Origin: Marinospirillum perlucidum
GTDB lineage: Bacteria; Pseudomonadota; Gammaproteobacteria; Pseudomonadales; Halomonadaceae
Assembly: GCF_003336805.1 (NCBI RefSeq)
Contig: NZ_QFWJ01000003.1
Coordinates: 62,001-126,000, forward strand
Direction: 5' to 3'
DNA: 64,000 nt
Position numbers and translations under genes: made by a program. The first letter of the stretch is position 1. Each line of letters starts with the position of its first letter. Of this stretch, positions 1 to 64,000 are shown one piece after another. Under the pieces are notes generated by a model. That model was not told the origin of the DNA. It did no database searches and saw only the letters and a list, made by a program, of their open reading frames with translations.

Positions 1-276
1 CTTTTGTACCTTGATGGAGGTGGAATCGGTGATTTCCAGAACCAGGAACTCTTCGGTTACCTTGGTAATACGACCCATGACACCACCGGCCAGGCTGACT
101 TCGTCGCCCTTGGCCAGATCGGCCAGCAACTGCTTGTGCTGTTTAGCACGCTTTTGCTGAGGACGGATCAGCATGAAATAGAAGATGGCAACAAAACCCA
201 CCAGCATGACAATGCTGGAAATCGGGCTGGCTGTAGCGCCACCTTCAGCGTGGGCAGCAGAAATAAAAAAGTCCAT
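1..276 (-). CDS. yajC: YajC, Sec translocon accessory protein (C-terminus cut by window edge)
   Basis: The reading frame starts at ATG 276 after an AAGGAG ribosome site and runs off the left edge after 92 codons. It has a short N-terminus, one hydrophobic segment (about residues 18-35) ending in the family signature FYFMLIRPQQKR, then a cytoplasmic domain with KGDEVSLAGGVMGRI. This is the usual YajC layout. YajC is a small inner-membrane partner of SecDF, and the order queA-tgt-yajC on the same strand is the classical arrangement with secD and secF following, here outside the window. Only the last residues of the protein are missing. Confidence 0.93.
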   Translation of the reverse strand, partial: MDFFISAAHAEGGATASPISSIVMLVGFVAIFYFMLIRPQQKRAKQHKQLLADLAKGDEVSLAGGVMGRITKVTEEFLVLEITDSTSIKVQK

Positions 277-328
277 TCAGGGCTCCTTAAAACATTAAGT
301 TAGGGGTTAGTACTAGAGTGTTCGTTAT

Positions 329-2507
<2,179 letters not shown>

Positions 2508-2608
2508 GGGGGATAAAAACTCTGGATAAAAAGGCCGGTTGGATGCGGCGGCATTTTAACCCAGAAAAGAGTGGAGGTCATGATCTGCGCACAAGTTCGT
2601 GGCAGGCT

Positions 2609-4897
2609 TTACAGCGGTAGGCGGGTCTGGTTGATACAGAGTTCCTGGATAGCGGCCATCTTTTGGGGACGACTGAAATAATAGCCCTGGAAGCGCTGAC
2701 ACTGCATGATCTTCAAGGCTTCAGTCTGCTCCTGGGTTTCCACGCCTTCCACGACCACATCCATATTATGGCTGCGGGCAATAAAAATGATGCTCTCGAT
2801 CATATTGGCCGCCTTGTCGTCTTCCAGCATGCTATCGACAAAACTCTTATCGATCTTGAGTTCATTCAGGGGTAGACGTCGTAGCAGGCTGAGTGAGGAA
2901 TAGCCGGTGCCAAAGTCATCCATGGACAGGCGAATACCTTCCTGCTGCAAGCGCTTGATGGTCTCCAGCATCTGATCAAAGTTGGTCATGACCAGCGATT
3001 CGGTGACTTCCAGTACCAGATCCTCGGGTGGAATTTGATGCTCGTGCAAGAGCTTGAGCACTTCATCAACAAAATCGGGTTGCTCAAACTGAATCACGGA
3101 AATATTGATGGCCAGGTCGATCCTGCAGTCGCTCGCCAGATGGCTGCAAAGTTCCTTGTATTCACGCAGGCTGGTGTCCATGACAAATCGCCCCAAAGCC
3201 AGCATCAGTCCGGATTGCTCGGCCACCTCCACAAACTCGGCCGGGGAGACAAAGCCCAGTTTCTTGTCCTGCCAGCGCACCAGGGCCTCCAATCCGACTA
3301 TGCGGCCCTGAAGGTCCGTCTGGGGTTGATACTGCATGTGCAGTTCACGGTTAGACAGGGCCAAACGTAGCTGTTGTTCCACCTCCAGGCGACGCAGGTA
3401 ATCCATCTCCATTTCCGTGCGATAAAAGCTGACGCTATTGCGGTTACTCTTGGCCCGGTAAAGCGCCAGGTGGGTACTGCGCAACAGCTTGCTGGAGGAG
3501 TCGCCATGTTCGGGAAAGGTAGCCACGCCGATACTGGCAGTTAACTGCAGCTTGAGGCGGTCGACCTGAAAACTCTGACCCAGGCGGTCGAGCAGCGACC
3601 AGCAGGAGGTATTCAAGGCATCCAGGTCGGTGTTGGGGGTGATAATGGCAAATTCATCACTACCCAGGCGGGCAAGCAGATCCTGATCGTCCATCACCTC
3701 CTGAAGCTGGCGGCTGAAGACCACCAGTGTGGAGTCGCCAATCTCCTGGCCGAAGCGATCATTAATGCCGCGAAAGTGATCAATGTTGATGAGTACCAGA
3801 CTGAATCTTTCGCGTTTCTCCATCAATTCAGATAACTGGCGCAGCAGACCTGAACGGTTCAGGGCACCAGTCAGGTCATCATGTTGGGAGAGGTAAAGAA
3901 GTTCACGGGTTTTTAATTGTTCAGCCCGGTCAATAACGCGAAAGAGGGCAAAGAGTACGCCGCTGATCAATAGGTAGATCAGCAGATATTGCAAAACTTC
4001 CTTGCTGAAAGCCTGTTTGATGGGAAGAAATTGCGTTTCTGAGACCACCCAGAGTTGATAGCGTGGGTTATAAAGTGCAGCAGTCAGATACTGAACACCA
4101 TTTTTGTAATGCTCGACCGTAAAGGCTTGTTTTTTTGCCCTGATTTCGCTGGCGCTCAGTCCCATCTCTTCCAGGAAGCGACTGTGGTTAGCGCGGCGTT
4201 CGCTTTCAGTGGCCCAGGGCTGGGCATAGATGTTGCTGTCGTAGAGATCACTGGAAATATACTGGACATAGTTATCCCGATCGCGGATCAGCATGACCTG
4301 ATCATAGCGGGTGTCATGCAGGACCGAATTAAAAACAGAGGCCGAAGAATCCAGGCGTAATCCTGCCGTCATTACGGCCAGGAGTTCGCCTTCTTCTGTT
4401 CTGAGTGCTTTGCGAATGGGGATGACGAGGCTATCCATAGCCTCCATATAATAGGTGCGCCCCATGATCATCTGATTGGATTCCAGAGCCTGCTGAAAAC
4501 TGTCCGCCGTACTCGGGTGAGTTCGTAAATTGGGCAGCGAATCTATATCCAGATTGGAGCTGACATGAACCAGAGTGCCATCCGGGCGGGCCAGACCAAA
4601 ACCGATGATGGCGTGGTTGACTTGCATCAGAGTGTCCAGCAAGGGGAGTTGCTGCTGTTTATCCATCGGATCGCCATGATTCAGCAGTTCCCTGCCTACA
4701 ACATCCAGAACCAATTCCTGAGTACGCAGCACGCTATCAACGGCCTGGGCGAGTAATTCTGTGCGGTTTTCATGGTAGTTGGCAGTATCTTCGTAAAGGG
4801 ACTGCCAGCGGAAATATAGAATAACCAGCAACAAAAGAAAGCCGCCAAAAATCAGCAAATGGAAGAGGGTCCAGATGTTGCGTTTCAGGGCGGCCAT
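2609..4897 (-). CDS. Membrane-anchored sensor GGDEF-EAL protein (cyclic di-GMP turnover)
   Basis: The protein has 762 residues. A first membrane helix lies near residues 10-29, an extracytoplasmic sensor region with a dCache-like look follows, and a second helix lies near 300-318. A GGDEF domain (about 335-495) and an EAL domain (about 510-755) occupy the cytoplasmic part. The GGDEF signature reads RLGSDEF (near residue 412), with Ser in place of the second Gly. The EAL domain looks complete: EALVRW, DLAINIS, VLEVTES, DDFGTGYSS, LKIDKSF and VVEGVE are all present. It probably degrades cyclic di-GMP in response to an outside signal; whether the GGDEF half still makes it or only binds GTP is not decidable here. 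The start at 4897 follows an AGGAG site. The gene stands alone, with an AT-rich 250-base gap upstream. Confidence 0.9.
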   Translation of the reverse strand: MAALKRNIWTLFHLLIFGGFLLLLVILYFRWQSLYEDTANYHENRTELLAQAVDSVLRTQELVLDVVGRELLNHGDPMDKQQQLPLLDTLMQVNHAIIGFGLARPDGTLVHVSSNLDIDSLPNLRTHPSTADSFQQALESNQMIMGRTYYMEAMDSLVIPIRKALRTEEGELLAVMTAGLRLDSSASVFNSVLHDTRYDQVMLIRDRDNYVQYISSDLYDSNIYAQPWATESERRANHSRFLEEMGLSASEIRAKKQAFTVEHYKNGVQYLTAALYNPRYQLWVVSETQFLPIKQAFSKEVLQYLLIYLLISGVLFALFRVIDRAEQLKTRELLYLSQHDDLTGALNRSGLLRQLSELMEKRERFSLVLINIDHFRGINDRFGQEIGDSTLVVFSRQLQEVMDDQDLLARLGSDEFAIITPNTDLDALNTSCWSLLDRLGQSFQVDRLKLQLTASIGVATFPEHGDSSSKLLRSTHLALYRAKSNRNSVSFYRTEMEMDYLRRLEVEQQLRLALSNRELHMQYQPQTDLQGRIVGLEALVRWQDKKLGFVSPAEFVEVAEQSGLMLALGRFVMDTSLREYKELCSHLASDCRIDLAINISVIQFEQPDFVDEVLKLLHEHQIPPEDLVLEVTESLVMTNFDQMLETIKRLQQEGIRLSMDDFGTGYSSLSLLRRLPLNELKIDKSFVDSMLEDDKAANMIESIIFIARSHNMDVVVEGVETQEQTEALKIMQCQRFQGYYFSRPQKMAAIQELCINQTRLPL

Positions 4898-5147
4898 AAG
4901 AACTCCTGATGCCGGCTGCTTTGATTGGTTGTGATAAGAAGCCTGGGATTAACGGCAGCCTTTTCTTGACCAGTGCTGTCATTGGCAGCAACCAGGGGCT
5001 CAGGCAGTAAAAGGCAACAAGTAAAACCTGAACTGGTGCTTAATCCGAGTCTCTTTAATAGATATTTATAAATAATATTTATTGGAGCAGCAAGCGGTGT
5101 TTTTTGAATGTATTAATAATTGCATTTAAATCAATATCTTGAAAAGT

Positions 5148-6062
5148 TTAATCAGAGATTTCTAGAGCCTTCTTTCTTTGTAGCCAGCCTTGACGGAAAG
5201 CGGGCCAACGATTGATTAATATGGCAGAGAAGATCAGCAGACAACCGAGTAGTTGATAGCTTGTCATGGTTTCGGCAAACCAGAGGCTGGCCGCCAGGGC
5301 GGTCCAGACGGGTTCCAGCGTCATGATGATGGCAGTATGACTCGGTGGAGCCAGACTCTGGGCCCAGGTTTGCAGTAAAAAACGCAGGCTGGTGGCCAGT
5401 AGCAGACTGGCTGCAAACCAGCCCCAGATCACCGGTGACGAGTTCAGTGTCAGTGGCTCACTGAGCAATGAAATACTGCCGGTAATCAGGCCGGTAATCA
5501 GTAATTGAATACTGGTCAGGGGAAGTGGCGCTAACCGGGCTGTTGCCTGGCTATTAAAGAGAAACATCAAGGCCAGGAAAAAGGCGGCCAGCATAAAGCT
5601 GAATTCACCCCAGCCCAGGTGAAAACTCGGGTCCAGGGAAAGCAGGGCCAGCCCGCTAATGACCAGAGGCAGCGCCAGGTAACTGAAGGTTGGCGGTGCC
5701 TCCCCGCCAAAGAGGCGATTCAAAAAAGGCAGCATGACAATGCCCAGAGTGGCCAGAAAGGCACCGACTCCCAGATGCTGGGCGTGTTTTAACCCCAGAA
5801 TCCAGAAAATCATGGCCAGACCGAATACGCAGCCCACCTTGGCGGCCGCCCGGAATTGCGGCCAGGTCAATTGCTTAAGCGGCAGCAGGCAGAAACAGGC
5901 CAGCACCAGCCCGGCCCCGGCAAAGCGCAGGGCAATAAACTGCAAGGGCTGCATGCCAGCGAGGGTTTCCTTGGAAAAAATCCAACCGGCTGCAGCAATT
6001 AGGGTGGTTAACAGCAACAGCAGATCAGCCTGCAAATGCTGGTGCTTGGAAGTTGTCGTCAT
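5148..6062 (-). CDS. EamA (DMT superfamily) membrane transporter
   Basis: A hydrophobic protein of 304 residues with about ten predicted membrane helices in two EamA repeats. It matches the drug/metabolite transporter family in length, in the ETLAGMQPLQFIALRFAGAGL segment of the first repeat and in the LEPVWTALAASLWF segment of the second. The substrate cannot be read from the sequence; such proteins export amino acids, metabolites or drugs. It lies downstream of a LuxR-type regulator on the same strand with a gap of about 130 bases, so the two could be linked. Confidence 0.85.
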   Translation of the reverse strand: MTTTSKHQHLQADLLLLLTTLIAAAGWIFSKETLAGMQPLQFIALRFAGAGLVLACFCLLPLKQLTWPQFRAAAKVGCVFGLAMIFWILGLKHAQHLGVGAFLATLGIVMLPFLNRLFGGEAPPTFSYLALPLVISGLALLSLDPSFHLGWGEFSFMLAAFFLALMFLFNSQATARLAPLPLTSIQLLITGLITGSISLLSEPLTLNSSPVIWGWFAASLLLATSLRFLLQTWAQSLAPPSHTAIIMTLEPVWTALAASLWFAETMTSYQLLGCLLIFSAILINRWPAFRQGWLQRKKALEISD

Positions 6063-6193
6063 GATGCGAGTGCTTGTGTGGGCTAGATTAATGAGCGGTT
6101 GCTTTTACCGGCAGCCGCGTTGCGAAGGCAAAAGAGTATAGCAAGATGAGGGATGAGGCTGTCCCTTAAAAAGAGGGACAAAGCCTGATATTT

Positions 6194-6946
6194 TCAAGAG
6201 ACTGCACAGAGTGAAAAAAGCTGGGCGCGACTGGTGATTCCCAGCTTTTCGTAGGCGCGTTTGCGATAGGTGATGACACTGCTGGTGGCCAGCTGCAGTT
6301 CGGCGGCAATGGTTTCGTTCTTTTTGCCTTGAAGGACCGCGCGGCACACCTGCTGTTCCCGCTCGGAAAGGAAGGCCAGAGGGCCTTGAAGCCGCAAGGA
6401 GCGATTCAGCGCAAAGTGCTTTTCCAGCAGCAGGCTGATGAGTTCGCCAAGATGGCGGGTGAAGTCGGGATTGTCAAAACGCTGATCAAAAGCAGCCGTG
6501 CGTCGGTAGAGGTTGATGTAGTAATGACCTTCCGGGGTGGCCTTGAGGATGGCCAGCTTGTCGCAAAAACCGGGGGTTTCAAAAAAGGTTTTGCGATACT
6601 CCAGGCTCATATTGGGACTGAGCGCTTCCAGTCGGCTGACGGCCAACTCTTCGGGGGCGAGTTTTTTAAGGCAGGCAAAATTGGGGTCCTGCAGATACTG
6701 GCGCTGGCCGACATAGGCCTCAGCGAGGCGCTTGGCCGAGGCTTCGCGGGCATAATCCCTGAACATCAGGGTGCTGACACCCTGCTTGGCTTCCCAGAAA
6801 AACACCATGCATTGTTCACTGCCGAATTCCTGATTTACCCAGGTGAGAAAGGCTTCATGAAAGTCCGGCTGTCCCAAAAGCTTGAATAGCTGGAGCAATT
6901 CAGAGGTGATTCCAGCCTGGGCGGTGGTTAGGGGAAACTGGGTCAT
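6194..6946 (-). CDS. LuxR-type transcriptional regulator next to the HPA hydroxylase genes
   Basis: The protein has 250 residues. The C-terminus holds a GerE/LuxR helix-turn-helix (about residues 190-245) with LSEREQQVCRAVLQGKKN and ITSRAQLF. The first 170 residues are an unrecognised sensing domain, not an obvious response-regulator receiver, since no phosphoacceptor Asp motif is visible. It follows the hydroxylase genes (C2, C1) on the same strand with a gap of 150 bases that contains small inverted repeats, so it may be co-transcribed with them and control them. That role is inference from position only. No clear ribosome site precedes ATG 6946. Confidence 0.82.
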   Translation of the reverse strand: MTQFPLTTAQAGITSELLQLFKLLGQPDFHEAFLTWVNQEFGSEQCMVFFWEAKQGVSTLMFRDYAREASAKRLAEAYVGQRQYLQDPNFACLKKLAPEELAVSRLEALSPNMSLEYRKTFFETPGFCDKLAILKATPEGHYYINLYRRTAAFDQRFDNPDFTRHLGELISLLLEKHFALNRSLRLQGPLAFLSEREQQVCRAVLQGKKNETIAAELQLATSSVITYRKRAYEKLGITSRAQLFSLCAVS

Positions 6947-7096
6947 GATCGGTAAGCGGTGGCTGAAAAGCCATTCAGTCTAAAGCGCTGATCCGATTTA
7001 AGAAAGGCAGAGCAGGAAGACACCAGCCGGACCTGAGTCCGACCGGTGTCGAGCAGCATCACCGGAGAAAGTGATGTTCGGGGGGGACTCAGCTGC

Positions 7097-8035
7097 TTAG
7101 CGACCTGCCAGCTGCTTGAGTACCTTCTTGAAGGTGGCCACTTCTTCGTCACTGAAATCAGCAAACATCTTGTCTTGTTCCTGGCGGGAGAGATCCCAAA
7201 GGGCTTCGGCCTGGTCTTCACCCTGTTGGGTGATCCGGTAGCAGTCGTCCTCGAGGGAAACCAGCCCCTTGCGCTGCAGGATTTCAGCGGCGTTATCCAC
7301 TTCAGCCTCGGGCATGTTGACCTCTTTGAGGAGATCCTTACGGCACAGCTGGGGCGTTTCCTGCAGTACCATCAGCATCCGCGCTTCACTGGTTCTTAGA
7401 CCCGTGGACAGCTGCAGGGGGGCATAGTCCGCCTGGTAGGCACGCACAGCCTGCACCATCAGGTAGTAGAGGTTGTCCTGGAAGCGCGATTTGAGACGCT
7501 CGATGGCCGCAGGTTCATTATCCTTTTTCGCCGGGAAGCGGGAATGGGGCATGACCACGGAGTAGCTGCCCTGGTGATAAACCAGCGGCGCTCGTCCGGC
7601 ATCTTCAAAGGCGACTACCTTACCCACCAGTATCCAGTGGTCACCGCCATCTAGGGTTTCATAGGCTTCACACTGGAAGGTGGCGGCACAATCGGGCAGC
7701 AGGGCGGCTCCGCCGAGTCCATCTTGGAAATCCACATCAGCAAACTTGTCATCGCTGGGGCGGGCAAAATGATTGGAAACATCTATCTGGTCCGCAGCGA
7801 GGACATTGACGGCAAAGTGGCTGGCCTTTTCAAAAATCTCGCAGCTTCCCGAGTTCTTGCCGATGCTCCAGAGAATCAGGGGTGGCTCCAGGGAAACAGA
7901 GTTGAAGCTGTTGGCGGTTACCCCTGCTCTTTTGCCATCGGGCGTGGTCGCGGTAATAACGGTGATCCCGGTGGCAAAGTTGCCCAGCGCACGACGGAAG
8001 GCTTTGGGATCAAATTCAGTGGTTGCATTACTCAT
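7097..8035 (-). CDS. 4-hydroxyphenylacetate 3-hydroxylase, reductase component C1 (flavin reductase fused to MarR-like domain)
   Basis: The protein (312 residues) supplies reduced flavin to the HPA oxygenase encoded upstream. Residues 10-165 form a flavin reductase domain with FRRALGNFATGITVITA, GVTANSFNSVSLEPPL and the C-terminal VYHQGSYSVV. Residues 175-312 form a winged-helix MarR-like domain (LRTSEARMLMVLQE, CRKDLLKEVNM). The same two-part build and length are known for the C1 component of the Acinetobacter baumannii enzyme, where the MarR-like part binds HPA and relieves autoinhibition of the reductase. That control is inferred here from the shared architecture. Function is cytoplasmic. 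The ribosome site (AGGTG) before ATG 8035 is moderate. Confidence 0.92.
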   Translation of the reverse strand: MSNATTEFDPKAFRRALGNFATGITVITATTPDGKRAGVTANSFNSVSLEPPLILWSIGKNSGSCEIFEKASHFAVNVLAADQIDVSNHFARPSDDKFADVDFQDGLGGAALLPDCAATFQCEAYETLDGGDHWILVGKVVAFEDAGRAPLVYHQGSYSVVMPHSRFPAKKDNEPAAIERLKSRFQDNLYYLMVQAVRAYQADYAPLQLSTGLRTSEARMLMVLQETPQLCRKDLLKEVNMPEAEVDNAAEILQRKGLVSLEDDCYRITQQGEDQAEALWDLSRQEQDKMFADFSDEEVATFKKVLKQLAGR

Positions 8036-8070
8036 AACAGCACCTGATATCGATTGGGCAGTTTCTTGCC

Positions 8071-8160
8071 AGTCGATGAACGACTGACGCTGCCGGATGA
8101 GGATGGCTCTCCGGTTAAAATGGAGAGAGAACGCCCCTCCCGAATCGGATGGGGCGTTCT
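8071..8160 (-). other. Series of inverted repeats between the oxygenase and reductase genes
   Basis: The 144-base gap between the C2 and C1 genes contains three separate dyads. The strongest has a perfect 10-base stem, AGAACGCCCC at 8128-8137 with GGGGCGTTCT at 8151-8160. The second is CTCTCC 8107-8112 with GGAGAG 8122-8127, and the third is AGTCG 8071-8075 with CGACT 8081-8085. On the transcript (minus strand) no U-run follows directly, so this looks like intercistronic structure that sets relative amounts or stability of the two messages rather than a full terminator. Confidence 0.6.
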
Positions 8161-8179
8161 GCTTGCTTCTGCCGGTGAA

Positions 8180-9349
8180 TTACAGCAGGGAGGGGTCAGG
8201 TTCCAGACCCAGCAGCTCACGTCCCAGAATCTGGGCACAGACATCATAGTCGGTGTAGGCGTGAGCGGCAGTCATGTTGGACTCGTGCCACAGACGCTGG
8301 CTTTCGCGGTCTTCGTACCAGTTGGAGGCACCCATCACCGCCCAGAGGCGATTGACGGCTTCTACACACATCTTGATGGCATAAGCCTGGTTGGTACGCC
8401 AGTGGGCCAGAACATAGCGCGTGGGGTATTCGTGACGCTCGCCATATTCCTTGTGCTCTTCCCAGGTTTTTTCCAGGTAGGCACGGGCCGCAGCAACCTG
8501 CTGGTAGGACTCGGCAATACGCAGGATGGGAGGAATGGACTCACGAACCTGAGCACCCGTGTAGGCGCGAACCCGGTTCTGGGTGAGTTCCTTGTAAACC
8601 TCCAGCATACGCTCGGCCACACCCAGGCTCATGGCGGCAAAGCCACAGGCAAAGTAGGGGCGGTAAGGCGTGTGGTAAATCTTGCTGTCGGGGTAGAGAT
8701 CACGTCCGGCATGACGACCTTCCATCATGTCGGCAGCTGCCTGGATACGGTGCTCAGGCACGAAAACGCCTTCAATGCGGGCGGTTTTGGTGCCACTGCC
8801 CTGCATGCCTACTGAATACCAGTCATCAATGATGGTGAATTCACTGCGCGGGATAACCGCAAAGCTGTAAACCTTCTCGCCGGATTCGTTCGGACGCAGG
8901 AAGCCCACGATGATCCAGTCGGCGTGGTCGACACCGGAACTCCACTTCATGTCACCGGTGAAGATGATGCCGCCTTCGGTTTCCTCGTGCTTACCAAAGG
9001 GCGCGATACTGGAAGAAGCCACAGCATCGGGGTTGTCGCCCCAGAATTCTTCTTGGGCCTGCTTGTTGTACATGGCCATCTGGTGGTTGTGGGTGCACAG
9101 CAGGCTGTAGGCCCAGGCAGTGGAACAGCAGGCACCGGCCAGGGCAGCAATGCAATCAGTGAATTCGGGCAGGCTGATTTCCAGGCCACCGTAAGCTTTG
9201 GGCAGGAAAGCGCGGTTCAAACCGATGCCGTGCAGCATCTCAATGTTCTCGTCGGGTACACGACGCAGTTCGATCGCTTTGTTGGCGTTGGCACGGATCG
9301 CCGGAAGAATTTCTTTGAGTTTTTCCAGCATGGGGTTTTCTTGTTTCAT
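8180..9349 (-). CDS. 4-hydroxyphenylacetate 3-hydroxylase, oxygenase component C2
   Basis: This flavin-dependent monooxygenase has the acyl-CoA dehydrogenase fold and hydroxylates HPA to 3,4-dihydroxyphenylacetate with reduced flavin from C1. The protein (389 residues) closely resembles the C2 component of the Acinetobacter baumannii enzyme along its whole length: EQLRRVPDENI-like start, CSTAWAYSLLCTHNHQ, SSSIAPFGK, GDMKWSSG, GLYPDSKI-like and TPYRPYFACGF blocks, and the end YDVCAQILGRELLGLEPDP. It is not related in sequence to the E. coli HpaB type. It is shorter at the N-terminus than the Acinetobacter protein. The gene faces away from hpaD and is first of a C2-C1 unit. An AGAGGAT ribosome site lies upstream. 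Confidence 0.94.
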   Translation of the reverse strand: MKQENPMLEKLKEILPAIRANANKAIELRRVPDENIEMLHGIGLNRAFLPKAYGGLEISLPEFTDCIAALAGACCSTAWAYSLLCTHNHQMAMYNKQAQEEFWGDNPDAVASSSIAPFGKHEETEGGIIFTGDMKWSSGVDHADWIIVGFLRPNESGEKVYSFAVIPRSEFTIIDDWYSVGMQGSGTKTARIEGVFVPEHRIQAAADMMEGRHAGRDLYPDSKIYHTPYRPYFACGFAAMSLGVAERMLEVYKELTQNRVRAYTGAQVRESIPPILRIAESYQQVAAARAYLEKTWEEHKEYGERHEYPTRYVLAHWRTNQAYAIKMCVEAVNRLWAVMGASNWYEDRESQRLWHESNMTAAHAYTDYDVCAQILGRELLGLEPDPSLL

Positions 9350-9408
9350 GGAAACAGATCCTCTCGTTTTATTCGGTTTTCTTGTGTTTTTGAGAGCAGG
9401 TTCTCTTG

Positions 9409-9421
9409 GATGCCAGGCATC
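9409..9421. promoter_or_regulatory. Perfect palindrome GATGCC-A-GGCATC upstream of C2
   Basis: Two exact 6-base arms around a central A sit 60 bases before the C2 start codon. The position suits an activator or repressor site for the hydroxylase genes, which lack the TTAAYATRTTAA palindrome found at the other HPA promoters. The arm GATGCC is also the outer end of the small repeat element found nearby, so it may instead be the remnant of a repeat copy. Both readings are open. Confidence 0.4.
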
Positions 9422-9437
9422 GGAGATAAAAAATCAG

Positions 9438-9576
9438 GCAACCTCCGATTAACTATTGCGCTTGTTTATACTGCGTTGAAATTAAACTCAAAATGCTCAT
9501 TTACTCGCTGTAAATTCCGCTTTCTCGCTTAATTTCGCCTTGGCTAATCGGCGCTCATCACGTTAATCAGAAGTTC
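9438..9576. repeat. Small inverted-repeat element, copy 1 (MITE-like)
   Basis: About 139 bases that align over their whole length with 23395-23534 at roughly four-fifths identity by eye. The ends are imperfect inverted repeats: CAACCTCCGATTAAC on the left and GTTAATCAGAAGTTC on the right. The conserved middle includes CTCAAAATGCTCATTTAC and CCGCTTTCTCG. It is non-coding and has no transposase. The flanks (TCAG and CTTA) do not form an exact target duplication. It lies in the upstream region of the C2 gene. Confidence 0.75.
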
Positions 9577-9793
9577 CTTAGCCAGCTCCTAGCATTGAGC
9601 TGGGAAAAATTATGGTCAGGGAAAACCAGGGTAGAAAGGTAAAAAATACTTTATTTTTTGCACTTTCCTGTATTCGAGTGGACGCAGAATTTTGTCGTCA
9701 TTTCTGAAAGCCTTGTCATAACTGGGCTTTAGCTAAGTGTGCAGTGCAGGAAAATGACAATTGACAGCTGCAAAAGTAACTGATGCAGATGGA

Positions 9794-9838
9794 TTGACAG
9801 CCAGCAAGCGTTTGGACTAGGATTACTTAACATGTTAA
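9794..9838 (+). promoter_or_regulatory. hpaD promoter with probable HpaR operator
   Basis: A -35 box TTGACA (9794-9799) and a -10-like TAGGAT (9818-9823) are 18 bases apart. Directly after, over the expected transcription start, lies the perfect palindrome TTAACATGTTAA (9827-9838), in the wider context ACTTAACATGTTAAAT. Nearly the same 16-mer occurs at the hpaF and hpaH promoters. MarR-family HpaR repressors bind palindromes at hpa promoters, so this is read as an HpaR operator. Confidence 0.78.
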
Positions 9839-9925
9839 ATAATTATTTCGCGAGCAAGAGACTGCCGGGAATAATTCGAGGTTTCCTAACCACCAGATCA
9901 ACAACAACGAAGAAGGTGCTTCATC

Positions 9926-10777
9926 ATGGGCGAAATCGTTTTATCTGCAAAAGTTACTCACGTTCCCACCATGCTGCTGTCCGAACAACCGGGCAAGCTT
10001 CAGGGCTGCCGCCAGCAGGCGATTGACGGTCATCGGGAAATCATGCGTCGTGCCCGTGAGCTGGGCGCGGATACCGTCGTTGTTCTGGACACCCACTGGC
10101 TGGTCAATGCCGGTTTCCATATCAACAGCAACCCGGTTTTCAAGGGCAAGTTCACCAGTCACGAATTCCCGCATTTCATCCAGAACCTGGAGTATGAATA
10201 CCAGGGGTGTCCTGAACTGGGTGATGCCATTGCCGAAAAGGCTACCGCCAAGGGCGTACACACCCTGTCTCACCAGGTAGAAACCCTGGATCTGGAATAC
10301 GGCACCCTGGTACCCATGCACTTTATGGAACCCGGCGATATGCCTATCGTTTCCATTGCTGCCTGGTGCACCGTTCACAACCTGCAGGATTCCCGCAAGC
10401 TGGGCGAAGCCATCCGTGAAGCGGTGGAAGCCAGCGATCGCAAGGTATTGCTGCTGGCCTCCGGTTCCCTGTCGCACAAGATCTGGGAAAACGAACTCTA
10501 CGCTGAAAATAATGGCACCTTCACCATTTCCCGCGAATTCAACCGTCAGGTGGATCTGCGCGTCCTCGAACTCTGGCAGCAGGGTGAAATTGCCACCTTC
10601 CTGAAGATGCTGCCCGAATATGCCCAGCACTGCTCCGGTGAAGGCGGCATGCACGATACCGCCATGCTGTTTGGTGCTCTGGGTTGGGATCAGTACACCG
10701 GCAAGGGTGAAGTCGTTGGTGAATACTTCCCCAGCTCCGGTACCGGCCAGGCTAATGTGATCTTCCCTGTTCAGTAG
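9926..10777 (+). CDS. hpaD: 3,4-dihydroxyphenylacetate 2,3-dioxygenase
   Basis: This class III extradiol dioxygenase opens the ring of homoprotocatechuate to 5-carboxymethyl-2-hydroxymuconic semialdehyde. The protein has 283 residues, the length of the E. coli C enzyme, and the LigB-type iron site can be placed: His12 in KVTHVP, His57 in LDTHWLVN and a Glu in CSGEGGMHD near residue 236. The GSLSHKIWE segment is also typical. The ATG at 9926 follows an AAGGTG site. It is the first gene of a plus-strand unit and is followed by a terminator-like hairpin. A second, divergent HpaD lies at 13574. Confidence 0.95.
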   Translation: MGEIVLSAKVTHVPTMLLSEQPGKLQGCRQQAIDGHREIMRRARELGADTVVVLDTHWLVNAGFHINSNPVFKGKFTSHEFPHFIQNLEYEYQGCPELGDAIAEKATAKGVHTLSHQVETLDLEYGTLVPMHFMEPGDMPIVSIAAWCTVHNLQDSRKLGEAIREAVEASDRKVLLLASGSLSHKIWENELYAENNGTFTISREFNRQVDLRVLELWQQGEIATFLKMLPEYAQHCSGEGGMHDTAMLFGALGWDQYTGKGEVVGEYFPSSGTGQANVIFPVQ

Positions 10778-10791
10778 GCTTTCTTGCCTTT

Positions 10792-10822
10792 GGCAGTCAG
10801 CCTGAGGTTGGCTGCCTTTTTT
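10792..10822 (+). terminator. Rho-independent terminator-like hairpin after hpaD
   Basis: GGCAGTCAGCC (10792-10802) pairs with GGTTGGCTGCC (10806-10816), with two wobble pairs and a TGA loop, followed by six T. Only about 40 bases separate it from the next gene, which has no evident promoter, so it may be a partial terminator that favours hpaD over the genes behind it. Confidence 0.7.
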
Positions 10823-10856
10823 ATTTTCCGCCCCTGTTTTCTGGAGAAACAGCGTC

Positions 10857-12287
10857 ATGCTGCAAGCATCCTATCCCTATTATTTGGCCAACAAGGCCGT
10901 GACACCCAACCAGGATCTGGTTGTTTATGACAAGTATTCCGGGGAAGCAGCTACCCGTGTTGCCCTGGCTGATGCTGCAGCAATTGATCAAGCCATAGCC
11001 GCAGCCGCGGCCGCAGCCGAACCAATGCGCAAGCTGCCGGCTTACAAGCGCCAGGCGATTCTGAATTTCTGTGTAGAGCGTTTCGAACAGCGTTTTGAAG
11101 AGCTGGCCGAGGCCCTGTGTATTGAAGCGGGCAAGCCCATCAAGGATGCCCGGGGTGAAGTCACTCGCCTGATCGATACCTTTCGTATTGCCGCTGAAGA
11201 AGCCGTTCGTATTGGTGGTGAAGTTCTGCCGTTGGATATTACTCCCCGTGCCGAAGGCTATACCGGCATGTGGAAACGGGTGCCCATCGGTCCCTGTTCC
11301 TTTATTTCACCCTTTAATTTTCCCTTGAACCTGGCGGCACACAAGGTAGCCCCGGCTTTGGCTGCAGGCTGCCCCTTTATTCTCAAGCCAGCCAGCCTGA
11401 CGCCCATAGGTGCTTTGATTATCGGCGAGATTCTGGCCGAAACCGATCTGCCCGAAGGGGCCTTTTCCATCCTGCCTTGCCGTCGCGATGGCGCAGACCT
11501 CTTCACCACCGATGAGCGCCTTAAGCTGTTGAGCTTTACCGGCTCACCGGAAGTGGGCTGGCAGCTGAAAGCCAAGGCGGGCAAGAAACCCGTGGTGCTG
11601 GAACTGGGTGGTAATGCCGCCTGCGTCGTTGATGAGGGCACCGATCTGGATGATGCCGTGGCCCGGATCATCTTTGGCGCCTATTACCAGTCTGGTCAGA
11701 GCTGTATCAGCGTGCAGCGGGTTCTGGTGCATGAAAAGCATTATGACGAAGTCAGGGACAAGCTAACGGCAGCGGTTAAAGACCTGGTTCACGGTGATCC
11801 TCGTGATGAGAATACCTTTATTGGCCCCATGATCTCCGAAAAAGAAGCTGAACGCCTGCATGGCTGGATCCTTGCGGCCAAGGATGCGGGTGCCCAAGTG
11901 CTGGCCGGAGGCGAGCGCGAAGGTGCGATGCTACAGGCAACGCTGATGGAAAATGTCGACCCCGCCCTGGATGCCAATACCCAGGAAGCCTTTGGTCCTC
12001 TGGCAATCCTGTCCAGTTTCAGCAGTTTTGATCAAGCGCTGGAAGAAGTGAATGCTTCGGACTTTGGTCTTCAGGCCGGTATTTTTACCCGTGATATCTA
12101 TAAGATACAAAAAGCCTGGGATGAACTGGATGTGGGCGGTGTCGTCATCGGCGATGTACCCTCCTGGCGGGTGGATAACATGCCCTATGGCGGCGTCAAG
12201 GACAGTGGTCTGGGACGCGAAGGCATCCGCTATGCCATCGAGGACATGACTGAAATCCGACTGCTGGCTATCCGTAATCCCGGATAA
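10857..12287 (+). CDS. NAD(P)-dependent aldehyde dehydrogenase, candidate succinic semialdehyde dehydrogenase of the HPA route
   Basis: A full-length aldehyde dehydrogenase (476 residues). Visible are the Rossmann part with PCSFISPFNFPLNL, FTGSPEVGW, the general-base segment VVLELGGNAACVV and the catalytic Cys in SGQSCISVQR. The C-terminal NMPYGGVKDSGLGREG block is normal. The subgroup resembles lactaldehyde/phosphonoacetaldehyde-type dehydrogenases. HpaE is encoded separately at 24610, so this is not the semialdehyde dehydrogenase of ring cleavage. The pathway ends in succinic semialdehyde, and oxidising that is the natural open job; this substrate is inference. ATG 10857 follows a GGAG site. 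Confidence 0.88.
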   Translation: MLQASYPYYLANKAVTPNQDLVVYDKYSGEAATRVALADAAAIDQAIAAAAAAAEPMRKLPAYKRQAILNFCVERFEQRFEELAEALCIEAGKPIKDARGEVTRLIDTFRIAAEEAVRIGGEVLPLDITPRAEGYTGMWKRVPIGPCSFISPFNFPLNLAAHKVAPALAAGCPFILKPASLTPIGALIIGEILAETDLPEGAFSILPCRRDGADLFTTDERLKLLSFTGSPEVGWQLKAKAGKKPVVLELGGNAACVVDEGTDLDDAVARIIFGAYYQSGQSCISVQRVLVHEKHYDEVRDKLTAAVKDLVHGDPRDENTFIGPMISEKEAERLHGWILAAKDAGAQVLAGGEREGAMLQATLMENVDPALDANTQEAFGPLAILSSFSSFDQALEEVNASDFGLQAGIFTRDIYKIQKAWDELDVGGVVIGDVPSWRVDNMPYGGVKDSGLGREGIRYAIEDMTEIRLLAIRNPG

Positions 12288-12336
12288 TCCCTGTTCAGGG
12301 CTGGTTTGCAGCCCTGAAGTTTCTGGTGTCTGAGCG

Positions 12337-13530
12337 ATGAACAGCAAACCGCCGATTACCCTGCTGGTCTTTATTGCCATGGCCAGTCCTCTGGCCCTGA
12401 ATGCCTTTGTGCCAGCCATGCCGGAGGCTGCTGAAGCCCTGGGGACGGATGTTGCCAGTATCCAGCTGACTTTTACCCTCTATCTGCTGACGCTGGCGAT
12501 CGGTCAGTTAATCAGCGGGCAGTTGGGTGATTACTTTGGTCGGCGTCCGGTGTTGCTGACCGGTTTTGCCCTGCATGTCGGGGGCAGTTTTCTGGCAGCA
12601 GCGGCAGTCAACGTGGAAATGCTAATTGCCGGGCGAGTGCTCCAGGCTCTGGGCGGCAGTACCGCCATGGCGCTGGCGCGCACCATTCTGCTGGATGTGC
12701 ACGGGCGCGAAGGGGCGGCTGGCCGCATGGGTTATCTGGTGATGGCTATCGCTCTGGCTCAGGCTCTGGCTCCGGCCATCGGTGGTTTGCTGAATATCTG
12801 GACCGGCTGGAATTCGATTTTCTACCTGTCCGTGGTTATGGGCAGTCTGGTCTGGCTGGTGGCTCTGAAATACCTACCGGAAACCAGTAGTGAACTAACT
12901 TCCAGCCTGCGTCCGGGGCAGATGCTCAAACGCTACCGTGAAGTACTGCGCTCGGCCGATTATCGCGGCTATGTTCTGGCCACAACAGCCCTGGCTTCGG
13001 CTTTCTATCTGTTTGTCGGCAGCACGCCCTATATCGTGGTGGAACAGCTGCAGGGGAATTCAGCTGATTTTGGTCTCTGGTTTTTGACCATCTCCTTCTC
13101 TTTTATGGCTGGAAGTTTTCTCTCCACCCGCCTGGCCCCTTTTTTTCGGGTGGATCAAATGCTGCTGTTGGGCAATGGCCTGGCAGTGGTGGGCTCGGGT
13201 TTATTGGTATCGCTGGCCTGGGTGGGCGAGTTGAGTTACCTGGGATTGTTTCTGCCCATGGCCCTGGTGGTCTTGGGGCGGGGTTTAAGTCAGCCCAATG
13301 CCCAGTCGGCTGCGATCAGTGCCACTCAGGGGGCTGCAGCTACAGCTTCGGGGCTGATGGGCTTTATCCAGCTGTTGATTGGTTCGGCCATAGCGCAAAC
13401 AGTGCCCTACCTCTTACAGCTGGGTTATCTCTGGGTGTTTGCGGGCCTTTTTGTGGCCTGCATCCTGCCGGTGGTGGCTCATCTCTATGCCTGGCAAAGG
13501 CGAGCTGAGCCCACTGCAAAAGAAGAGTAG
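12337..13530 (+). CDS. MFS transporter, Bcr/CflA type (first of two in the cluster)
   Basis: A 12-helix major facilitator protein of 397 residues. The loop between helices 2 and 3 carries the MFS signature as GQLGDYFGRRPVLLTG, and helix 4-5 contains RVLQALGGSTAMALARTILLD, a pattern of the Bcr/CflA drug-exporter group. It lies 49 bases behind the aldehyde dehydrogenase and 43 before the second hpaD. In this place it may export toxic catechol or semialdehyde intermediates, or move an aromatic acid; the family mostly exports. The substrate is unknown. Confidence 0.85.
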   Translation: MNSKPPITLLVFIAMASPLALNAFVPAMPEAAEALGTDVASIQLTFTLYLLTLAIGQLISGQLGDYFGRRPVLLTGFALHVGGSFLAAAAVNVEMLIAGRVLQALGGSTAMALARTILLDVHGREGAAGRMGYLVMAIALAQALAPAIGGLLNIWTGWNSIFYLSVVMGSLVWLVALKYLPETSSELTSSLRPGQMLKRYREVLRSADYRGYVLATTALASAFYLFVGSTPYIVVEQLQGNSADFGLWFLTISFSFMAGSFLSTRLAPFFRVDQMLLLGNGLAVVGSGLLVSLAWVGELSYLGLFLPMALVVLGRGLSQPNAQSAAISATQGAAATASGLMGFIQLLIGSAIAQTVPYLLQLGYLWVFAGLFVACILPVVAHLYAWQRRAEPTAKEE

Positions 13531-13573
13531 AAGGCGCGCCTTCTCAATTCATGTCGTTAAATGAGGTTTAATC

Positions 13574-14500
13574 ATGGGTGAACTGGCCCTGGCTGCAAAG
13601 ATTACACACGTTCCTTCCATGTATTTATCCGAGCTGGATGGCCCGCAAAAGGGTTTTCGTCAGGCCGCGATTGATGGCCACAAGGAGATCGGTCGCCGTT
13701 GCCGGGAACTGGGTGTGGATACCCTGGTGGTCTTTGATACCCACTGGCTGGTCAATGCCAGCTACCACATCAATTGTGCGCCTGAATTTGCCGGTAATTA
13801 CACCAGCAATGAATTGCCTCACTTTATTTCCAATATGCCCTTTGAATTCAGTGGCAACCCGCGTTTGGGACAATTGATTGCCGAGGAATGCCAGGCACAG
13901 GGCGTGGAAACCCTGGCGCATGACCAGACCTCCCTGGACCCTGAATACGGCACCCTGGTACCCATGCGTTATATGAATGAAGACCAGCATTTCAAGGTGG
14001 TCTCTATCTCGGCCATGTGCATGGCCCACTATTTAAATGACAGTGCCCGCTTGGGCTGGGCGCTGCGCCAGGCCGTGGAAAAGCACTACGATGGCAAGGT
14101 AGCCGTGCTGGCCAGTGGCTCCCTGTCGCATCGTTTTGCCCAGAATGGCCAGGCACCGGGATTTGCCACCAAGGTTTGGAGCCCTTTCTTGGAAAGGCTG
14201 GATCAGGATGTGGTGCGCATGTGGGAAGCGGCGGAATGGAAGGACTTTTGTGAAATGCTGCCTGAATATGCCGTCAAGGGTCATGGTGAAGGCTTTATGC
14301 ATGATACCGCTATGCTGTTGGGCTGCCTGGGCTGGTCGGAATATGATCAACCCGCCGAGGTGGTGACTCCCTACTTTGGCAGTTCGGGAACCGGGCAGAT
14401 CAATGCCATCTTCCCGGTTTCGCCCGTCAGTGGTGAGCAGGTGCCCGGCCCCCAGGCCTCGGTCAGTGACGCTTCGGCTGCCAGCGGCGGTCGCCTGTAA
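13574..14500 (+). CDS. Second HpaD-like extradiol dioxygenase
   Basis: A paralogue of the hpaD product at 9926: the same start (MGELALAAKITHVPSM), the same iron-ligand motifs (His in ITHVP, His in FDTHWLVN, Glu in GHGEGFMHD) and the same end (FGSSGTGQINAIFPV). It is 308 residues long because of a 25-residue Gly/Ser/Ala-rich tail absent from HpaD. The two differ widely in the middle, so this is not a recent copy. It may act on a related catechol (for example a side-chain variant) or be a second homoprotocatechuate dioxygenase with other kinetics. A GAGG site precedes ATG 13574. Confidence 0.9.
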   Translation: MGELALAAKITHVPSMYLSELDGPQKGFRQAAIDGHKEIGRRCRELGVDTLVVFDTHWLVNASYHINCAPEFAGNYTSNELPHFISNMPFEFSGNPRLGQLIAEECQAQGVETLAHDQTSLDPEYGTLVPMRYMNEDQHFKVVSISAMCMAHYLNDSARLGWALRQAVEKHYDGKVAVLASGSLSHRFAQNGQAPGFATKVWSPFLERLDQDVVRMWEAAEWKDFCEMLPEYAVKGHGEGFMHDTAMLLGCLGWSEYDQPAEVVTPYFGSSGTGQINAIFPVSPVSGEQVPGPQASVSDASAASGGRL

Positions 14501-14531
14501 TTTCTGTCCCCAGCGGACCCAAGAGGATGCC

Positions 14532-15716
14532 ATGTCCACGATAAAAAATCCCCACCGGCTGATTATTCTGCTGGCTGCCCTGGTGGCTTTCGGTCCTCTG
14601 TCGATCGATATGTACCTGCCCAGTCTGCCGTTGATTGCATCAGATCTTCAGGCGGCGGAAGGGGATATTCAGCTGACCATCAGCGCTTTTTTGTTGGGCC
14701 TGTTTATCGGTATGCTCTTTTACGGCCCGCTATCGGACAAGGTGGGTCGGCGTCCTCTGCTATTGGGCGGTATCGGCCTTTATCTGGCGGCCAGTGTGGC
14801 CTGCTTTCTGGCCACCTCGGCGGATTGGCTGATTGCAGCACGTTTTCTTCAGGCTCTGGGGGCGGCTGCCGCTTCGGTGCTGGCTCGCGCCATCGTGCGT
14901 GATCTCTTTCCGCTGGAAGAGGCGGCGCGGGTGCTCTCGCTGATGCATCTGGTCACCATGATTGCCACCCTGATGGCCCCGCTGGTCGGTGGCTATCTGA
15001 TTCTCTTGGCTGGCTGGCGCTCCCTGTTTGTGGTGCTATTCGTTTTTGCCACCCTGATGCTGTTGTTCAGTAGTTGGAAAATTCCCGAGACCCACCACGG
15101 CAGCTCCAGGGGCTCGAGTGTGGCGCGGGTGTTTAAATCCTATGGGCTGATCCTGCTGCAGCCGGTGGCTGTGGGTTACATTCTCAGCATGTCGCTAACC
15201 TTCGCCGGGATGTTTGCCTACATCACGGCCTCACCCTTTGTTTACATCGGTTTTTTTGATGTCTCCCCACAAAACTATGCCTGGCTGTTCAGCCTCAATA
15301 TCGGCGGGATTATCCTGCTGGTGAGTCTCAATGCCCGCTATGTGACCCGGATTGGCACTCAAAAACTGCTAACGGCTGCTGCTTTTCTGGCTGCGGCCTC
15401 AGGGCTCTTGCTTGTCCTGGCCGGAACCACGGGTTGGGGTGGCCTGCCTCTGATCGTGGTGGCCCTTTTGGGCTTTGTCAGTGTGACTGGCGTGGTGGGT
15501 TCTAACTGCATGGCCAGCCTGCTCTCGCGTTTTCCCGAGCAGGCCGGAGCAGCAGCAGGCATTGCCGTGGCTTGTCAGTTTGGGATGGGGGCTTTGGCCA
15601 GCTCTCTGGCCAGCGCCCTGCACGATGGCACCCCTCTGCCCATGAGTCTGATTATCGGCCTGATGGGGATGGGGGCCTTGGCCGCTCTTTTGCTAACCCG
15701 TCAGCCCGTCAAGTGA
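14532..15716 (+). CDS. MFS transporter, Bcr/CflA type (second of two)
   Basis: A 394-residue, 12-helix major facilitator protein. The signature GPLSDKVGRRPLLLGG follows helix 2, and FLQALGAAAASVLARAIVRDLF matches the Bcr/CflA group. The start chosen at 14532 follows an AAGAGG site; the open frame extends further upstream into the second hpaD gene without initiation signals. Together with the upstream genes it gives the repeated order dioxygenase-transporter, dioxygenase-transporter, with an aldehyde dehydrogenase in the first pair. The transported compound is unknown. Confidence 0.85.
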   Translation: MSTIKNPHRLIILLAALVAFGPLSIDMYLPSLPLIASDLQAAEGDIQLTISAFLLGLFIGMLFYGPLSDKVGRRPLLLGGIGLYLAASVACFLATSADWLIAARFLQALGAAAASVLARAIVRDLFPLEEAARVLSLMHLVTMIATLMAPLVGGYLILLAGWRSLFVVLFVFATLMLLFSSWKIPETHHGSSRGSSVARVFKSYGLILLQPVAVGYILSMSLTFAGMFAYITASPFVYIGFFDVSPQNYAWLFSLNIGGIILLVSLNARYVTRIGTQKLLTAAAFLAAASGLLLVLAGTTGWGGLPLIVVALLGFVSVTGVVGSNCMASLLSRFPEQAGAAAGIAVACQFGMGALASSLASALHDGTPLPMSLIIGLMGMGALAALLLTRQPVK

Positions 15717-15750
15717 TACCAGAGTCTTAGATGCAGGAGCCTGGCTTATG

Positions 15751-15779
15751 TTGACAAAACTTAATATGTTAATTAGATT
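15751..15779 (+). promoter_or_regulatory. Promoter of hpaF-TRAP operon with probable HpaR operator
   Basis: TTGACA (15751-15756) and TAGATT (15774-15779) form a sigma-70 pair with a 17-base spacer. The spacer contains TTAATATGTTAA (15761-15772), a palindrome with one mismatched pair, in the context ACTTAATATGTTAATT. It matches the sites before hpaD and hpaH. A repressor bound here would block RNA polymerase directly. Confidence 0.78.
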
Positions 15780-15850
15780 TGACAGAAGGTCGCTTGCAAG
15801 GCGTTGCCCGGTTTTTCGACCTGCTATTACAAGAATCAAGAGGTAGTCTT

Positions 15851-16234
15851 ATGCCGCATTTTATCGTTGAGTATTCGGGCAATCTGCACGAACGCCTCGA
15901 ATTTCAAAGCCTCTTCAAGGAGCTGCACGAGTATGTCGTTTCCACCGGTGAATTTCCACTGGGTGGTGTGCGCAGCCGGGCTATCCGTTGTGATGATTTT
16001 CGGGTAGCCGATGGGCGTGAAGACTTCGCTTTCCTCAACCTGACCCTGAAAATCGGTCATGGTCGCGACCCTGATCTCAAAAAAGAGGTAGCCGAAGAAG
16101 TCTTTCGCATCCTCTGCAACTGGATGCAGCCCATCACCGATGAGAGCTACTGCCAGATTTCCTTTGAAATGACTGAACTGGACCCGGTTCTCAAATTCAA
16201 CAAGAACAACATCCATCCGCTGTTTAAAAAATAG
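15851..16234 (+). CDS. hpaF: 5-carboxymethyl-2-hydroxymuconate Delta-isomerase
   Basis: HpaF moves the double bond of 5-carboxymethyl-2-hydroxymuconate before decarboxylation. The protein has 127 residues and starts MPHFIVEYSGN, so removal of Met exposes the catalytic Pro1 typical of this tautomerase. The blocks GGVRSRAIRCDDFRVAD, LNLTLKIGHGRD and ISFEMTELDP match the family. The start at 15851 was chosen for the Pro after Met; an upstream TTG in frame has no support. It heads the operon with the TRAP transporter, linking transport with catabolism. Confidence 0.94.
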   Translation: MPHFIVEYSGNLHERLEFQSLFKELHEYVVSTGEFPLGGVRSRAIRCDDFRVADGREDFAFLNLTLKIGHGRDPDLKKEVAEEVFRILCNWMQPITDESYCQISFEMTELDPVLKFNKNNIHPLFKK

Positions 16235-16312
16235 CGCAGCGGTGTTGGTTACCCGGCCTGCATGCAAGCGGGCGGGGTGACACCCAGAGATAAGCACTCG
16301 ATTAAGACGTGT

Positions 16313-17367
16313 AAGACAATAAAAACTACTCGGAGACACGCCATGAAAAATCTAGGCACTCAAGTCAAAACCCTGGCTGCTGCTTCCCTGCTGACCGTTG
16401 GTCTGGCCGGAACCAGCGTAGCTACCGCTTCTACCACCCTGGTTGTCGGCACCTGGATGCCACCCAGCAACCCCATGAATACCGTGGTTTGGCCTACTTG
16501 GGCTGAATGGGTCGAAGAAGCCACCGATGGCCGCGTTGAAGTCAAGATTGAACATGACCTGGGCCATCCACGCACCTACTTCCAACTGGTTGAAGATGGC
16601 GTTATCAATGCTGGCTGGAGCTACCACGGTTACATTCCCGGTCGCTTCAACCTGCCCATGGCCGTAGAACAACCCGGTATGGGTGTAAACGCCGAAGCGG
16701 CTTCTGCAGCCCTTTGGGACGTTCACCAGGAACACTTTGCCCAGGCCAATGAATACCAGGGTCTGGAGCTCCTGGCCCTGCTGACTCACGGTCCCGGCCA
16801 ACTGCATACCCGCGAGCCGATCGAAAATCTGGATGACCTGGAAAACAAGCGCATTCGTAGCGGCGGTGGTGTTCAGGCCGAACTGGCCGAGCGCCTGGAC
16901 GTGACGCCTGTTTCCGCACCCGGTTCACGTGTTTATGAAATGCTGCAACAGGGCGTTATCGATGGTGTTTTCATGCCTGCTCAAGAACAGCGCTCACTGC
17001 GTCTGAACGAAGTGGCCCCCAACCTGACTGTCTTCCCTGGTGGCATGTACCTGGGCAGCTTTGCCATGTTCATCGATCCCTACTTCATGGAATCCCTGGA
17101 CCCGGAAGATGCCGAAGCCATCCGCAGTGTTTCCGGTCGCCAGCTGTCCATCCTGGCCGGTCAAGCCTGGGACGAAGCCGACGAACAGGGTCTGGAATAC
17201 GCACGTGAAGAAGGCGTGAACGTGGTAGTTCTGGAAGAAGACGATGCCATGGTTCAGGAATTCCGCGAACTGACTGAAGGCATGGATCAACAGTGGATCG
17301 ACAGTGTGACTGCCGAGGGTGTTGATGCTGCCCAGGCACTGGAAGATCTGCGCCGCATTGCTCGTGA
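16313..17367 (+). repeat. Tandem duplication, first copy (contains dctP 1)
   Basis: About 1055 bases that recur at 17482-18536, offset by 1169. The repeat begins 30 bases before the dctP start codon (AAGACAATAAAAACTACTCG) and so includes the ribosome site, and ends in codon 342. The encoded proteins are identical up to that point and the frames read in other phases are also identical, so the DNA appears identical or almost so. Confidence 0.92.
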
Positions 17368-17386
17368 TTACCAAGAAAACAATTAA
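16343..17386 (+). CDS. TRAP transporter substrate-binding protein DctP, copy 1
   Basis: A periplasmic binding protein of 347 residues with a Sec signal peptide (MKNLGTQVKTLAAASLLTVG, cleavage near ATAS-TT). The mature part is DctP-like: WAEWVEEATDGRVEVKIEHDL, a conserved Arg region in the KRIRSGGG block, and GAPGSRVYEMLQQGVIDGVF-type segment. It binds the ligand for the DctQM permease encoded downstream. Its position between hpaF and the permease genes suggests HPA or a related aromatic acid as the ligand, which is inference. The end, RDYQENN, is the only part that differs from copy 2. The start at 16343 follows a CGGAG site. Confidence 0.93.
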   Translation: MKNLGTQVKTLAAASLLTVGLAGTSVATASTTLVVGTWMPPSNPMNTVVWPTWAEWVEEATDGRVEVKIEHDLGHPRTYFQLVEDGVINAGWSYHGYIPGRFNLPMAVEQPGMGVNAEAASAALWDVHQEHFAQANEYQGLELLALLTHGPGQLHTREPIENLDDLENKRIRSGGGVQAELAERLDVTPVSAPGSRVYEMLQQGVIDGVFMPAQEQRSLRLNEVAPNLTVFPGGMYLGSFAMFIDPYFMESLDPEDAEAIRSVSGRQLSILAGQAWDEADEQGLEYAREEGVNVVVLEEDDAMVQEFRELTEGMDQQWIDSVTAEGVDAAQALEDLRRIARDYQENN

Positions 17387-17415
17387 TAGCCCTGCAGGAT
17401 GCAAGGTGATTGTGC

Positions 17416-17447
17416 GGGCTAGTCTGAACCTTGATTCAGTCTAGCCC
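17416..17447 (+). other. Intercistronic hairpin between the two dctP copies
   Basis: GGGCTAG (17416-17422) with CTAGCCC (17441-17447), continued by CTGAA (17424-17428) with TTCAG (17435-17439), gives a 12-pair stem with one T-T mismatch and a 6-base loop. No T-run follows. Such stems behind binding-protein genes commonly protect the upstream message from 3' decay. It lies in the unique 114-base spacer between the duplicated segments. Confidence 0.65.
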
Positions 17448-17481
17448 AAATCAGCCGCCACAGCTGATAACTGCTGACGGC

Positions 17482-18536
17482 AAGACAATAAAAACTACTC
17501 GGAGACACGCCATGAAAAATCTAGGCACTCAAGTCAAAACCCTGGCTGCTGCTTCCCTGCTGACCGTTGGTCTGGCCGGAACCAGCGTAGCTACCGCTTC
17601 TACCACCCTGGTTGTCGGCACCTGGATGCCACCCAGCAACCCCATGAATACCGTGGTTTGGCCTACTTGGGCTGAATGGGTCGAAGAAGCCACCGATGGC
17701 CGCGTTGAAGTCAAGATTGAACATGACCTGGGCCATCCACGCACCTACTTCCAACTGGTTGAAGATGGCGTTATCAATGCTGGCTGGAGCTACCACGGTT
17801 ACATTCCCGGTCGCTTCAACCTGCCCATGGCCGTAGAACAACCCGGTATGGGTGTAAACGCCGAAGCGGCTTCTGCAGCCCTTTGGGACGTTCACCAGGA
17901 ACACTTTGCCCAGGCCAATGAATACCAGGGTCTGGAGCTCCTGGCCCTGCTGACTCACGGTCCCGGCCAACTGCATACCCGCGAGCCGATCGAAAATCTG
18001 GATGACCTGGAAAACAAGCGCATTCGTAGCGGCGGTGGTGTTCAGGCCGAACTGGCCGAGCGCCTGGACGTGACGCCTGTTTCCGCACCCGGTTCACGTG
18101 TTTATGAAATGCTGCAACAGGGCGTTATCGATGGTGTTTTCATGCCTGCTCAAGAACAGCGCTCACTGCGTCTGAACGAAGTGGCCCCCAACCTGACTGT
18201 CTTCCCTGGTGGCATGTACCTGGGCAGCTTTGCCATGTTCATCGATCCCTACTTCATGGAATCCCTGGACCCGGAAGATGCCGAAGCCATCCGCAGTGTT
18301 TCCGGTCGCCAGCTGTCCATCCTGGCCGGTCAAGCCTGGGACGAAGCCGACGAACAGGGTCTGGAATACGCACGTGAAGAAGGCGTGAACGTGGTAGTTC
18401 TGGAAGAAGACGATGCCATGGTTCAGGAATTCCGCGAACTGACTGAAGGCATGGATCAACAGTGGATCGACAGTGTGACTGCCGAGGGTGTTGATGCTGC
18501 CCAGGCACTGGAAGATCTGCGCCGCATTGCTCGTGA
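17482..18536 (+). repeat. Tandem duplication, second copy (contains dctP 2)
   Basis: The second copy of the 1055-base direct repeat described at 16313. Beyond 18536 the sequences diverge: this copy ends REYEAQN and runs into the dctQ ribosome site, while copy 1 ends RDYQENN. Confidence 0.92.
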
Positions 18537-18555
18537 GTATGAAGCTCAAAACTAG
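17512..18555 (+). CDS. TRAP transporter substrate-binding protein DctP, copy 2
   Basis: 347 residues, identical to copy 1 except for the last few residues (REYEAQN here). It has the same signal peptide, the same ligand-binding domains and the same ribosome site. It sits directly before dctQ (10 bases from stop to ATG) and so is the copy in the ancestral position; copy 1 looks like the added one. Two identical binding proteins would raise periplasmic binding capacity rather than widen specificity. A false duplication by assembly is possible, though the unique spacer and the different ends argue against a simple artefact. Confidence 0.93.
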   Translation: MKNLGTQVKTLAAASLLTVGLAGTSVATASTTLVVGTWMPPSNPMNTVVWPTWAEWVEEATDGRVEVKIEHDLGHPRTYFQLVEDGVINAGWSYHGYIPGRFNLPMAVEQPGMGVNAEAASAALWDVHQEHFAQANEYQGLELLALLTHGPGQLHTREPIENLDDLENKRIRSGGGVQAELAERLDVTPVSAPGSRVYEMLQQGVIDGVFMPAQEQRSLRLNEVAPNLTVFPGGMYLGSFAMFIDPYFMESLDPEDAEAIRSVSGRQLSILAGQAWDEADEQGLEYAREEGVNVVVLEEDDAMVQEFRELTEGMDQQWIDSVTAEGVDAAQALEDLRRIAREYEAQN

Positions 18556-18564
18556 GAGTTGAAA

Positions 18565-19083
18565 ATGTCATTTGTTGCCTGGTTGAAGGCTCATTATGAC
18601 GAGAAGGGGCCGGCCCGCTGGCTGGCCTTTCTACTCGAACTGATTGCAGCCGTCATGCTGATGGGGCTGATGCTCCTGACCTGCATCGATGTGGCCGGTC
18701 GTTACCTGTTCAATAATCCGGTACCGGGTGCAATTGAGCTGACCCAGATCGGCTTGGCGATCATGGTCTTTGCGGCCATGCCGGTAGTGACCTGGCGCGG
18801 TGGGCATATTGTGGTCGATCTGCTGGATCGCTATCTGCCCACGGGGTTGGTGAAATTCCTGTCCCTGGTGGCGGCCCTGGTGATGTCGGTTTCCTTCTAT
18901 TTTCTGGGAACCCGGATTTATGAGCTGGGCGAGCGCTCCATCCGTCGTGGTGAGGTGACCGAATTCCTGGGTATCTCCAGTGGCTACGTGGTGCAGTATA
19001 TTGCCCTGATGAGCTGGGCAACCGCAGCCGGGATGATCACCTACGGGATCTATCGCATCCTCTTTCAAGACCCCTCCAAATAG
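18565..19083 (+). CDS. TRAP transporter small permease DctQ
   Basis: 172 residues with four predicted membrane helices; the CIDVAGRYLFNNPVPGAIELTQ segment is the typical DctQ signature. It pairs with the large permease encoded next. The ATG at 18565 was chosen because an AGGAG sequence ends six bases before it; an in-frame TTG at 18559 overlaps that site. It is co-transcribed with both dctP copies and dctM. Confidence 0.93.
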   Translation: MSFVAWLKAHYDEKGPARWLAFLLELIAAVMLMGLMLLTCIDVAGRYLFNNPVPGAIELTQIGLAIMVFAAMPVVTWRGGHIVVDLLDRYLPTGLVKFLSLVAALVMSVSFYFLGTRIYELGERSIRRGEVTEFLGISSGYVVQYIALMSWATAAGMITYGIYRILFQDPSK

Positions 19084-19104
19084 AATCCAAAACGAGTATT
19101 CATT

Positions 19105-20433
19105 ATGTCAGTCTTGCTGATCGGCTTTGCTGTTCTTCTTTTCCTGATCGTATTCGTGCGGATGCCGATCGCATTCGCCATGGGCTTGGTGGGCTTTTTT
19201 GGCTTTGCTGTCATGATGGGGTTGAGCTGGGACAATCTGGATTCCTATCGTTGGGTCGGGGTTTTGTCCATGGCTTCCAACCGGGTGGTCAGCACCGTCC
19301 AGAACTACAGCCTGTCAGTGATCCCCCTGTTTATTCTGATGGGCAACCTGGTGATGCGCTCCGGGTTGTCGCATGAACTCTATCAAGCTTCCAATGCCTT
19401 TTTGGGACACCGCAAGGGTGGCCTGGCCATGGCTACGGTCGTCGCCTGTGGTGGTTTCTCGGCCATCAGTGGTTCCAGCCTGGCGACTTCAGCGACCATG
19501 TCCCGCGTGGCCATGCCGCCTATGCGCAAGTATGGCTACAATGATTCCCTGGCTGCTGCCACTATCGCTGCTGGTGGTTCCCTGGGTATCCTGATTCCAC
19601 CCAGTGTGATCCTGGTGGTTTATGGTTTGCTGACTGAAACCAGTATTCGTGAACTCTTTGCTGCCGGTTTCCTGCCCGGTCTTCTGGGTGTGGCCCTTTA
19701 TCTGGCGGCCGTTCGTTATGTGGTCTGGCGCAATCCGGCGGCTGGTCCTGCCGGTGAAAAAACCAGCTGGAAAGAACGCTTTCAGGCCCTGCGTGGTGTC
19801 ATCGGTGTTTTGGGTCTTTTCGTTCTGGTGATGGGTGGTATCTACCTGGGGGTTTTCACTCCCACGGAAGCAGCCGGTATCGGTGCCGGGGGCGCTTTTG
19901 TGATTGCCCTGCTGCGTAAATCCCTGACCTGGAGCAGCCTCTTTGACACCCTTTCGGATACAGCACGTACTTCGGTCATGCTTTTTGCCGTGGTCATCGG
20001 TGCCCTGATTTTCTCCGACTTTGTTAACCGGGCCGGTCTACCCGACATGCTGCTGGGTTTTGTCACCTCCCTGGATGTTGCTCCTATTGTGGTCATCCTG
20101 GCAATTATGGGGATTTACCTGCTGCTGGGTATGGTCTTTGAGAGCCTGTCGATGATGCTTTTGACCATCCCCATTTTCTATCCGGTTGTTGCCAGCCTGG
20201 GCTTTGATCTGGTCTGGTTCGGCATTGTGGTAGTGATTGCCATCGAAATCAGTCTGATAACGCCACCGGTGGGGATGAATGTCTTCGTACTCAGTGCCGT
20301 TATACGCGATATCAAGACAGGCACTATCTTCAAGGGGGTGACTCCCTTCTGGTTTGCCGACATTATCCGTTTGCTGCTGGTGCTTTTCGTGGCCCAGATA
20401 GCACTTTTCCTGCCCGAACTCCTGTATCGCTAG
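19105..20433 (+). CDS. TRAP transporter large permease DctM
   Basis: 442 residues with about twelve membrane helices. DctM features include IPLFILMGNLVMRSGLS, the ACGGFSAISGSSLATSATMS segment and ITPPVGMNVFVL near the end. It is the channel-forming, sodium-coupled subunit that works with DctP and DctQ. It ends 47 bases before a UspA gene, as in several TRAP operons such as teaABCD of Halomonas. Confidence 0.94.
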   Translation: MSVLLIGFAVLLFLIVFVRMPIAFAMGLVGFFGFAVMMGLSWDNLDSYRWVGVLSMASNRVVSTVQNYSLSVIPLFILMGNLVMRSGLSHELYQASNAFLGHRKGGLAMATVVACGGFSAISGSSLATSATMSRVAMPPMRKYGYNDSLAAATIAAGGSLGILIPPSVILVVYGLLTETSIRELFAAGFLPGLLGVALYLAAVRYVVWRNPAAGPAGEKTSWKERFQALRGVIGVLGLFVLVMGGIYLGVFTPTEAAGIGAGGAFVIALLRKSLTWSSLFDTLSDTARTSVMLFAVVIGALIFSDFVNRAGLPDMLLGFVTSLDVAPIVVILAIMGIYLLLGMVFESLSMMLLTIPIFYPVVASLGFDLVWFGIVVVIAIEISLITPPVGMNVFVLSAVIRDIKTGTIFKGVTPFWFADIIRLLLVLFVAQIALFLPELLYR

Positions 20434-20480
20434 GGATGGGAAGAAGTACAGACTAACTGCCAAAGGCAGGAGGAATAATT

Positions 20481-20975
20481 ATGCTGTCCGATTTTCGCAA
20501 GATTCTCTATGTGTCTGATCTGGAAGCTGGCTCACGGCCAGCCTTCCGGGCTGCGGTGAGTCTCTGCAGTCACTATGATTCCAAGATCACCTACCTCCAT
20601 GTCATCGAGTCCCTCTCGGGAACAGCTCGCAGCGTATTGAGTAACATGATGGAAAAGCAGGATATGGAAGGTATGCTGCAGGAAGGCATCGCCAAGCTGA
20701 GAGACAAGGTGGCCGGTCGCCTGGAGCGCTTTTGCCAGCAGGAGCTGGAAGACCAGGACAAGCTGACACCGGAACAGGTCGATGTGCGGGTTGAAGAGGG
20801 CACGCCCTGGAAGGCAATTCTGCGGGTCGCAGATGAAATGGATGCGGATGTGATTGTGATGGGAACGCGCAAGCATTCCACCCTGGGTGAGATTTTTGTC
20901 GGCTCAACGGCGGGGAAAACCCTGCATCACTCCAAACGCCCGATTCTGATCGTGCCCCTGAATGATGAAGAATAA
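20481..20975 (+). CDS. Universal stress protein UspA family, TRAP-associated
   Basis: 164 residues with one Usp domain: the start FRKILYVSDLEAGSRPAF, the THKI-type strand, and the nucleotide-binding end VIVMGTRKHSTLGEIFVGSTAGKTLHHSKRPILIVPL with the G-2x-G-9x-G(S/T) pattern of ATP-binding members. It has a strong AGGAGG site and lies at the end of the hpaF-dctPPQM operon. TeaD, a Usp protein in the ectoine TRAP operon of Halomonas, restrains its transporter; a similar regulatory role here is inference. Confidence 0.88.
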   Translation: MLSDFRKILYVSDLEAGSRPAFRAAVSLCSHYDSKITYLHVIESLSGTARSVLSNMMEKQDMEGMLQEGIAKLRDKVAGRLERFCQQELEDQDKLTPEQVDVRVEEGTPWKAILRVADEMDADVIVMGTRKHSTLGEIFVGSTAGKTLHHSKRPILIVPLNDEE

Positions 20976-20986
20976 TAGCAAAGGCC

Positions 20987-21427
20987 TTAACCTTTGCTGA
21001 GTTCCTGTAGATACTCGGCTGCGCTTTCGGCCAGCTGGGTATCTTCGGCTTCACTGGCTCCGGATATACCCAGAGCGCCCACCTGAATCTCGCCTAATTT
21101 CAACGGCACCCCACCACCAAAAAAGGCCAGTCCTTCTTGCAGCGGCAGACCGGTTTTGGCACCGGGCGACACCTTGTCAAAGCGTTCATCCCAAAGATGA
21201 GTCGGGGTGGAAAAAGCCAGCGCCGTACGCGCCTTGCGCAGGGCAATCTCCTGGCTGGGTTCCGGAGCCGAGTCCATTTTAAGACGCAGGATTGCCAGAC
21301 CACTGGCATCCAGAAGCGTCAGGGCGATGTCTTTGCCCAGGTGCTCAGCCTCTTCAAGAACTCGATCAGCAAGCAGGCGAGCTGCTTTTAAATTAAGGCT
21401 GGTGGTTTGCCGAGTTAATGAGTGCAT
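20987..21427 (-). CDS. GlcG/HbpS-like (DUF336) protein linked to hpaR
   Basis: 146 residues with the GlcG/HbpS pattern: ADRVLEEAEHLGKDIALTLLDASG, IALRKARTAL, an FFGGGVPL turn and VGALGISGASEAEDTQLAE. Members of the family bind haem or sit in catabolic operons with no known reaction. The ATG at 21427 starts 9 bases after the hpaR stop; a TTG start at 21439 would overlap that stop. It converges on the uspA gene with an 11-base gap. Its role in HPA use is unknown; it could be a sensor or a chaperone-like helper. Confidence 0.8.
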   Translation of the reverse strand: MHSLTRQTTSLNLKAARLLADRVLEEAEHLGKDIALTLLDASGLAILRLKMDSAPEPSQEIALRKARTALAFSTPTHLWDERFDKVSPGAKTGLPLQEGLAFFGGGVPLKLGEIQVGALGISGASEAEDTQLAESAAEYLQELSKG

Positions 21428-21435
21428 ATTAATTT

Positions 21436-21867
21436 TCAATTCTTTCCAGGTTTGATTTGCGAGAGTTTATTCAAGAGTTCGCTTAACTGATCCATGTTTT
21501 CCTGGGTAAATTGGCGACTGATTTCCTGATAACGACTTTCCAGCAGGGGAGAAACTCGCTCAAACATTTCCTCGGCCTTGGGCGTTAAACTGATTAATAC
21601 CCGGCGTTGGTCTTCAGGTGAACGTCGCCGCTGGATATAGTCCTGCTGTTCCAGACGACTGATAATACCCGTCAGACTGGGACTGAGAATGCAGCAGAAA
21701 TCAGCCAGTTGTTTGGATTCCAATTCCTGGTGTTCTGCCAGAGCCCGGATGATGCGCCACTGCTGCTCTGTAAGGGGAATCTCTTGCAAGAGGGGGCGGA
21801 AAAAATTCATGGTGACTTCCCGCGCTTTGAGTAATTTCAGCGGCAAGGATTCTTCGTATTTACGCAT
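21436..21867 (-). CDS. hpaR: HpaR, MarR-type repressor of homoprotocatechuate catabolism
   Basis: 143 residues with a MarR winged helix: LTEQQWRIIRALAEH, LSPSLTGIISRLEQQDYIQR and SPEDQRRVLISLT. The whole length fits HpaR of E. coli (shared SLPL-LLKAREVTMNFFRPL start and QFTQENMDQLSELL helix). HpaR represses the meta-cleavage genes until HPA or homoprotocatechuate binds. The repeated palindrome at 9827, 15761 and 29398 is the likely operator. The gene forms a two-gene unit with the GlcG-like gene. Confidence 0.9.
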   Translation of the reverse strand: MRKYEESLPLKLLKAREVTMNFFRPLLQEIPLTEQQWRIIRALAEHQELESKQLADFCCILSPSLTGIISRLEQQDYIQRRRSPEDQRRVLISLTPKAEEMFERVSPLLESRYQEISRQFTQENMDQLSELLNKLSQIKPGKN

Positions 21868-22049
21868 GGGCTCTAGTATTAAATGTCTGACGTTTAGCTG
21901 GGCCAGAAAAGTGAAATTTAATCAGGGTTAAAGCGCCCAATTTTAGCCTTTTATGAGAGATTGATAAAGGTTTGGTGACTCCTGAGTCAGGCATTTTTAT
22001 TGGCTTTTTCAGGACTGGGTGACTTATTGAGCAGTCATTCTTTTTAAAT

Positions 22050-23381
22050 TTATTTTATTCCTGTAAGCTCTAAAAAATATAGCAATAATATGGTGAAGCC
22101 AAGCAGTCCCAGCGAATAAATCAGATTGTTTTTTACCAGGAAGACCGCGCGGGCATGAAACCTGGCTTGCAGGATAAAATTTACCCCGCTAAAGGCACTG
22201 CCGGACATGGACAGTGAGGTAGCAGCAATATAGGCCAGGGCCATGAGGGTGGGGGTTGTGGTGACCTCGGCCAGCAAACCGGCAAAGATGGCTACCAGGG
22301 CAAACTGATGAATACCGGCATAGGCCAAAACCACGATAGTGACCAGTACCAGGGAGGCCACGCTGGCATTGGTTTCGGCAACTGGCAGACTGACTAAACC
22401 GACCTGAATGCAAGCCTTGACCCCGGCTGCCAGAAAACCGGCACAGAGAAAGAGCGCCACTTCAGCTCGGGCATCGGCAAGTTTTTCCTGAAGATGTTGC
22501 ACAAAAGCTTGGCCTGCCTGAAGAGGCCCGGAACGCCAGGTTAGCAGTGTCAGAGGAGTCAGGATAGCAAGCAGGGAGACCAGTCCTATCGTGGGCTCTT
22601 GGGGCCAGAGCCAGTGGGCCAGCAAAATGCTGGCGACCAGAGTCAAGGGTAGCAAAAGCGTCTCGGGTGTCAGTGGATAGCCGGAATAGCGCGCCAGTTG
22701 GCGTGGATAACGCAGGCGCAGATCTATCCCGGTAAGGACCAACCCTGTAGCGGCTAGCAGGAGCGCCGGTGGGTAGATACTCCCCAATTGACTGCCAGGC
22801 ACCTGCTCCAGCACCAGCGGCAGGATGCTTAAAAAAGGTGACCAGATCACCGCCAGACTGAAGCCGCGAGCTACGATGATTTGCGATAGTGGCGGCAGGC
22901 GCTGGCCACGTTTAAGCTGCTCGCCAACCAGTAGCATTGAAGAAAAGTTGGCCACTGAAGAAAAGATATGCATGCCGCCCAGGGTCCAGAGGGCATTGGC
23001 CGGACCGGGTTGCTGTTGGGAGCGATGAAGCTGAGTGCTCAAGCGGATAAAATTGACCGCAGCCAGGAGCATTGCCAATTTCAGATGTTCTTCCAGCAGG
23101 CGCAATAAACTGACCTGGGAGCCAGCCTGCCAGGCCCAGCTGGCAAAACCCAATCCCACCAAAAATAGCACCAGAATCTGGATTTTCTGTTTACGCTTGA
23201 GACGGGCATATTCCAGCAGTACAAAAGCCCAGGCAGTGAGGGTTGCTGGCTGGATAAAATCCAGGTGGGTCAGGGTGGAAATCAGGGCCAAAATCAGGGT
23301 GGTAAATAACAACCAGCCGGATAGGCCCAGCAGGGCCGAGGATTGATAGCCTCGTTGAAGTTTGGCCATTAACAAGTTCAC
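22050..23381 (-). CDS. Unrecognised polytopic membrane protein, possibly ion-transporter superfamily
   Basis: 443 residues, very hydrophobic, about ten to twelve membrane helices. The product is not recognised with certainty. The later half carries GIHQFALVAIFAGLL and an SMSGSAFSGVNFILQARF stretch, the kind of Pro/Gly-Ser re-entrant pattern seen in ion-transporter superfamily carriers (CitMHS, ArsB-like), so a secondary carrier is likely. A GTG start at 23381 is favoured by an AGGAG site six bases upstream; an ATG lies four codons later. It follows hpaA on the same strand, and repeat copy 2 forms its leader. It might transport an HPA-related acid. Confidence 0.7.
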   Translation of the reverse strand: MNLLMAKLQRGYQSSALLGLSGWLLFTTLILALISTLTHLDFIQPATLTAWAFVLLEYARLKRKQKIQILVLFLVGLGFASWAWQAGSQVSLLRLLEEHLKLAMLLAAVNFIRLSTQLHRSQQQPGPANALWTLGGMHIFSSVANFSSMLLVGEQLKRGQRLPPLSQIIVARGFSLAVIWSPFLSILPLVLEQVPGSQLGSIYPPALLLAATGLVLTGIDLRLRYPRQLARYSGYPLTPETLLLPLTLVASILLAHWLWPQEPTIGLVSLLAILTPLTLLTWRSGPLQAGQAFVQHLQEKLADARAEVALFLCAGFLAAGVKACIQVGLVSLPVAETNASVASLVLVTIVVLAYAGIHQFALVAIFAGLLAEVTTTPTLMALAYIAATSLSMSGSAFSGVNFILQARFHARAVFLVKNNLIYSLGLLGFTILLLYFLELTGIK

Positions 23382-23394
23382 ACCGGACTCCTAG

Positions 23395-23534
23395 GAAACC
23401 TCTGATTAACTACTGTGCTTGGTGATACTGCGTTGAAATTGACCTCAAAATGCTCATTTACTTTATGTAAACTCCGCTTTCTCGGCCAATTTCGCCTTGC
23501 TTGACCTGCGCTCGTGACGTTGATCGGAGGCATC
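23395..23534. repeat. Small inverted-repeat element, copy 2, flanked by CTAG (MITE-like)
   Basis: 140 bases related to 9438-9576. The left end GAAACCTCTGATTAAC and the reverse complement of the right end GATGCCTCCGATCAAC agree at 12 of 16 positions. The element is flanked on both sides by CTAG (23391-23394 and 23535-23538), as expected for a 4-base target duplication. The right-hand CTAG supplies the hpaA stop codon, and the left end lies 13 bases before the GTG of the downstream membrane-protein gene, so the element forms the spacer between the two genes. Confidence 0.82.
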
Positions 23535-24443
23535 CTAGTTTTGCGACTGTCGGTATTGTTGGGTAGTCAGGCCGGTGTTGCGTTTGAAAAAGCGCGAAAA
23601 ATAGGCAGGATCGCTAAAGCCGAGCTGATAGCAGATTTCACTGCTGGAAAGATTACTGAAGGTTAAGAGTCGCTTGGCTTCCTGCAGCAGGCGGTCGTGG
23701 ATAATCTTTTTGGGTGAGCGGTTGGCAATGCGCTGGCAAATTTGATGCAGGCGGCTTTCGGAAATGCCCAGTTCTGAGGTGTAGGCGCGCAGTTGCCAGT
23801 GATGCTGGTAGTGCTCCTGTATCAGGTTGGAGAACTGGCGGAAAAAGCGGAGATCATCATTATTGACCGAGGTGCTGGCCGTCCCACGATTGGAAAGGCG
23901 GCTGATCTGGATGAGTAGCAGGCGCACCAGGGTCTGCAGGGTCAACTGCTTGGCCGGATAATCATGATTCCATTCCCGCCCCAGGGCTTCCAGGGTATGC
24001 ACGATCAGCCCCCAGTGAGCGGTTTCCTCGGCATCCAGGTCTTCCAGCGACAGGCTGAGTTCTTGATTGAGTTGGGTCTCCAGCTGCTGCTGAAGGCCGT
24101 CGCGTAGCAGATGCCAGATAATCGATTGATGCAGAGTAAGCACATGCCCGCAGGCATCCGGCGAGGTCAAAAAGGAATGCGGCACCGAGGGCGGCGTTAG
24201 TACCAGCGTGGGCCCCTGGCTGGAATAGATCTTGTCATCGATGTGAAAGCGCACTTCACCGCGATCGATATAGTGGATTTGCAAATACTGGGCATGGCGA
24301 TGAACGGGCATATCCCGGCCAAAAAAGACCGCCAGATTCTCCAGGACATCATAATGAATCGGCGCATCCAGATAGCGCCGGTCATAATCCTGCCCAAGGA
24401 TGATATTGGGTATCCACTCGTTCTGATCCATAGGCCTGATCAT
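23535..24443 (-). CDS. hpaA: HpaA, AraC-type activator of 4-hydroxyphenylacetate catabolism
   Basis: 302 residues. The N-terminal cupin domain resembles E. coli HpaA (HYDVLENLAVFFGRDMPVHRHAQYLQIHY, LVLTPPSVPHSF, GHVLTLHQSIIW). The C-terminal AraC helix-turn-helix pair lies about residues 200-298, with ESRLHQICQRIANRSPKKII and ICYQLGFSDPAYFSRFFKR. In E. coli HpaA activates the hydroxylase operon in answer to HPA. Here the most fitting target is the C2-C1 operon, which lacks the HpaR-type palindrome; this is inference. The gene lies between two copies of the same repeat element. Confidence 0.9.
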   Translation of the reverse strand: MIRPMDQNEWIPNIILGQDYDRRYLDAPIHYDVLENLAVFFGRDMPVHRHAQYLQIHYIDRGEVRFHIDDKIYSSQGPTLVLTPPSVPHSFLTSPDACGHVLTLHQSIIWHLLRDGLQQQLETQLNQELSLSLEDLDAEETAHWGLIVHTLEALGREWNHDYPAKQLTLQTLVRLLLIQISRLSNRGTASTSVNNDDLRFFRQFSNLIQEHYQHHWQLRAYTSELGISESRLHQICQRIANRSPKKIIHDRLLQEAKRLLTFSNLSSSEICYQLGFSDPAYFSRFFKRNTGLTTQQYRQSQN

Positions 24444-24480
24444 AAAGCACGGAGGTTAAAAAAGGGAAAAACACACCTTG

Positions 24481-24528
24481 GGATGCCTCTGATTAACTAG
24501 TGCACTCATCAAGTTAATCCAAGGTTCC
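24481..24528. repeat. Small inverted-repeat element, copy 3 (internally deleted)
   Basis: The left end GGATGCCTCTGATTAACTA joins a right end resembling copy 1 (ACTCATCAAGTTAATCCAAGGTTCC against GCTCATCACGTTAATCAGAAGTTCC in shorter parts), with about 90 bases of the middle missing. It lies 38 bases upstream of hpaA, so hpaA stands between this copy and copy 2. Confidence 0.65.
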
Positions 24529-24559
24529 CCAGGCTTCTAAGTGTTCTTCCCTTACGGGA

Positions 24560-24583
24560 GCAACCCGCTTTAATGCGGGTTGC
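24560..24583 (-). terminator. Hairpin behind hpaE
   Basis: A perfect 9-base stem, GCAACCCGC (24560-24568) with GCGGGTTGC (24575-24583), around a 6-base loop, 27 bases after the hpaE stop. No T-run follows on the minus strand, so it may be a partial terminator or a 3' end stabiliser separating hpaHIGE from hpaA. Confidence 0.5.
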
Positions 24584-24609
24584 CGGTCAATCACAATAAA
24601 AACTTGCGA

Positions 24610-26145
24610 TTAACGCTTACCCAGGGTGGGAACCCGATGGGTGCCGTGGGCGACACAGACGTTTTTGGTTTCCATGTAGAAATCAAAACTCCAGTCGCCA
24701 CCGTCACGGCCAATGCCGGACATCTTGATGCCACCAAAAGGCGAAGGCAGGTTGCGGTTGTTCTCGGAGTTAACCCAGAGCATACCCGCTTCGACATGCT
24801 TGGCCATACGCATGGCACGACCGGTATTTTCCGTCCAGATATATCCGGAGAGGCCATACTCGGTGTCATTGGCGATGGCAATGGCTTCTTCTTCGCTATC
24901 GAAGGTAATGGCTGTCAGAACCGGACCAAAGATCTCTTCCTGGGCGATGCGCATCTTGTTGTTGGCTTCAGTGAAGAGAGTTGGCTCCAGGTAGTTGCCC
25001 GCAGGGTCGATCTGGTTGCGCGCTTCTTCGATACGCTTGCCACCCACGGCAATCTTGGCACCATCATCCTTGGCGATATCAAAGTAGCTGAGCACCTTGT
25101 TGTAGTGCTCGGTGTGAACCAGTGGACCAACTTCTGTTTCCGGGTCGAGGGAATGACCCACGCGCAGGTTGCGAACGCGCTCTTCCAAGGCAGCAAGGAA
25201 TTTGTCGCGGATACCGCTCTGGATCAGCAGACGACTGGAAGAAGTACAACGCTGGCCATTGAGGCTGTAAATCATGAAGACAACCGCATCCAGCGCGCGT
25301 TCGAAATCGGCATCATCAAAAACAATCACCGGGTTCTTGCCACCCAGCTCAAAGTGCATCCGCTTGAGGGTATCGGCACCCTGGCGCATGACATGGGAGC
25401 CGGTGGCGGATTCACCCACCAGAGCTACCGCCTTGATGGCGGGGTGTTCGGTCATGCGCTTGCCAACGCTTTCACCAAAGCCGTTGACCATGTTCCAAAC
25501 GCCCTTGGGCAGAACTTCATCGGCAATCTCGGCCAGGATGCGGGCACTCAGCGGGGTCAGTTCCGCTGGCTTGTGTACCACGGTACAGCCGGCAGCCAGG
25601 GCGGGAGCAATCTTCCAGGTGGAGAGCATGAAAGGCGTGTTCCAGGGGGTAATAATGCCCACGGGACCGATGGCCTTGCGGATGGTGAAGTTGGTGTGCT
25701 CTTGCTGGTGCAGAGCCTGACCATCCTGGGCTTCAGGTGCCTTGTCGGCAAAGAAGCGGAAGTTGGCGGCACCGCGCTCAGCTGCTTTTTTCATAAAGCG
25801 GATGGGCTGACCGCAATCCATGGATTCCACCAGGGCGATTTCATCGGCGCGCTCGACCAGGCGATCGGCGAACTTGTTGAGCAGGCGCTTGCGCTCTGCA
25901 CCCGGGGTAGCGGCCCAGCTTTCAAAGGCATCCTGAGCGGCCTGACAGGCGGCATCCATGTCGGCGGTGCTGCCGGCCATGATTTTACCGATGGAGGTGT
26001 TGTCGATCGGCGTGATGTTGTCGTATTCCTGGCCACCCTGACCCAGGGTGAATTCACCATTGATGTAATGGCCAAAGGTGCTGCTCTTAAAGCGTTCCAG
26101 GTACTGCTGGGCACGTTCCAGATTGCTGCTGAGAGTTTCGCTCAT
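24610..26145 (-). CDS. hpaE: 5-carboxymethyl-2-hydroxymuconic semialdehyde dehydrogenase
   Basis: HpaE oxidises the ring-cleavage product to 5-carboxymethyl-2-hydroxymuconate with NAD. The protein has 511 residues with the full aldehyde dehydrogenase fold: GIITPWNTPFMLSTWK, the ELGGKNPVIVFDDADFE block and the catalytic Cys in LNGQRCTSSSRLL. The ending NVCVAHGTHRVPTLGK is typical of HpaE. It is the last gene of the operon hpaH-hpaI-hpaG1-hpaG2-hpaE, 17 bases after hpaG2. Confidence 0.95.
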   Translation of the reverse strand: MSETLSSNLERAQQYLERFKSSTFGHYINGEFTLGQGGQEYDNITPIDNTSIGKIMAGSTADMDAACQAAQDAFESWAATPGAERKRLLNKFADRLVERADEIALVESMDCGQPIRFMKKAAERGAANFRFFADKAPEAQDGQALHQQEHTNFTIRKAIGPVGIITPWNTPFMLSTWKIAPALAAGCTVVHKPAELTPLSARILAEIADEVLPKGVWNMVNGFGESVGKRMTEHPAIKAVALVGESATGSHVMRQGADTLKRMHFELGGKNPVIVFDDADFERALDAVVFMIYSLNGQRCTSSSRLLIQSGIRDKFLAALEERVRNLRVGHSLDPETEVGPLVHTEHYNKVLSYFDIAKDDGAKIAVGGKRIEEARNQIDPAGNYLEPTLFTEANNKMRIAQEEIFGPVLTAITFDSEEEAIAIANDTEYGLSGYIWTENTGRAMRMAKHVEAGMLWVNSENNRNLPSPFGGIKMSGIGRDGGDWSFDFYMETKNVCVAHGTHRVPTLGKR

Positions 26146-26162
26146 TGTTTTTCTCCTGCAAC

Positions 26163-26945
26163 TTAGTAGTTGTCGCCGTAGTATTCCTGCTCGCTGACCA
26201 TGCGGGTCTCGAGAGAGCAGACATCTTCAATTGAACAGACGATGGTGTCGCCTGGCTGGCAGTCGACGATGCCGTGAGGCGTGCCGGTGCAGATCATGTC
26301 GCCAGGATTCAGGGTCATGATCTTGCTGAGGTACTCAATGATGAAGGGCACATCAAAGATCATGTCCTTGGTGGAACCATCCTGGGTCAGCTTGCCATTG
26401 ACGGTGGTGGTCAATTTGAGGGCATTGGCATCAGGGATGTCAGCGGTATCCACGATCCAGGGCCCCATGGGCAGCAGGGAATCGCGGCTTTTGACGCGCA
26501 GGTTGGGGCGGTAGTAGTTTTCCAGGTAGTCGCGAATGGCAAAGTCATTGCAGACGGTATAACCCGCGACGTAATCCAGTGCGTCTTCACGCTTGATGTT
26601 CTTGCCGCTCTTGCCAATGACCGCGACCAGTTCGCACTCATAGTGCTGGTAGTCGATGTTGTCAGGGCGATAGCTGACCTGCTTGTGGCCGGTCAGGGTG
26701 TTGGCATGCTTGATGAAGACCAGAGGCTCCTTGGGCGGCTCGAAAGCCAGCTCGGTGGCATGGTCGGCATAGTTGATGCCCAGCGCGAAAATGGTGCCGG
26801 GTTCCTTGACCGGGGGCAGCCAGGTGATCTGATCGGAATCCAGGCTCACATCCAGTTGCTCGCCTTCACTGGTGGTGATGCGATCCTGGCCATCGATGGT
26901 GATGTCCAGTTCGCGGCCATCAAAAAGTATGCGTGCGTGTCTCAT
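26163..26945 (-). CDS. hpaG2: HPA degradation isomerase/decarboxylase, HpaG2 half
   Basis: 260 residues of the fumarylacetoacetate hydrolase fold, matching the C-terminal half of the E. coli HpaG bifunctional protein: ALGINYADHATELAFEPPKEPLVFIKHANT, the metal-ligand segment YECELVAVIGK, GYTVCNDFAIRDY and MTLNPGDMICTGTPHG. The metal site acids (E-x-E type in ECELVAV and the later D) are present. It acts with HpaG1 to decarboxylate and isomerise the HPA intermediates to the substrate of HpaH. It lies 3 bases after hpaG1. Confidence 0.92.
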   Translation of the reverse strand: MRHARILFDGRELDITIDGQDRITTSEGEQLDVSLDSDQITWLPPVKEPGTIFALGINYADHATELAFEPPKEPLVFIKHANTLTGHKQVSYRPDNIDYQHYECELVAVIGKSGKNIKREDALDYVAGYTVCNDFAIRDYLENYYRPNLRVKSRDSLLPMGPWIVDTADIPDANALKLTTTVNGKLTQDGSTKDMIFDVPFIIEYLSKIMTLNPGDMICTGTPHGIVDCQPGDTIVCSIEDVCSLETRMVSEQEYYGDNY

Positions 26946-26948
26946 GGT

Positions 26949-27617
26949 TCAGGCCCCTCCCAGCGTGTTTTTCAGGGTGCCGACACCCTCGATGCTTGCT
27001 TCTACCTGGTCGCCCTGGGCAACCGGCACTCGATCACCGGCAAAGCCGACGGCGATGATTTCACCCGGTTGCAGGGTCATGATGTAGGAGATCTTGCTGA
27101 TCAACTCGGCGACACTGCGTTCCATCTGGCTCAGGTCAAAACGGCTTTTTTCTTCGCCCTTGACGCTCAGGGTCACGGTCAGGGCATCGGGGTTGCTGAT
27201 TTTGTCAGCAGGGACGATTTCAGGACCGACCGGTGCAGTGGTATCCAGGCATTTGCCCTTGATGTCAGGGCGGTAGTAGCTTTCTTCAGGCAGGGAAAAA
27301 TCACCCACCAGGGTGTAGCCACCGACATACTGCAAGGCTTCTTCGGGGCTGACGCGGCAGGTTTCCTTGCCGAGCACCACGCCCAGGCTGGCACCGACGA
27401 CCATGGATTCCACGGCCTGGCCTGAAAAATCCTTGGCCCATTCGATGGTGGCACCATCGGTGTTCCAGGTATTGCGTGGCTTGTAGTAGAGAACCGGCTG
27501 GGTGGGCGGCTTCTTGTAGGGCGCTTCGTTGAACGTCCCTTCCAGGGCAGCAAGCTGCTTCTTGTCGTTCAGGGCGACACAGATCAGTTTGCTGTTAACC
27601 AATGTCTTTTTAGTCAT
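26949..27617 (-). CDS. hpaG1: HPA degradation isomerase/decarboxylase, HpaG1 half
   Basis: 222 residues, matching the N-terminal half of fused HpaG: VALNDKKQLAALEGTFNEAPYKKPPTQPVLYYKPRNTW, then GASLGVVLGKETCRVSPEEALQYVGGYTLVGDFSLPEESYYRP and the end LQPGEIIAVGFAGDRVPV. In E. coli the two halves are one polypeptide of about 429 residues; here they are separate genes 3 bases apart, as also in several other bacteria. The start (ATG 27617) lies 30 bases behind hpaI. Confidence 0.92.
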   Translation of the reverse strand: MTKKTLVNSKLICVALNDKKQLAALEGTFNEAPYKKPPTQPVLYYKPRNTWNTDGATIEWAKDFSGQAVESMVVGASLGVVLGKETCRVSPEEALQYVGGYTLVGDFSLPEESYYRPDIKGKCLDTTAPVGPEIVPADKISNPDALTVTLSVKGEEKSRFDLSQMERSVAELISKISYIMTLQPGEIIAVGFAGDRVPVAQGDQVEASIEGVGTLKNTLGGA

Positions 27618-27647
27618 GATTAACCTTCTTGTGTTGTTGGCGGCCTG

Positions 27648-28454
27648 TCAGTAGCCGGCCTGAGGTTTCTCTTCAGTGGCAGGCTGACCCTGTTTGAAAC
27701 GCTGGGCCAGTTTGCGGGTTTCGTTAGCCAGAATCAGGGTGTCCACACCCACACCGACAAAATCAGCCCCTTCGTTGACATAGTCAGCGGCCAGATCAGG
27801 GTCGAGGCACAAAAGCCCGGCATACTTGTCGGTGGCGCGTATCTTGTTCAGTCCCTGATTGATGGCTTCGACCACGGCAGGATTTCCGGCATCACCGGGA
27901 TAGCCCATGGAGGCAGAAAGATCCGAGGGGCCGATAAAGACACCATCCACGCCTTCCACTTCCAGAATGGCATCCAGGTTTTGCAAGGCACTGGCGGTTT
28001 CCACCTGAACCAGCAGGCAGATTTCCTCATTGGCTTTATGCAGATAACCGGGCACCTGGTTCCAGCGGGCTGCTCGGGCCAGGGAGGTGCCCAGACCGCG
28101 AATACCCTGGGGTGGGTAGCGCACAGCCTGTACCAGCTGCCGAGCCTGTTCGGCGGTTTCCACCATGGGCACCAGCAGGGTTTGCGCACCGATATCGAGT
28201 AGCTGTTTGATCAGGGCGGTATCGCCTTCCACACAGCGCACAATGGGCGCAACGTCATAAGGGGCCAGGGCCTGCAGATGGCTCATGATGGTGCGCAGAT
28301 CAAAGGGCGCGTGTTCGCCATCAATCAACAGCCAATCAAAACCGGCCAGACCGGCAATTTCTGCAGCGGAGTTATCTGGTAACCCCAGCCAGAGGCCGTA
28401 CTGGGTTTCACCTGTGGCCAGCCCCTGCTTAAAACGATTCTTGGGCAGTTCCAT
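27648..28454 (-). CDS. hpaI: 2,4-dihydroxyhept-2-ene-1,7-dioate (HKHD) aldolase
   Basis: HpaI is a metal-dependent class II aldolase that cleaves 4-hydroxy-2-oxoheptanedioate into pyruvate and succinic semialdehyde. The protein has 268 residues with GLWLGLPDNSAAEIAGLAGFDWLLIDGEHAPFD (catalytic His in GEHAP), the metal ligand Glu in VQVETASAL and the Asp in GVFIGPSDLSASMG. ATG 28454 was chosen because AAGGAG precedes it by seven bases; a GTG at 28469 is less likely. Confidence 0.95.
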   Translation of the reverse strand: MELPKNRFKQGLATGETQYGLWLGLPDNSAAEIAGLAGFDWLLIDGEHAPFDLRTIMSHLQALAPYDVAPIVRCVEGDTALIKQLLDIGAQTLLVPMVETAEQARQLVQAVRYPPQGIRGLGTSLARAARWNQVPGYLHKANEEICLLVQVETASALQNLDAILEVEGVDGVFIGPSDLSASMGYPGDAGNPAVVEAINQGLNKIRATDKYAGLLCLDPDLAADYVNEGADFVGVGVDTLILANETRKLAQRFKQGQPATEEKPQAGY

Positions 28455-28484
28455 ATGCGTCTCCTTCACTCGCTAGCCGAGGAT

Positions 28485-29288
28485 TTACTCGAAATTCAGG
28501 GTAACGCCACCCAGGGAGCCAAAGTCAGCATGCACGGTATCGCCTGCCTTGACCGGAACCGGGCGGGTAAAGGAGCCGGACAGGATGATTTGACCGGGTT
28601 CCAGGCCCACACCGTGAGGGGCAAAGCGTTTGCAGACCCAGCTAATGCCCTTGAGCGGGTTGCCCAGGACACCACCGGCCAGACCGGTTTCTTCGATCTG
28701 ACCGTTGAGATACAGCATGGAGCCAGCCCAGCGCAGGTCGATATCCAGCGGCTTGATGGGGCGGCCACCAAGAACGATCCCGGCATTGGCGGCATTGTCG
28801 GAGATGGTGTCATACACCTTGCGGGTGTAGCCGGTTTCCGGATCGGTTCTCAGGCAGCGGGCGGCAATGAGTTCCAGCGAGGGGATGACGTAATCGGTGG
28901 CATTGAGAACATCAAAAATGGTGACATTTTCACCGAAAAGCGGCTTTTTCAGGACAAAAGCCAGTTCAACCTCAATACGCGGATCGAGAAAATCCGAAGC
29001 CTTCACGGTGGCTCCGTCTTCAAACAGCATGTCATCCAGCAAGACACCATAATCGGGCTCATCGATATTGGAGGACATCTGCATAGCACGGGAAGTCAGG
29101 CCGATCTTGTAGCCCAGAACCTTGCGGCCATCTTCCAGCTTGCGATCCACCCACTGCTTTTGGATGGCATAGGCATCGGCCATGGTCATGTCGGGATAAT
29201 CAAGGGTAAGGGCCGGAATCTGCTTGCGGTTGACTTCTGCTTGGTAGAGGCGGTCTGCTGCTGCTTGGATTTGTTCTTGATTTAACAT
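28485..29288 (-). CDS. hpaH: 2-oxohepta-3-ene-1,7-dioate hydratase
   Basis: HpaH adds water to the oxo-heptenedioate before aldol cleavage by HpaI. The protein has 267 residues and belongs to the hydratase/decarboxylase branch of the fumarylacetoacetase family: [45 protein letters not shown], and [13 protein letters not shown] at the end. It is first of the minus-strand operon hpaH-I-G1-G2-E and its promoter carries the shared palindrome at 29398. Confidence 0.95.
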
Positions 29289-29390
29289 GCCTGGAGCACC
29301 TTGTTAGCTGTTGTGCGTTGGTTAAGAAATGCGTCTTGCGGCCTGGATTTTTGATGTCTTTATAGAAAGCCGTAAGTAATCACTCTCGGT

Positions 29391-29418
29391 ATTTTAGTTA
29401 ATATATTAAGTAAGTCAA
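29391..29418 (-). promoter_or_regulatory. hpaHIGE promoter with probable HpaR operator
   Basis: On the minus strand, TTGACT (29418-29413) and TAAAAT (29396-29391) are 16 bases apart. The spacer contains the perfect palindrome TTAATATATTAA (29398-29409); read on this strand the context is ACTTAATATATTAACT, close to the sites before hpaD and hpaF. This places a repressor between the promoter boxes. Confidence 0.78.
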
Positions 29419-29573
29419 TATCTGATCACCAGCAAAGTGAAGCCCGGTTCGGGCGGCAAAGCAGGGGGCAGTCAGGCGACACTTTTGCGCTTAAAAGAAG
29501 GCATTTAAAAGCAGGTATCAGCAGCAAGCGACTGCTTGAAGTGGCTTTTTTTGAGGCGTTAACCGGTGGGCTA

Positions 29574-29601
29574 TTGACGGTCGGGGAAACATCTCTATAA
29601 T
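29574..29601 (+). promoter_or_regulatory. Promoter of tRNA-Leu
   Basis: TTGACG (29574-29579) and the consensus -10 TATAAT (29596-29601) are 16 bases apart, followed by a GC-rich discriminator (GGCGGGC), as expected for a strong stable-RNA promoter. The mature tRNA starts 38 bases further on. Confidence 0.8.
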
Positions 29602-29638
29602 GGCGGGCACCTACCAAGCGCAAACGCTTGATCCCTGT

Positions 29639-29725
29639 GCCGGAATGGCGGAATTGGTAGACGCAGTGGATTCAAAATCCACCGCCCGAAAGGGTGTGCC
29701 GGTTCGAGTCCGGCTTCCGGTACCA
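29639..29725 (+). tRNA. tRNA-Leu (anticodon CAA)
   Basis: 87 bases with encoded CCA. The acceptor arm GCCGGAA pairs with TTCCGGT. The anticodon stem GTGGA/TCCAC encloses TTCAAAA, giving CAA. The long variable arm (CGCCCGAAAGGGTGT region) and the GGTTCGAGTCC T-arm fit a class II tRNA-Leu. Confidence 0.96.
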
Positions 29726-29948
29726 CTTAAGATTCAATCTTTGTTTCTTTCTCCTTCATTTCGACAAGTCTCTTGCTTGCTTTCAAGCAGGCTGCTTAGC
29801 TCCCCTTTTTTGCCCCGTACCAAGATGCTCTTACCTATATCAATGCCTTTTCGGAGTATTAGGCAAGAAAGCAATATTTTCGTGTCTTCAAATAAAGTGG
29901 TGGATCCTCGAAGATTTTATGGGTCACTAACTGCTAGGAGGATCCAGA

Positions 29949-30803
29949 ATGATTGCTGATGAAAACTATACACTGGCTAATGGCGTAGCGATTCCCAAGT
30001 TGGCACTGGGCACCTGGATGATTGAGGGTGCGGATGCCGTTGAAGCTGTGAAACAGGCCATCCAGATGGGTTATCGTCAGCTGGATACTGCCCAGGATTA
30101 TGGTAATGAAGCCGAGGTGGCTGAAGGTGTGCGCGCCAGTGGTGTTAAACGCGAAGAGATTTTTGTCACCAGCAAGCTGGCGGCCCAATACAAGTCTTAT
30201 GAGGAGGCTGCGGCAGCCATAGATGCTTCGTTGGAGCGCATGGGTTTTGATTATCTGGACATGATGATCATTCATAGTCCGCAGCCCTGGGGTGATTTTG
30301 GTTCCAGCGATCGCTTTGCCGAAGGCAACCAGGCGGCTTGGCGAGCACTGGAAGCTGCCTACAAAGCGGGCAAGTTGAAAGCGATTGGCTTATCCAATTT
30401 TCAGGCAGTGGATATTGATAATATTCTTGAACACTGTTCTGTCGCTCCCCAGGTTAACCAGATTCTGGCCCATATCAGTAACCTGCCTCGTGATCTCATT
30501 GATTATTCCCGCGATAAGGGACTCTTGGTGGAAGCCTATTCTCCCGTCGGTCATGGTGAGCTGTTCAAAAACCAGGATATTATTCAGATGGCCGCGAAAT
30601 ACGCGGTTTCCGTGCCTCAGCTTTGCATTCGCTATGACCTGCAGCTAGGGCTTTTGCCTCTTCCGAAAACGGCGAACCCCGAGCATATGAAAAACAACCT
30701 GGATGTGAATTTTGAAATCAGTGATGAGGACATGGCCTTTTTGGATGGTCTTGAACTGATCAAGGATTACGGCGAAGCCAGCGTCTTTCCGGTTTTCCAA
30801 TAA
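29949..30803 (+). CDS. Aldo/keto reductase
   Basis: 284 residues of the AKR family: ALGTWMIEGADAVEAVKQAIQMGYRQLDTAQDYGNEAEVAEGV with the catalytic Asp and Tyr, Lys in TSKLAAQ, and the His in MIIHSPQPW. The C-terminal NADPH segment is LPLPKTANPEHMKNNL. It reduces aldehydes or ketones with NADPH in the cytoplasm; the natural substrate is unknown. A strong AGGAGG site precedes ATG 29949. It opens a group with an MBL-fold protein, an AraC regulator and a flavodoxin-like gene, a set that resembles electrophile or quinone stress loci. Confidence 0.9.
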   Translation: MIADENYTLANGVAIPKLALGTWMIEGADAVEAVKQAIQMGYRQLDTAQDYGNEAEVAEGVRASGVKREEIFVTSKLAAQYKSYEEAAAAIDASLERMGFDYLDMMIIHSPQPWGDFGSSDRFAEGNQAAWRALEAAYKAGKLKAIGLSNFQAVDIDNILEHCSVAPQVNQILAHISNLPRDLIDYSRDKGLLVEAYSPVGHGELFKNQDIIQMAAKYAVSVPQLCIRYDLQLGLLPLPKTANPEHMKNNLDVNFEISDEDMAFLDGLELIKDYGEASVFPVFQ

Positions 30804-30829
30804 TCGGGTTAGCCGGATAAAAATAGCTT

Positions 30830-30857
30830 CAGGCCCCCTCCTCAGGGTGGGGGCCTG
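30830..30857 (+). terminator. Terminator-like hairpin after the aldo/keto reductase gene
   Basis: CAGGCCCCC (30830-30838) pairs perfectly with GGGGGCCTG (30849-30857). The trailing T-run is weak (CTTTCC). It lies 27 bases after the stop codon. Confidence 0.55.
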
Positions 30858-31056
30858 CTTTCCGATAGGGGCTTATCCAACAGATCCTGGTTATAGGAAC
30901 TTTCATGTTTGGGGATGCCTGGCGCAGCTCTCCTGCTCTTGCCTGCTTTTCACCAACTGAGCCGGTTTGCCAGGAGCAATTAAAGCCGAATTGAGGCGTG
31001 CAATGACGGCTGGGCAGGCCAGCGGGTTGATCTGACTAAAAGTAGGGGCTGGAAGT

Positions 31057-32172
31057 ATGACAAGAGGGCTTATGAAAGTGGTTTACTGGATTCTTGCAAT
31101 CGTCGGTATCGCCTGCCTGGGTGTTCTTCTCTATTTGCATCATCCCAAGTTTGGTGACTTGCCGGAAGGTGAGGCCCTGGTCGCGATTGAAGCCTCGCCG
31201 CATTATGAAGAAGGTACTTTTCGCAACCTGATACCTACGCCGATGTTTGCCGGAGACAAAACCTTCCTGCAGGTACTTACCGAAAATCTAGCCTCAAGTA
31301 ACGAAGGTTTGACCCCTGAAGAAGCCCTACCCACTTGGGCGACTGAGCTAGATGCTCTGGACCCTAACAAGAATCTGGTGGTCTGGTTGGGTCATTCTTC
31401 CTTTTTTATCCAAATCAATGGGCTGCGTTTATTGCTGGATCCGGTATTGAGCGACCAGGCCGCACCCCTGGGGTTTTTAAATCCCGCCTATGCAGGAACC
31501 AATCTTTTCTCCGCGCCCAAGCTGCCGGCCATTGATGCCCTGTTGATCAGTCATGATCACTGGGATCACCTGGATTACCCCAGTATCCGAGACCTTGAGC
31601 CCAAGGTTGAACAAGTGCTTGCTCCCTTGGGAATCGGTAGTTACCTGCGTGGTTGGGGCTATTCTGAAGAAAGAATTCGTGAAGGTGACTGGTTTGATCA
31701 TTTTGATCTGGGGCGGGAGGTGCGCGTTCATCTGATTCCGGCGCGTCACTACTCCGGCCGTTTGCTGACTCGCAATAAGACCCTCTGGGCCGGTTTTATT
31801 CTGGAAACGCCTGAATTGCGTCTACTCTTTAGTGGGGATTCTGGCTACGGGCCGCATTTCAATGAATTAGGTAGGCACTTTAACGGTTTTGATTTTGTCG
31901 CCCTGGATAGCGGTCAATACGATGAGCGTTGGCCCTATATTCACATGAATCCTGAGGAAGCGGCCACTGCGGCTGAAAATTTGGGGGCCCGAGCCATGAT
32001 GCCTGCTCATGTGGGTCGGTTTACCCTGGCCAGGCACCCCTGGCAGGAACCCTTCCAAAGATTAGTCGAGGCAAGCCGGGATAAACCCTACAAGCTGGTT
32101 ACGCCCAGAATTGGTCAGGTTCTGTTTTTGGATCAATTGGAGCAAACGCCGCTGGATCGCTGGTGGCAATAA
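31057..32172 (+). CDS. Membrane-anchored metallo-beta-lactamase-fold hydrolase (NAPE-PLD/RomA-like)
   Basis: 371 residues. An N-terminal membrane helix (about residues 8-26) is followed by a metallo-beta-lactamase domain of the UlaG/NAPE-PLD group: VVWLGHSSFFIQINGLRLLLDPVLS, the metal motif SHDHWDHLDYPS, IPARHYSGR, LLFSGDSGYG and the late His in MMPAHVGRF. Family members hydrolyse phosphoester or lactone bonds; the substrate here is unknown. The domain may face the periplasm or the cytoplasm. An alternative ATG lies at 31072. Confidence 0.85.
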   Translation: MTRGLMKVVYWILAIVGIACLGVLLYLHHPKFGDLPEGEALVAIEASPHYEEGTFRNLIPTPMFAGDKTFLQVLTENLASSNEGLTPEEALPTWATELDALDPNKNLVVWLGHSSFFIQINGLRLLLDPVLSDQAAPLGFLNPAYAGTNLFSAPKLPAIDALLISHDHWDHLDYPSIRDLEPKVEQVLAPLGIGSYLRGWGYSEERIREGDWFDHFDLGREVRVHLIPARHYSGRLLTRNKTLWAGFILETPELRLLFSGDSGYGPHFNELGRHFNGFDFVALDSGQYDERWPYIHMNPEEAATAAENLGARAMMPAHVGRFTLARHPWQEPFQRLVEASRDKPYKLVTPRIGQVLFLDQLEQTPLDRWWQ

Positions 32173-32232
32173 GTAGCACCAGTTGAAAGGACAAGAGGCG
32201 GGATTTTTAGCTCAGGTGTGTGGAGGTGGGAA

Positions 32233-33168
32233 ATGGTTGGAAAAGCACTAACAGCGGGTGAGCGGAGCAGCTTCAATTCCTTGAAAGCCTCTGCGGAATT
32301 GGCCCAACAGATCGATCGTCATACACAGGGCGTTCACCTACAGCCCACTGCTGTAGAAGGGCTGAATCTGCATCGCTGGGAGCAGCCCACAGAACCAACC
32401 AGTTATATGTTGGCCCCCAGTATTTGTTTGATCGGCCAGGGGCGCAAGCAGTTGGTGGTGGGCGAAGACACCTTTGTCTACGATAGCAATCATTTTCTGA
32501 TTACATCCATCGATTTGCCCGTCGTCTCCAGAATTCTGGAAGCCAGCTCTGAAGCGCCCTACCTGGGTTTAACCATGGAAATCAATTTGCGCGAGCTATC
32601 CAGCCTGGTTCTGGAAAACCCGATCAGTGATCGTGACCGCTCGGAAGACTCTCTGGGTGTTGCGGTTAGCCGGGTTGAAGAGCCTTTGTTCGATGCTTTT
32701 GAGCGCCTGCTCAGGCTTTTGGATACACCTGAAGATATTAAAACGCTGGCGCCACTGATTCAGCGGGAAATTATCTATCGTTTGCTAAAAGGCGAGCAGG
32801 GCGGGCGTTTACGTCAAATCGTTGCTTCGGGGCGCAACAGCTATCGGGTGGTACGCACGCTGGAATGGTTGAAAGAGCACTACAACGAATCGATCAAAGT
32901 GGATGAAATGGCGAGTCGGGCGGGGTTAAGTGTCTCGGCTTTTCACCACCATTTTCGGGCGATGACAGCGATGACTCCCCTGCAATACCAAAAACGTATC
33001 CGTCTGAGTGAGGCCCGGCGTCTGATGATGACAGAGCATCTGGATGCATCCCGCGCGGCTTTCCAAGTGGGTTATGAAAGCCCTTCACAATTCAGTCGTG
33101 AATACAGTCGCATGTTTGGTGCGCCGCCGATGCAGGATATCCGTAAGCTCATACAGCAGTCAGCCTGA
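32233..33168 (+). CDS. AraC-family regulator of the accessory region
   Basis: 311 residues. An AraC_N-type cupin domain (about residues 25-185, with LAPSICLIGQGRKQLVVGEDTFVYDSNHFLITSIDLPV) precedes an AraC helix-turn-helix pair (about 210-305) with DEMASRAGLSVSAFHHHFRAMTAMTPLQYQKRIRLSEARRLM and QVGYESPSQFSREYSRMFG. ATG 32233 was chosen for the GGAGG six bases before it. This type often controls neighbouring oxidoreductase genes, here the aldo/keto reductase, MBL-fold and flavodoxin-like genes. Confidence 0.88.
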   Translation: MVGKALTAGERSSFNSLKASAELAQQIDRHTQGVHLQPTAVEGLNLHRWEQPTEPTSYMLAPSICLIGQGRKQLVVGEDTFVYDSNHFLITSIDLPVVSRILEASSEAPYLGLTMEINLRELSSLVLENPISDRDRSEDSLGVAVSRVEEPLFDAFERLLRLLDTPEDIKTLAPLIQREIIYRLLKGEQGGRLRQIVASGRNSYRVVRTLEWLKEHYNESIKVDEMASRAGLSVSAFHHHFRAMTAMTPLQYQKRIRLSEARRLMMTEHLDASRAAFQVGYESPSQFSREYSRMFGAPPMQDIRKLIQQSA

Positions 33169-33255
33169 ATTCGGTGAGAGGGTCGCCGTGCTTAGAGTTT
33201 AATTTTACCCCTTGCTTAGGCGGTTCAGGTTTTATAAAGCAACAGGAACTTTATT

Positions 33256-33855
33256 ATGCAGTTAAAACGCTTGGTCCAATTAGCCCTTTTCAGCTTGTCA
33301 TTGGGGGTTCTGGCCCCGTCTGCAGTCGCAACAGAAGAAACCTTGAGTACGGCAATCAAGACCCTGGTTATTGTTTCTCATCCCTATCCTGAGCGTTCGG
33401 TCATGACGCTCGGCATGCAGGAAGCTGCCGAGCGGGTTGAAGGTGTGACGGTAAGAAATCTGGAAACCATCTATGGTTTTGATACCCGGGCCATAGATGC
33501 GGCCAGAGAACGGGAATTAACTCGCCAGCACCAACGGATCGTGTTCATGTTTCCGACTCATTGGTTCAACATCACGCCGATGATGAAAGCCTATCTTAAT
33601 GATGTCTGGGGAAGTGCCGGGCCGGGTTTGTGGCAGGGCAAGGAAATGCTTCTGGTGACCACAGCTGCCGGAGGAAGCTCTACCTATGGTGAAAGCGGTC
33701 GCGTGGGTTTTGAGTTGAGCGATGTCTTTGCCCCGATGAAAGCCAGCGCCTTGCATGCAGGTATGACTTATTTGCCGCCTCTGGCCTTTGAGGCCTTTTC
33801 CAGATCGAAGTTGCCCGATTACCAGCGTCAGTTGATTGAACGACTGCAACGCTAG
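33256..33855 (+). CDS. Exported flavodoxin-fold NAD(P)H:quinone reductase-like protein
   Basis: 199 residues. Residues 1-26 look like a signal peptide (MQLKRLVQLALF..., cleavage near AVA-TE, no twin arginine). The rest is the KefF/MdaB-type flavodoxin fold: LVIVSHPYPERSVMT, IVFMFPTHWFNITPMMKAYLNDVWG and LLVTTAAGGSSTYGESGR. Related reductases are cytoplasmic FMN or FAD enzymes; a periplasmic member without a Tat motif is unusual. It follows the AraC gene by 87 bases. Confidence 0.8.
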   Translation: MQLKRLVQLALFSLSLGVLAPSAVATEETLSTAIKTLVIVSHPYPERSVMTLGMQEAAERVEGVTVRNLETIYGFDTRAIDAARERELTRQHQRIVFMFPTHWFNITPMMKAYLNDVWGSAGPGLWQGKEMLLVTTAAGGSSTYGESGRVGFELSDVFAPMKASALHAGMTYLPPLAFEAFSRSKLPDYQRQLIERLQR

Positions 33856-34162
33856 TTGCAATAAAACCTGCCTTACTCGCATTTCTCAAACGGTTCTGAT
33901 CTCGTCCCCGGCTGGGTTGCATAGAAGCCTGGAGGCACTGTTATGAATCGACCTGCTGGCTTGCACCGGTGAGCATCTGCAGGTCGACAGTTGGAGGTTG
34001 CGGGTCAAAACTCAATAAAAACAGTGGAATATGTTCTAAATATAGCATCGAGTACATCTAAATACCTATCTTTTAAAGGGATATTTATCTGTTAATCTTG
34101 GCAAGCTTTTAAGGCTGATGGGCAGTCTTGCTGATTGTTAAAGGTTAGGTGAGAGAAGGAAT
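33856..34162. other. 307-base intergenic region
   Basis: AT content rises through this gap. It contains the promoter region of the DUF3592-like gene; no RNA gene, repeat or coding frame beyond a few codons could be supported. Confidence 0.6.
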
Positions 34163-34549
34163 ATGAAGAAGAAAAAGTACTCGCAGGTCTTTTTTGGGGT
34201 GATCGCAGTGATTGTTGTGGTGCTTGCGGTCATGCGCCAGTTAGAGGTGGCCAAGTGGCCGGAAACCCAGGCGACGATCGTTCTGGCCGAGGTGGTCAAG
34301 GAAACCGAACTGGAAAGCAAAAAGGACAGCAATGGTAATAAAACCACCTATATCGAAGTCGAGTACTACGTTGAGATCGAGTACGAATTTGAGGTAGATG
34401 GTCAAGTCTATCGAGGCGACTATGAAACTGAAGACTTTGAGAGTGAAAGCTATGTTGAGCGCCTGCGCGATGAACGTTATTCAGAAGGTACTCTCCTGAC
34501 CGTAAAATACGATCCTGAAGATCCTACCGATAATCTGGTTCATAACTAA
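34163..34549 (+). CDS. DUF3592-like membrane-anchored protein
   Basis: 128 residues: a Lys-rich N-terminus, one membrane helix (about residues 9-24), then an acidic beta-rich domain. The pattern WPETQATIV...VEYYVEIEYEFEVDGQVYRGD...SEGTLLTVKYDPEDPTDNLV is that of DUF3592, whose function is unknown. The very high Glu/Asp content suits a halophilic or marine host. It stands alone between the flavodoxin-like gene and a convergent gene. Confidence 0.75.
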   Translation: MKKKKYSQVFFGVIAVIVVVLAVMRQLEVAKWPETQATIVLAEVVKETELESKKDSNGNKTTYIEVEYYVEIEYEFEVDGQVYRGDYETEDFESESYVERLRDERYSEGTLLTVKYDPEDPTDNLVHN

Positions 34550-34583
34550 TCAGGCTTCAGGGGCTGGTTTGCGGTCCCTGGCA

Positions 34584-34949
34584 CTAGCTAAGTGTGTCTT
34601 TAGAGGGTTCGATCACCTCGGTTGCTGCAGGCCAGAAATCACCGGGCCCCTTGCTATGGGTGTGACGTTTAATGAGTTGCATCAGTTGTTGCTGGCTGGA
34701 ATGCAGCTCCTGATGCGAGCAGTTTTGACTGGCCAGACGGGTATACAAACGGTGGGAGGCTGTAGCCAGTTCCCTGTGTCCGAGCTGGGTGGCTGTGGTG
34801 GTGATTTTTTCCAGTTTGTATTTGAGTAGCTGGGTTTCTGCCGCCTGGGGCAATCTCTTTGCCTGTAGACAGGTTTCCAGTTGTTGCGCATGCCAGATTA
34901 AACTGGCATGGGCTGGGTGCTCCGAATCCTTGATTTTGCGGCCTTGCAT
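34584..34949 (-). CDS. Small helical protein, possibly a degenerate Hpt-like domain
   Basis: 121 residues, all-helical in appearance, not recognised. The segment LLKYKLEKITTTATQLGHRELATASHRLY has the spacing of a histidine phosphotransfer domain (H-x-L-K-G-x-A-x-x-L-G), but the phospho-His position is not His. It follows the ATPase gene by 15 bases on the same strand and is probably translated with it, so it may be its protein partner. That is inference. Confidence 0.55.
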   Translation of the reverse strand: MQGRKIKDSEHPAHASLIWHAQQLETCLQAKRLPQAAETQLLKYKLEKITTTATQLGHRELATASHRLYTRLASQNCSHQELHSSQQQLMQLIKRHTHSKGPGDFWPAATEVIEPSKDTLS

Positions 34950-34964
34950 GGGTTGAATCCCCTT

Positions 34965-35489
34965 TTAAATCTTATCGGTTTTAAAAGAACAAACGGTAAC
35001 TTTAGTTCCACCTTCGGTATAGTTTATTTGGTCAAAACATAGTTCTCGGGCAATTTTAATGCCCTGGCCACTGATGGCCGGTTGCAGGTTTTGTTGCTCC
35101 TGGTGATTCTTGTAATCAAAACCCTGACCCTGATCTTTAATGCTGATTCTGGTCTCTGTTTGATTTTTGAATACTTCCAGTTGCAGGGCGAGTTTTTGTC
35201 GGGGTGTAGCCTTGATGCATTTTTCCAGGTGCTGGTAATACTTGCCCGCCTGGAGAAGCTGGCTTTTTTCCTTGGAGGTGATGCCAAGGTTGCCGTGTTC
35301 CAGAGCGTTAGTGAGGAGTTCAGTCAAGCCGATTTTGGCCTTGACCGGTTGTGGAAAATGCTTGGCCAGCCGGTCTGCCAATTCATTGACCTCTTTCAGA
35401 CTGCTGACCAAATGGGTACGTCTCCTCGGTTTTTTAAAAATACGGTTAATTAAATTTTCAGGAACTTCTTTCAGTCGATTTCCCGTCAT
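34965..35489 (-). CDS. RsbW-like GHKL ATPase (anti-sigma or signalling regulator)
   Basis: 174 residues with a single HATPase_c_2 domain: the N-box LTELLTNALEHGN, the G1 box IKDQGQGFDY, and the GQGIKIARELCFDQINYTEGGTKV ending. Such stand-alone kinases act as anti-sigma factors or answer to response regulators. The start at 35489 follows AAGGAAA; an upstream TTG is less likely. It is paired with the small helical gene downstream. No sigma factor or anti-anti-sigma protein is adjacent; rpoH, 1.5 kb away, is a different class. Confidence 0.8.
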   Translation of the reverse strand: MTGNRLKEVPENLINRIFKKPRRRTHLVSSLKEVNELADRLAKHFPQPVKAKIGLTELLTNALEHGNLGITSKEKSQLLQAGKYYQHLEKCIKATPRQKLALQLEVFKNQTETRISIKDQGQGFDYKNHQEQQNLQPAISGQGIKIARELCFDQINYTEGGTKVTVCSFKTDKI

Positions 35490-35788
35490 GACTTTTTCCT
35501 TAGGTTGGGACAATAACCTTATTTTTGTTAGGTTTGTTTTTGGTGCCCAAGTTATTTAAAGTGTTTAAGACTAGAGCATTTTTTGGGTCTTAAACATATT
35601 TTTTGTTAGTTTCTTGTTTCCTGTTTATTTTTAGCAATTATTGGGCCTTAATAGCCTTTTTAAAATTATGGTTAACTTTTGGTGCAGGTAATAGAAAATT
35701 CCTGTTCGGATATTTTCCGGGTGGGGTTTAATTTGCCGGGGGTTGCCCAAATAGTATTAGTCAATACTAATCAATCGTGAGGATGACT

Positions 35789-36223
35789 ATGAGTAATGTC
35801 TCTCTTGTGGCCTGCCCTTCCTGTCTGGCCTTTAACCGGATACCAACAGAACGCCTTAAAGATGGTCCTAAATGTGGCCAGTGCAAAAATGCAGTGCTTC
35901 CAGGCGAACCGGTGGAGATCAATCAGCAGAATTTCCAGCCGCTGGTGCTCCAGGGGGATTTGCCGGTAGTGGTGGATTTCTGGGCCAGTTGGTGTGGTCC
36001 CTGCAAAATGATGGCGCCTGTCTTTGCCGAAGCCGCACAGGAGTTTCAGGGAACTTTTCGGTTTGCCAAGGTGAATACCGAGGATAATCAGGCCTTGGCG
36101 GCCCAATACGGGATTCGCAGTATTCCTACGCTAGCTGTTTTCAAAGGTGGGAAGGAGATTGCCAGGCAGGCTGGTGCGCTGCAGGGCAGTCAGTTAAAAA
36201 GCTGGTTGCAGCAGTTTGTTTGA
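35789..36223 (+). CDS. trxC: Thioredoxin TrxC (thioredoxin 2)
   Basis: 144 residues. The N-terminal zinc domain has CPSC and CGQC pairs, and the thioredoxin domain carries the WCGPC active site (FWASWCGPCKMMAP) and the cis-Pro segment GIRSIPTLAVF. This cytoplasmic reductase is usually induced by oxidative stress. Three starts are possible (35777 GTG, 35783, 35789); the last is favoured by GAGG six bases upstream and matches the family N-terminus. Confidence 0.95.
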   Translation: MSNVSLVACPSCLAFNRIPTERLKDGPKCGQCKNAVLPGEPVEINQQNFQPLVLQGDLPVVVDFWASWCGPCKMMAPVFAEAAQEFQGTFRFAKVNTEDNQALAAQYGIRSIPTLAVFKGGKEIARQAGALQGSQLKSWLQQFV

Positions 36224-36231
36224 TTGCCAGT

Positions 36232-36259
36232 AAAAAAGCCGTGCTCGTTTGAGCACGGC
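36232..36259 (-). terminator. Rho-independent terminator of rpoH
   Basis: GCCGTGCTC (36238-36246) and GAGCACGGC (36251-36259) form a perfect 9-base stem with a 4-base loop. Read on the minus strand it is followed by six T (36237-36232). It lies between the convergent trxC and rpoH genes. Confidence 0.9.
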
Positions 36260-36284
36260 CGTGAAAACGGGGGGATGGGTCGGT

Positions 36285-37151
36285 TTAGGCGACCAGTTCA
36301 CCCTGCATCGCAGTTTTTACCTTTTTCATGGCGTTTTTTTCCAGCTGCCGGATTCTCTCCGCAGACACACCATAGGTTGCAGCCAGTTCATGCAGCGTGG
36401 CCTTGCTTTCATTGAGCCAGCGTTGCTGGAGGATATCCCGGCTACGCTCGTCAAGATCGGCCAGAGCGGCTTGCAAGCGACTGCTGGCATCAGCTTCGGT
36501 GTTATCGGCTTCAATCATGCTGGCCGGGTTGTAACGCTGGTCTTCCAGGTAGTGAACCGGGGCATAGGAGGCGCTGTCTTCATCGTCATCCTGGTAGCCA
36601 TCAAAAGCTGCATCATTGGAGCTGAGGCGGCTTTCCATCTCGCGCACTGTCTCGGGTTTGACGTTGAGATCAGCAGCGATGGCATCCACCTCGTCACCAT
36701 TCAGCCAGGTCAGACTTTTTTTGGCGCCGCGCAGATTGAAAAAGAGTTTGCGCTGGGCCTTGGTGGTGGCCACTTTGACGATACGCCAGTTCTTGAGAAC
36801 AAATTCGTGAATTTCCGCCTTGATCCAGTGAACGGCAAAGGATACCAGGCGTACGCCCAGGGTAGGATCAAAGCGTTTGACGGCTTTCATCAGGCCGACA
36901 TTGCCTTCCTGAATCAGGTCAGCCTGAGCCAAGCCGTAGCCCTTGTAGCTCTTGGCAATATGCACAACAAAACGCAGGTGGGAGAGAACCAGTAAACGGG
37001 CAGCTTCCAGATCTCCCTGGTCCTGCAGACGGTGGCCAAGGTCTTTTTCTTCCTCGGCAGTCAGCAGGGGAATGCTGTTAACGGTCTGGATGTAAGCACT
37101 TAGATCACGACCGGGTGAAAAAAGGTCAACAACCTGAAGTTGTTTGCTCAT
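36285..37151 (-). CDS. rpoH: RNA polymerase heat-shock sigma factor (sigma-32)
   Basis: 288 residues. Region 2 is complete ([63 protein letters not shown]), and the RpoH box region ([25 protein letters not shown]) and region 4 ([28 protein letters not shown]) follow. It directs transcription of chaperone and protease genes. As in many gammaproteobacteria it lies next to ftsX-ftsE-ftsY. Confidence 0.97.
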
Positions 37152-37308
37152 GTTGGTCTCCGTAAACCGAAAAGCTCATTAAAGTCGATTGAACCTTAAG
37201 ACTGGTTCGGGCTTTAAAAGTTCTCTGGAAGTCCTAATCCTTACAGTTGTTGCCCGTTTTGCAAGGATCAGAGACCTTCTCAGGCGAATGATTGGCTGCT
37301 CGCGACCT

Positions 37309-38400
37309 CTATCGAGGTTCGATTTTTCCCAGATGCCGACCCACGGCAATCCAGGCACCCAACCAACCCAATATTGTACTTGAAAGTAGCAGCAATAGGG
37401 AATCCCGTAAACCCAGGCCGATCAGGCTGAAATCGCTGGCGTAGGCGCTGGCTAGGGAGCTGACCGGGCCTTTTAACCAGAACAGCGAGAGGTTGATCAG
37501 TAACCAGGCCAGCAGTCCGCCACCCAGGCCATACCAGATGCCGGTATAGAGAAAAGGGCGGCGAACAAAGGCATTGGTGGCTCCAATCAGTTTGGTGACC
37601 AGGATTTCCTGGCGCCGGTTCTCGATGGCCAGGCGGATGGTATTACCTACAACCAGAAGAACGGCTATCCCCAGTAGCAGGGCCAGAGCGGTAATCAGCC
37701 TTTGTCCCAGTTCCATAATATAAAAGAGCCGCTTGACCCAAGCCAGATCCAGCTGGGCTTCTTCTACTTCAGGTAGCTGATCCAGTTCGGTGACGAGCTG
37801 TTCCTGGGCTTCCACCCCCTGGATGCTGGGGCGGACCACGATGACTGCAGGTAGAGGATTGCCATCCAGGTAGTTGAGAGCTTCACCAAAACCGGAAAAC
37901 TCGCGAAACTCTGCCAGGGTTTGTTCCTTGGAGAGATAGCGGGTTTCGGCGATGTCCTCGCGCATTTGCAGTTCCTGCATCAGGGCTTGGCCGCGGGCAT
38001 CATTGACACCGGCTTCCAGATAAAGCGACATCTGGGCATTGCCATCCCAGTTGCTGGATACCAGCTGGGCATTGTTCAGGAAAATATACAGGGCCACCGG
38101 CAGCGACATGGCGATGGCAATGACCGCCCAGGTCATGAGGCTGGCAAGAGGGCTACGCAGGAGTCTCTGTAAACTATCCACCGCCATGTTGGCGTGGTGG
38201 CGACGCCAGGCACGGAAACGGGTAGCGGTCTTCACCTCGCTGATCCGCGCTCCTCCGCTGCTGGGCTTGGGAGAGGGTTCATTCCTCAGGCGGTTGGCTG
38301 GTTTGCGCTTGGCCTGGGGAGCCGGGCGTTGGTTGCGACGGCCATCCTGAAAGGTGGCTCCGCTGGGTCGTGAAGAGGTGCCGGGACGTTTACCTATCAT
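37309..38400 (-). CDS. ftsX: Cell-division protein FtsX
   Basis: 363 residues: a long basic cytoplasmic N-terminus (about 95 residues), four membrane helices and the extracytoplasmic domain after the first (NNAQLVSSNWDGNAQMSLYLEAGVND...). The C-terminal LIGATNAFVRRPFLYTGIWYGLGGGLLAW block is typical of FtsX. With FtsE it forms the ABC-type complex that activates amidases at the septum. The start codon overlaps the ftsE stop by four bases. The N-terminal extension is longer than in E. coli. Confidence 0.95.
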   Translation of the reverse strand: MIGKRPGTSSRPSGATFQDGRRNQRPAPQAKRKPANRLRNEPSPKPSSGGARISEVKTATRFRAWRRHHANMAVDSLQRLLRSPLASLMTWAVIAIAMSLPVALYIFLNNAQLVSSNWDGNAQMSLYLEAGVNDARGQALMQELQMREDIAETRYLSKEQTLAEFREFSGFGEALNYLDGNPLPAVIVVRPSIQGVEAQEQLVTELDQLPEVEEAQLDLAWVKRLFYIMELGQRLITALALLLGIAVLLVVGNTIRLAIENRRQEILVTKLIGATNAFVRRPFLYTGIWYGLGGGLLAWLLINLSLFWLKGPVSSLASAYASDFSLIGLGLRDSLLLLLSSTILGWLGAWIAVGRHLGKIEPR

Positions 38401-39065
38401 CTGGGAACTCCATCATGCGTGATGCTGCCTTCCGTGAGAGCAAGCATTCTCAGACCCATGCGGGTAATCAGGTTGAGATCGTGCGATGCGATGAGTACGG
38501 TGACCCCGACCGCATTGAATTGACGGAACAGCTGCATGATTTCTGCTGAAAGCTGGGGGTCCAGGTTACCGGTCGGCTCATCCGCGAGCAGAATGGGGGG
38601 CTTGTTGACCACTGCCCGGGCGATACCCACCCGCTGTTGTTCACCCCCGGACAGCATGATGGGGGTGAATTTTTCCTTCGACAGGAGGCCAACCTTGTCC
38701 AGCGCCGCCCTGACTCGTTTGCCGATCTCCCGAGGGTCCATGCCTTCGATAATCAGGGGCAGGGCAACATTGTCATAGATGCTACGATCAAAGAGCAGCT
38801 GGTGATCCTGAAAAACCACCCCGATCTTGCGTCTAAGGAAGGGAATGTGGCGGCTTCCCATTTGCGATAGATGAGCCCCATCGATCTTGACTTGACCGCG
38901 GGTAGCGATCTCCATGCGCATGATCAACTTGAGCAGGGTACTCTTACCGGCCCCTGAATGCCCCGTCAGAAAAGCCATCTCCCCTTCATTCAGGTGAAAG
39001 TTGACGTTTTGCAGGGCTTCGTGGCCGTTTTCGTAGCGTTTAAAGACATTGCTGAACTGAATCAT
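38397..39065 (-). CDS. ftsE: Cell-division ATP-binding protein FtsE
   Basis: 222 residues of an ABC ATPase: Walker [12 protein letters not shown], signature [14 protein letters not shown], Walker [16 protein letters not shown] and the switch His in IASHDL. The start [21 protein letters not shown] matches FtsE. It couples ATP hydrolysis to FtsX. It follows ftsY by 26 bases on the same strand and overlaps ftsX. Confidence 0.97.
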
Positions 39066-39091
39066 GGGCCCTCCGGGTGGCCTTCAGGGGA

Positions 39092-40141
39092 TCAGGAAGA
39101 GGCCTCTTCCAGCTGGATATCCAGCAGGGCATCAACAAAACTCTCGGCATCAAAATCACGCAGATCATCTGCCTGTTCACCCACGCCGATAAAACGCACA
39201 GGGATGCCTAGCTCCCTGGCCAAGGCAAAGACAATGCCGCCCTTGGCAGTGCCATCCAGTTTGGTCAAGACCAGGCCGGTCAGGGGAACCGACTGGTTGA
39301 ACTCTCTGGCCTGGGCCACGGCATTCTGGCCGGTGGCCGCATCCAGTACCAGCAGGGTTTCCTGGGGGGCTTCGGGGTCAATTTTTTGCATTACCCGGCG
39401 CACCTTGGAGAGCTCTTCCATCAGGTTGCTTTTGTTATGCAGACGCCCGGCAGTGTCGGCGATTAGCAGGTCGGTTTTGCGGGATACGGCTGCCTGGAGG
39501 GCATCAAAGACCACGCTGGCGCTGTCGGCACCGGTATGCTGGGCAATGACCGGCACTTCATTGCGCTCGCCCCAGACCTTGAGCTGTTCCACGGCGGCAG
39601 CGCGGAAGGTATCACCAGCGGCCAGAAGAATCTTCTTGCCTTCACCCTGGTAGCGTTTGGCGAGTTTGCCGATGGTGGTGGTTTTGCCGACGCCATTGAC
39701 GCCTACGGTGAGAATGACAAAAGGCTTGTCGCTGTTTTCAGGAAGCTCTAGTGGTTGGGCAACCGGCTCCAGCAGTTTTTTCAGTTCCTGCTTGAGGGCT
39801 TCGAGAAGAGCCGGGGCATCCTGCAACTGCTTGCGATCGACCTTTTCGGTCAGGCTGTCGATGATTTCACGCGTGGCCGTCATGCCGACATCGGCCATGA
39901 GCAGGCGGGTTTCCAGTTCTTCCAGCAGTTCGTCATCAACCTTGCGCCCGCCACCAAAAAGGCTGGCCAGGCCATCGGTCAGGCCGCTACGGGTTTTGGA
40001 CAGGCCTTTTTTCAGGCGACTAAAAAGCCCTTCTTTGGTCTGGGGCTCCTGGTCTTGGGGTTCCTGGGAGGTGGTCGCTGGATCTTCCGGGTTTTCAGCC
40101 TCTTGCGACTGTTTTTTATCGCGTTTAAATAGTCCTAGCAT
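39092..40141 (-). CDS. ftsY: Signal recognition particle receptor FtsY
   Basis: 349 residues: an acidic N-terminal part (about 40 residues), then the NG GTPase domain with GVNGVGKTTTIGKLA, DTFRAAAVEQL, DTAGRLHNKSNLMEEL, TKLDGTAKGG and GVGEQADDLRDFD. It targets ribosomes with SRP to the membrane. It opens the ftsY-ftsE-ftsX operon and is divergent from rsmD. Confidence 0.97.
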   Translation of the reverse strand: MLGLFKRDKKQSQEAENPEDPATTSQEPQDQEPQTKEGLFSRLKKGLSKTRSGLTDGLASLFGGGRKVDDELLEELETRLLMADVGMTATREIIDSLTEKVDRKQLQDAPALLEALKQELKKLLEPVAQPLELPENSDKPFVILTVGVNGVGKTTTIGKLAKRYQGEGKKILLAAGDTFRAAAVEQLKVWGERNEVPVIAQHTGADSASVVFDALQAAVSRKTDLLIADTAGRLHNKSNLMEELSKVRRVMQKIDPEAPQETLLVLDAATGQNAVAQAREFNQSVPLTGLVLTKLDGTAKGGIVFALARELGIPVRFIGVGEQADDLRDFDAESFVDALLDIQLEEASS

Positions 40142-40328
40142 GGGTGTTGGTATCTTAATCGTTTATTGAATGGGTTATCCTATCACCTGCTTGCCCCTGA
40201 AGGTAGAAAACACCGGTCAGCGGGCACCTGGAGACTGGATGCAGAGGCGGGCGAAAAGTCGGTTGTCCTCTGTCATCGACTTGCTCGGATAGAGTCAATC
40301 AGGGTTTATTGCAGTAACTGGAGACACG

Positions 40329-40943
40329 ATGCCAAAACGTCAAAAAAGTTTAAAGCAGGGCCTACAGGGCCAGGTTCGGATTATCGGCGGTGACTGGCGG
40401 GGGCGCAAGTTACCTGTGCCTTTTTGTGAAGGTTTGCGGCCAACGTCGGATCGAGTCAGGGAAACCCTGTTTAACTGGTTGCAGTTTGATCTGCCCGGTA
40501 GTCGTTGTCTGGATGCCTTTGCCGGTAGTGGCGCTCTGGCTGCAGAAAGCCTGAGTCGAGGGGCTTCCCAGGTGCTTCTTCTGGAGAAGGAGCCGCGAGT
40601 GGCCAAGCAGCTAAGAGAGCTATTGACAGAGTTGGCTGGTGATCAGGCCCAGGTGCTCAATGCCGATACGCTTCAATATCTGGAGCAGGAAAGCAAGGAG
40701 GCGTTTGATCTGGTGTTTCTGGACCCTCCCTTTACCCAGGGGTTACTGGAGCCAACCTGTCGCCTTTTGGAAGATCAGGGCTGGCTGGCCGAGTCAGCAA
40801 AAATCTACCTGGAGATCGAAAAGCAGGCTCCTGTACAGCAGCTACCCGATAACTGGTCGTTGCTGAAAGAAAAGGAGGCTGGTGAGGTGCGCTATTCGCT
40901 GTATCAGCGTGCTTCAGTTAATGCTAATATAAGCGCTTCCTGA
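40329..40943 (+). CDS. rsmD: 16S rRNA (guanine966-N2)-methyltransferase
   Basis: 204 residues with the RsmD start QVRIIGGDWRGRKLPVP, LRPTSDRVRETLFNWL, the S-adenosylmethionine site CLDAFAGSGALAAESLSRGA and the catalytic DPPF motif (LVFLDPPFTQGLLEP). The position divergent from ftsY is conserved in gammaproteobacteria. The N-terminus (KRQKSLKQGLQG) is somewhat longer than the core domain. Confidence 0.96.
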   Translation: MPKRQKSLKQGLQGQVRIIGGDWRGRKLPVPFCEGLRPTSDRVRETLFNWLQFDLPGSRCLDAFAGSGALAAESLSRGASQVLLLEKEPRVAKQLRELLTELAGDQAQVLNADTLQYLEQESKEAFDLVFLDPPFTQGLLEPTCRLLEDQGWLAESAKIYLEIEKQAPVQQLPDNWSLLKEKEAGEVRYSLYQRASVNANISAS

Positions 40944-41027
40944 CGGTTACTTGGATAGAAGCAGAGCTTATTTGAGCCGAAGAGGCCTTTTGGGTAAGAT
41001 GCATCCTCTTTTTGCTGGGAGGTTATC

Positions 41028-41821
<794 letters not shown>

Positions 41822-41840
41822 GTAGCCTTGAAGCCCAACT

Positions 41841-41872
41841 AAAAAGAGCGAACCCCGGGGTTCGCTCTTTTT
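41841..41872. terminator. Bidirectional terminator between ferredoxin and lipoprotein genes
   Basis: AAAAAGAGCGAACCCC (41841-41856) and GGGGTTCGCTCTTTTT (41857-41872) are perfect inverted repeats without a spacer, with T-runs on either strand. It serves both convergent genes. Confidence 0.92.
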
Positions 41873-41887
41873 TTATATTAGCCAGGT

Positions 41888-43555
41888 TCAAAAACTGCCT
41901 GCTTTACTGATGACCTGGCTACCGCTGGTTGTTGATGTTTGTCGATGTGCCCGAGCCTGAATTTTGTTGTCACTTGCCCAGACCAACATGAAGGTCTTGT
42001 CATCGTGTAGCAGATCCATACCTTCAATGTCCTGAGTACCAGTGGACATCTGCATGGCATCACTCCAGTTACTGCCCAGTTGATGATAGCGGCGGCTGTA
42101 GACCTGCTGATTACCTGATTCATCATTCTGCTTCCAGGCAAAAACCTGATTTCCTGCTCCATCTACAGCCCACACGGGGGATGAATTGTAGAGACCTGAA
42201 TCAGCAAAGACCTTCGGGGTTTCACAGCTTTTTGTGGTAAAGCTGCATTGAGCAGTCAGTCCCTGGTTGTTCTGTGCCCAAATCACCTGGCTGGTATTGG
42301 CATCGTAATCGTAGGCTTGGGGGTAGGAAGCGACCTGGGTGTTGCTGCTGGCATCGACTTCAAAGGGGGTCCCCCAACCATCTGCACTGGTATAAAAAGC
42401 GGCATAAAGGTTGGTTGCGTGGCTACTCGCCTGCCCATTGCCCTGCGCCCAGACCAAGAGAAGATCACCTTCGTCACTGACATTGATAGCCGGAGCCTGG
42501 GTGGCTGCGTTGGCATAGCCACCGGAAAGAGTGTCCACTTCGGTGGGTGAAGTCCAACTGGTTCCATTGTAGATGCTGGCATAGATGCTGGTGCCTAAAG
42601 AGCCATTGTCCTGGGCCCAGGCAGCAACGCCCTTGCCATCTGCAGTAAAAGCAACTGCAGGGGCATAGGCATCGTTGGTGTCATCAGTTTCCAGTTTCGC
42701 CGCGCCACTCCAGCTGCTGCCATCGTGGTAATTATAGTAAATCGATGGCTTGCCACCGGCGTCGGACTGCAAAAAGGCGACCAGCGTGTGGCCTTGGGAA
42801 TCCATGGCCACAGCGGCCTGGGTTACATCACCGGCACCGGCGTCGGGATCGTGAATGCTGGTCGAACTTGAGTCGATGACAGCATAAAGCGCATCACTGC
42901 CACTGGTGGGTGATTCCAGATAAATGACAGTTTCATTGTCAGAAGTGTTGGCGACAATCTGAACCTGGTCGCGGGTTTGTCCGCCGGTTCCTGGATAAGT
43001 ACCCGTCGGGCTGGAGTTCCAGCTACTAGTGCTCAAACTATAAGCGTTTCCAGCCAGCTGTTCCCCTTGTAAGGGCATGCTGCTTTCCCAATAGGCGAGG
43101 ACACTAGTGCCATTGCTGGCCAAATCGGGGTTGATGGATTCGGTAGCGGTGGATGAAGAAATCTGGGTGCTGCTGTCTTCCCAGTCTCGGCAGTTGATAT
43201 CCAGATTGCTTACGGATGCCTCGTTGATGCTGCCGCTGAGCCCTTCCACAGAACAAATCTGCTGACCTGTTGGTGCTGCAGCTAAAGTGATTTCATAGGT
43301 ATCGCCGTTACTGAAACCTTCAAATTTGAAGCTGCCATCGGTCACGCTGAGGGTTTTTCCGCTTTGTGATTCTTTTAACTCCAGGGAGCCATCAAGTCCG
43401 GTAATAGTGCCGCTCAGGTCGTAGCTGCTAGTCGAAGTGTTGTTCGATGAAGTGTTTTGATTGCTGCTGGAACCGCTATCACTACTGCTTCCACAGCCAC
43501 TGATAAAAAAAGCTGAAAGAGTCACGCTGAGTAGGGGGAGGGTTAAGGGTTTCAT
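41888..43555 (-). CDS. Lipoprotein with beta-propeller-like repeats
   Basis: 555 residues. The signal peptide ends in a lipobox (FISGC) followed by a long Ser/Asn linker. Residues 45-110 look like a small beta-sandwich (SGTITGLDGSLELKE...). From about 140 on there are roughly six or seven degenerate units of about 55-60 residues, each with a hydrophobic-x-W-x-Q/S strand (VLAYWES, GVAAWAQDN, LLLVWAQGN, SQVIWAQNN, QVFAWKQND, FMLVWASDN) and a W-x-x-P/A strand. This suits a propeller at the cell surface or in the periplasm. The function is unknown. The upstream gap carries palindromes and a LuxR-type gene lies behind it. Confidence 0.8.
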   Translation of the reverse strand: MKPLTLPLLSVTLSAFFISGCGSSSDSGSSSNQNTSSNNTSTSSYDLSGTITGLDGSLELKESQSGKTLSVTDGSFKFEGFSNGDTYEITLAAAPTGQQICSVEGLSGSINEASVSNLDINCRDWEDSSTQISSSTATESINPDLASNGTSVLAYWESSMPLQGEQLAGNAYSLSTSSWNSSPTGTYPGTGGQTRDQVQIVANTSDNETVIYLESPTSGSDALYAVIDSSSTSIHDPDAGAGDVTQAAVAMDSQGHTLVAFLQSDAGGKPSIYYNYHDGSSWSGAAKLETDDTNDAYAPAVAFTADGKGVAAWAQDNGSLGTSIYASIYNGTSWTSPTEVDTLSGGYANAATQAPAINVSDEGDLLLVWAQGNGQASSHATNLYAAFYTSADGWGTPFEVDASSNTQVASYPQAYDYDANTSQVIWAQNNQGLTAQCSFTTKSCETPKVFADSGLYNSSPVWAVDGAGNQVFAWKQNDESGNQQVYSRRYHQLGSNWSDAMQMSTGTQDIEGMDLLHDDKTFMLVWASDNKIQARAHRQTSTTSGSQVISKAGSF

Positions 43556-43622
43556 TGTCTATCTCCGCAAGTTTTGGATCGGGTGATGACAATTTTTTCG
43601 TATTTACCGGGAGAAGAAATCC

Positions 43623-43667
43623 TCAGGATTGGGGAAGATGCGAGCTGTTTTATCCCCAAAATTGGGG
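43623..43667. promoter_or_regulatory. Inverted repeats upstream of the lipoprotein gene
   Basis: The 148-base gap holds CCCCAA-AA-TTGGGG (43654-43667) and a related half site in AATCCTCAGGATTGGGG (about 43619-43634, itself containing the dyad AATCC/GGATT). Repeated TTGGGG half-sites beside a LuxR-type gene suggest an operator of the lipoprotein promoter. Confidence 0.5.
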
Positions 43668-43703
43668 AGAGGGGTGAAAGGTGTGAACGACTTCACATGG
43701 GTT

Positions 43704-44885
43704 TCAAGGCTTATTGAGGTAAGTGCCGAGTGTGGAATTAAGCACCAGGGCCACCAGTTCTGCCTGGCGCTGGGTGTTTGTTTTGCGTAAGAGGGATTTT
43801 ATATGGCTGCGGAGAGTCGAGGTTTCACGGCAGAGTTCGTCCGCCAGTTGATCTACGGATTTGCCCTGACACAAGCCTAGACAAACACGAGCTTCGGCAT
43901 CGGAGAAACCAAACAGGTCTTTCCACTGTTCCGGGGAGGGGAGTTGGTTATTCCACGCCCTTAGGCTAAGCAGACAGCCAGCAATCGGTGTGGCAGGAGT
44001 CATGGGGGATGCCGGACTTTGGCTGGCTAGAGGTGATAACACCAGAGTCGCTCCCGTTTCTTTGCCTGCAGGCAGATAAAGTACCTGATCACTGGTGGTA
44101 TCCAGATGAGTCGAAGCCTGAATGCTGAGAGACAGTTTGTGCATGAAGTCTGCATGCAGGCGGGGTTCGGTAAAGGTAAGGATGCCTTCATCCAGTTGGA
44201 CTCGCTCATCCTGTCTTAACCAGTTGTCGGCAGCCTGGTTGAGAAAAGTGACTTGGAAGCGACCATCAACAATGATTAGCGGCTGATCAAGGCTGTCCAG
44301 AATCTGTAGCAGGGGCTGCTGCGCATTCTGGTTCGCTTGAATCAACCAGTGAAGAGTCATAGCACGGCGAAGATGAGGCAGCAAACGATCGAATACTTCC
44401 ACTTCCCTAACAGTAAAGGGTGGCTGGGCCTGGTTTCTGCCAAGCGTCAAAAAGGTGTGTTGGCTGGCTGTGGAATGAACCAGCGCACAGGCTCCATCAT
44501 GAATGCCCGAGGTCGTGCACCATTCCTGAAGTAGCGGGCTGTGCAGGGGGACTTCCTGTTGTTGGCTGGCAATGCAAAAGCTACCTTCTCGGGCAATCGC
44601 TTGTTGAACCAAGGGGTCCCGGTCTGCCAGATTGGCGCTATACCAGTGCACGGCGGCATCGGAAATACCTGCCATCCAACCACCGTAAAGGCGGTTTTTT
44701 TTGCGATCGAATAATCCCAGGGTAGCGCTGTAACAGCTAAAATCCTGGCAAAGCCTTTCCAGAAACCCGGTGAAACCCTGATTGGATTGTATGGATGCAT
44801 AGAGCTGATGCAAAAGAGCATCGTAGTGCGCTAGCTCCTGGCTGGGAGGCGTTGCGGCATCCGTTTGAGGCAGGGATGACTGCAT
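43704..44885 (-). CDS. LuxR-type regulator with a large unrecognised sensor region
   Basis: 393 residues. The C-terminal GerE/LuxR helix-turn-helix (about 325-390) has GFSDAEARVCLGLCQGKSVDQLADELCRETSTLRSHIKSLLRKTNTQRQAELVAL. The remainder contains a PAS-like stretch around residues 190-300 (LQILDSLDQPLIIVDGRFQVTFLNQAA) preceded by a GAF-like region. It has no receiver domain. The start at 44885 follows an AAGGGG site. The lipoprotein gene lies directly downstream on the same strand with palindromes between, so the regulator may control it. Confidence 0.85.
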   Translation of the reverse strand: MQSSLPQTDAATPPSQELAHYDALLHQLYASIQSNQGFTGFLERLCQDFSCYSATLGLFDRKKNRLYGGWMAGISDAAVHWYSANLADRDPLVQQAIAREGSFCIASQQQEVPLHSPLLQEWCTTSGIHDGACALVHSTASQHTFLTLGRNQAQPPFTVREVEVFDRLLPHLRRAMTLHWLIQANQNAQQPLLQILDSLDQPLIIVDGRFQVTFLNQAADNWLRQDERVQLDEGILTFTEPRLHADFMHKLSLSIQASTHLDTTSDQVLYLPAGKETGATLVLSPLASQSPASPMTPATPIAGCLLSLRAWNNQLPSPEQWKDLFGFSDAEARVCLGLCQGKSVDQLADELCRETSTLRSHIKSLLRKTNTQRQAELVALVLNSTLGTYLNKP

Positions 44886-44901
44886 GGGGAACACCCCTTG
44901 T

Positions 44902-45123
44902 CTATTGCAGGATTTTCACCACCTGAATGGCATCCTTGGGGTCGGCTTCTGTCTGGTTGACCCGGGTGGGGAGTTCTTCAGGCATTTCCAGCGACATGGA
45001 GTCGGTAAAACCACACTCAACGCACTCGCGATGTTGATAGCCGTCTTCCTGCCAGGCTTTGAGGCGATCCATGGCCGAACATTTGGGGCAGATGGCCCCG
45101 GCTATAAAGCGTTTAATGGACAT
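44902..45123 (-). CDS. yheV: YheV-like zinc-ribbon protein
   Basis: 73 residues with the YheV start KRFIAGAICPKCSAMDRLKAWQ and a second Cys pair in ECVECGFTD. A small putative zinc-binding protein of unknown function found across gammaproteobacteria. It lies between purL and the LuxR gene on the same strand. Confidence 0.85.
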   Translation of the reverse strand: MSIKRFIAGAICPKCSAMDRLKAWQEDGYQHRECVECGFTDSMSLEMPEELPTRVNQTEADPKDAIQVVKILQ

Positions 45124-45158
45124 TTATTTCTCCATTGCTAGGTTGCAGGAGTGCTGTC

Positions 45159-45220
45159 CTGTGGGAGCGCAGTCCTCCGCGCGACTATCACCAATATCGC
45201 TCTCGGAGCGAGCTCCCACA
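45159..45220. repeat. REP-type palindrome pair (REPIN-like)
   Basis: TGTGGGAGC (45160-45168) and its inverse GCTCCCACA (45212-45220) enclose about 43 bases. Each end continues into its own GC-rich stem (GCGC...GCGC, and TCGCTC-TC-GGAGCGA). This resembles the REP sequences beginning TGTGGGAGC known from pseudomonads, arranged as an inverted pair. It sits in the purL-yheV gap. Only one was noticed in the window. Confidence 0.7.
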
Positions 45221-45245
45221 GTACTGCTTACCACCAGAATTACAA

Positions 45246-48200
45246 TTAATTAACCCATTTGCGGGCGTTGGCAAAAATATGCTGCCAGGGGCCCTGCTCG
45301 CCCCATTCATCGGGATGCCAGGAGTTGTTCAGCGTTCTGGCTACCCTCTCCGGGTGCGGCATCATGATGGTGGCGCGACCGTCATCACTGGTCAGGCCGG
45401 TGATCCCGGCAGGTGAGCCATTGGGGTTGAGAGGATACTGCTGGGTTACCTGACCCCGGTTGTCCACGAATCTCAGGGCCACCTGACCAGAGGCTTCCAC
45501 GGCAGCCAGTTGCTCGGCGCTGGCGAACTCGGCGCGGCCTTCACCGTGAGAGACGGCGATGGGCAGACGCGAACCCTCCATTCCTTGCAGGAGTATAGAA
45601 GCATTGCGCTGGATTTCCACCGTGGCCACGCGGGCCTCGAACTGCTCGGACAGGTTGCGCACAAAACGTGGCCAGTGATCCGTGCCGGGAATCAGTTCCT
45701 TCAGTTGGGAAAGCATTTGACAGCCGTTACAGATCCCCAGGGAGAAGGTGTCCTGACGCTGGAAGAAGTCGGCAAAAATCTCCCGGGTTTGTGGATGGAA
45801 AAGAATGGACTTGGCCCAGCCGCCACCGGCACCCAGGACATCACCAAAGGAGAAGCCGCCGCAGGCTGCCAGTCCCTTGAAATCTTCCAGGGTCAGCTCG
45901 CCTTTCAGCAGGTCGCTCATGTGCACATCGACCGGATTGAAACCAGCGCGATAGAAGGCGGCAGCGGTTTCCAGGTGGCTGTTGACCCCCTGTTCACGCA
46001 GAATGGCCACCTTGGGCTTGGTGTTCAGATTGAGGTAGGGCGCAGCCTTGTCTTCATGCAGGTCAAAAGTCAGACGCGGGCTGATACCGGGATCTTCGGC
46101 ATCCTTGAGCAGATCGAATTCCTCGCGGGCACAGTCGGCATTATCCCGGAGGGCCTGAATGCGGTAGCTGGTTTCGGCCCAGGTACGTTGCAGGTGAACA
46201 CGGCTGGCCTGAAAGAGGTTGTCCCCTTCCAGAGAAATATTGATTTGATCATCTTCACTGGGCTGGCCGATTACCTGAACGGCGTCACCCAGACCGGCGG
46301 CAGCCAGTTGCATGAGGACGTATTCGGTGTCTTCCTGGCGAATTTGGACAACAGCGCCCAGCTCTTCACTGAACAGAGCCGCCAGGGTTTCTTCATTTGA
46401 AGCAGCCAGCAAATCCAGTTTGATATCCAGGCCGCTATGGCCAGCGAAGGCCATTTCTACCAGGGTGGTGAAAAGACCACCATCGGAACGGTCATGGTAG
46501 GCCAGCAATTTGTCTTCACCGGCCAGTCCCTGGATGACGGCAAAAAAGGCCTTGAGATCTTCTGGGTCGTCCAGATCCGGTGCCTGGTCACCAATTTGCT
46601 TGTAAACCTGAGCCAGGGCCGAGCCACCCAAACGGTTTTGACCGCGTCCCAGGTCGATCAGCAGCAGATCGGTCGCTCCCTGATCCTTACGAATTTGTGG
46701 CGTTAGGGTAGGGCGGGCCTGGGTCACGGGTGCAAAAGCTGTGACCACCAGTGACAGGGGCGCAGTGATGGCTTTTTCGCTGCCATCTTCATCCTGCCAC
46801 ACGGTGCGCATGGACATGGAATCCTTGCCCACGGGAATAGCGATACCCAGTTGCGGGCACAGCTCCATACCTACGGCCTTAACGGTTTCGTATAGAGCCT
46901 GGTTTTCTCCGGGGTGATTGGCGGCTGACATCCAGTTGGCGGACAGCTTGATATCACCCAGCTTGGCAATTCGCGAAGCGGCGATATTGGTGATGGATTC
47001 AGCCACGGCCATGCGCCCGGAAGCAGCGGGATTGATCAGGGCCAGCGGTGTGCGCTCGCCCATGGCCATGGCTTCACCGGTTTCGGTAAAAGGTGTGGTG
47101 GTAGTCACGGCACAGTCGGCAACCGGCACCTGCCAGGGACCAACCATCTGGTCACGGGCCACCAGGCCGGTGACACTGCGATCCCCGATGGTGATCAGGA
47201 ACTGTTTGCTGGCGACCGTTGGCAAACGCAGGACTCTTTCTGCCGCTTCATTCAATTCAATAGCATCGGTAACCAGTGCAGGCAGCTGGGCCTGCTGGCG
47301 CTGGAATTCGCGGGTCATCTTGGGTGGTTTGCCAAAGAGAACACTCATGGGCAGATCCACCGGCTGAGTCTTGAAGTGACCATCTTCAACGGTCAAGCGG
47401 TGTTCTTGCAGGGCTTCACCCACCACGGCGTAAGGCGCTCTTTCACGCTGGCAGAGGGCATCAAAGGTATCCAGGTTTTCCGGTGCTACGGCCATGACAT
47501 AGCGTTCCTGGGCTTCGTTACACCAGATTTCCAACGGACTCATGCCGGGTTCGGCATTGGGAACCGCACGCAAGTCAAACAGACCACCGCGTTTACCATC
47601 CTTGACCAGTTCCGGCAAGGCATTGGACAGACCGCCAGCCCCGACATCATGGATAAAACAGATGGGATTCTTGTCACCCAATTCCCAGCAGCGATCGATG
47701 ACTTCCTGAGCACGGCGTTCAATCTCGGGGTTGTCGCGTTGAACCGAGGCAAAGTCGAGGTCTTCACTGGAAGAACCACTGGCCATGGAGGAGGCCGCAC
47801 CCCCGCCCAGACCGATATTCATGGCTGGCCCGCCCAGAACAATCAGCTTGGCACCTACCGGAATTTCACCCTTTTCAACGTGGTTGGGGCGAATGTTGCC
47901 AAACCCGCCGGCCAGCATGATGGGTTTGTGGTAGCCACGGCGTTCGCGGCCATTAAGGCCTTCGGCTTCTTCTTCAAAGGTACGGAAATAACCATTGAGA
48001 TTGGGGCGACCAAATTCATTGTTGAAGGCAGCGCCGCCCAGAGGACCATCAAGCATGATGTCCAGTGCCGAGACGATGCGCTCCGGTTTACCGTAATCCT
48101 CACCTTCCCAGGGTTGGATAAATTCGGGCAGGCGCAGGTTGGAGACACTAAAAGCCGTCAGGCCGGCTTTGGGCTTGGAGCCAATGCCTGTAGCCCCCTC

Positions 48201-49157
48201 GTCACGAATTTCACCACCGGCACCGGTGGCTGCACCCGGATGGGGTGCAATCGCTGTGGGGTGGTTATGGGTTTCCACCTTCATCAGGATATGGGTGGCT
48301 TCCTCAGTGGTTTGCCAATCCTTGCTTTCAGGGTTGGGGAAGAAGCGGGGGGCAGTAAAACCTTCGATTACCGCAGCATTGTCCTTGTAAGCGGACAGGA
48401 CGCCCTCGGGCGAGGTTTTGTGGGTATTACGGATCATGCCGAACAGGGAGTGGTCGGCAGGCTGACCATCAATAATCCAATCGGCATTAAAAATCTTGTG
48501 GCGGCAGTGCTCCGAGTTGGCCTGGGCAAACATCATCAGCTCAACATCGTTGGGATTGCGTCCCAGATCAGTGAAGCTGGTCACCAGATAATCAATTTCA
48601 TCATCGGCCAGGGCCAGCCCCAGTTTTTGATTGGCTTCGACTAATGCCGTGCGACCGCCATTGAGAATATCGACGGAATAAAGAGAGCGAGGCTCGTCCT
48701 GAGTGAACAGCTGCTCGGCGGTGAGAGTATCCCTGAGCAGGGTTTCCGTCATGCGGTCATAAAGTTGCTGACCCAATTGGGTTTGCTCTTCCTGGCTAAG
48801 AGGCTGACTGGATTCCAGATAGTAGGCGATGCCGCGTTCCAGTCGGCGAATGCTTTCCAGGCCACAGTTGCGGGCAATGTCCGTTGCCTTGGAGGACCAG
48901 GGGGATTGGGTTCCCAGTCTTGGGATGACCAGGAAAAACTCTCCACGGGGCTGCTGTTGCCGAGCTTCAGAGGGGCCGTATTCCAGCAACGAATTGAGCA
49001 GTTGTTGCTGGGCAGCGTTCAGGCTTTCCGTGACATCAGCCAAATGCAGGTATTCGGCATAAACCCCCGTGACCTGGGGACAAAGGGCCTGGAGCTGGGT
49101 CAGGAGCTTGGTGGAACGAAAGGCAGAAAGTGCGGGGGCGCCTCGCAGTTCGAGCAT
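45246..49157 (-). CDS. purL: Phosphoribosylformylglycinamidine synthase
   Basis: 1303 residues, the long single-chain PurL of gammaproteobacteria. It makes FGAM from FGAR, glutamine and ATP in purine synthesis. Present are the N-terminal [11 protein letters not shown], the substrate region [54 protein letters not shown], and the C-terminal glutaminase with its Cys in [10 protein letters not shown] and the SHGEGRAEF block. It is divergent from mltF, a common order. Confidence 0.97.
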
Positions 49158-49473
49158 TACAGAAGCCTCTTGAAAGAGCGGAAATCATGGGACAGGAAAA
49201 GAGGGCCAAATGATAGCGCAAAGGAAAGGTGAGGGCTATCTCGGGACATAAAATGAACCTTCAGTCACAGAAAAATGTCTCTTATTGACGCTTTTTTGAA
49301 CAGCTTTTGATAAAATTACATAAATCAACGCTACGAAACCTAACTATAAAAATAAGCCAAACAGGCAAAAGTTTGATATCTATCAGTTTTTCTTTGATGG
49401 ACTCAGCCCCGGCAACTCAATCCGGGATGGTTGCAATTAAACAATCGAATATTGATTCGATGAGTTAGGCGCT
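49158..49473. other. 316-base divergent region between purL and mltF
   Basis: A TTGACG box (49285-49290) followed 16 bases later by TTGATA (49307-49312) is a possible mltF promoter. No PurR-type operator or RNA structure could be recognised, and no coding frame is supported. Confidence 0.45.
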
Positions 49474-50904
49474 ATGAAATTCAAGATTATTTCACTTTTT
49501 CTTATCCTTCTGATTGCTTTGGTTGGCTGCAGTCGGGTGGATCCTCTGGAAGAGGTGCTACAGAAGGGGCATCTGAAGGTTGCCCTGCGCAGCTCCCCCG
49601 CAGTTTTTTATGAGCATCGCGAAGGTCACGCCGGTTTCGAATATGAACTGGTCAAGGCTTTTGCTGATCACCTCGGGGTCGAGCTGAAAATAGTGATGGC
49701 TGATAGTCAGCAGGAAATGGAACAGCTCCTGGAAAACGGCGAAGTCGATATGGTAGCCGGTGGTCTGGGTCGCACCCGCTTACTTGATGAACGGTTTACA
49801 CTGACTAACCCGCTGCTGGAAACGGCTCAGATGGTAGTTTATCGCCGCGGTCATTATCGCCCCAAAGCTTGGGAAGATATTGAGGAAACGACTGACTTGG
49901 CGGTGCTGTCGGATTCGCGCCAGGCTGAAGTGCTGCGTCAGCAGCAGCAGGAAAACCCCGGGCTAAGCTGGATTGAAACCCATGACCTGGCCGTTACCGA
50001 CCTTTTGAAGTTGGTTCAGGATGGCGAGCTGGATTATGCCCTGGTCAGTGCCCAGGACTTTAACCTGAATCGTTTTTTCTTTCCGCGTGTAGGCGTTGCT
50101 TTTGATGCCAATGCCGAAGCTTCACTGGTGTGGATGCTGCCAGAAGCAGCGGAAAACTCTCAGCTGGCTTCTGCCGTCAATGGCTTTATCGTTTATGCCG
50201 ACAGTGTGGGCAAAATTGAAGAGGTGCGTGAGCGCTACTACCGTCACGAGAAGCACCTTGAGTATGTCGGTGCACCTCTTTTCCTGCGTCACGTGCGCAA
50301 CCGTCTGCCGCGTTACGAAGATCATTTTAAAATGGCGGCCCAGAAGCAGGAGTTGGATTGGCTGCTCCTGGCAGCTGTCGGTTTCCAGGAGTCCCACTGG
50401 CGGCAAAATGCCGTGTCTCCGACTGGTGTTCGCGGCCTGATGATGTTGACTCGCCGTACTGCCGGTGAGCTGGGGGTTGATCGCTTGGATCCTTTCCAAA
50501 GTATTGAGGGGGGGGCTCGTTATCTGCGCCATCTTTACGACCGGATTCCAGATCAGATTCAGGGTGAGGATCGTCTTTACATGGCTTTGGCTGCCTACAA
50601 TGTTGGCTATGGCCACATGGAAGATGCCCGGCGAATTGCCGAAAGCCGTGGCTATGATCCGGATCGTTGGGAAGATGTCGCCAAGAACCTGCCGCTGCTG
50701 ACTCAGCGCAAGTGGTATAGCCGTACCCGTTTTGGTTATGCACGGGGTAATGAGCCGGTTGCCTATGTAGAAAATATTCGCCGTTATCTGGAAATTCTGG
50801 AATGGCACCAGCGTAGTCAGGAGAACTTCCTGGAGCAGCTGGAGGAGAGAGCCGCTCGGGTTCATTTTGAAACGGCTTTCCGTAAGGTTCCGCCCATGAT
50901 TTAA
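49474..50904 (+). CDS. mltF: Membrane-bound lytic murein transglycosylase F
   Basis: 476 residues with a lipoprotein signal (FLILLIALVGCSRVD). Residues 30-270 form a periplasmic binding-protein-like domain (LKVALRSSPAVFYEHREGHAGFEYELVKAFADHLGV). Residues 290-450 form the SLT lysozyme-like domain with the catalytic Glu in GFQESHWRQNAVSPTGVRGLMMLT and NVGYGHMEDARRIA. It cleaves peptidoglycan at the outer membrane. Confidence 0.96.
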   Translation: MKFKIISLFLILLIALVGCSRVDPLEEVLQKGHLKVALRSSPAVFYEHREGHAGFEYELVKAFADHLGVELKIVMADSQQEMEQLLENGEVDMVAGGLGRTRLLDERFTLTNPLLETAQMVVYRRGHYRPKAWEDIEETTDLAVLSDSRQAEVLRQQQQENPGLSWIETHDLAVTDLLKLVQDGELDYALVSAQDFNLNRFFFPRVGVAFDANAEASLVWMLPEAAENSQLASAVNGFIVYADSVGKIEEVRERYYRHEKHLEYVGAPLFLRHVRNRLPRYEDHFKMAAQKQELDWLLLAAVGFQESHWRQNAVSPTGVRGLMMLTRRTAGELGVDRLDPFQSIEGGARYLRHLYDRIPDQIQGEDRLYMALAAYNVGYGHMEDARRIAESRGYDPDRWEDVAKNLPLLTQRKWYSRTRFGYARGNEPVAYVENIRRYLEILEWHQRSQENFLEQLEERAARVHFETAFRKVPPMI

Positions 50905-50929
50905 AGGCTTGGGGAGATGTAAAACCTTG

Positions 50930-50957
50930 GACCAGGCTCTTTGCCTGGTCTTTTTTT
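50930..50957 (+). terminator. Rho-independent terminator of mltF
   Basis: GACCAGGC (50930-50937) and GCCTGGTC (50943-50950) form a perfect 8-base stem followed by seven T (50951-50957), 26 bases after the stop. Confidence 0.92.
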
Positions 50958-51175
50958 GCCTGTTTATCGGTTGACTACCAAGGAAGCAGATTTATCGAAG
51001 TCTTCTATGTTATCAAGCGATTCACTTGGGGATCTGGCCAAGGGTTCGCTTGCCACGCTAGGCAGCAGGAACTCATAAGCACTTCTAGACTGATGGCTGC
51101 CCAGAGTAAAGAGGGTAAGCCGTTTGTTTTGACAGTGGTGGGCGCTACCTTGGTTAGAGGCATTTCTTATGCCAT

Positions 51176-51204
51176 AAAAAAACCCCGCCGAAGCGGGGTT
51201 TTTT
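51176..51204. terminator. Terminator of glnA (bidirectional)
   Basis: CCCCGC (51183-51188), loop CGAA, GCGGGG (51193-51198), with an A-run before and a T-run after, so it can act on both strands. It lies 19 bases behind the glnA stop. Confidence 0.92.
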
Positions 51205-51222
51205 GTCTCTAGTGACTACTGC

Positions 51223-52629
51223 TTATACAGAGTAGTACATGTCGAACTCAACAGGGTGAGTAGTCATGTTCAGACGATCTACTTCTTCCTGCTTCAGTTC
51301 GATGAAACCATCCAGCATGTCGTCAGTGAAGACGCCGCCTTTGGTCAGGAACTCGCGATCCTTGTCCAGAGCTTCCAGTGCTTCGGACAGGCTGGTAGCA
51401 ACCTGAGGAATCTCGTTGGCTTCTTCGGCAGGCAGGTCATACAGGTTCTTGTCCATGGCGTCGCCAGGGTGGATCTTGTTCTGGATGCCGTCCAGGCCAG
51501 CCATCAACAGGGCTGCAAAGCAGAGGTAAGGGTTGGCTGATGGGTCTGGGAAGCGAGTTTCAACGCGACGTGCCTTGGGGCTGCTGACATAAGGAATACG
51601 GATGGAAGCAGAACGGTTCTTGGCAGAGTAGGCAAGCATTACAGGCGCTTCAAAGCCGGGAACCAGACGCTTGTAAGAGTTGGTGGAGCTGTTGGTCAGA
51701 GCATTCAGGGCTTTCGCGTGCTTGATAACGCCACCGATGTAGTAGAGGGCCGTTTCAGACAGGCCGCCATAGCCATCACCGGAAAACATGTTGTTGCCGT
51801 CTTTAGACAGGGACATGTGAACGTGCATACCGGAACCATTGTCACCGACCAGAGGCTTGGGCATGAAGGTTGCAGTTTTGCCAAAGCCGTGAGCAACATT
51901 GTGTACGCAGTATTTCAGGCGCTGAACTTCATCAGCTTTTTTGACCAGAGTGTTGAAAGCAACACCGATTTCACACTGGTTAGCTGTTGCAACTTCGTGG
52001 TGGTGAACTTCAATTTTCAGACCCATGGCTGTCATGGCGTTACACATGGCAGCACGGATTTCGTGGGAAGAGTCAACAGGAGGAACGGGGAAGTAACCAC
52101 CTTTAACACGTGGGCGGTGGCCCATGTTGCCGCCTTCGATGGTGGCATCGGAAGACCAGGCTGCTTCTTCGGAGTTGATCTCGTAAGCTGCGCCGGACAT
52201 GTCCTGCTTCCACTTAACGTCATCAAAGATGAAGAATTCTGGCTCAGGACCGAAGAAGGCAGTATCAGCGATGCCGGTAGACTTCAGGTACTCTTCAGCA
52301 CGACGAGCGATGGAGCGAGGATCGCGCTCGTAGCCTTGCATGGTGCTGGGCTCAATGATGTCACACTGCAGGATCAGAGTAGGTTCATCAGTGAAAGGGT
52401 CCAGAACGGCAGACTCGTCGTCAGGACGCATGATCATGTCGGATTCGTTGATGCCTTTCCAGCCACCAACAGAAGAACCGTCAAACATCTGACCGTCTTC
52501 GAAAAATTCTTCGTCCACACCGTCGGCAGGGATGGTGACGTGCTGTTCTTTACCGCGAGCGTCGGTAAAGTGCAGGTCAATCCACTTGACGTCGTGTTCT
52601 TTAATAAGGTTTAGGCTTTTTGCAGACAT
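51223..52629 (-). CDS. glnA: Glutamine synthetase, type I
   Basis: 468 residues, the normal GSI-beta length. The N-terminus has [27 protein letters not shown]; the active site parts [17 protein letters not shown]-type, [11 protein letters not shown] and [29 protein letters not shown] are present, and the adenylylation Tyr lies in [11 protein letters not shown]. It assimilates ammonia into glutamine. The upstream region has a sigma-54 promoter and an NtrC site, so nitrogen control is expected. Confidence 0.98.
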
Positions 52630-52689
52630 GTGCGCCTCCGTTGATTGGCGTATTGATCAAAGGGTGTTTCCTATTCTTGCAGTATGTTA

Positions 52690-52704
52690 GCAAACATTAT
52701 GCCA
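52690..52704 (-). promoter_or_regulatory. Sigma-54 promoter of glnA
   Basis: On the minus strand the sequence reads TGGCATAATGTTTGC, close to the sigma-54 consensus TGGCAC-N5-TTGC with the GG and GC pairs at the right distance. Transcription would start near 52679, about 50 bases before the glnA ATG. Confidence 0.85.
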
Positions 52705-52832
52705 AGGATAAGTTATGAAGCCCAAAACTGCATCAAAGCTGGCCCGGGCAGAAATTTTTAGCCTCAACATGAGGCAAAAAAGGATTTTACAGCTTAAAAG
52801 CTGCACCCAAATAAAGCAAAAACAAAAACAGA

Positions 52833-52847
52833 GCACCAATATGGTGC
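52833..52847. promoter_or_regulatory. NtrC (GlnG) binding site of glnA
   Basis: GCACCA-ATA-TGGTGC is a perfect dyad matching the NtrC consensus GCACCA-N3-TGGTGC. It lies about 140 bases upstream of the sigma-54 promoter, the usual enhancer distance. Confidence 0.88.
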
Positions 52848-53019
52848 TATTGGTGAATCTTGGTGCATTGATTTATATCCAAGGGTTAAAAGGCTATTAC
52901 TGAAACCCTTCTGGCGTTATACTGTCGCGCCCTTTTTTCAGGTTGGCCGGGCGAACAAGATCACTCTTCTGGCTGCCTGGTTATTTGACCACCCTTCCGG
53001 CTCGTCCGGGGAGCAGCTT

Positions 53020-54831
53020 GTGATAGAAAAACTTCGTAATATTGCCATTATTGCCCACGTTGACCATGGAAAAACGACACTGGTTGACAAGCTTTTGAAA
53101 CAGTCAGGAACTCTGGAACGCCGCGATGCCGATGCTGAGCGGGTGATGGATTCCAATGATCAGGAAAAAGAGCGGGGCATTACCATTCTGGCCAAGAATA
53201 CCGCCATCAGCTGGAATGACTACCGCATTAATATCATTGATACACCGGGTCACGCTGACTTTGGTGGTGAGGTCGAGCGGGTTATGTCCATGGTGGACTC
53301 GGTACTTCTGCTGGTCGATGCCATGGATGGACCCATGCCTCAGACCCGCTTTGTTACCCAGAAAGCCTTTGCCCGTGGTCTTAAGCCTATAGTGGTCGTT
53401 AACAAGATCGACCGTCCCGGTGCCCGCCCTGACTGGGTTATTGATCAGGTTTTCGATCTATTTGATAACCTGGGTGCAACCGACGAGCAGCTGGATTTCC
53501 CGATTATCTATGCTTCGGCTCTCAATGGTATTGCCGGGGATGATCCTGAAAACCTGTCTGAAGACATGACTCCGCTGCTTCAGGCAATCGTTGATCTGGT
53601 GCCTGCTCCTAATGTTGATTCCGAAGGCCCTCTGCAGATGCAGATTTCTGCCCTGGATTACAACAGCTATGTCGGTGTTATCGGTGTAGGTCGTGTAACC
53701 CGTGGTCGTGTTAAGCCCAATCAGCAGGTCGTGGTCGTGGACCGCGAAGGCAAGCAGCGCAAGGGTAAAGTGGGCCAGGTTATGACCTACCACGGCCTGC
53801 AGCGCAATGAGACGCCTGAAGGTGCTGAAGCGGGTGACATTATTTGTGTAACCGGTTTTGACCCTCTGAATATCTCGGACACCCTGTGCGATCCTGAAGC
53901 CCCCGAAGCTCTGCCAGCACTGACGGTTGATGAGCCGACAGTAACCATGACCTTCCAGGTTAATGATTCGCCTTTTGCAGGTAAGGAAGGCAAGTTCGTC
54001 ACCAGTCGTAATATCAAGGAGCGTCTGGAAAAAGAACTGATCCACAACGTGGCCTTGCGTGTTGAAGAAACGGAAAGCCCGGATAAATTCCGTGTTTCAG
54101 GTCGCGGTGAGCTGCACCTGTCTGTTTTGATCGAAACCATGCGCCGTGAAGGCTATGAGTTGGGTGTTTCCCGTCCTGAAGTAATTATTCGCGAAGTGGA
54201 GGGTGTCAAGCAGGAGCCCTACGAAGAGCTGATTGTCGACGTGGAAGAAGAGCATCAGGGCGCTGTGATGGAAGAGCTGGGCAAGCGTAAAGCCATCATG
54301 AGCAACATGAATCCTGATGGCAAAGGCCGGGTTCGTCTGGACTTCACCATTCCTTCTCGTGGCCTGATCGGTTTCCGTAACCAGTTTATGACCCTGACTT
54401 CCGGCTCCGGTATTCTGACCAGTATCTTTGACCACTATGGTCCTCTGGCAGAAGGTGCCATGGCCAGCCGCATCAATGGTGTGCTGGTATCCATGACTGC
54501 TGGCAAGGTTCTGGCCTATGCCCTGACGACCCTGCAGGATCGCGGCAAACTCTTCGTTGAGCCGGGTATAGAGGTTTACGAAGGCATGATCGTGGGTATT
54601 CATGCTCGTGATAATGACCTGGTTGTTAACCCCACCAAGGCCAAGAAGCTGGATAATATGCGTGCTTCGGGTAATGATGAAACCATTCAATTGGTCCCAC
54701 CCGTACGCTTCAGTCTGGAGCAGGCCCTGGAGTTTATCGATGATGATGAACTGGTTGAAGTCACGCCCCAGCATATCCGCATGCGCAAGAAGCTGCTGAA
54801 AGAAAATGAGCGCAAGCGCTCCAAGAAGTAA
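53020..54831 (+). CDS. typA: Ribosome-associated GTPase TypA/BipA
   Basis: 603 residues. GTPase motifs are [15 protein letters not shown], the RGITI switch, [15 protein letters not shown] and [15 protein letters not shown], followed by EF-G-like domains and the BipA-specific C-terminus ending in [13 protein letters not shown]. It helps ribosome assembly and stress growth. The start is GTG at 53020 after GGGGAG; the N-terminus [17 protein letters not shown] fits E. coli BipA exactly at that point. Confidence 0.97.
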
Positions 54832-54840
54832 GCAGTTACT

Positions 54841-54867
54841 AAAAACGGTCCTCAGGGGCCGTTTTTT
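54841..54867 (+). terminator. Rho-independent terminator of typA
   Basis: ACGGTCC (54845-54851) pairs with GGGCCGT (54856-54862) with one wobble pair and a 4-base loop, followed by six T (54862-54867), ten bases after the typA stop. Confidence 0.88.
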
Positions 54868-54899
54868 ATTTGAGTGAACCACAAAGCCTGAGGTGGATG

Positions 54900-55355
54900 A
54901 TGAACTTTCAGCGTAAGCTTTTATTACTGGTTTTTCTCATGTTGCTCGGGGTTCTCCTTTGGCCCAAGGCAGAAGAGGCCCCGGCACCTGAAACAGCAAT
55001 TCAGGATCAGGGGGCAGCCCCTTCCGGATCTTCCCTTCCGCCCGACCCGGGGTTTGATGATCAGGATCTGGCTTATTTAAAAGATCAGGGGTTGGCCCGC
55101 CCCATTAAGCAACTGCTAACCGATCTATTGGCTCATCCTGATCTTTTGCCCCAGCAAGAAGCAGGCGAAACGCCTTTTGTTTTTGTGGAGCGTCAATTGC
55201 GTCTGCTCAACCGGCGTTGGTTGCTGGTGGACTTTACCAACACCCAGCGGAGCGGGCAGGCTCTTTATGCCTTTGAAGTGACTGCTGAAGGGCAAATTGA
55301 GTGGCAGCTGCTGGATTATTATCTGAATGAACAAGCCGCTGAGGAATCCAGCTAA
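54900..55355 (+). CDS. Membrane-anchored protein of unknown function
   Basis: 151 residues, not recognised. A short basic start (MNFQRK) leads into one hydrophobic segment (about residues 7-20), then a Pro/Ala-rich acidic linker and a soluble domain of about 95 residues with FVFVERQLRLLNRRWLLVDFTNTQRSGQALYAFEV. The topology suggests a periplasmic domain on a single anchor. ATG 54900 has GAGG at a better distance than ATG 54897. It lies directly after the typA terminator and is followed by a convergent gene. Confidence 0.65.
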   Translation: MNFQRKLLLLVFLMLLGVLLWPKAEEAPAPETAIQDQGAAPSGSSLPPDPGFDDQDLAYLKDQGLARPIKQLLTDLLAHPDLLPQQEAGETPFVFVERQLRLLNRRWLLVDFTNTQRSGQALYAFEVTAEGQIEWQLLDYYLNEQAAEESS

Positions 55356-55424
55356 TAGATGCTAGCCGCCCACAGCAAATACACTTCAGTCGGAGTGGCT
55401 GCCCTGTAGCTCTTTTGCTTGCAG

Positions 55425-57446
55425 TTAATCAGAGCCTTTGGGTGGTTTTGCCTGCTTCTGGCGGCGTTTGAGTTGGCGAATAATAAAGCGTCCGGGATGC
55501 AGGGCTTCCACCAGCTCATCGGCCAGGGGTAGAGGTTCCGAGCAGATTTGAGAAGCGAGCAGCTCAGCCGTTAGCGGTATGCTGGCCAGTCCCCTGGAGC
55601 CTTGCCCTGCCAGCAACCATAGCCCCGGATGCACGGGAGCAGGCTCGTTTTCCTTCCAGAGGGCATTGCGTGTCAGCGGTTGCAGTTGTTCTTCCCAGGC
55701 TGCGTGATCCGGTGCCGGGCCAACGATAGGCAGGTAGTCGGGGCTGGTACAGCGAAAGCCTACGCGCCCTTCCAGTCTTTTCAGATCCAGTGGTTCTGCA
55801 CCCAATTCCTCCAGCAGGTGGGGTAAGCTGGTGCTGAGTTCTTCCAGATTACCCAGATGATCTTCAGGGTTAAGAGCTGTTTCCTGAGTGTGCAGATTAA
55901 AGCTTGCACCAAAACAGAGCATTTGTTGTAAAGGTGGGCTGACGTAACCGCCACCACAAACAACACTTTGGGGCTTTTGTAACCCAGGTTTGTTTAAGGG
56001 GAGATGGGAGACCTGGCCGCGAATGGATTTGATGGGTAGCCACTGGGTGGCAGGCCATTGGCGACTGGCAAAAGCCGAAGCCAGGATGACGGTGTCATAT
56101 TCTTGCTGGCCCTGACGGCTTTCCAGAATCCAGTGGTCGCCACGCCGCTGCAACTGGTCGACCGGTGTCTGGGTGAAAATACGGGTTGCAGGCAGTTGTG
56201 CGGCCAGGTGGTGGCAGAGCTCACCCGGTTTGACCCAACCAGCCCGCGAATAAAAAAGTCCGCCAGCAGCAGTGGCAGTTGCGGCCAGTTGACTGGCTTC
56301 ATCCTGACTGACGCCGCGAACCAGTTCCTCGGGCAGGTCGTTGTTGTCCAGAAAGCGTTGCTGGCGGTCTTTTTCCTTGTCGGTAACCGCCAGTTGCAGG
56401 ACGCCGCTTTCTTGCCAGTTTTTTTGTTCGGGGTCGAGTCTTTGCAGCCAGCGGCGCGAATATTCCAGCCCCGTCAGATAAAAGCAGCTGGCGGGATTAT
56501 TGGCTACGGCCAGTTTGATGTAGAGCACGCCCTGGCGGTTGCCAGAACCACCGCTACCCACTTCATCCGCTTCATAGAGGTCAATAGTCAGTCCGCGTCG
56601 GTTAAGGGCTTCGGCAGTGGCGAGACCGGAAAGGCCGCCGCCGATAATAGCCAGGCGTCCGGGCGGGGGCGATGATGGAATTTGTAGTGAAGGGTTGGGG
56701 CCGTAGTCGCTGGGCTGCCCTTGGTAGCGGCCTCTGAGCATTTCCCGCTTGCGTCCGTAACCCGGCACCTTTTCCAGTTCAAAGCCGGCTTCCTTGAGTC
56801 CACGCTTGACGGGCCCGGCGCAGGTAAAGGTGGCAAAGGTGGTCTGATCATGGCTGGCCCTGGCCAGAGCCTGAAAGAGTTCCGGGGTCCACATGCCGGG
56901 GTTCTTGCCGGGAGCAAAGCCATCCAGACACCAGGCATCGACCTTGCCGGCTAGTGCCGAAAGGTTTTCCGCAGCATCGCCCAGAAGCAGATCCAGGGTA
57001 ATACGAGGATGGATATGCAGGCGATGAAAACCGGCGATGGGCAGAGGATAGTGGTCCTGCAGGTTTTGACTAAGCTGAGCCAGTTCCGGCCAGTGGCTAT
57101 GGGCCAGACGCAGGTCCTGGGGCTGCAGCGGGTAAAGCTCAGTGGTGATCCAGTGAAGCCTGGCCTGGGGCGGGGCCTGGTTTAAGAACTCCTGCATCGC
57201 AACCAGCAGGTTAAGGCCGGTACCAAAACCGGTTTCACCGATGACAAAAGCCCGCTTTTCCTCCCAGTTTTGCCAGCGTTCACCCAGGTGGTTCTGCTCC
57301 AGAAACACATAGCGGGTTTCTGCTGGCCCCTGGTCGCGAGAGAAGTAAACATCCTCGAAATCCCGGGCGACGGGCGTTGTTTTTTGCCAGTCGATTCGGG
57401 CCGTTTCCAGGGTGCGCGGATGACGGTATCCAGGCCGGTCGGACAT
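55425..57446 (-). CDS. mnmC: Bifunctional tRNA 5-methylaminomethyl-2-thiouridine enzyme MnmC
   Basis: 673 residues: an N-terminal methyltransferase (about 1-245, with VIGETGFGTGLNLLVAMQEF and WCLDGFAPGKNPGMWTPELF) and a C-terminal FAD-dependent oxidase (about 265-650, with LAIIGGGLSGLATAEALNRRGLTIDLYEAD). It finishes mnm5s2U at the tRNA wobble position. The ATG overlaps the stop of the YciI-like gene by one base. Confidence 0.96.
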   Translation of the reverse strand: MSDRPGYRHPRTLETARIDWQKTTPVARDFEDVYFSRDQGPAETRYVFLEQNHLGERWQNWEEKRAFVIGETGFGTGLNLLVAMQEFLNQAPPQARLHWITTELYPLQPQDLRLAHSHWPELAQLSQNLQDHYPLPIAGFHRLHIHPRITLDLLLGDAAENLSALAGKVDAWCLDGFAPGKNPGMWTPELFQALARASHDQTTFATFTCAGPVKRGLKEAGFELEKVPGYGRKREMLRGRYQGQPSDYGPNPSLQIPSSPPPGRLAIIGGGLSGLATAEALNRRGLTIDLYEADEVGSGGSGNRQGVLYIKLAVANNPASCFYLTGLEYSRRWLQRLDPEQKNWQESGVLQLAVTDKEKDRQQRFLDNNDLPEELVRGVSQDEASQLAATATAAGGLFYSRAGWVKPGELCHHLAAQLPATRIFTQTPVDQLQRRGDHWILESRQGQQEYDTVILASAFASRQWPATQWLPIKSIRGQVSHLPLNKPGLQKPQSVVCGGGYVSPPLQQMLCFGASFNLHTQETALNPEDHLGNLEELSTSLPHLLEELGAEPLDLKRLEGRVGFRCTSPDYLPIVGPAPDHAAWEEQLQPLTRNALWKENEPAPVHPGLWLLAGQGSRGLASIPLTAELLASQICSEPLPLADELVEALHPGRFIIRQLKRRQKQAKPPKGSD

Positions 57447-57745
57447 CAGGGCAGGACTTTTTTGAAGGGTTTGATGGTGACCTTTTCGTAAACCCCGGCA
57501 TCTACGTAGGGGTCGGCGTCCGCCCAGGTTTGGGCAGCTTCCAGGGAATCGAATTCGGCAACCACCAGGCTACCGCTGAAACCGGCTTCGCCCGGGTTGT
57601 CGCTGTCGATGGCTGGATGTGGGCCGGCTAGGACCAGGCGGCCTTGATCTCGCAGGCTTTCCAGGCGAGCTAGATGGTCGGGGCGGGCTTCTAGGCGTTT
57701 TTCCAGAGTGCCGGGCTTATCTTCACAAATCAGGGCATAGAGCAT
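57446..57745 (-). CDS. YciI-like protein
   Basis: 99 residues: [45 protein letters not shown], then [35 protein letters not shown]. This is the YciI (YCII) fold with its conserved Arg, His and Asp (RPDHL and DPY). The reaction is unknown. ATG 57745 follows an AAGGAG site. It is translationally coupled to mnmC. Confidence 0.9.
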
Positions 57746-57965
57746 AGGGGTCTCCTTGGCTGGGGCTTGGGCAGGATGCAATTATCTCAGGAGGATCCCG
57801 GTCAGGTGAAGTCCCGGGGATTAAAAAAGCTTTTTATCTGCGCTTGTGATCCAGATAAAAGGGGCTGCCAGGCGGTAAAAATGTTAATCTAGACCTGTCT
57901 GGACTACCCGGCGTCCGTAGCGGTCGGGTAATCCCTGTGCCTACTTTTTCTCAGGTTGTGGTTTC

Positions 57966-58808
57966 ATGGCTCTAGCAGCATCCCAGTGTGATTATCATAT
58001 GCATTCCACCGCTTCGGATGGTGCTCTCTCGCCAACTGAATTATTGCATCTGGCTGCCGATAAAGGGGTTCAAGAGCTGGCCCTGACCGATCACGATACC
58101 TTTGCCGGTTTACAGGAAGCTCGGGCGGTTGCCCGGACGCTGGAACTAACGCTGCTGGAAGGCATGGAGTTCTCCTGTGCCTGGAAGGGTATTACTATCC
58201 ATCTGGTCACCCTCTGGCCACAAGGCCTGACGGAGACCGCCCGGGAAGTGGCGGTTATTCAGGAAAAAGCTCGCTGGCAAAGAGCCGAGAAAATTATTGA
58301 AAAGCTGAGCAAAGCACGCATTCAACTGGAACTGGATGAGGTGGTTGAAGCAGCCGGTGGCCGCGTACCGGGGCGTCCGCATTTTGCTCGCAGCCTGGTT
58401 GAGCGAGGCTATGTCAAGGATCAGGGACAGGCCTTTCGTAAGCTGTTGGGGGCCGGTAAGCTGGGCGATGTTAAAAACCACTGGCTGGAGATTGACGAGG
58501 CCGTGCCTTTGTTAAAGGATGCTGGCGGCTGGTGTATTCTGGCCCATCCACTGCGTTATAAACTCACGCGAAGCAAACGGGTGCGCCTGGTGCAGGCTTT
58601 TGCTGCAGCGGGCGGCCAGGGTGTGGAGGTGGTCAGTGGCCGCCAGGATCAGAACCAGACTGCCAGCATGCTGAAGCTGGCCGAAGAGTTGAATTTATTA
58701 CCCAGTTGGGGCAGTGATTTTCATGCGCCAGGACCGGCTTGCCCTTTTCCGGGGTGCTTTGCCAGAATTCCGGCCGCTTGCCAGCCACTCAGTGAAGTCT
58801 TCGCTTAA
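57966..58808 (+). CDS. PHP-domain phosphoesterase, 5'-3' exoribonuclease (RNase AM/YciV type)
   Basis: 280 residues of the PHP family: CDYHMHSTASDGALSPTELLHLAADKGVQELALTDHDTFAG carries the metal-binding His/Asp set, with EGMEFSC, a GRVPGRPHFARSLVE segment, ILAHPLRY and the late SDFHAPG. E. coli YciV of this group matures the 5' ends of rRNA. The order with yciO, scpA and scpB is conserved in gammaproteobacteria. Confidence 0.92.
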   Translation: MALAASQCDYHMHSTASDGALSPTELLHLAADKGVQELALTDHDTFAGLQEARAVARTLELTLLEGMEFSCAWKGITIHLVTLWPQGLTETAREVAVIQEKARWQRAEKIIEKLSKARIQLELDEVVEAAGGRVPGRPHFARSLVERGYVKDQGQAFRKLLGAGKLGDVKNHWLEIDEAVPLLKDAGGWCILAHPLRYKLTRSKRVRLVQAFAAAGGQGVEVVSGRQDQNQTASMLKLAEELNLLPSWGSDFHAPGPACPFPGCFARIPAACQPLSEVFA

Positions 58809-58826
58809 TCAGAGCAGAGGTAAATT

Positions 58827-59450
58827 ATGAGCCAGTTTTTTGAGATACATCCGGAAAACCCCCAGCCGCGCCTGATTAAACAGGCTGTTGATATTCTGCG
58901 TTCCGGCGGGGTGATTGCCTACCCTACCGACTCCGCCTATGCTCTGGGTTGTTGCCTGGGTGAGAAGAAAGCGGTCGAGCGGATTAAATGGCTGCGCAGC
59001 CTGGATGACAAGCACAACTTCACACTGGTTTGCGCCGACCTCTCCGAGCTTTCCACCTATGCCAAGGTCGACAATGTTGTTTTCCGGGCTTTGAAGAACA
59101 CCACACCGGGTCCCTATACCTTTATTCTTAACGCTACCAGCGAAGTACCGCGGCTGCTCCTGCATCCCAAGCGTCGCGCCATCGGTATCCGGGTACCTGA
59201 TCATGTATTGACTCATGCGCTGCTGGAAGAGCTGGGCGCCCCCCTGATGAGTGTGACCCTGATGCTGCCAGATGAAGACCTGCCCCTGCATGATGCCGAG
59301 GATATTCGTGAAAAAATCGGTAAGCTGGTGGATCTGGTGATTGATGGCGGCAACTGCTCTATTGATCCGACGACCGTGGTGGATATGCGCAGTGGTGCAC
59401 CGGAAATTCTTCGTGAAGGCCGGGGCGATGTAACCCCCTTTACCGACTAA
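58827..59450 (+). CDS. yciO: YciO-type Sua5/YrdC family protein
   Basis: 207 residues: a nucleotide-binding YrdC fold with GVIAYPTDSAYALGCCLGEKKAVERIKWLR, KRRAIGIRVPDHVLTHALLEELGAPLMSVTL and STTVVDM-like DPTTVVDMRSG. It is related to TsaC/TsaC2 (threonylcarbamoyl-AMP synthase) but belongs to the shorter YciO branch, whose role is unclear. It begins 18 bases after the PHP gene. Confidence 0.92.
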   Translation: MSQFFEIHPENPQPRLIKQAVDILRSGGVIAYPTDSAYALGCCLGEKKAVERIKWLRSLDDKHNFTLVCADLSELSTYAKVDNVVFRALKNTTPGPYTFILNATSEVPRLLLHPKRRAIGIRVPDHVLTHALLEELGAPLMSVTLMLPDEDLPLHDAEDIREKIGKLVDLVIDGGNCSIDPTTVVDMRSGAPEILREGRGDVTPFTD

Positions 59451-59457
59451 TCCAGTT

Positions 59458-60294
59458 ATGAATCAGCCAGCTGTTGCCACGGATCTGCTTGCCCGGGTCG
59501 AGGGTAAACCCTTTACCGAGATGCCTCAGGACCTGTTTATTCCGCCCGAGGCCCTGAAGGTGTTTCTGGAGGCCTTTGAAGGGCCACTGGATTTGCTGCT
59601 CTACCTGATTCGCAAACACAATCTGGATATTCTCAGTATCAATGTTGCGGAAATTACCCAGCAGTACATGGGCTATCTGGATCTGATGCAGGAGCTGCAG
59701 GTAGATCTGGCCGGGGAATATCTGGTCATGGCAGCCATGCTGGCAGAAATCAAATCGCGCACGCTTCTTCCGCGCCCCCCGACTGAAGGTGACGAAGAGG
59801 ATGAAGAAGACCCGCGTGCACAACTGATTCGGCGGCTGCTGGAATACGAGCAGTTCAAGACGGCGGCCGAGCGTCTGGAAAATCTGCCCCGACAAGACCG
59901 GGATTTGTTTCCTTCCACGCCGGAAAGACCGGAAGTCAATATCGAGCAGCGTCATCCCGAAGTATCGCTGGATGAATTGCTCAAGGCTTTTGGGCGTTTG
60001 TTGAAGCAGGCGGAACTGGTCGCTCATCACCATATCAGTCGTGAACCCCTGTCGACGCGGGAAAGAATGTCCAGCCTGTTGGAACAGTTGGATACCAGCA
60101 GCAGCTATCGGGCCTTTGCTGATTTGTTCGATCTGGAAGAAGGACGTCAGGGGGTGGTGGTCACTTTTATGGCGCTTCTGGAGCTGGTCAAGGAGCAGCT
60201 GGTGGAGCTGGTGCAGACCCGTCTTTTTGCCCCCATCTATGTGCGCCTGCGTCAGCAGGAAGTCGTGGCCAGCAGTGAATTGCAGGAGTCCTGA
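59458..60294 (+). CDS. scpA: Segregation and condensation protein A
   Basis: 278 residues. The kleisin N-terminus FEGPLDLLLYLIRKHNLDILSINVAEITQQYMGYLDLM and YLVMAAMLAEIKSRTLLPRP are diagnostic, followed by an acidic linker and the C-terminal winged helix. It joins SMC and ScpB in chromosome condensation. It overlaps scpB by one base. Confidence 0.95.
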   Translation: MNQPAVATDLLARVEGKPFTEMPQDLFIPPEALKVFLEAFEGPLDLLLYLIRKHNLDILSINVAEITQQYMGYLDLMQELQVDLAGEYLVMAAMLAEIKSRTLLPRPPTEGDEEDEEDPRAQLIRRLLEYEQFKTAAERLENLPRQDRDLFPSTPERPEVNIEQRHPEVSLDELLKAFGRLLKQAELVAHHHISREPLSTRERMSSLLEQLDTSSSYRAFADLFDLEEGRQGVVVTFMALLELVKEQLVELVQTRLFAPIYVRLRQQEVVASSELQES

Positions 60295-61049
60295 TGTCTT
60301 TGCCCTTGCCCGAACTGGTACGTATTCTTCAGGCTCTGCTGTTGGCGGCACGTGAGCCTCTGAGCCTGGATCGTCTCCAGGCACTTTTCAGCGATGCTGA
60401 GCGGCCTGCGCGAGAAGAGCTCAAGGAGGCGCTGCAGATGCTGCAGGCAGAGGCAGAAAATACCAGTCAGGAGTTGGTCGAACTGGCCAGTGGTTTTCGC
60501 TACCAAATCCGTGCGGATTATGCCGCCTGGGTCAGTCGTCTTTGGGAAGAAAAGCCGCCGCGCTATTCTCGGGCACTATTGGAAACCCTGGCTCTGATTG
60601 CCTATCGCCAGCCCGTGACCCGGGGCGAAATCGAAGAGGTGCGTGGTGTGAGCGTCAGCTCCCAGATTATTCGCAGCCTGGAAGATCGTGAGTGGATTCG
60701 GGTGGTGGGTCACCGTGAGGTTCCGGGTCGCCCTGCCCTCTATGCCACCACCCGACATTTTCTCGACTATTTTAATTTACAGAGCCTCAAGGACTTGCCG
60801 CCACTGGATGAAATTCGGGAGTTGGCGGAAGTGGAAGAAAAGGAATGGCAGGATGAGCTGGATCAGGCTCCGGTTTCGCCTCTGTTGCAACTGCCTGATG
60901 AAGAGGCGGGCGATGAGTCGCTGGATCAGGAGCAGGACGAAGCCCTGCTGGAAGCACCCTTGCCAGAGGTTAGTGAATTGACCTTTGCTGATCTGGCCCA
61001 GCGTTTTGATCCTCCTGATGAGGATGCTCAGGATGAGCAAGACCAGTAG
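60294..61049 (+). CDS. scpB: Segregation and condensation protein B
   Basis: 251 residues. Two winged helices are present: LVRILQALLLAAREPLSLDRLQALF and the second with ALLETLALIAYRQPVTRGEIEEVRGVSVSSQIIRSLEDREWIRVVGHREVPGRPALYATT. The C-terminal 70 residues are acidic and low in complexity. It partners ScpA. Confidence 0.95.
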   Translation: MSLPLPELVRILQALLLAAREPLSLDRLQALFSDAERPAREELKEALQMLQAEAENTSQELVELASGFRYQIRADYAAWVSRLWEEKPPRYSRALLETLALIAYRQPVTRGEIEEVRGVSVSSQIIRSLEDREWIRVVGHREVPGRPALYATTRHFLDYFNLQSLKDLPPLDEIRELAEVEEKEWQDELDQAPVSPLLQLPDEEAGDESLDQEQDEALLEAPLPEVSELTFADLAQRFDPPDEDAQDEQDQ

Positions 61050-61101
61050 TTAAGCCCGATTAAAGCGGATCTAGATACTTGTTAAGCGTGTGTGAACACC
61101 C

Positions 61102-61965
61102 ATGAAAAAAACAGAAAACCCCTCGGCAGCAGCTTCCACCGATAAAACCGAAAAACTGCAAAAGGTTCTGGCCCGCAGTGGTCTGGGCTCGCGCAGGGAA
61201 ATGGAAGCCGTCATTGAAGCCGGTCTGGTAACCGTCAACGGACAAAAGGCCACCCTGGGGGACAGGGTCAGCATCCGCGACCGTATTACTGTCAGAGGTC
61301 AGCCCATCAGCGCTCGTAGCGAAGAAGAGCTGCCTCGTCGCATTATTATGTATAACAAGCCTGAAGGCGAGCTGGTGACCCGCAAGGACCCGGAAGGTCG
61401 GCGCACCGTATTTGACCACCTGCCGCGCCTCAAGGGCGAGCGTTGGGTGGCCATCGGTCGCCTGGATATCAATACCAGCGGGCTGCTGTTGTTTACCAAT
61501 GATGGTGAGTTGGCCAATCGCCTGATGCACCCTTCCCACCAGATTGAACGTGAATACGCCGTGCGGGTAATGGGTGAAGTTACTGAAGAAATGCTCCAGG
61601 CCATGCGCGAAGGCGTCATGCTGGATGATGGCCTGGCCAGTTTTACCGCAATCCAGTGGGTCGGTGGTGAAGGCATCAACAGCTGGTATCACGTGGTGAT
61701 TACCGAAGGGCGTAATCGTGAAGTCCGTCGTCTCTGGGAATCCCAGGGGGTGACCGTGAGCCGTCTCAAGCGGGTGCGCTACGGTAATATCTGTCTGGAC
61801 AAGCGCACCAAGATGGGGGAGTGGGTCGAGCTGACTCAGGCGGAAACCGACCAGTTGTCTGCTTTGGCCGGACTTGAACCCAAGGCTGCTGCTCCTGCCG
61901 CTGCCCCGCGCAAAGGCTTTAAAACCCGTAAGCCGGTTCATGCGATAGGGCGTCGACGTAAATAA
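61102..61965 (+). CDS. rluB: 23S rRNA pseudouridine(2605) synthase
   Basis: 287 residues: an S4 RNA-binding domain ([34 protein letters not shown]), and the RsuA/RluB catalytic domain with its Asp in [22 protein letters not shown] and the [15 protein letters not shown] block. The basic tail ([20 protein letters not shown]) is typical of RluB. The scpB-rluB order is widely conserved. Confidence 0.95.
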
Positions 61966-61990
61966 TCTTAACTTTTTTAGGTTTTGGGGG

Positions 61991-62018
61991 TTGCAAGCGG
62001 CCAAAAAAAAGCTATTAT
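61991..62018 (+). promoter_or_regulatory. Promoter of the tRNA-Lys pair
   Basis: TTGCAA (61991-61996) and TATTAT (62013-62018) are 16 bases apart, followed by a GC-rich discriminator (GCGCCGC), which is typical of stringently controlled stable-RNA promoters. Confidence 0.8.
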
Positions 62019-62033
62019 ATGCGCCGCGTTGAC

Positions 62034-62109
62034 GGGTCGTTAGCTCAGTTGGTAGAGCAGTTGGCTTTTAACCAATTGGTCGCAGGTTCGAATCCTGCAC
62101 GACCCACCA
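62034..62109 (+). tRNA. tRNA-Lys (anticodon TTT), copy 1
   Basis: 76 bases with CCA. The acceptor arm GGGTCGT pairs with ACGACCC, the anticodon loop is CTTTTAA giving TTT, and the T-arm is GCAGGTTCGAATCCTGC. Its sequence is the same as that of copy 2. Confidence 0.97.
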
Positions 62110-62142
62110 CCGTCAACCGCTATGAGCTGCAGTAGTTTGTAA

Positions 62143-62218
62143 GGGTCGTTAGCTCAGTTGGTAGAGCAGTTGGCTTTTAACCAATTGGTCGCAGGTTCGA
62201 ATCCTGCACGACCCACCA
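62143..62218 (+). tRNA. tRNA-Lys (anticodon TTT), copy 2
   Basis: 76 bases, identical to copy 1, 33 bases behind it and transcribed from the same promoter. Confidence 0.97.
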
Positions 62219-62225
62219 GTTTTAG

Positions 62226-62253
62226 AAAAGGCCCGCCTCAGTGCGGGCCTTTT
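62226..62253 (+). terminator. Terminator of the tRNA-Lys operon
   Basis: AAAAGGCCCGC (62226-62236) pairs with GCGGGCCTTTT (62243-62253), with a 6-base loop and a T-run at the end. Confidence 0.92.
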
Positions 62254-62323
62254 TGCGTCTGGATATTGGCTCTTTCTTCCTTCTCTTGCCACACTGAAAG
62301 TCCGCTGACTGTCCGAGGTGTTT

Positions 62324-62497
62324 ATGTGGCGAGTTCTGCAAGCTGTCCTGGCTGCTTTCTTCGGGGTGCAATCCGAGCGCAAGCGCCGGGAGGATTTTCA
62401 GCAGTCTTCACCCTGGCCCTTTATTCTGACGGGGGTGCTGATGACCCTGGTTTTTGTGGTCGCGGTGGGCTTCCTGGCTCACTGGGCTTCTTCGTAA
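62324..62497 (+). CDS. DUF2970-like small membrane protein
   Basis: 57 residues: MWRVLQAVLAAFFGVQSERK, a basic stretch, then SPWPFILTG and one membrane helix (about residues 33-52). This is the pattern of DUF2970 proteins, whose function is unknown. A GAGG site lies seven bases before ATG 62324. It lies 115 bases before coxB. Confidence 0.85.
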   Translation: MWRVLQAVLAAFFGVQSERKRREDFQQSSPWPFILTGVLMTLVFVVAVGFLAHWASS

Positions 62498-62611
62498 CCT
62501 AAGCATGATCCATATCATTGCAATTTACATGTCGTTACAAAAGAGTCACCTCCTTTAAGCCAACGCCTGCCTATACTCCGAATAACTATAACGATAAAAA
62601 CGGAGATCATC

Positions 62612-63766
62612 ATGCCTGCATGCCTGCCAAAGGTCTGGCGGCTCCTTCCTGCTGGATTCTTGTTGATAGCTCTTCCGGTTGCCGGTTCGCAAGTGAATAC
62701 CTCGTCCGGTTGGAATATGCCGCCGGGTGTCACCGGAATCAGCCAGAATATCTTTAGTCTGCACATGATCATTTTCTGGATCTGTGTAGTCATCGCCCTG
62801 GTTGTTTTTGGTGTGATCTTCTGGTCGCTGTTTGCCTATCGCAAATCCAAGGGTGCCAAAGCAGCCCATTTTCATGAAAATACTCTCGTTGAGGTCATCT
62901 GGACGGCCCTGCCACTCATTATCCTGGTTGCCATGGCTGTTCCGGCAACGGCTACGCTCAAACAACTCTACGATACCTCTGAAGCCGATATGGATATCCT
63001 GGTGACCGGCCACCAGTGGCGCTGGCATTACCAGTATATGGAAGAGGATCTGAGCTTTTTCAGTAATCTGGCCACACCCAGAAGCCAGATCGAGGGGCAG
63101 GAAGACAAGGGCGATTTTTATCTGCTGGAAGTGGACCAGCCTCTGGTGGTGCCTACAGGCCAGAAAATCCGTTTTCTCTTCACCTCCAACGATGTGATCC
63201 ACTCCTGGTGGGTGCCGGATTTAGGCATTAAGAAAGATACCCTGCCGGGTTTTATCAATGAATCCTGGACCCGGATTGAAGAAGAGGGCACCTATCGGGG
63301 CCAGTGTGCCGAACTCTGCGGGCGCAATCATGCCTTTATGCCTATCGAGGTCAAGGCGGTCAGCCCCGAGGCTTACCAGTCCTGGGTCGAGGAACGCAAG
63401 GCCGCTGCCGCTTCTGAAGCAGCCAATGTCGATCGCGAACGCAGTCTGGATGAGCTGATGCAGCGGGGGGAAGAAGTCTATACCACCTACTGTGCAGCCT
63501 GCCATCAGGAAGATGGTGGTGGTATGCCGCCCGCTTTCCCCGCCCTCAAGGGTAATGCGCTGGTGCAGGAGGAATCGGGGCGTCAACAGCATCTGGAAAC
63601 GGTGCTCCATGGTCGATCGGGAACGCCCATGCCAGCCTACAGCGACACCCTCTCTTTGGCTGATATCGCCGCAGTCATTACCTATGAGCGCAATGCCTGG
63701 GGCAACAACTCCGGAGACCGGGTGCAGCCTGCAGAAATTCGTGAACTGCTGGACAGCGATGACTAG
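62612..63766 (+). CDS. coxB: Cytochrome c oxidase subunit II with C-terminal cytochrome c domain
   Basis: 384 residues. After a signal peptide come two membrane helices (about 48-72 and 95-115). The CuA domain has VTGHQWRWHYQY, NDVIHSWWVPDLG and the Cys/His/Met set in CAELCGRNHAFM. Residues 285-375 form a cytochrome c domain with the haem motif CAACH and the Met of GTPMPAY. It is therefore a caa3-type subunit, which takes electrons from cytochrome c at the outer side of the membrane. Confidence 0.96.
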   Translation: MPACLPKVWRLLPAGFLLIALPVAGSQVNTSSGWNMPPGVTGISQNIFSLHMIIFWICVVIALVVFGVIFWSLFAYRKSKGAKAAHFHENTLVEVIWTALPLIILVAMAVPATATLKQLYDTSEADMDILVTGHQWRWHYQYMEEDLSFFSNLATPRSQIEGQEDKGDFYLLEVDQPLVVPTGQKIRFLFTSNDVIHSWWVPDLGIKKDTLPGFINESWTRIEEEGTYRGQCAELCGRNHAFMPIEVKAVSPEAYQSWVEERKAAAASEAANVDRERSLDELMQRGEEVYTTYCAACHQEDGGGMPPAFPALKGNALVQEESGRQQHLETVLHGRSGTPMPAYSDTLSLADIAAVITYERNAWGNNSGDRVQPAEIRELLDSDD

Positions 63767-63775
63767 GAGCCCCTT

Positions 63776-64000
63776 ATGTCTTCCACTTTGCCTCCCCATT
63801 CAGACAAGCAGCAGGCGTTGAGCGATTCAGCCGCTGGCGGAGCCGCTGCTTCAGCAGCGGATCACCACCAGTCAGCTCCCTCGGGACCGCTGCGCTGGCT
63901 TCTGACCACCAACCACAAGGAGATCGGTAGTCTTTACCTACTCTTTTCCTTGCTGATGTTCTTTATCGGCGGGGTGTTAGCCCTGGTGGTGCGGGCCGAA
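63776..64000 (+). CDS. coxA: Cytochrome c oxidase subunit I (N-terminal part, cut by window edge)
   Basis: 75 codons are inside the window. After an Ala/Ser-rich start, RWLLTTNHKEIGSLYLLFSLLMFFIGGVLALVVRAE is the classic beginning of subunit I, including the TTNHKxIG motif and the first membrane helix. It starts 10 bases after coxB, so the two are one operon. Confidence 0.95.
   Translation, partial: MSSTLPPHSDKQQALSDSAAGGAAASAADHHQSAPSGPLRWLLTTNHKEIGSLYLLFSLLMFFIGGVLALVVRAE

Follow-up and report, generated by a model that had tools for sequence, protein, structure and literature searches.

Gene conversion as the probable source of identity between two tandem dctP genes in Marinospirillum perlucidum

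Concerted evolution by gene conversion is well described for bacterial paralogues, with tufA and tufB as one example (PMC6053082). TRAP transporters (DctPQM) have also been described, among them TarPQM, an aromatic-acid example (PMC5812351). The literature that we searched contained no report of tandem dctP genes subject to conversion. Here, we describe a tandem pair of dctP genes in a window of the Marinospirillum perlucidum genome, that is, the whole 64-kb stretch of DNA that was analysed, which is without any N. The features of the locus are collected in Table 1.

Table 1. Positions of the dctP pair and of its neighbours, numbered along the window.
Feature	Position	Strand	Basis
hpaF-like 5-carboxymethyl-2-hydroxymuconate isomerase gene; upstream neighbour conserved in hpa-linked relatives	15851..16234	+	
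Identical repeat unit, copy 1 (30 bp leader and gene body)	16313..17367	+	
dctP copy 1, TRAP solute-binding protein, 347 aa, tail ...RDYQENN	16343..17386	+	
Unique 114-bp spacer, including the copy 1 tail; chance-level matches only in related loci	17368..17481	+	
Strong hairpin between the copies, GGGCTAGTCTGAA-CCTTGA-TTCAGTCTAGCCC, -18.3 kcal/mol, no T run after it	17416..17447	+	
Identical repeat unit, copy 2	17482..18536	+	
dctP copy 2, 347 aa, tail ...REYEAQN, closer to single-copy orthologue tails	17512..18555	+	
dctQ, small TRAP permease subunit	18565..19083	+	
dctM, large TRAP permease subunit	19105..20433	+	Pfam
Universal stress protein gene; conserved downstream neighbour	20481..20975	+	

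DctP was recognised as a solute-binding protein by PF03480 (E 1e-25; 90.7 bits against a curated cut-off of 23.4), and matches to DctQ (PF04290) and DctM (PF06808) follow downstream of the pair in the usual order. One dctQ and one dctM follow the two dctP genes within an hpa cluster. The neighbours comprise two hpaD genes (3,4-dihydroxyphenylacetate dioxygenase), the hpaF-like isomerase gene, hpaE and hpaG, and the surroundings were therefore assigned to a 4-hydroxyphenylacetate (homoprotocatechuate) degradation cluster. Given this conserved neighbourhood, the substrate of DctP is probably 4-hydroxyphenylacetate or a related aromatic acid. The closest solved chain to DctP by sequence is 4p56 (E 2e-62), which we take to be a mandelate-binding protein, in keeping with an aromatic acid as the substrate. 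Two side observations concern the same cluster. The hpaD paralogues (9926-10777 and 13574-14500) both score over the HpaD cut-off, and in M. minutulum and Nitrincola the pair is likewise present at this spacing. The hpaG gene is apparently split into two adjacent genes (26163-26945 and 26949-27617), the first of which matches the HpaG C-terminal model.

Direct comparison of the two repeat units bore out the 1055-base direct repeat, with ribosome site and nearly the whole gene, that the original prediction had described: 1055 of 1055 bases are identical, which is beyond chance. Each unit consists of a 30-base leader including the ribosome site, followed by dctP minus its last six codons. The two proteins differ in their last six residues only (DYQENN in copy 1 and EYEAQN in copy 2). 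Six or seven differing codons had been proposed; six is correct and the seventh is not, since the R that precedes both tails is common to both copies. The stop of copy 1 and the start of copy 2 are separated by 125 bp, and the unique 114-base spacer that had been noted between the repeat units was recovered as a single-copy sequence in the genome. No further copy was found in the 3.07-Mb assembly (24 contigs). The same genome carries three other DctP-family genes besides the pair. The leader (16313-16342 and 17482-17511; ACAATAA ... GGAGACACGCC) is conserved throughout Marinospirillum and in part in Nitrincola, and may possibly be a regulatory or promoter element. A promoter scan at the dctP pair found none.

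In a simple fresh tandem duplication, the sequence between the copies repeats an outer flank. The spacer is unlike both the upstream flank of copy 1 and the downstream flank of copy 2, and the pair is therefore no simple fresh tandem copy. The spacer has no 14-mer in common with the rest of the window and no second site in the genome beyond the repeat itself. A search for its source in related loci returned only matches of 11-16 bases, which is chance level. When the spacer was shuffled 200 times, all but 1 of the shuffled sequences folded less well. We guess that its hairpin could end or protect a dctP1 message. No T run follows the hairpin, which is at most a candidate terminator. Rfam returned nothing above its threshold in the region of the dctP pair.

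The two tails are of equal length, stop at the same codon, and have a tyrosine and the final asparagine in common. When random window sequence was placed in the tail position, 0 of 20,000 sequences matched the copy 2 tail as well as the copy 1 tail does, and the tails are therefore considered homologous on the basis of a short stretch of 19-21 bases, corresponding to about six residues and the shared stop position. About 1 in 10,000 random window sequences scored as well against the set of tails from the genus. With the tails taken as homologous, the 1074 aligned bases contain 9 differences, every one of them within the final 19 (P 1.8e-17 if divergence were even). Gene conversion is expected to leave a sharply bounded tract of identity next to homologous sequence that has diverged, and this is the pattern that was found (0 of 1055 against 9 of 19). 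The copy 1 tail is alike at 12 of 21 bases to that of copy 2 and at 10-12 of 21 to those of other species; the copy 2 tail is alike at 13-17 of 21 to those of single-copy orthologues. We considered possible donors for the copy 1 tail and set them aside. The other three dctP genes of the same genome end differently, and the resemblance to the G033 tail (GATTACCAAGA) covers too few bases for a transfer to be claimed.

From these comparisons of sequence, we consider it probable (roughly 0.7) that an older dctP pair was recently made identical by gene conversion, not freshly copied. Gene conversion is favoured because diverged homologous tails adjoin an identical body and because the spacer repeats neither outer flank. 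An older tandem pair would have stood upstream of one dctQM permease, and homologous recombination spanning the leader and almost the entire reading frame would recently have made the copies identical. The conversion tract would have left out the last six codons, in which the old differences would persist. We infer that one or more conversion events made the bodies identical. The original prediction had left the choice between a very recent duplication and continued conversion to keep a double dose of binding protein. The diverged tails and the spacer unlike its flanks support conversion, but its continuation does not follow, as one recent event gives the same picture. The identical body itself carries no information on the age of the pair.

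Copy number in relatives, a check that had been suggested with the prediction, was compared across species. The closest Marinospirillum and Nitrincola have one dctP here: a single hpa-linked gene was found in M. minutulum, in a second congener (G001) and in both Nitrincola species, and the order hpaF-dctP-dctQ-dctM-usp recurs in all four. Other members of the genus, with one genome per species, carry a single hpa-linked dctP or lack it. Two diverged dctP genes of the same subfamily, the state expected before conversion, were found in no relative within the genus. As far as shown, the doubling of dctP is confined to this lineage among the genomes compared. In the protein tree, both window copies fall within a clade of Marinospirillum and Nitrincola. 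The window copies are 100% alike, whereas their DNA is about 70% alike to that of orthologues. Because each of the relatives carries one copy, the comparison does not place the duplication before the species split.

The single-copy state of the nearest relatives also suits a very recent tandem duplication of dctP without any conversion, in which the spacer and the copy 1 tail came from an illegitimate join or a small insertion. The 1055 bp without a difference place the divergence of the body below 0.3% at 95%, which speaks for this account, and the unique, hairpin-rich spacer could mark a rearrangement junction. However, the new tail would then have to mimic a DctP tail by chance, at the frequency of 0 in 20,000 given above, and stop at the same codon; otherwise it must derive from a dctP absent in this genome. 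We regard a fresh duplication as unlikely on these grounds.

Much less probable still is an assembly artefact, in which only one copy is real, or two are and a collapsed consensus masks minor differences between them. The assembly is a draft in 24 contigs, the repeat is longer than short reads, and assembly from such reads could conceal a third copy or minor internal differences. Against this, two distinct sequences adjoin the repeat on its left and two on its right, and the spacer connects a right junction to a left one; therefore, any linear path holds at least two copies. The single copy that long reads had been expected to reveal in the case of an artefact is thus improbable, each copy having its own unique junctions.

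Other repeats were observed in the window. An interspersed repeat with inverted ends (TCYGATTAAC type) and a length of about 145 bp is represented twice, at 9436-9571 and 23393-23528; it has 46 matches and about 40 copies across the genome and looks like a MITE family. In addition, two identical 76-bp tRNA-like genes stand in tandem at 62034-62109 and 62143-62218, with a TTT anticodon as read by eye.

In Marinobacterium sediminicola, halophilum and weihaiense, the corresponding position between hpaF and the gene for the stress protein is taken up by a doubled cassette (PQM-PQM). That the window pair is the remnant of such an old doubled dctPQM, homogenised after the loss of one dctQM, has this shared position in its favour but is the least credible account of all, because Nitrincola and the other Marinospirillum species with the locus have one PQM, the window dctP falls outside the clade of Marinobacterium copy 2, and the spacer holds no recognisable dctQ or dctM remains. 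The second dctP of Marinobacterium forms an older, separate branch. In the three Marinobacterium genomes, dctP is 72-76% alike within a genome versus 77-86% between species, the pattern that an old duplication would give, whereas dctM is 87-91% alike within a genome versus 85-87% between species. In trees, the dctM genes pair by species, with uneven IQ-TREE support (100/90 in halophilum, 94.8/96 in weihaiense, 62/57 in sediminicola), and the dctP genes group by copy. In these genomes, it appears that the permease gene was homogenised and that the binding protein diverged. From the grouping of dctM by species and of dctP by copy, we infer that conversion acts on TRAP duplicates at this same locus. 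The regions concerned in this concerted evolution of part of the doubled cassette are L022 9581-14025, L023 9581-14020 and L026 9494-13945.

Solute-binding proteins commonly outnumber their permeases, and a second dctP may therefore plausibly raise the amount of binding protein per permease. A stronger version holds that selection keeps the dctP copies identical by repeated conversion, with binding protein outnumbering the one permease and a separate dctP1 message terminated or stabilised by the hairpin; the sister genus Marinobacterium would do the reverse at this locus, with a homogenised permease and diverging binding proteins. We consider this version speculative and quite doubtful.

The dctP pair is real and largely explained, and the mechanism is ordinary. 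It is a small and clear example, as the tract ends point to conversion, not youth, as the likely origin of the identity. The contrasting state of the locus in Marinobacterium offers a natural experiment on which components of a tripartite transporter stay uniform and which may specialise. The nearest parallel in arrangement is G014, from another genus of the same family, in which two dctP genes stand directly upstream of one dctQM; two copies are also present in G059. However, the G014 copies are old and diverged, with about 71% protein identity within G014 versus 91% between G014 and G059, and their DctP belongs to a different subfamily, at about 42% to the window DctP. As in known TRAP systems such as TarPQM, DctP, DctQ and DctM are all recognised by Pfam and stand in the usual order, but here there are two near-identical binding-protein genes per permease and the aromatic substrate is putative. 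Unlike tufA and tufB, the genes form a tandem solute-binding-protein pair in one species only. Like them, they would be paralogues whose similarity exceeds what their age predicts, and in which differences persist beyond the ends of the converted tract.
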